Assembly (NCBI GenBank): GCA_002479245.1
Contig: DLMG01000168.1
Location: 250 to 11,017 of the forward strand
Direction of reading: 5' to 3'
Origin: Verrucomicrobia subdivision 3 bacterium UBA7542
GTDB taxonomy: Bacteria; Verrucomicrobiota; Verrucomicrobiia; Limisphaerales; UBA11358
DNA length: 10,768 nt
Position 1 is the stretch's first letter, and the number at the start of each line of letters is the position of its first letter. A model generated the notes under the pieces. That model was not told the origin of the DNA and did no database searches. It saw only the letters and a program-made list of their open reading frames with translations. The position numbers and the translations under genes were made by a program. Positions 1 to 10,768 of this stretch are shown here, in pieces.

Positions 1-275
1 CGCAGAGCGCGAAGGAACGCGTGAAATTGTCGTTCCTGATTCAGCGCATCGCCGAGAAGGAAGGCCTCCAGGTGTCGCAGGACGAGGTTTTGAAGCGTGT
101 GCAGTCGCTGGCAATGGCGTATCAGATTCCACTGGAGAAATTTCTCAAAGATCTGCAGAAGCGCAACGGCGTGAGGGAGCTTTACGACCAGATCGCGCAC
201 GAAAAAGTGCTCGCGTTCCTCGAACAAAACGCCAAAATCGAGGAAGTTCCCGCGGCCGTAGCGAAGGCCGGTTGA
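1..275 (+). CDS. tig: Trigger factor, C-terminal part (gene cut by left edge)
   Basis: This is the last 90 codons of a gene that starts outside the window. The frame is open from base 3 and ends with TGA at 273-275. The translation is charged and helical, beginning around QSAKERVKLSFLIQRIAEKE and continuing with 'DEVLKRVQSLAMAY', 'FLKDLQKRNGVRELYDQI' and 'EKVLAFLEQNAKI'. This is the pattern of the trigger factor C-terminal chaperone domain: a helical arm, then a stretch of the type R..L.d.i...Kvl.fl...A.I.e. Trigger factor is a ribosome-bound chaperone and prolyl isomerase that receives nascent chains. The N-terminal ribosome-binding and PPIase domains are not visible. A GTG at 21-23 is an internal valine codon, not a start. 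In many bacteria clpP follows tig, but here a tolC-type gene follows. The family call is confident because of the typical tail, although only a fragment is present. Confidence 0.85.
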   Translation, partial: QSAKERVKLSFLIQRIAEKEGLQVSQDEVLKRVQSLAMAYQIPLEKFLKDLQKRNGVRELYDQIAHEKVLAFLEQNAKIEEVPAAVAKAG

Positions 276-418
276 GCAATAATTTGGCTGCAACCTTGGC
301 CGCGGTGTGGGGTTTATTGGACGGGTGTGCGCGCGAATTAACCGGATGGTTACCTTCGGTCGCTCAAGAGCGTCTTAAATTTGATGAATTTCGGCGAAAG
401 CCGCAAAATTGCAGCACC

Positions 419-2158
419 ATGAAAAGTTTCAGCTTTCTTTTGGTTTTCATTCTCGCGGCTTTGACGGCCGTGGCGCAGACGGATACAAACGCGGTCGCCG
501 TGCCGGTCGAGACCAACGCGCCGGCCCTCCAACCGGATCCCAATACGGTCGCCGTCCAAACAAACGCAAACGCGGTCGCCGCGCAAACGGGCACGAACCT
601 GGCCACCGTGCCGGCCCCGCCCTCAGGCACTAATGCCGCCGCCGTGCCAGCAGGTATGAACGCATTGGACCCTGTCGGGAGGCCTGTCGGCCTACACGGC
701 ACCAATGCCGCCGCCGTGCCGGTGGGCATGAATGCAGCGATGCGTGCAATGTCGCTGGACGACTGCATCCAGGAAGCCTTGCAACACAACCTCGACGTGC
801 AAATCGAGCGCACCGTCCCGCAGATTTCGCTTTATAACCTTCGCGCGGCCTATGGTGGTTACGATCCTACGTTCAACATTTCCGGCCAGCACAATTACAA
901 TGCGAGTGGCAGTACCTTTCAATATGGGTCCACCATTCCTGGTTTCGTCTCCAACGAGAACAGTTTTAAATCTGATCTGGGCGGCACGTTGCCGATGGGG
1001 TTACAGTATGATTTCAGTGGCAGCGTTTATCAGCAATCTTACACGGTAAATCCGGCACCCACCGCTGAAACCTCTGGGGGTTCGATTCAAGTTCAATTGA
1101 CGCAACCTTTGTTGAAAAATTTCTGGATAGATACCACGCACCTGAACATTTATGTCGGCAAAAACCAGCTCAAGTCCTCCGAGCAGGGATTGCGCCTGCA
1201 AGTCATCACGTCCGTCACCGCCGTCGAGAACGCTTATTACGAACTCATCTACGCGCAGGAAAACGTGAGGGTGCAGCAGGAGGCGCTCGTCCTCGCCCAG
1301 ACACAACTGGACCAGGACCAGCAGCGCGTGCAGATCGGCACGCTGGCGCAACTGGACGTGCAGCAGGACGAGGCGCAGGTGGCAACGAGCAAGGCGAATT
1401 TGATCGCCGCGCAATACACGCTGGTCACGGACCAAAACACCCTGAAGAACCTGCTCACCGACGAGTATTCACACTGGCATGATAAGGACATTCAACCCAC
1501 GGCGACGATTACCAACGCACCGCTGCAGTTGTTCGATGTGCAGGACAGTTGGAGCAAAGGCATGACCATGCGGCCTGACCTTTTGCAAGCCCGTTTGAGC
1601 GCGGAAACACAGGGCATTCAGTTGAAATTTGACCGCAACCAGCTTTTCCCGGAATTGGATTTAACCGGCTCTTATGGTTACGGTGGTTACGGAGGACAAC
1701 AATACAGCTACGCCTTTGGGCAGATCAATAATGGCAGCCAGCCTTTTTACTCGTACGGCGCGCAACTTTCCGTCCCCCTCAGCAACGTCAAAGCGCGTAA
1801 TACCGTAAAATCCGACAAGCTGACCCTGCAGCAACTCCTGCTGAAGCTGAAACAGCTTGAACAAAACGTCATGGTGCAGATTGACAACGCGGTGAAACAG
1901 GCGCAGTCCGCCTACGAAAGCGTAAACGCCACACGGCAGGCGCGCATTTATGCCGAGGCCGCGCTCGACGCCGAGCAGAAAAAATATGCCGTCGGCAAAA
2001 GCACCACCTTCACCGTGCTGCAACTCCAAAACACGCTCACCGCCGACCGCGCGCAGGAAATCCGCTCGCTGGCCAATTACTACGAAGCGCTCGTCAACCT
2101 GGCGCAGGCGGAGGGCAGCACGCTGGAACGCAACCACATCAACATCGAAGTGAAGTAA
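419..2158 (+). CDS. TolC-family outer-membrane efflux protein with long N-terminal Thr-Asn-Ala linker
   Basis: The protein is 579 residues if read from ATG 419. This start gives a classic signal peptide (MKSFSFLLVFILAALTAVAQ, residues 1-20). The frame stays open upstream to TTG 272, but that would bury the signal peptide and overlap tig. After the signal peptide comes a low-complexity linker (about residues 22-108) made of TNAVAVP/TNAAAVP-type units. The outer-membrane efflux domain starts at about residue 111 with 'MSLDDCIQEALQHNLDVQIER'. It shows two copies of the alpha/beta-barrel fold: a first long coiled region around residues 255-345 and a second around 460-560, the latter with 'YAVGKSTTFTVLQLQNTL' and 'NYYEALVNLAQAEG', typical of TolC/OprM proteins. 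Such proteins form a trimeric channel for a type I or RND exporter. No adaptor or pump gene is adjacent, so the substrate is unknown. No Shine-Dalgarno motif is evident. Confidence 0.9.
   Translation: MKSFSFLLVFILAALTAVAQTDTNAVAVPVETNAPALQPDPNTVAVQTNANAVAAQTGTNLATVPAPPSGTNAAAVPAGMNALDPVGRPVGLHGTNAAAVPVGMNAAMRAMSLDDCIQEALQHNLDVQIERTVPQISLYNLRAAYGGYDPTFNISGQHNYNASGSTFQYGSTIPGFVSNENSFKSDLGGTLPMGLQYDFSGSVYQQSYTVNPAPTAETSGGSIQVQLTQPLLKNFWIDTTHLNIYVGKNQLKSSEQGLRLQVITSVTAVENAYYELIYAQENVRVQQEALVLAQTQLDQDQQRVQIGTLAQLDVQQDEAQVATSKANLIAAQYTLVTDQNTLKNLLTDEYSHWHDKDIQPTATITNAPLQLFDVQDSWSKGMTMRPDLLQARLSAETQGIQLKFDRNQLFPELDLTGSYGYGGYGGQQYSYAFGQINNGSQPFYSYGAQLSVPLSNVKARNTVKSDKLTLQQLLLKLKQLEQNVMVQIDNAVKQAQSAYESVNATRQARIYAEAALDAEQKKYAVGKSTTFTVLQLQNTLTADRAQEIRSLANYYEALVNLAQAEGSTLERNHINIEVK
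485..741 (+). repeat. Degenerate Thr-Asn-Ala-Val-Pro repeat tract inside the efflux gene
   Basis: Codons for residues 23-107 encode repeated units of the form TN-A/x-x-A-V-P/Q: TNAVAVP, TNAPALQ, TNANAVAAQ, TNLATVP and TNAAAVP twice. The last two units, each followed by x-GMNA, are nearly identical at DNA level (about 626-660 and 700-734). Between them lies a short segment with a doubled 'cctgtcgg'. The tract looks like an expanded flexible periplasmic linker between the signal peptide and the efflux domain. Confidence 0.6.
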
Positions 2159-2212
2159 TGGTGGGGACGCCGCGCTGCGGCGTCCGGACATCGCAGCGCG
2201 ATGTCCCTACCA
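2159..2212. repeat. Two-hairpin palindromic element (TGGTRGGG termini)
   Basis: The outer arms 2159-2168 and 2203-2212 are complementary at 9 of 10 positions. Inside lie two perfect 9-bp hairpins, back to back with no spacer: GGACGCCGC (2165-2173) with GCGGCGTCC (2177-2185), and GGACATCGC (2186-2194) with GCGATGTCC (2198-2206). The element starts right after the stop codon of the efflux gene. Its right arm contains the stop codon of the convergent CPBP gene (TAG, minus strand, 2209-2207). It may fold in transcripts from both directions and act as a bidirectional terminator or mRNA 3' end, but no T-run follows on either side, so that role is only a guess. Confidence 0.75.
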
Positions 2213-2911
2213 AAAATGCCAGGCCCCGCGCCAGATCACCCACATGCCAAGCAGGAAGTTCGTGATCGCGTGCGCCGTCATCGCATCGCCGAGCCGATGC
2301 TTGCGAATCACCAGCCATTGATAAGCCGCGCCACACAAAATGCCAGCCAGCCACTCGTTGTGTGAGAAACCAAACACGGCGGCAGTGGCGAGAAACGGCA
2401 ACGGCAAAAATTGGTTGAGCGGCACAGACAGGAAATTTGGCCGGGCGATGTAGCGATACAAAAACGAACGGTAAAAAACTTCCTCCAGCGGCGGCACAAT
2501 GAGCGTCGAGCCGGCGATTCGCGTCACAATGATCAGCCACGCAAGCGCCGAACCATCACCAAATTGTTCATTTGGGTTCCAGGTTTTTAGTGAAGCCCCC
2601 AAAGGATGGGTTAAGCCGAACTTTGCCCAAAGTGAATTTTGCGTCGTCCATTCCCCGGTGATGCCGACCCAGGCGGCAAATACTGCCACCCCCACCACGA
2701 CCGCCTCCCAGCTCATCGCCCAGCGCATTTCGGAAACGAACGGGCGCATTTCCCAAATCAGCCACGCCCCGGCAAGTGTTTTCGCCAGGTAAAACCAGTA
2801 GCGCGAGGCTTCCCCGAATTGCCCCTGGCAAAGCGTCAGCGCGAGAAAAACGACAAATGGCGCGACACGGACGAATAGCGGGGACGCGGCGAATGGTTTG
2901 CGCAGGAACAT
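2207..2911 (-). CDS. CPBP-family intramembrane metalloprotease, PEP-CTERM-associated (CAAX protease-related) type
   Basis: The protein is 234 residues from ATG 2911 and hydrophobic throughout, with about 6-8 membrane segments. All three CPBP (Abi/CAAX protease) motifs are present: EExxxR at residues 143-148 (EEVFYR), FxxxH at 180-184 (FGFSH) and HxxxN at 214-218 (HAITN). These glutamates, histidines and asparagine form the metal site within the membrane. The order of segments and the ending 'GMWVIWRGAWHFW' resemble, from memory, the CAAX prenyl protease-related family (TIGR03008). That family occurs in genomes with exosortase/PEP-CTERM sorting and is sometimes fused to exosortase E. A TTG at 2926 would add five residues and overlap the upstream 56-residue gene; ATG 2911 lies 4 bases after that gene's stop and is preferred. 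It is the last gene of a probable three-gene operon with the ATPase. The substrate is unknown. Confidence 0.85.
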   Translation of the reverse strand: MFLRKPFAASPLFVRVAPFVVFLALTLCQGQFGEASRYWFYLAKTLAGAWLIWEMRPFVSEMRWAMSWEAVVVGVAVFAAWVGITGEWTTQNSLWAKFGLTHPLGASLKTWNPNEQFGDGSALAWLIIVTRIAGSTLIVPPLEEVFYRSFLYRYIARPNFLSVPLNQFLPLPFLATAAVFGFSHNEWLAGILCGAAYQWLVIRKHRLGDAMTAHAITNFLLGMWVIWRGAWHFW

Positions 2912-2915
2912 CGGG

Positions 2916-3086
2916 TCATCTGCCAAGGAACAGCTTTTGCCGGGAACCGTCCGCGCCGTCCAGGGTAACGGTATCCTTCGAGATTTCTTTCACAAGGAAA
3001 CCGCCCACGCGGCTGCCGGGATAACCCGTCTTGCCGTCCATAATCGTCCATGGCCGTGCCGGATTGTCATCGTTGGTCAGGCTCAC
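2916..3086 (-). CDS. Small 56-residue protein, possibly a GspB/PulC-like C-terminal fragment
   Basis: A short frame reads from GTG 3086 to TGA 2916-2918. Its GTG overlaps the stop codon of the upstream ATPase gene in a GTGA arrangement, and its own stop lies 4 bases before the ATG of the CPBP gene, so the three genes look translationally coupled. An AAGGGA about 10 bases before the GTG could serve as ribosome-binding site. The protein contains 'GYPGSRVGGFLVKEI', then 'KDTVTLDGADG', and ends 'QKLFLGR'. The alternation of glycine turns and beta strands ('G..V..I..d.V.L.g.dG....L') resembles the small C-terminal domain of type II secretion proteins of the GspB/GspC kind. ExeA-type ATPases are partners of GspB, which fits the neighbour. 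There is no membrane segment or signal peptide, so it could be a stand-alone domain, a remnant of a larger protein, or a new small protein. Function is not established. Confidence 0.6.
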   Translation of the reverse strand: MSLTNDDNPARPWTIMDGKTGYPGSRVGGFLVKEISKDTVTLDGADGSRQKLFLGR

Positions 3087-3898
3087 AGGTGGATTTTCCC
3101 TTCGAGTTCACGGATGGCGCGGCCCACCATGCGGAAATTGATCAGGTTGCTTTTCTCGACAAAACCGGCCAGCAACGCCTTGTCGCAAACGGCGTTGACC
3201 AGCCGGGGAATTCCGCGGCTGTAGTTGAAAATGCGCCAGAGCGCCGGGCGGGTGAACTGGGGCTTGCCCTTCGCGCCGGCCTGTGCGAGCCGGTGCTGAA
3301 TGTACTGGGCAACTTCGATGCGCGTCAGCGGCCCGAGATGATAGCGCACCGTGATGCGCTGGCGAAGCTGGCTCAGGCGCGGGCTGTTGAGCCGGTCACG
3401 CAACTCCGGCTGGCCGAGCAAAACAATTTGCAGCAGCTTGCGATTCTCCATTTCGAGGTTCGACAAAAGCCGCATCTGTTCGAGCAATTCCTCGGTGAGA
3501 TTTTGCGCCTCGTCAATGATCAGCACCGCGTCGCCGCACTGTTCGACCTGCTGGACCAGAAATTTGTTGATGGCCGCGACCGTGCCGTGCCGGTCCAGGT
3601 CTTTGACCTCCAGGCCGAATTCCGTGGCGATGGCCCTCATCAATTCATTCGCGTTCAGCACGGGGTTGACAATCAGGGCGGTGGAAAAATGGCCGTCCAG
3701 TTGTCGCAACATCGCGCGGCAGATCGTGGTTTTGCCTGTGCCGACTTCGCCGGTGAGCTGCACGTAGCCCTTCCGCTCGCGAATGCCGTAGAGCAGATGA
3801 TTGAGCGCCTCGCGATGCTTGTCGGTGAGAAAAAGAAAGCGCGGATTCGGCGTAATGTCGAACGGCGGCAGCGTCAATCCATAGTATTCCAGATACAC
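3083..3898 (-). CDS. ExeA/GspA-type AAA ATPase
   Basis: The protein is 271 residues, the usual size of the ATPase part of ExeA/GspA. It opens with 'MYLEYYGLTLPPFDITPNPRF', the hallmark N-terminus of this family (Y..fygl...PF...pdp.fl). The Walker A motif GEVGTGKTT is at residues 50-58, Walker B 'LIIDEAQN' at 126-133, a sensor-like 'LLGQPEL' at 160-166, an arginine-rich 'LRQRITVRY' at 178-186, and a sensor 2-like 'GIPRLVN' at 229-235. It lacks the C-terminal membrane helix and peptidoglycan-binding domain of full ExeA, so it resembles the short cytosolic versions found with type II secretion or exosortase/PEP-CTERM loci. The start codon is GTG; a promoter with its -10 box 6 bases before this GTG supports the choice. 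It heads a mini-operon with the 56-residue protein and the CPBP protease. Phage MuB-like and TniB ATPases are related but less likely given the N-terminus. Confidence 0.88.
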   Translation of the reverse strand: MYLEYYGLTLPPFDITPNPRFLFLTDKHREALNHLLYGIRERKGYVQLTGEVGTGKTTICRAMLRQLDGHFSTALIVNPVLNANELMRAIATEFGLEVKDLDRHGTVAAINKFLVQQVEQCGDAVLIIDEAQNLTEELLEQMRLLSNLEMENRKLLQIVLLGQPELRDRLNSPRLSQLRQRITVRYHLGPLTRIEVAQYIQHRLAQAGAKGKPQFTRPALWRIFNYSRGIPRLVNAVCDKALLAGFVEKSNLINFRMVGRAIRELEGKIHL

Positions 3899-3904
3899 GC
3901 TTGG

Positions 3905-3932
3905 CTTTTAGCAAAAAACCCGCACCGGTCAA
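3905..3932 (-). promoter_or_regulatory. Promoter for the ExeA-type ATPase gene, leaderless type
   Basis: On the minus strand TTGACC (3932-3927) is followed by a 16-base spacer and TAAAAG (3910-3905). Six bases later comes the GTG start codon at 3898. Transcription would begin at or within a base or two of the GTG. No Shine-Dalgarno motif is present. Confidence 0.5.
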
Positions 3933-3988
3933 AGAAAAGGTTTTGGGGTGGTTTGGGCGCCGGGCGCCGATTTGTTCGAGCCACCGGC

Positions 3989-5134
3989 TCAACGCCACAC
4001 CAAAATCTTGCGGACTGCGTTGACCAAAGCCTCCGCTTCCGCCGCCGTGCCAATCGTAATTCGCAAATAATCCTTCACCTCCGGCCGGTCAAACCAGCGC
4101 ACGAGAACTTTTTGGACGCGCAAGCTTTGCAGCCACGCCTGCGCCGAAAATCGCGGTGGCCGGACGAGAATAAAATTCGTCCGGCTCGGCAAAACCCGGA
4201 AACCGAGCTTTGTCAACTCGCGACTCAACCATTCGCGCGTGGCGTTGATTTTTTTGAAATTCGCCCGGTAATACGGCAAATCGTCCAGCGTTGCTTCGGC
4301 GGCAATCTGGCCGAGGCCGTTCACATTGTAACTGTCACGAATCTTGTGCAGCGCGGCGATGAGGTCGCGATGCCCGACGAAATAGCCGACCCGCTGGAAG
4401 CACAGCGAATACGCCTTTGAGAACGTTCGCGCCACGAGGACGTGCGGATATTTCAACGCCAGCTTCAGCGCGTTTTCCCCGGCAAAATCCACGTAAGCTT
4501 CGTCCAGCACGACGACGCCACGCTGCGCTTTGCAAAGCGCGTCGAGTTCGCGTGTCGAGTATCCGCGCCCGCTGGGCGCGTTCGGCGTGGTTACAAACGT
4601 CAGCGCGGCGCGAAAATTCCAGATCCTGCCGCGCTTCAACTCCGCCATGCTTGGCAGGCTGAAATCCGACTTGAGCGGCACTGTATTCCTGGCCGCCCCG
4701 TGAATATCCGCCAGCACCGGGTAAAGCGAATAGCTGGGGTGGAAGTATTGGACAACGTGCTGCCGGCATCTTGCCGGCAGTTCTGAATGAAGTTTGATCT
4801 TCCGGAGGGACGCCGGAAGCACGTTGGCTGGCTCCACAAAGCACCGCGTCGCCAGCGCCAGCAATTCATCCGAGCCGTTGCCGACGATGATGTTGTCCGC
4901 GTGGCAACGATGCAGCTTCGCCAGCTTTTCACGCAGCACCTGCGCCGTCGGATTCGGATACAGCCGCAACCGGCCATCCACCGCCGCCCGTACCGCCGCC
5001 AGCACCTTCGGTGCCGGCGGATACGGACTCTCGTTCGTGTTGAGCTTGATCAACCCCTTTATCTTCGGCTGCTCGCCATAGACATAAGGGTGCAACTCGC
5101 GCACCAGCGGACGGATTAATTTGGGATTGGGCAT
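3989..5134 (-). CDS. hisC: Histidinol-phosphate aminotransferase with in-frame palindromic insertion
   Basis: The protein is 381 residues, slightly longer than usual (about 355-365). This PLP enzyme converts imidazole-acetol phosphate plus glutamate to histidinol phosphate. Family landmarks are 'IKLNTNESPYPP' (residues 29-40), 'GNGSDELL' (85-92), 'TPNAPSG' with PLP-contacting N185, 'DEAYVDFA' with D211 and Y214, the Schiff-base lysine K240 in 'TFSKAYS', R248 in 'QRVGY', and the substrate-binding arginine in 'YLRITIGT' (about R358). Residues 104-127 (NVLPASLRKIKLHSELPARC and four more) are an extra block encoded by a palindromic element at 4754-4825. Without it the chain reads '...CFVEPAN-VQYFHPSYSLYPV', the normal family sequence. 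The gene starts 9 bases after vapC and has no convincing promoter of its own, so it probably depends on read-through from vapBC or hisD. All catalytic residues are intact, so it should be active if the insertion is tolerated. Confidence 0.93.
   Translation of the reverse strand: MPNPKLIRPLVRELHPYVYGEQPKIKGLIKLNTNESPYPPAPKVLAAVRAAVDGRLRLYPNPTAQVLREKLAKLHRCHADNIIVGNGSDELLALATRCFVEPANVLPASLRKIKLHSELPARCRQHVVQYFHPSYSLYPVLADIHGAARNTVPLKSDFSLPSMAELKRGRIWNFRAALTFVTTPNAPSGRGYSTRELDALCKAQRGVVVLDEAYVDFAGENALKLALKYPHVLVARTFSKAYSLCFQRVGYFVGHRDLIAALHKIRDSYNVNGLGQIAAEATLDDLPYYRANFKKINATREWLSRELTKLGFRVLPSRTNFILVRPPRFSAQAWLQSLRVQKVLVRWFDRPEVKDYLRITIGTAAEAEALVNAVRKILVWR
4754..4825. repeat. Palindromic element, family A, in frame inside hisC
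   Basis: The 72-bp element has perfect outer arms aacgtgct (4754-4761) and agcacgtt (4818-4825) enclosing two hairpins. Hairpin 1 is TGCCGGC-ATCTT-GCCGGCA, starting at 4761. Hairpin 2 is CTTCCGG-AGGGACG-CCGGAAG (4799-4819). An 18-base spacer separates them. It is exactly 24 codons long and adds residues 104-127 to HisC. A second copy lies in the phosphorylase gene at 10146-10217. Confidence 0.88.
5015..5113 (-). repeat. 99-bp direct repeat, copy 1 (start of full-length hisC)
   Basis: This block covers codons about 7-40 of hisC. It matches 5979-6077 at 94 of 99 positions by hand alignment, in the same orientation. The flanks on both sides are clearly less similar. Of five differences, three are silent and two change residues (E/K and S/N). 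The two copies flank the vapBC pair. Confidence 0.85.
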
Positions 5135-5143
5135 GGGTTCAAT

Positions 5144-5578
5144 TCAAATTACACAAAGATTTTCCACCTTCGCAACACACACGGCGGAAACCGGAATCCC
5201 CCGGTCAAACGTCGCCAGCCTTCCACCATGCTTCGCCGCCAGCGCCAGCAGATAAAGATCGGTCAGTTGTCGCGAACTGTGAACGCGCTCCGCCATGAAA
5301 ATTTTCTCGTCGCGCAACGAAACATCATCCGGCCAGAATTCGTGATCGGTTTTTTGGGTGAAAGTTTGCAACCTTGAAATCAAATCGCCCGGGGTGAAAC
5401 GCGCCTTCTCGCTGTAACCTGGATTCGACATGATGCGGACAACTTCGTTTTCCACGATGGGGCAGCTTGCCCATCCTGATTTTGCATTTCGCGCCCACCA
5501 ATCATGCGCCCGCTCATGGAACGCATGGTCGGGATCAAGCAATGCGATGACAACGTTTACATCCAGCAAGGCGCGCAT
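5144..5578 (-). CDS. vapC: VapC-type PIN-domain toxin (ribonuclease)
   Basis: The protein is 144 residues, typical of VapC. The PIN-domain acidic residues are D6 in 'MRALLDVNVVIALLD', E43 or E45 in 'PIVENEVVRIM', D107 in 'SRQLTDLYLLALAAKHGG', and D125 in 'LATFDRGI'. These would bind Mg2+ or Mn2+ for cleavage of RNA, often tRNA or rRNA in this family. The 'LTDxYLLALAxxxGGxLATFD' stretch is characteristic of the subgroup. The gene begins 3 bases after vapB, the usual coupled antitoxin-toxin order, and ends 9 bases before hisC. All catalytic positions are present, so the toxin looks intact. The RNA target cannot be read from sequence. Confidence 0.93.
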   Translation of the reverse strand: MRALLDVNVVIALLDPDHAFHERAHDWWARNAKSGWASCPIVENEVVRIMSNPGYSEKARFTPGDLISRLQTFTQKTDHEFWPDDVSLRDEKIFMAERVHSSRQLTDLYLLALAAKHGGRLATFDRGIPVSAVCVAKVENLCVI

Positions 5579-5581
5579 GAA

Positions 5582-5821
5582 TTACACGCCCTCCTCGTCC
5601 TGTATTTTTTGCACGTGCTCCAATGTAACAAGCTCTCCCCGGGAAGGCAGCACCGGAACGCCGCCGCGCAGGCCCGGACGATTTTTCCGCCCCGCCACCG
5701 GCAACGTCAAACCGCGCCGCGCGAGGTCGGAAATGACCTGTCCCGCCGTGCCGCCCTCGCGTTGCGCCAGTTCCTTGGCCGCCTGCAACACGTCATCCTC
5801 AATGTCCAAAGTCGTTCTCAT
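5582..5821 (-). CDS. vapB: VapB-type ribbon-helix-helix antitoxin
   Basis: The protein is 79 residues. It opens with 'MRTTLDIEDDVLQAAKELAQ', the beta-strand plus helix of a ribbon-helix-helix DNA-binding domain. This continues through 'GTAGQVISDLARRGL' (about residues 24-38). The C-terminal half (about 45-79, rich in Pro, Gly and acidic residues) would be the flexible part that wraps and inhibits VapC. It lies 3 bases upstream of vapC. The ATG at 5821 is supported by the N-terminal motif and by a promoter ending 7 bases before it. A set of TGATGC/GCATCA repeats overlapping that promoter fits autoregulation by the VapBC complex. Confidence 0.92.
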   Translation of the reverse strand: MRTTLDIEDDVLQAAKELAQREGGTAGQVISDLARRGLTLPVAGRKNRPGLRGGVPVLPSRGELVTLEHVQKIQDEEGV

Positions 5822-5826
5822 GCATC

Positions 5827-5850
5827 TGATGCTACTGCATCACCGCATCA
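5827..5850. promoter_or_regulatory. Candidate VapBC operator
   Basis: A perfect inverted repeat TGATGC-TACT-GCATCA (5827-5842) is followed by a third half-site GCATCA (5845-5850). It overlaps the -10 box and spacer of the vapB promoter, just upstream of the vapB start. Ribbon-helix-helix antitoxins commonly bind such short paired half-sites and repress their own operon. Confidence 0.5.
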
Positions 5851-5857
5851 ATGTCAA
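5829..5857 (-). promoter_or_regulatory. vapBC promoter, leaderless type
   Basis: On the minus strand a consensus TTGACA (5857-5852), a 17-base spacer and TAGCAT (5834-5829) precede the vapB ATG (5821) by 7 bases. The expected start of transcription coincides with the A of the ATG. This promoter probably also drives the downstream hisC. Confidence 0.6.
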
Positions 5858-5908
5858 ATCTTGCCCTGCCTTGAAAGCCTGCCTTGCGCGTTGCCAGTAT
5901 CGGCAATT

Positions 5909-5969
5909 GTTTGGAGTTCCGCCTTCAGGCGGCTCACACACCAAACCGCGTAAACGCGGAACTCCGAAC
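5909..5969. repeat. Two-hairpin palindromic element (GTTYGGAGTTCCGC termini)
   Basis: The outer arms 5909-5922 and 5956-5969 are complementary at 13 of 14 positions. Two perfect 6-bp stems lie inside: CCGCCT/AGGCGG (5919-5932) and CCGCGT/ACGCGG (5946-5959). A 13-base spacer separates them. The element begins exactly where the truncated hisC copy loses its similarity to hisC, and it supplies the copy's stop codon. Confidence 0.8.
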
Positions 5970-6101
5970 CTGCGACAACGGCGGATACGGATTCTCGTTC
6001 GTGTTGAGCTTGATCAACCCCTTGATCTTCGGCTGCTCGCCATAGACGTAAGGGTGCAACTTGCGCACCAGCGGGCGAACGAGCGATAAAGTTTTTCTCA
6101 T
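5934..6101 (-). pseudogene. Truncated hisC copy (N-terminal about 45 codons)
   Basis: Reading from ATG 6101, the frame gives '[20 protein letters not shown]', then '[21 protein letters not shown]' split across the block, nearly identical to the start of the intact hisC. After 'PYPPLSQV' the frame enters the palindromic element and ends at 5934-5936. No aminotransferase core follows, so no active enzyme can be made. The copy carries the usual family motif NENPYPP where the intact gene has NESPYPP. It starts 10 bases after the small membrane protein gene, in the place where hisC would be expected downstream of hisD. It is therefore probably the remnant of the original hisC start, or a product of partial duplication when vapBC arrived. 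Confidence 0.85.
5979..6077 (-). repeat. 99-bp direct repeat, copy 2 (in truncated hisC copy)
   Basis: This is the partner of 5015-5113, in the same orientation at an offset of 964 bp. Homologous recombination between the copies would excise vapC, vapB and the nearby palindrome and leave one complete hisC reading frame. Confidence 0.85.
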
Positions 6102-6111
6102 GTCGGCGAAT

Positions 6112-6420
6112 CTATTTTTTGCAACGGAGAGACAAAAGGGCAAATAGCAGCAATAAAACGTTTACTGCCACAAAACAAAACGTAACAACCGTTAAAAATT
6201 TAATCCCACCGCTCGCAGCTAAAAAGTAATCCCCTGCTGCTACAAGTTTAACAAAGCCAGTGTCACTGGGTGAAATTGGTGCGGCAGCCGGACAAGTTTC
6301 CTTTAGCACCTGCAATCCAGCTTTAATTGTCGAAATTTGTTGTGGAATAAAAAGTAAAACAAAAAAGAGAAAACCAAGTTGGAGAGCAAGGCCGATCCAT
6401 ATCAGCGATTTAGTTTTCAT
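6112..6420 (-). CDS. Small two-helix membrane protein, unknown function
   Basis: The protein is 102 residues from ATG 6420, which lies 7 bases after the hisD stop. The first helix follows the start ('[20 protein letters not shown]', about residues 5-24). A soluble loop of about 45 residues contains '[17 protein letters not shown]'. The second helix is '[20 protein letters not shown]' (about 72-91). The C-terminus is basic (RCKK). I do not recognise the family. Its DNA is visibly richer in A+T than the neighbouring his genes, with many A/T runs, so it may have been acquired. A longer frame up to 6459 would overlap the end of hisD and is less likely. It sits between hisD and the truncated hisC copy, so it would be co-transcribed with hisD. 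Confidence 0.65.
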
Positions 6421-6427
6421 ATCTGTT

Positions 6428-7720
6428 TTATTTAATTCGCACTTCCGCCGACTTCCCATGCGCGTTCAAGCCTTCCAGTTCCGCGAATTTCTTCACGGCC
6501 GGCAGCGCCTTTTTCAGCGAAGCGCGATCGTATTCCACCACGCTCGTGCGGCGCTGGAACTGGTCCACGGTCAGCCCGGCAAAGGATGCGCCCGCGCCGC
6601 CGGTCGGCAGCGTGTGGCTCGGCCCGGCCACGTAATCGCCCAGCACCGTCGGCGACCACGGCCCGAGGAAAATCGCACCGGCGGTCAGGATGCCTGCGGA
6701 AACCCGGCGCGGATTGCGCGTCATCACTTCGCAATGCTCCGGCGCGAGCCGGTTCGCCAGCGCCACCGCGTCGTCGAGCGATTTTACATGAATCAGCCAG
6801 GTGTTGTCGGCAAGCACGCGCTGGATGTATTCACGCCGCGCCAGTTTGGGCAACTGTTGTGCAATTTCGCCCTGAATGGCTTTCAAAACTTTTGCCGAGG
6901 TCGTCACCAGCCAGACGCGTTCGTGCCCGGAGCCGTGCTCAGCCTGCGCCAGCAAATCGGCGGCGGCTAACTTCGGATTCGCCGTCTCATCCGCCAGCAC
7001 CAGCAGTTCACTCGGCCCGGGCAACAGATCAATCGCGACATGGCCGACCAGCAATCGCTTGGCGGTGACGACGTAGGCGTTGCCCGGACCAAAAATCTTT
7101 TGCACCCGGCGGATGGTGTTCGTGCCATAAGCCATCGCCGCAATCGCCTGCGCGCCGCCGACGCGATAAATCTCCGTCGCGCCCGCCGCCCGCGCGGCGA
7201 ACAGCAATGCGGAATTGATGGATCCATCCTGGCCGCATGGCGTGCAGACGACGATTTCCTTGCAACCCGCCACTTTCGCCAGCGTGACCGTCATCAGGAC
7301 CGTGGAGACGAGCGGCGCCTTGCCGCCCGGGACGTAAGCCCCCACGCGCTGGAACGGATCGAATTTTTCGCCGACCCTCGCCCCGTGCGAGTTCCGGCAC
7401 TCCCAATTGCGGAGCAGGGATTTCCTGGCGAAAGTGGCGATGTTCTTTTCCGCCTCGGCCACGGCGGCGCGCAGCGATTCATCGGCTTTGAGCGACGCAA
7501 CCATCAATTCCGCCTGTGTCACGGCGAGCCGGTCGGCGGCGAACCTGGCACCGTCGAATTTTTTGGTGAATTCCAGCAGCGCATCGTCACCGCGCATTTG
7601 GACGGCGTCAATGATGGCGCGGGTGCGTTGCTCGATGACCGGATCGAACAGACTGGACGGCGCGGTCACTTCGCGAAGTTTCCGGGAAAAATTCGCGTCG
7701 GTGTGGCGGACAATTTTCAT
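6428..7720 (-). CDS. hisD: Histidinol dehydrogenase
   Basis: The protein is 430 residues, the normal size. It catalyses the last two steps of histidine synthesis: L-histidinol to histidine, with two NAD+ reduced. Conserved features are 'RVGAYVPGGKAPLVSTVLM' (residues 125-143), 'GPGNAYVVTAKR' (211-222) and 'DLLPGPSELLVLAD' (231-244). The Zn ligands are Q259 and H262 in 'AQAEHGS', D362 in 'LGDYVAGPSHTLPT', and H421 near the C-terminus in 'NAHGKSAEVR'. The catalytic pair is E328-H329 in 'APEHCE'. All key residues are present. The gene begins a minus-strand run that leads, after an interruption, to hisC. The ATG at 7720 is preceded by a promoter whose -10 box ends 6 bases upstream; there is no ribosome-binding motif. 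Confidence 0.97.
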   Translation of the reverse strand: MKIVRHTDANFSRKLREVTAPSSLFDPVIEQRTRAIIDAVQMRGDDALLEFTKKFDGARFAADRLAVTQAELMVASLKADESLRAAVAEAEKNIATFARKSLLRNWECRNSHGARVGEKFDPFQRVGAYVPGGKAPLVSTVLMTVTLAKVAGCKEIVVCTPCGQDGSINSALLFAARAAGATEIYRVGGAQAIAAMAYGTNTIRRVQKIFGPGNAYVVTAKRLLVGHVAIDLLPGPSELLVLADETANPKLAAADLLAQAEHGSGHERVWLVTTSAKVLKAIQGEIAQQLPKLARREYIQRVLADNTWLIHVKSLDDAVALANRLAPEHCEVMTRNPRRVSAGILTAGAIFLGPWSPTVLGDYVAGPSHTLPTGGAGASFAGLTVDQFQRRTSVVEYDRASLKKALPAVKKFAELEGLNAHGKSAEVRIK

Positions 7721-7726
7721 GCACTG

Positions 7727-7755
7727 AGGCTAGAAGATGAAGCATCGAAAGTCAA
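7727..7755 (-). promoter_or_regulatory. hisD promoter, leaderless type
   Basis: On the minus strand TTGACT (7755-7750), a 17-base spacer and TAGCCT (7732-7727) lie 6 bases before the ATG at 7720. The -35 box is close to consensus; the -10 box is weak (TA...T). Confidence 0.45.
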
Positions 7756-7805
7756 AACGTGTGCCGGGTCGCGCCAGCCGCCGAAAAATGAGGAATGCCG
7801 GAACG

Positions 7806-8693
7806 CTAAAGCGATTCGGTGCCATCGCGCCCTTTTTTCCAGCGTTGAAAACAAAGCGCGGCAAGCCCGCCTCCGAGCGCCAGCGTGGAAACAGAAGGTT
7901 CAGGAACAAGGGTGTCAATCCACGGCATGGCTGCCGAAAGGGAGTCGAAACCGCTGATGTTGCCATAGCTGGAATTGGCGCTGCCGTTCGTGGAGGCGAC
8001 AAAAGAAATTACGCCGGCCAGATAATACTGCGAGCCGTCCATCACGAAAACTCCGCCGCCGCTGTCGCCCGGCGCGACACAGCCTTCCAGCGGCAGCGCA
8101 GTGCTGTTCGTCAAATGCGGATTGTCAAAAGTAGCGCCGAACACGAAGGCCGGATTGCCGAAATTGGCATTATTGACATCAACGACATCTTGAAAACCGC
8201 GTTTTTGGCCGTCGAGAGTTTTCCAGCCCGTCAATCCGGTGCCGGTAAAACCATAACCGACAAATGTGCAGGTCTGCCCCAACAGGGATGAGCCGCTGTA
8301 AAGCGACGGCGGCGGAATGGCCGTGAGTGACGAACTCAAATGCACCAGACCAAAATCAGAACCGTCAGACGCATTGCCGTCCCAGCTCGGATCGGTGAAA
8401 AGCTGCGTCGAAGTATAGGCCGTTCCGCCAAGGGTGAAAGTCGCGGAACTGGCGGCTGTCAACAAATGCGCGGCGGTTAACACCCAATCCGGCGCGATCA
8501 AAATCCCGCAGCCGGTGTAGCCCCAGCTGTTAACGAAGGTTCCCACCGATGCGAAATCCGCCTGCGCGCCCAGCGCCAGATAAGCGCTGTCAGGTTCATC
8601 ATCGCGAATGGTCGCTCCCAAGCTGGAAACAGTAAGGATTGCCGACGCAACGATTCCCAAAAACGCGACAAACTTACCCCCAGTAATTTGCAT
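7806..8693 (-). CDS. Trypsin-like serine protease with PEP-CTERM sorting tail
   Basis: The protein is 295 residues from ATG 8693. The signal peptide is about residues 1-27 (hydrophobic 'FVAFLGIVASAILTVSSLGA'). The mature part opens 'TIRDDEPDSAYLALG', typical of a bacterial trypsin-like group. The catalytic triad is H76 in 'VLTAAHLL', D113 in 'SDFGLVHL' and S211 in 'APGDSGGGVF'. The usual cysteine after the TAAH histidine is replaced by leucine, so that chymotrypsin-type disulfide is absent. The C-terminus has the three parts of PEP-CTERM: 'VPEP' (263-266), a hydrophobic helix 'TLALGGGLAALCF' (about 270-282) and a basic tail 'QRWKKGR'. Exosortase would cleave this tail and pass the protein to the cell surface or matrix. 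An ATG at 8717 would add eight residues, but the promoter with its -10 box 6 bases before 8693 favours the shorter start. No exosortase gene lies in the window. Confidence 0.9.
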   Translation of the reverse strand: MQITGGKFVAFLGIVASAILTVSSLGATIRDDEPDSAYLALGAQADFASVGTFVNSWGYTGCGILIAPDWVLTAAHLLTAASSATFTLGGTAYTSTQLFTDPSWDGNASDGSDFGLVHLSSSLTAIPPPSLYSGSSLLGQTCTFVGYGFTGTGLTGWKTLDGQKRGFQDVVDVNNANFGNPAFVFGATFDNPHLTNSTALPLEGCVAPGDSGGGVFVMDGSQYYLAGVISFVASTNGSANSSYGNISGFDSLSAAMPWIDTLVPEPSVSTLALGGGLAALCFQRWKKGRDGTESL

Positions 8694-8699
8694 GGAAAC

Positions 8700-8728
8700 A
8701 TTAACCCTATGCATCATAAATTAGTCAA
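8700..8728 (-). promoter_or_regulatory. PEP-CTERM protease gene promoter, leaderless type
   Basis: On the minus strand TTGACT (8728-8723), a 17-base spacer and GTTAAT (8705-8700) lie 6 bases before ATG 8693. This arrangement decides the start codon against the upstream ATG at 8717, which would lie inside the promoter spacer. Confidence 0.5.
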
Positions 8729-8748
8729 GCGGAAACCATTTAAGGCTT

Positions 8749-8776
8749 TTGCTTCTGTGCCGGGCGCCAATACTCT
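8749..8776 (+). promoter_or_regulatory. pyrF promoter, leaderless type (weaker)
   Basis: TTGCTT (8749-8754), a 16-base spacer and TACTCT (8771-8776) lie 6 bases before the pyrF ATG at 8783. Both boxes are only partial matches. The position matches the other four leaderless-type promoters in this window. It is divergent from the protease promoter. Confidence 0.35.
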
Positions 8777-8782
8777 ATTGCC

Positions 8783-9520
8783 ATGCGCAATCCCATCATC
8801 GCCGCGCTCGACGTGCCAAATGTCGAAGCCGCACTAAAACTGGCGGGCCAAATCTCACCGGCAGTCGGAGCGTTCAAAATTGGCGGCGAGCTGTTCACCG
8901 CTGCCGGACCGGACATCGTGCGCCGGATTCGTGACACCGGGGCGGCGGTTTTTCTTGACCTAAAATTTCACGACATCCCCAACACGGTCGCCAAGGCCGT
9001 GACGGCTGCCGTGCGGCTCGACGTGCAAATGCTCACGGTCCACACGAGCGGCGGTTTGGAAATGATGCGCGCGGCGGAGGCCTCGGCGCAACTGGCGGCG
9101 AAAATGAACGGGCGGGCCGCGCCGCTGGTGCTGGGCGTGACGGTATTGACGAGTTCCAACAGCAGCACGATGGCGGAAATCGGTTGCGAGCCGAATGTCG
9201 TTGCCCAGGTTGAACGCCTCGCCCGGCTCGCGGTGCAAGCCGGTTTGCGCGGGCTGGTTTGTTCACCGCTGGAAATTGTTGCGCTGCGAAAAATCCTGCC
9301 CGCACAGGTCCAGTTGGTGACGCCCGGCATCCGCACTCGCCTCGGCGAAGCCTCCGGCGCAGCCTGGGCCGGCGCGGAAAAGGCCGACGACCAGAAGCGC
9401 ACGCTCAGTCCGCGCGAGGCGATCCAGGCGGGCGCGAACTGGCTGGTCATCGGCCGGCCGATTTATGCCGCCGAAAATCCACGCGCGGCGGCGGAGAAAA
9501 TTCTGGAGTCGCTAAATTAA
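8783..9520 (+). CDS. pyrF: Orotidine 5'-phosphate decarboxylase
   Basis: The protein is 245 residues, the usual size. It decarboxylates OMP to UMP, the last step of de novo pyrimidine synthesis. Conserved residues are D10 in 'ALDVPN', K32 in 'FKIGGELF', the catalytic array D59-x-K61-x-x-D64 in 'DLKFHDIPNTV', 'VTPGIR' at 179-184, and the phosphate-binding 'VIGRPIYAA' at 222-230. The stretch between 'VTPGIR' and 'DDQKR' is about ten residues longer than in the common form, with an Ala/Gly-rich insert 'TRLGEASGAAWAGAEKA'. This is the phosphate-gripping loop. The start ATG gives the expected 'MRNPIIAALDVP' N-terminus. The gene is divergent from the PEP-CTERM protease gene and convergent with the phosphorylase gene, a second pyrimidine-related enzyme. 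Confidence 0.96.
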   Translation: MRNPIIAALDVPNVEAALKLAGQISPAVGAFKIGGELFTAAGPDIVRRIRDTGAAVFLDLKFHDIPNTVAKAVTAAVRLDVQMLTVHTSGGLEMMRAAEASAQLAAKMNGRAAPLVLGVTVLTSSNSSTMAEIGCEPNVVAQVERLARLAVQAGLRGLVCSPLEIVALRKILPAQVQLVTPGIRTRLGEASGAAWAGAEKADDQKRTLSPREAIQAGANWLVIGRPIYAAENPRAAAEKILESLN

Positions 9521-9521
9521 C

Positions 9522-9547
9522 CACGGATGACACGGATAAACACGGAT
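9522..9547. repeat. Triple CACGGAT short direct repeat
   Basis: CACGGAT occurs at 9522-9528, 9531-9537 and 9541-9547, spaced 9-10 bases apart, directly after the pyrF stop codon and directly before a palindromic element. Similar 'accacggatgacacggat' strings are, as I recall, scattered through many environmental bacterial genomes with unknown role. Confidence 0.55.
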
Positions 9548-9626
9548 TGGTAGGGCGCGCAGTCCGCTGCGCGCCGTCGGGTGAATCTGGCAAAACTACG
9601 GCGGGCAGAGACTGCCCGCCTTACCA
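9548..9626. repeat. Two-hairpin palindromic element (TGGTAGGG termini) between convergent genes
   Basis: The outer arms are TGGTA (9548-9552) and TACCA (9622-9626). Two perfect 9-bp hairpins lie inside: GGCGCGCAG-TCCG-CTGCGCGCC (9554-9575) and GGCGGGCAG-AGA-CTGCCCGCC (9600-9620). A 24-base spacer separates them. The ends match the element at 2159-2212, while the stem sequences differ. It lies between the 3' ends of pyrF and the phosphorylase gene and could stop or protect both transcripts, but there is no T-run. Confidence 0.8.
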
Positions 9627-9634
9627 GTTGAATT

Positions 9635-10768
9635 TTAAATGACTTCCGCAACCAATGGAGTCTTGCCCGGTTGCTTCGTAGAAATTTCAAATGCCGTTTT
9701 CAACCGGGCGATTGCGGATTTGGTCTGGACTGAATCTGTGGCGTGAACGCGGCACAGTCTTTCAGATTTTTCCACGCGCTCGCCGGGTTTGGCGATTTGA
9801 TCCACACCCACGTCGTAGTTGATGGCGGAGTCTTTCGTGAGCCGCCCGCCGCCGAGGTCGCGGATGACTTCGCCGATGATGCGGGCGTCGCACTTCGCAA
9901 CGAATCCCGGCTTTTCGGCCTTCAATTCGATAATCACCGGCGCGGTGGTGTCGAGCGCCAGCTTTTTGTTGAACGCACCCAAATCCGCGCCCTGGGCAAC
10001 GAGCATTTCGTCCCATTTCTTTCGCGGTGCCCCGGAATTTAAACAATCCTCAGCCTGTTTGCGCGCGGCGGCGAGCGTTTTGGCCTTGCGCGTTTGCACC
10101 AGCAAATGCGCGGCGCAATCAAGGACGAGTGAGCGGAGGTCGGCGAACGTGCTGCTGGCATCTTGCCGGCAGAACTGACTTGATTTGCCCTGCCAGCGGG
10201 ACGCTGGCAGCACGCTTGGATCGAGACACGCCACACTTTCCTTCACCTCCAGCCAGTTGCCGGCAGCGCGGCCCAGCGGCGTGTTCATGTCCGTGAGCAC
10301 CGCCCGGGTGTTCACGCCGCATTCATTCCCGAGCGCAACCATTGCTTTTGCAAGTTTGCGGGCGTCGGTCCTGGTTTGCATGAACGCGGCGCAGCCGAAT
10401 TTCACGTCCAGCACGAGCGCATCAAGGCTTTCGGCGAGTTTTTTGGAAAGAATTGAGGCGGTGATGAGCGGGATGCTCGGCACGGTGCCGGAAACGTCGC
10501 GAAGCGCGTAAATTTTCTTGTCGGCCGGAACCATCCGGTCGGTCTGGCCGCAGATGACGCAACCGACTTTCTGGACCTGCTCGACGATTTTTCCAGCGGG
10601 TAGCAAGGTTTTGAAACCGGGAATGGAATCGAGTTTGTCGAGTGTGCCGCCGGTGATGCCCAGGCCGCGCCCGGAAACCATCGGCACGCGGAAGCCGAGG
10701 CACGCGAGCAGCGGCGCGAGCGGCAGCGAAACCTTGTCGCCAATGCCGCCGGTGGAATGTTTGTCCAC
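9635..10768 (-). CDS. deoA: Thymidine/pyrimidine-nucleoside phosphorylase (5' end beyond right edge) with in-frame palindromic insertion
   Basis: These are the last 377 codons; the gene begins outside the window. The enzyme cleaves thymidine, deoxyuridine or uridine with phosphate to base and (deoxy)ribose-1-phosphate. Signature motifs are 'DKHSTGGIGDKVSLPLAPL' (visible residues 2-20), 'SGRGLGITGGTLDKLDSIPG' (32-51), 'LVLDVKFGCAAFM' (118-130, where the family usually has KxGxGAFM) and 'MNTPLGRAAGNWLEVKES' (161-178). The C-terminal alpha/beta domain has 'AARIIGEVIRDLGGGR'-like sequence near 295-309 and 'DVGVDQIAKPGERVEK' (319-334). Residues about 186-207 (VLPASRWQGKSSQFCRQDAS and two more) are an extra block from the palindromic element at 10146-10217; without it 'VACLDPS' joins 'FADLRSLVLDCAAHLL', the normal pattern. 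deoA and pdp cannot be told apart with certainty from this fragment, so the symbol is tentative. Confidence 0.88.
   Translation of the reverse strand: MDKHSTGGIGDKVSLPLAPLLACLGFRVPMVSGRGLGITGGTLDKLDSIPGFKTLLPAGKIVEQVQKVGCVICGQTDRMVPADKKIYALRDVSGTVPSIPLITASILSKKLAESLDALVLDVKFGCAAFMQTRTDARKLAKAMVALGNECGVNTRAVLTDMNTPLGRAAGNWLEVKESVACLDPSVLPASRWQGKSSQFCRQDASSTFADLRSLVLDCAAHLLVQTRKAKTLAAARKQAEDCLNSGAPRKKWDEMLVAQGADLGAFNKKLALDTTAPVIIELKAEKPGFVAKCDARIIGEVIRDLGGGRLTKDSAINYDVGVDQIAKPGERVEKSERLCRVHATDSVQTKSAIARLKTAFEISTKQPGKTPLVAEVI
10146..10217. repeat. Palindromic element, family A, in frame inside the phosphorylase gene
   Basis: The outer arms aacgtgct (10146-10153) and agcacgct (10209-10216) pair at 7 of 8 positions. 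Hairpin 1 is TGCTGGC-ATCTT-GCCGGCA (10153-10171, one wobble pair). Hairpin 2 is CTGCCAGC-GGGAC-GCTGGCAG (10190-10210, perfect). The spacer is one base shorter than in the hisC copy. The hairpin-1 half is almost identical to that copy (26 of 27 bases over the arm and hairpin), while hairpin 2 has changed on both sides with pairing kept. Confidence 0.88.

Follow-up and report, generated by a model that had tools for sequence, protein, structure and literature searches.

What kind of sequence is a 72-bp palindromic element that lies within hisC of the soil-dwelling Verrucomicrobia subdivision 3 bacterium UBA7542 (Limisphaerales), how did it come to occupy a coding region, and is it translated there? 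The gene is carried on a stretch of 10,768 nucleotides, hereafter the window. The evidence presented here favours a non-autonomous, REPIN-like mobile palindrome, for which a RAYT residing in priA is the inferred mobiliser and whose in-frame copies would be translated as flexible linkers, a reading to which we assign a probability of roughly 0.8.

The palindromic element in hisC

The element (Table 1) consists of two head-to-head hairpins, and its 72 nt make up exactly 24 codons of the minus-strand hisC ORF, as the first-pass annotation of this DNA had read it. The perfect 8-bp outer arms described there, AACGTGCT (4754-4761) pairing with AGCACGTT (4818-4825), are present and would be extended to 9 bp by the pair C4753/G4826; so are the two inner hairpins. 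The fold of positions 4744-4835 was matched by none of 200 shuffles (z -3.6), and this result, the copies found elsewhere in the genome and the covariation of the stems rule out a chance palindrome. A known Rfam RNA was rejected as its identity, the window having no match at gathering scores. The source genome encodes a second HisC-like aminotransferase (37% identical, G000:C358:396-1385), so that the hisC of the window may not be the sole such enzyme.

Table 1. Features of the window and half-units bordering the priA RAYT
Feature	Position	Strand	Basis
REPIN-like element (family A), 24 codons in frame in hisC, peptide NVLPASLRKIKLHSELPARCRQHV	4754-4825	-	sequence, fold, genome copies
Hairpin 1 (REP unit) CTGCCGGCATCTTGCCGGCAG	4760-4780	+	perfect stem; covariation
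Hairpin 2 (inverted REP unit) CTTCCGGAGGGACGCCGGAAG	4799-4819	+	one mismatch; covariation
hisC, histidinol-phosphate aminotransferase, host gene	3989-5134	-	ORF, Pfam Aminotran_1_2
Second family-A element, in frame in pyrimidine nucleoside phosphorylase gene, SVLPASRWQGKSSQFCRQDASSTF	10146-10216	-	genome search, open frame
Pyrimidine nucleoside phosphorylase, cut by window edge, host of second copy	9635-10768	-	Pfam Glycos_transf_3, PYNP_C
Inverted-repeat element, separate family (TGGTGGGGACGCCGCGCTGCGGCGTCC...)	2159-2212		matches at four other genome places
Palindrome of a third family (GGAGTTCCGCCTTCAGGCGG...)	5909-5969		63 genome matches, both strands counted
110-bp copy of the 5' part of hisC (5004-5113)	5968-6077		91% identity
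Family-A half-unit beside priA RAYT	C411:6518	+	
Family-A half-unit beside priA RAYT	C411:7253	-	

A dispersed repeat family in coding loops

The element belongs to a dispersed repeat, here termed family A. Copies in the source assembly (4.42 Mb, 428 contigs, 70% complete) were first found by a BLAST search and a pattern search; the latter, allowed at most two mismatches, had 42 matches forward and 27 in reverse, its reversed control 1 and 0. A covariance model, by which most copies were matched on both strands, yields at least 41 distinct copies among the 81 scored candidates listed. The genome search that the first-pass annotation had proposed thus found the element far from unique, and the objection that it might occur nowhere else falls away. 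From the loci then known, 32 full hairpin pairs of 59-113 nt and six unpaired half-sites were extracted. Their common architecture is that of two inverted hairpin units, each beginning with ACGTG at its outer end, and a spacer of variable length; the core lengths fall in all three classes modulo 3. Across 31 aligned copies, 8 of 21 stem pairs have changes on both sides.

Family A extends beyond this genome. The model has matches in 25 of the 59 genomes searched (source genome included), among them 31 hits in G004, 42 in G018 and 53 in G040, which belongs to another family. The exact half-unit pattern matched 33 stretches in named genomes, a set from which source-genome records may be left out; 32 of these come from records titled Verrucomicrobia, Verrucomicrobiia, Verrucomicrobiota or Limisphaerales, and one from Phycisphaerae.

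For 32 of the 41 copies, most of them in housekeeping genes, the frame stays open across the element and to either side of it (25 tabulated sites, hisC, and five and one further copies), a count that holds partly by definition, since a gene broken by the element might go unrecognised. These copies bear out the suggestion, made from the hisC element alone, that a coding palindrome is spreading in this lineage. Besides the two hosts in the window, Pfam identifies class II tRNA synthetases (C104, C424), ValRS, IleRS and a U32 peptidase (the last two with two copies each), proteins with PheT domains (C254, C94), MetH, GcvP, RecJ, RsmB, TsaD, a topoisomerase, PriA, DnaE, DnaG, DNA ligase, HypF, YbeY, an AIR-synthase-domain (PurL-like) protein, a DUF255 protein, a CofH/MqnC-type protein, an aminotransferase, a GTPase, a PAD-family deiminase and a molybdopterin-binding oxidase. 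The host in C340 has no Pfam match, but its orthologues align; the copy in C208 lies in an open frame with no Pfam match, and those in C94 and C6 have a contig end or a masked stretch nearby on one side. The nine other copies comprise four with different recognised genes to either side (C253, C350, C374, C270), three next to a single recognised gene (C198, C411:9386, C418), and a duplicate pair in C127 without any. From the open frames we infer that the 24 codons are translated as part of HisC, and the family-A blocks likewise within their hosts.

The copy in the phosphorylase gene had no part in the hisC finding of the first-pass annotation; at this site, G031 and G060 have a different repeat peptide. 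Two further palindromes of the window, at 2159-2212 and 5909-5969, were considered as members of family A and rejected as separate families. An element similar to the latter occurs in frame in the DUF255 orthologue of G060. In the window, the palindrome at 5909-5969 is directly adjoined by the duplicate of the hisC 5' part, an arrangement that looks as though host sequence had been duplicated beside an element.

The hisC loop across the genus

The hisC loop was read in 46 genomes of the genus, source genome included (41 parsed by program and five by eye), out of 49 with a match, the other three having only a paralogue or a partial hit. All 46 carry a linker at this place, of about 3-27 residues and differing in sequence, so that removing the block yields no known ancestral state; in relatives there is no contiguous HisC segment at this place, in contrast to the claim that the element splits one. 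The alignment with relatives that had been proposed along with that claim nevertheless indicates that the block is not common to them as an ancestral part, the linkers being unrelated. Family A occupies the loop in the source genome, a second palindrome in G031, another insert in G060, a third palindrome family in G023, G022, G030 and G005, and a fourth in G025; heptamer tandem repeats are present in 13 of the 41 parsed genomes, and the linker of G013 is 3 residues long. The source genome, G031 and G060 form a supported HisC clade, and all three inserts differ. Linker types show no fit to the HisC tree (17 changes, and 18.2 on average after shuffling, for 41 of the 46 rows), a tree that is poorly resolved, with 6 of 38 inner branches starred. 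Judged from these comparisons, the hisC loop is an insertion hotspot. Both sides of the linker are in one open frame in all 41 parsed genes; that linkers are multiples of 3 is by itself no evidence, because they were cut between anchors in one frame.

The palindrome in the hisC loop of G025 has the same look as the element at 2159-2212 of the window. The heptamer tandem repeats, such as (CAAAATT)n, (GCAGAAA)n and (AACATCC)n, fill coding loops of hisC and metH in frame within the genus, and their unit changes between genomes.

The same sites in sister genomes

Orthologues of 24 family-A sites and of two RAYT sites were sought in G031, G060 and G015. At 24 of the 25 tabulated sites (C208 was left out of the query) and at hisC, one or more of the three genomes gave a host alignment that covers both flanks of the site. 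G060, of the same genus as the source genome, shares family A at seven sites, in RsmB, ValRS, GcvP, one of the U32 sites, TsaD, C424 and DnaE. The other sites often hold different inverted repeats in frame, sometimes tandem repeats and sometimes few residues; at the dnaE site, family A of the source genome and G060 is replaced by another palindrome in G031 and by three codons in G015.

Six of the seven elements shared with G060 have the same length in both genomes, and the seventh is one codon off. For these elements dN/dS is 0.55 (185 codons) against 0.15 for the flanks (614 codons), a comparison that is rough, since the lower dS of the elements (0.18 against 0.41) implies that hairpin constraint or conversion also acts. 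The pattern fits a tolerated linker with some hairpin constraint. Host residues at family-A sites are often replaced and not merely split, and core lengths are not all multiples of 3; insertion is therefore not clean cut-and-paste, and a clean insertion of fixed length is ruled out.

A RAYT in frame within priA

Twelve Y1_Tnp (RAYT) matches were found in the source genome, one of which, on C411, lies between two family-A half-units and in frame inside priA. The 1041-aa ORF passes from PriA through a family-A peptide, the RAYT and another family-A peptide back into PriA, which resumes just before the Walker A motif; Pfam places PriA domains on both sides of Y1_Tnp. The RAYT part matches TnpA-REP 4er8 by sequence (E 1.5e-4). 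The chimeric protein recurs in independent records, P0125 (RAYT part 100% identical, 29 member sequences) and P0127 (90%), and in 40 chosen PriA-RAYTs two His and the Tyr are invariant, with the family-A peptides QRAAGILPA and CRQDAGSTF flanking the RAYT in the consensus. An AlphaFold model of P0125, of moderate quality (mean pLDDT 67.5, pTM 0.51), gives pLDDT <50 for the REP-encoded stretches 212-260, 450-462 and 926-960 and about 89-91 for the HUH core; its best PDB fold matches are PriA structures, and the best 50 listed include no TnpA-REP entry. The model fits a folded HUH domain between disordered REP-encoded linkers. On the strength of the shared repeat, the priA RAYT is the probable mobiliser of family A.

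A second RAYT of the source genome lies in frame in a DinG-type helicase gene, together with another repeat. Within the genus, nested RAYTs are also present in priA of G018, where family-A model hits flank it, in priA of G031, in clpB of G031, G006 and G014, and in alaS of G060 and G013. The priA site has been used by two different RAYT lineages, that of the source genome and that of G031; Pfam Y1_Tnp matches the source priA and dinG RAYTs and, at E 0.001, not the G031 insert, which was recognised by a three-sequence profile and by its motifs. HUH and Tyr motifs are found in all nine chimeras of the genus. Exact repeats of 11-29 nt common to both flanks occur in eight, the shortest possibly by chance, the ninth being the source priA with its half-REPs. 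No splicing domain was found by Pfam in the three chimeras scanned. The examined nested RAYTs show purifying selection as judged by substitution ratios, with dN/dS of 0.10-0.19 in the RAYT part and 0.09-0.34 in the host parts, ratios that are rough since dS of the pairs (0.57-2.25) is partly saturated.

Nested RAYTs and short elements recur at the same sites. The dinG site holds the RAYT in the source genome and, judged by peptide, a family-A element in G060 and a different repeat in G031; the metH site holds family A in the source genome and a RAYT in P0175 and P0176; and the dnaE site, with family A in the source genome and G060, has a RAYT in G138, seen from the downstream side only because the contig starts in the RAYT. 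In RecG of P0177, family-A peptides flank the RAYT. The nested RAYT of the ValRS-type protein P0212 lies at a different place than the source ValRS element. Each of the MetH proteins P0175 and P0176 seems to have a pair of RAYT domains, in separate places.

The data do not support a simple relation of copy number to a cognate RAYT. The source genome and G018 have both, whereas copies without a detected close RAYT are seen in two fragmented assemblies, G004, which has no RAYT match at E 1e-15 for its 31 model hits, and G060, where the best counterpart of the priA RAYT reaches only 38% identity despite the seven shared elements.

Breadth of nested RAYTs

Three protein-database searches with the RAYT part alone, restricted to long proteins, had 1072, 1604 and 1622 hits; the best 120 of each were used. 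All 357 distinct proteins among the matches listed contain a RAYT domain by the three-sequence profile, and in 307 both flanks match one labelled host: AlaRS (108), ClpB (64), PriA (49), DinG (34), RarA (9), RecG (4), CarB (3), two each for MetH, IspG, ValRS, ThrRS, UGPase and SNF2, and 24 in three methyltransferase-type groups, which may be ordinary fusions and not insertions. The labels derive from 18 reference proteins chosen from the hits by Pfam lists, which count themselves, and the counts are skewed towards the three query hosts.

When 245 genomes of the order were searched with the priA RAYT, 27 of the 30 top matches (E <=1e-48, the query included, counted by eye among the matches listed, one with an internal TGA) lay in frames of at least 550 aa, against 11 of the 120 other, lower-ranked rows listed. 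Hosts at the best loci include further PriA as well as DinG, UGPase-type and DnaE proteins, and the eight top matches within the genus each lie in a frame of at least 764 aa. At L294, L300, L295, L296 and L316, RAYTs share one frame with SNF2/type I restriction, CRISPR-associated NE0113 or cyclase domains, as insertions or perhaps as ordinary fusions.

Proposed mechanism and alternative explanations

We propose that a RAYT nested in a host gene would make an active HUH domain within the host protein, and that this domain may act on REP hairpins in single-stranded DNA, probably at replication forks, as has been proposed for other REPs. Its action would spread short REPINs whose insertions land widely, and selection would retain those that are in frame, stop-free and in permissive loops, where they would be translated as flexible linkers. 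The RAYT-carrying form would share this strategy as a resident of a host reading frame, most likely expressed within the host protein. Whether this amounts to a general lifestyle of Limisphaerales RAYTs is, in our estimate, an even bet: they would be expressed in the frames of essential genes (priA, dinG, clpB, alaS, dnaE, metH and others) between REP-encoded flexible linkers and without self-splicing, their REPIN offspring would spread to the same permissive loops throughout the proteome, the host could not easily silence them, and fork proteins may deliver the transposase to single-stranded DNA.

The alternative that survives best, though we consider it the less likely course, is that the nested RAYTs are domesticated domains serving the host protein or the cell and are no longer selfish transposases. 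Purifying selection on the RAYT part speaks for this, as does the grouping of RAYTs in their tree according to host, with 25 changes where shuffling gives a mean of 147 (215 rows); this tree stems from a quick search with at most about 22 database rows each for AlaRS and ClpB, and long branches were warned of, that of G031 priA included. With the G031 priA row left out, distances of RAYT and host are correlated in PriA (Mantel r 0.67) and ClpB (r 0.63). In eight of the nine genus chimeras, all except dinG, there is no ATG in the 40 residues before the RAYT domain, though seven of these eight have GTG or TTG. Against domestication stand the flank repeats of eight chimeras and the half-REPs at the source priA, the patchy presence of nested RAYTs in the genus and the two lineages at one priA site. 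The host correlation is moreover weak in AlaRS (r 0.15), DinG (0.08) and RarA (-0.18), as would fit movement between hosts, so that descent with the host and movement may both occur.

An improbable explanation is that family A resembles the Rickettsia palindromic elements in having no dedicated transposase, a REP having inserted into, or been captured by, the priA RAYT locus incidentally. Genomes with family-A copies and no detected close RAYT would agree with this, as would the statement, in the available part of PMC3733652, that CGTC-type repeats, including Rickettsia RPE-4 and RPE-6, are not associated with transposase genes. The association recurs, however: half-units flank the RAYT in the source priA, model hits flank it in G018 priA, and family-A peptides do so in RecG of P0177 and in the consensus of the 40 PriA-RAYTs. 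We regard it as very unlikely that the element is removed from the mRNA by splicing or skipped by the ribosome, in the way of the palindromic elements of Magnusiomyces mitochondria mentioned in PMC6649704. The hairpin pair is very stable and many hosts are housekeeping enzymes, both of which would suit removal, but the frame would then have no need to stay open, and it is open through 32 of 41 copies and across the linker of all 41 parsed hisC genes, an argument that is partly definitional since only open frames were counted as coding. Finally, that the block is an ancestral functional part of HisC and no insertion is rejected as already contradicted, since, even with a linker of some kind in all 46 genomes read, the linkers are unrelated (at least four kinds of palindrome, heptamer repeats, others, and a three-residue linker in G013), no two of the three closest genomes have the same insert, and at least 40 further copies mark the block as a member of a repeat family.

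Relation to known systems and significance

Read as a mobile REPIN-like palindrome, family A resembles REPIN / REP-RAYT systems (REPtrons) in its two inverted REP hairpins with a spacer, its many dispersed copies and a Y1 HUH RAYT flanked by half-units of the same REP. It differs in that the consensus starts with AACGTG and has no GTAG-type tetranucleotide tag, in that 32 of 41 copies are intragenic and in frame where REPINs are mostly extragenic, and in the residence of the RAYT in a housekeeping frame; lacking the tag, it is named REPIN-like and not a GTAG REPIN. The nested RAYTs may also be compared to inteins, which likewise occupy conserved genes in frame, recur at particular sites and bring a nuclease-type domain; unlike inteins, the RAYT inserts appear to stay in the protein, in keeping with the Pfam result for splicing domains.

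The comparison with Rickettsia palindromic elements drawn by the first-pass annotation holds for behaviour, palindromes being tolerated there in many genes (PMC3733652 and PMC6649704, as far as available) as family A is found in frame in unrelated protein genes. It fails for membership: the Rickettsia elements, of another phylum, have a CGTC tag (RPE-4, RPE-6) and no associated transposase according to the same portions, whereas family A has a REPIN architecture, ACGTG ends and a RAYT flanked by the repeat. Intragenic REPs as such are already known. Di Nocera et al. 2013 (PMC3733652), in the part at hand, report that O. terrae (GTAG) and R. conorii (CGTC) have the most of them, with many placed in repair genes and some in those of tRNA synthetases, and that different REPs occur at about the same place of recB in two Xanthomonas. 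The GTAG REPs of Opitutus terrae and others are like family A in forming in-ORF dimers that encode 20-30 residues, in lying in genes for DNA repair and, in certain species, for tRNA synthetases, and in being richest in a Verrucomicrobiota species; they are unlike it in being mostly intergenic, and that part describes no RAYT nested in a host ORF. In a limited literature search, partly of incomplete texts, we found no published description of RAYT genes nested in frame in housekeeping genes. The RAYT survey of PMC6006769, in the portion available, discarded unexpectedly long proteins, attributing them to gene fusions or annotation errors, and surveys that drop long RAYTs in this way may have missed real biology.

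Family A points to mobile DNA whose usual home is the coding loops of housekeeping genes, with a transposase hidden in frame there. Its sites provide a natural map of insertion-permissive places in universal enzymes and a source of new protein loops, and the nested RAYTs offer a testable case of transposon-host protein fusion.
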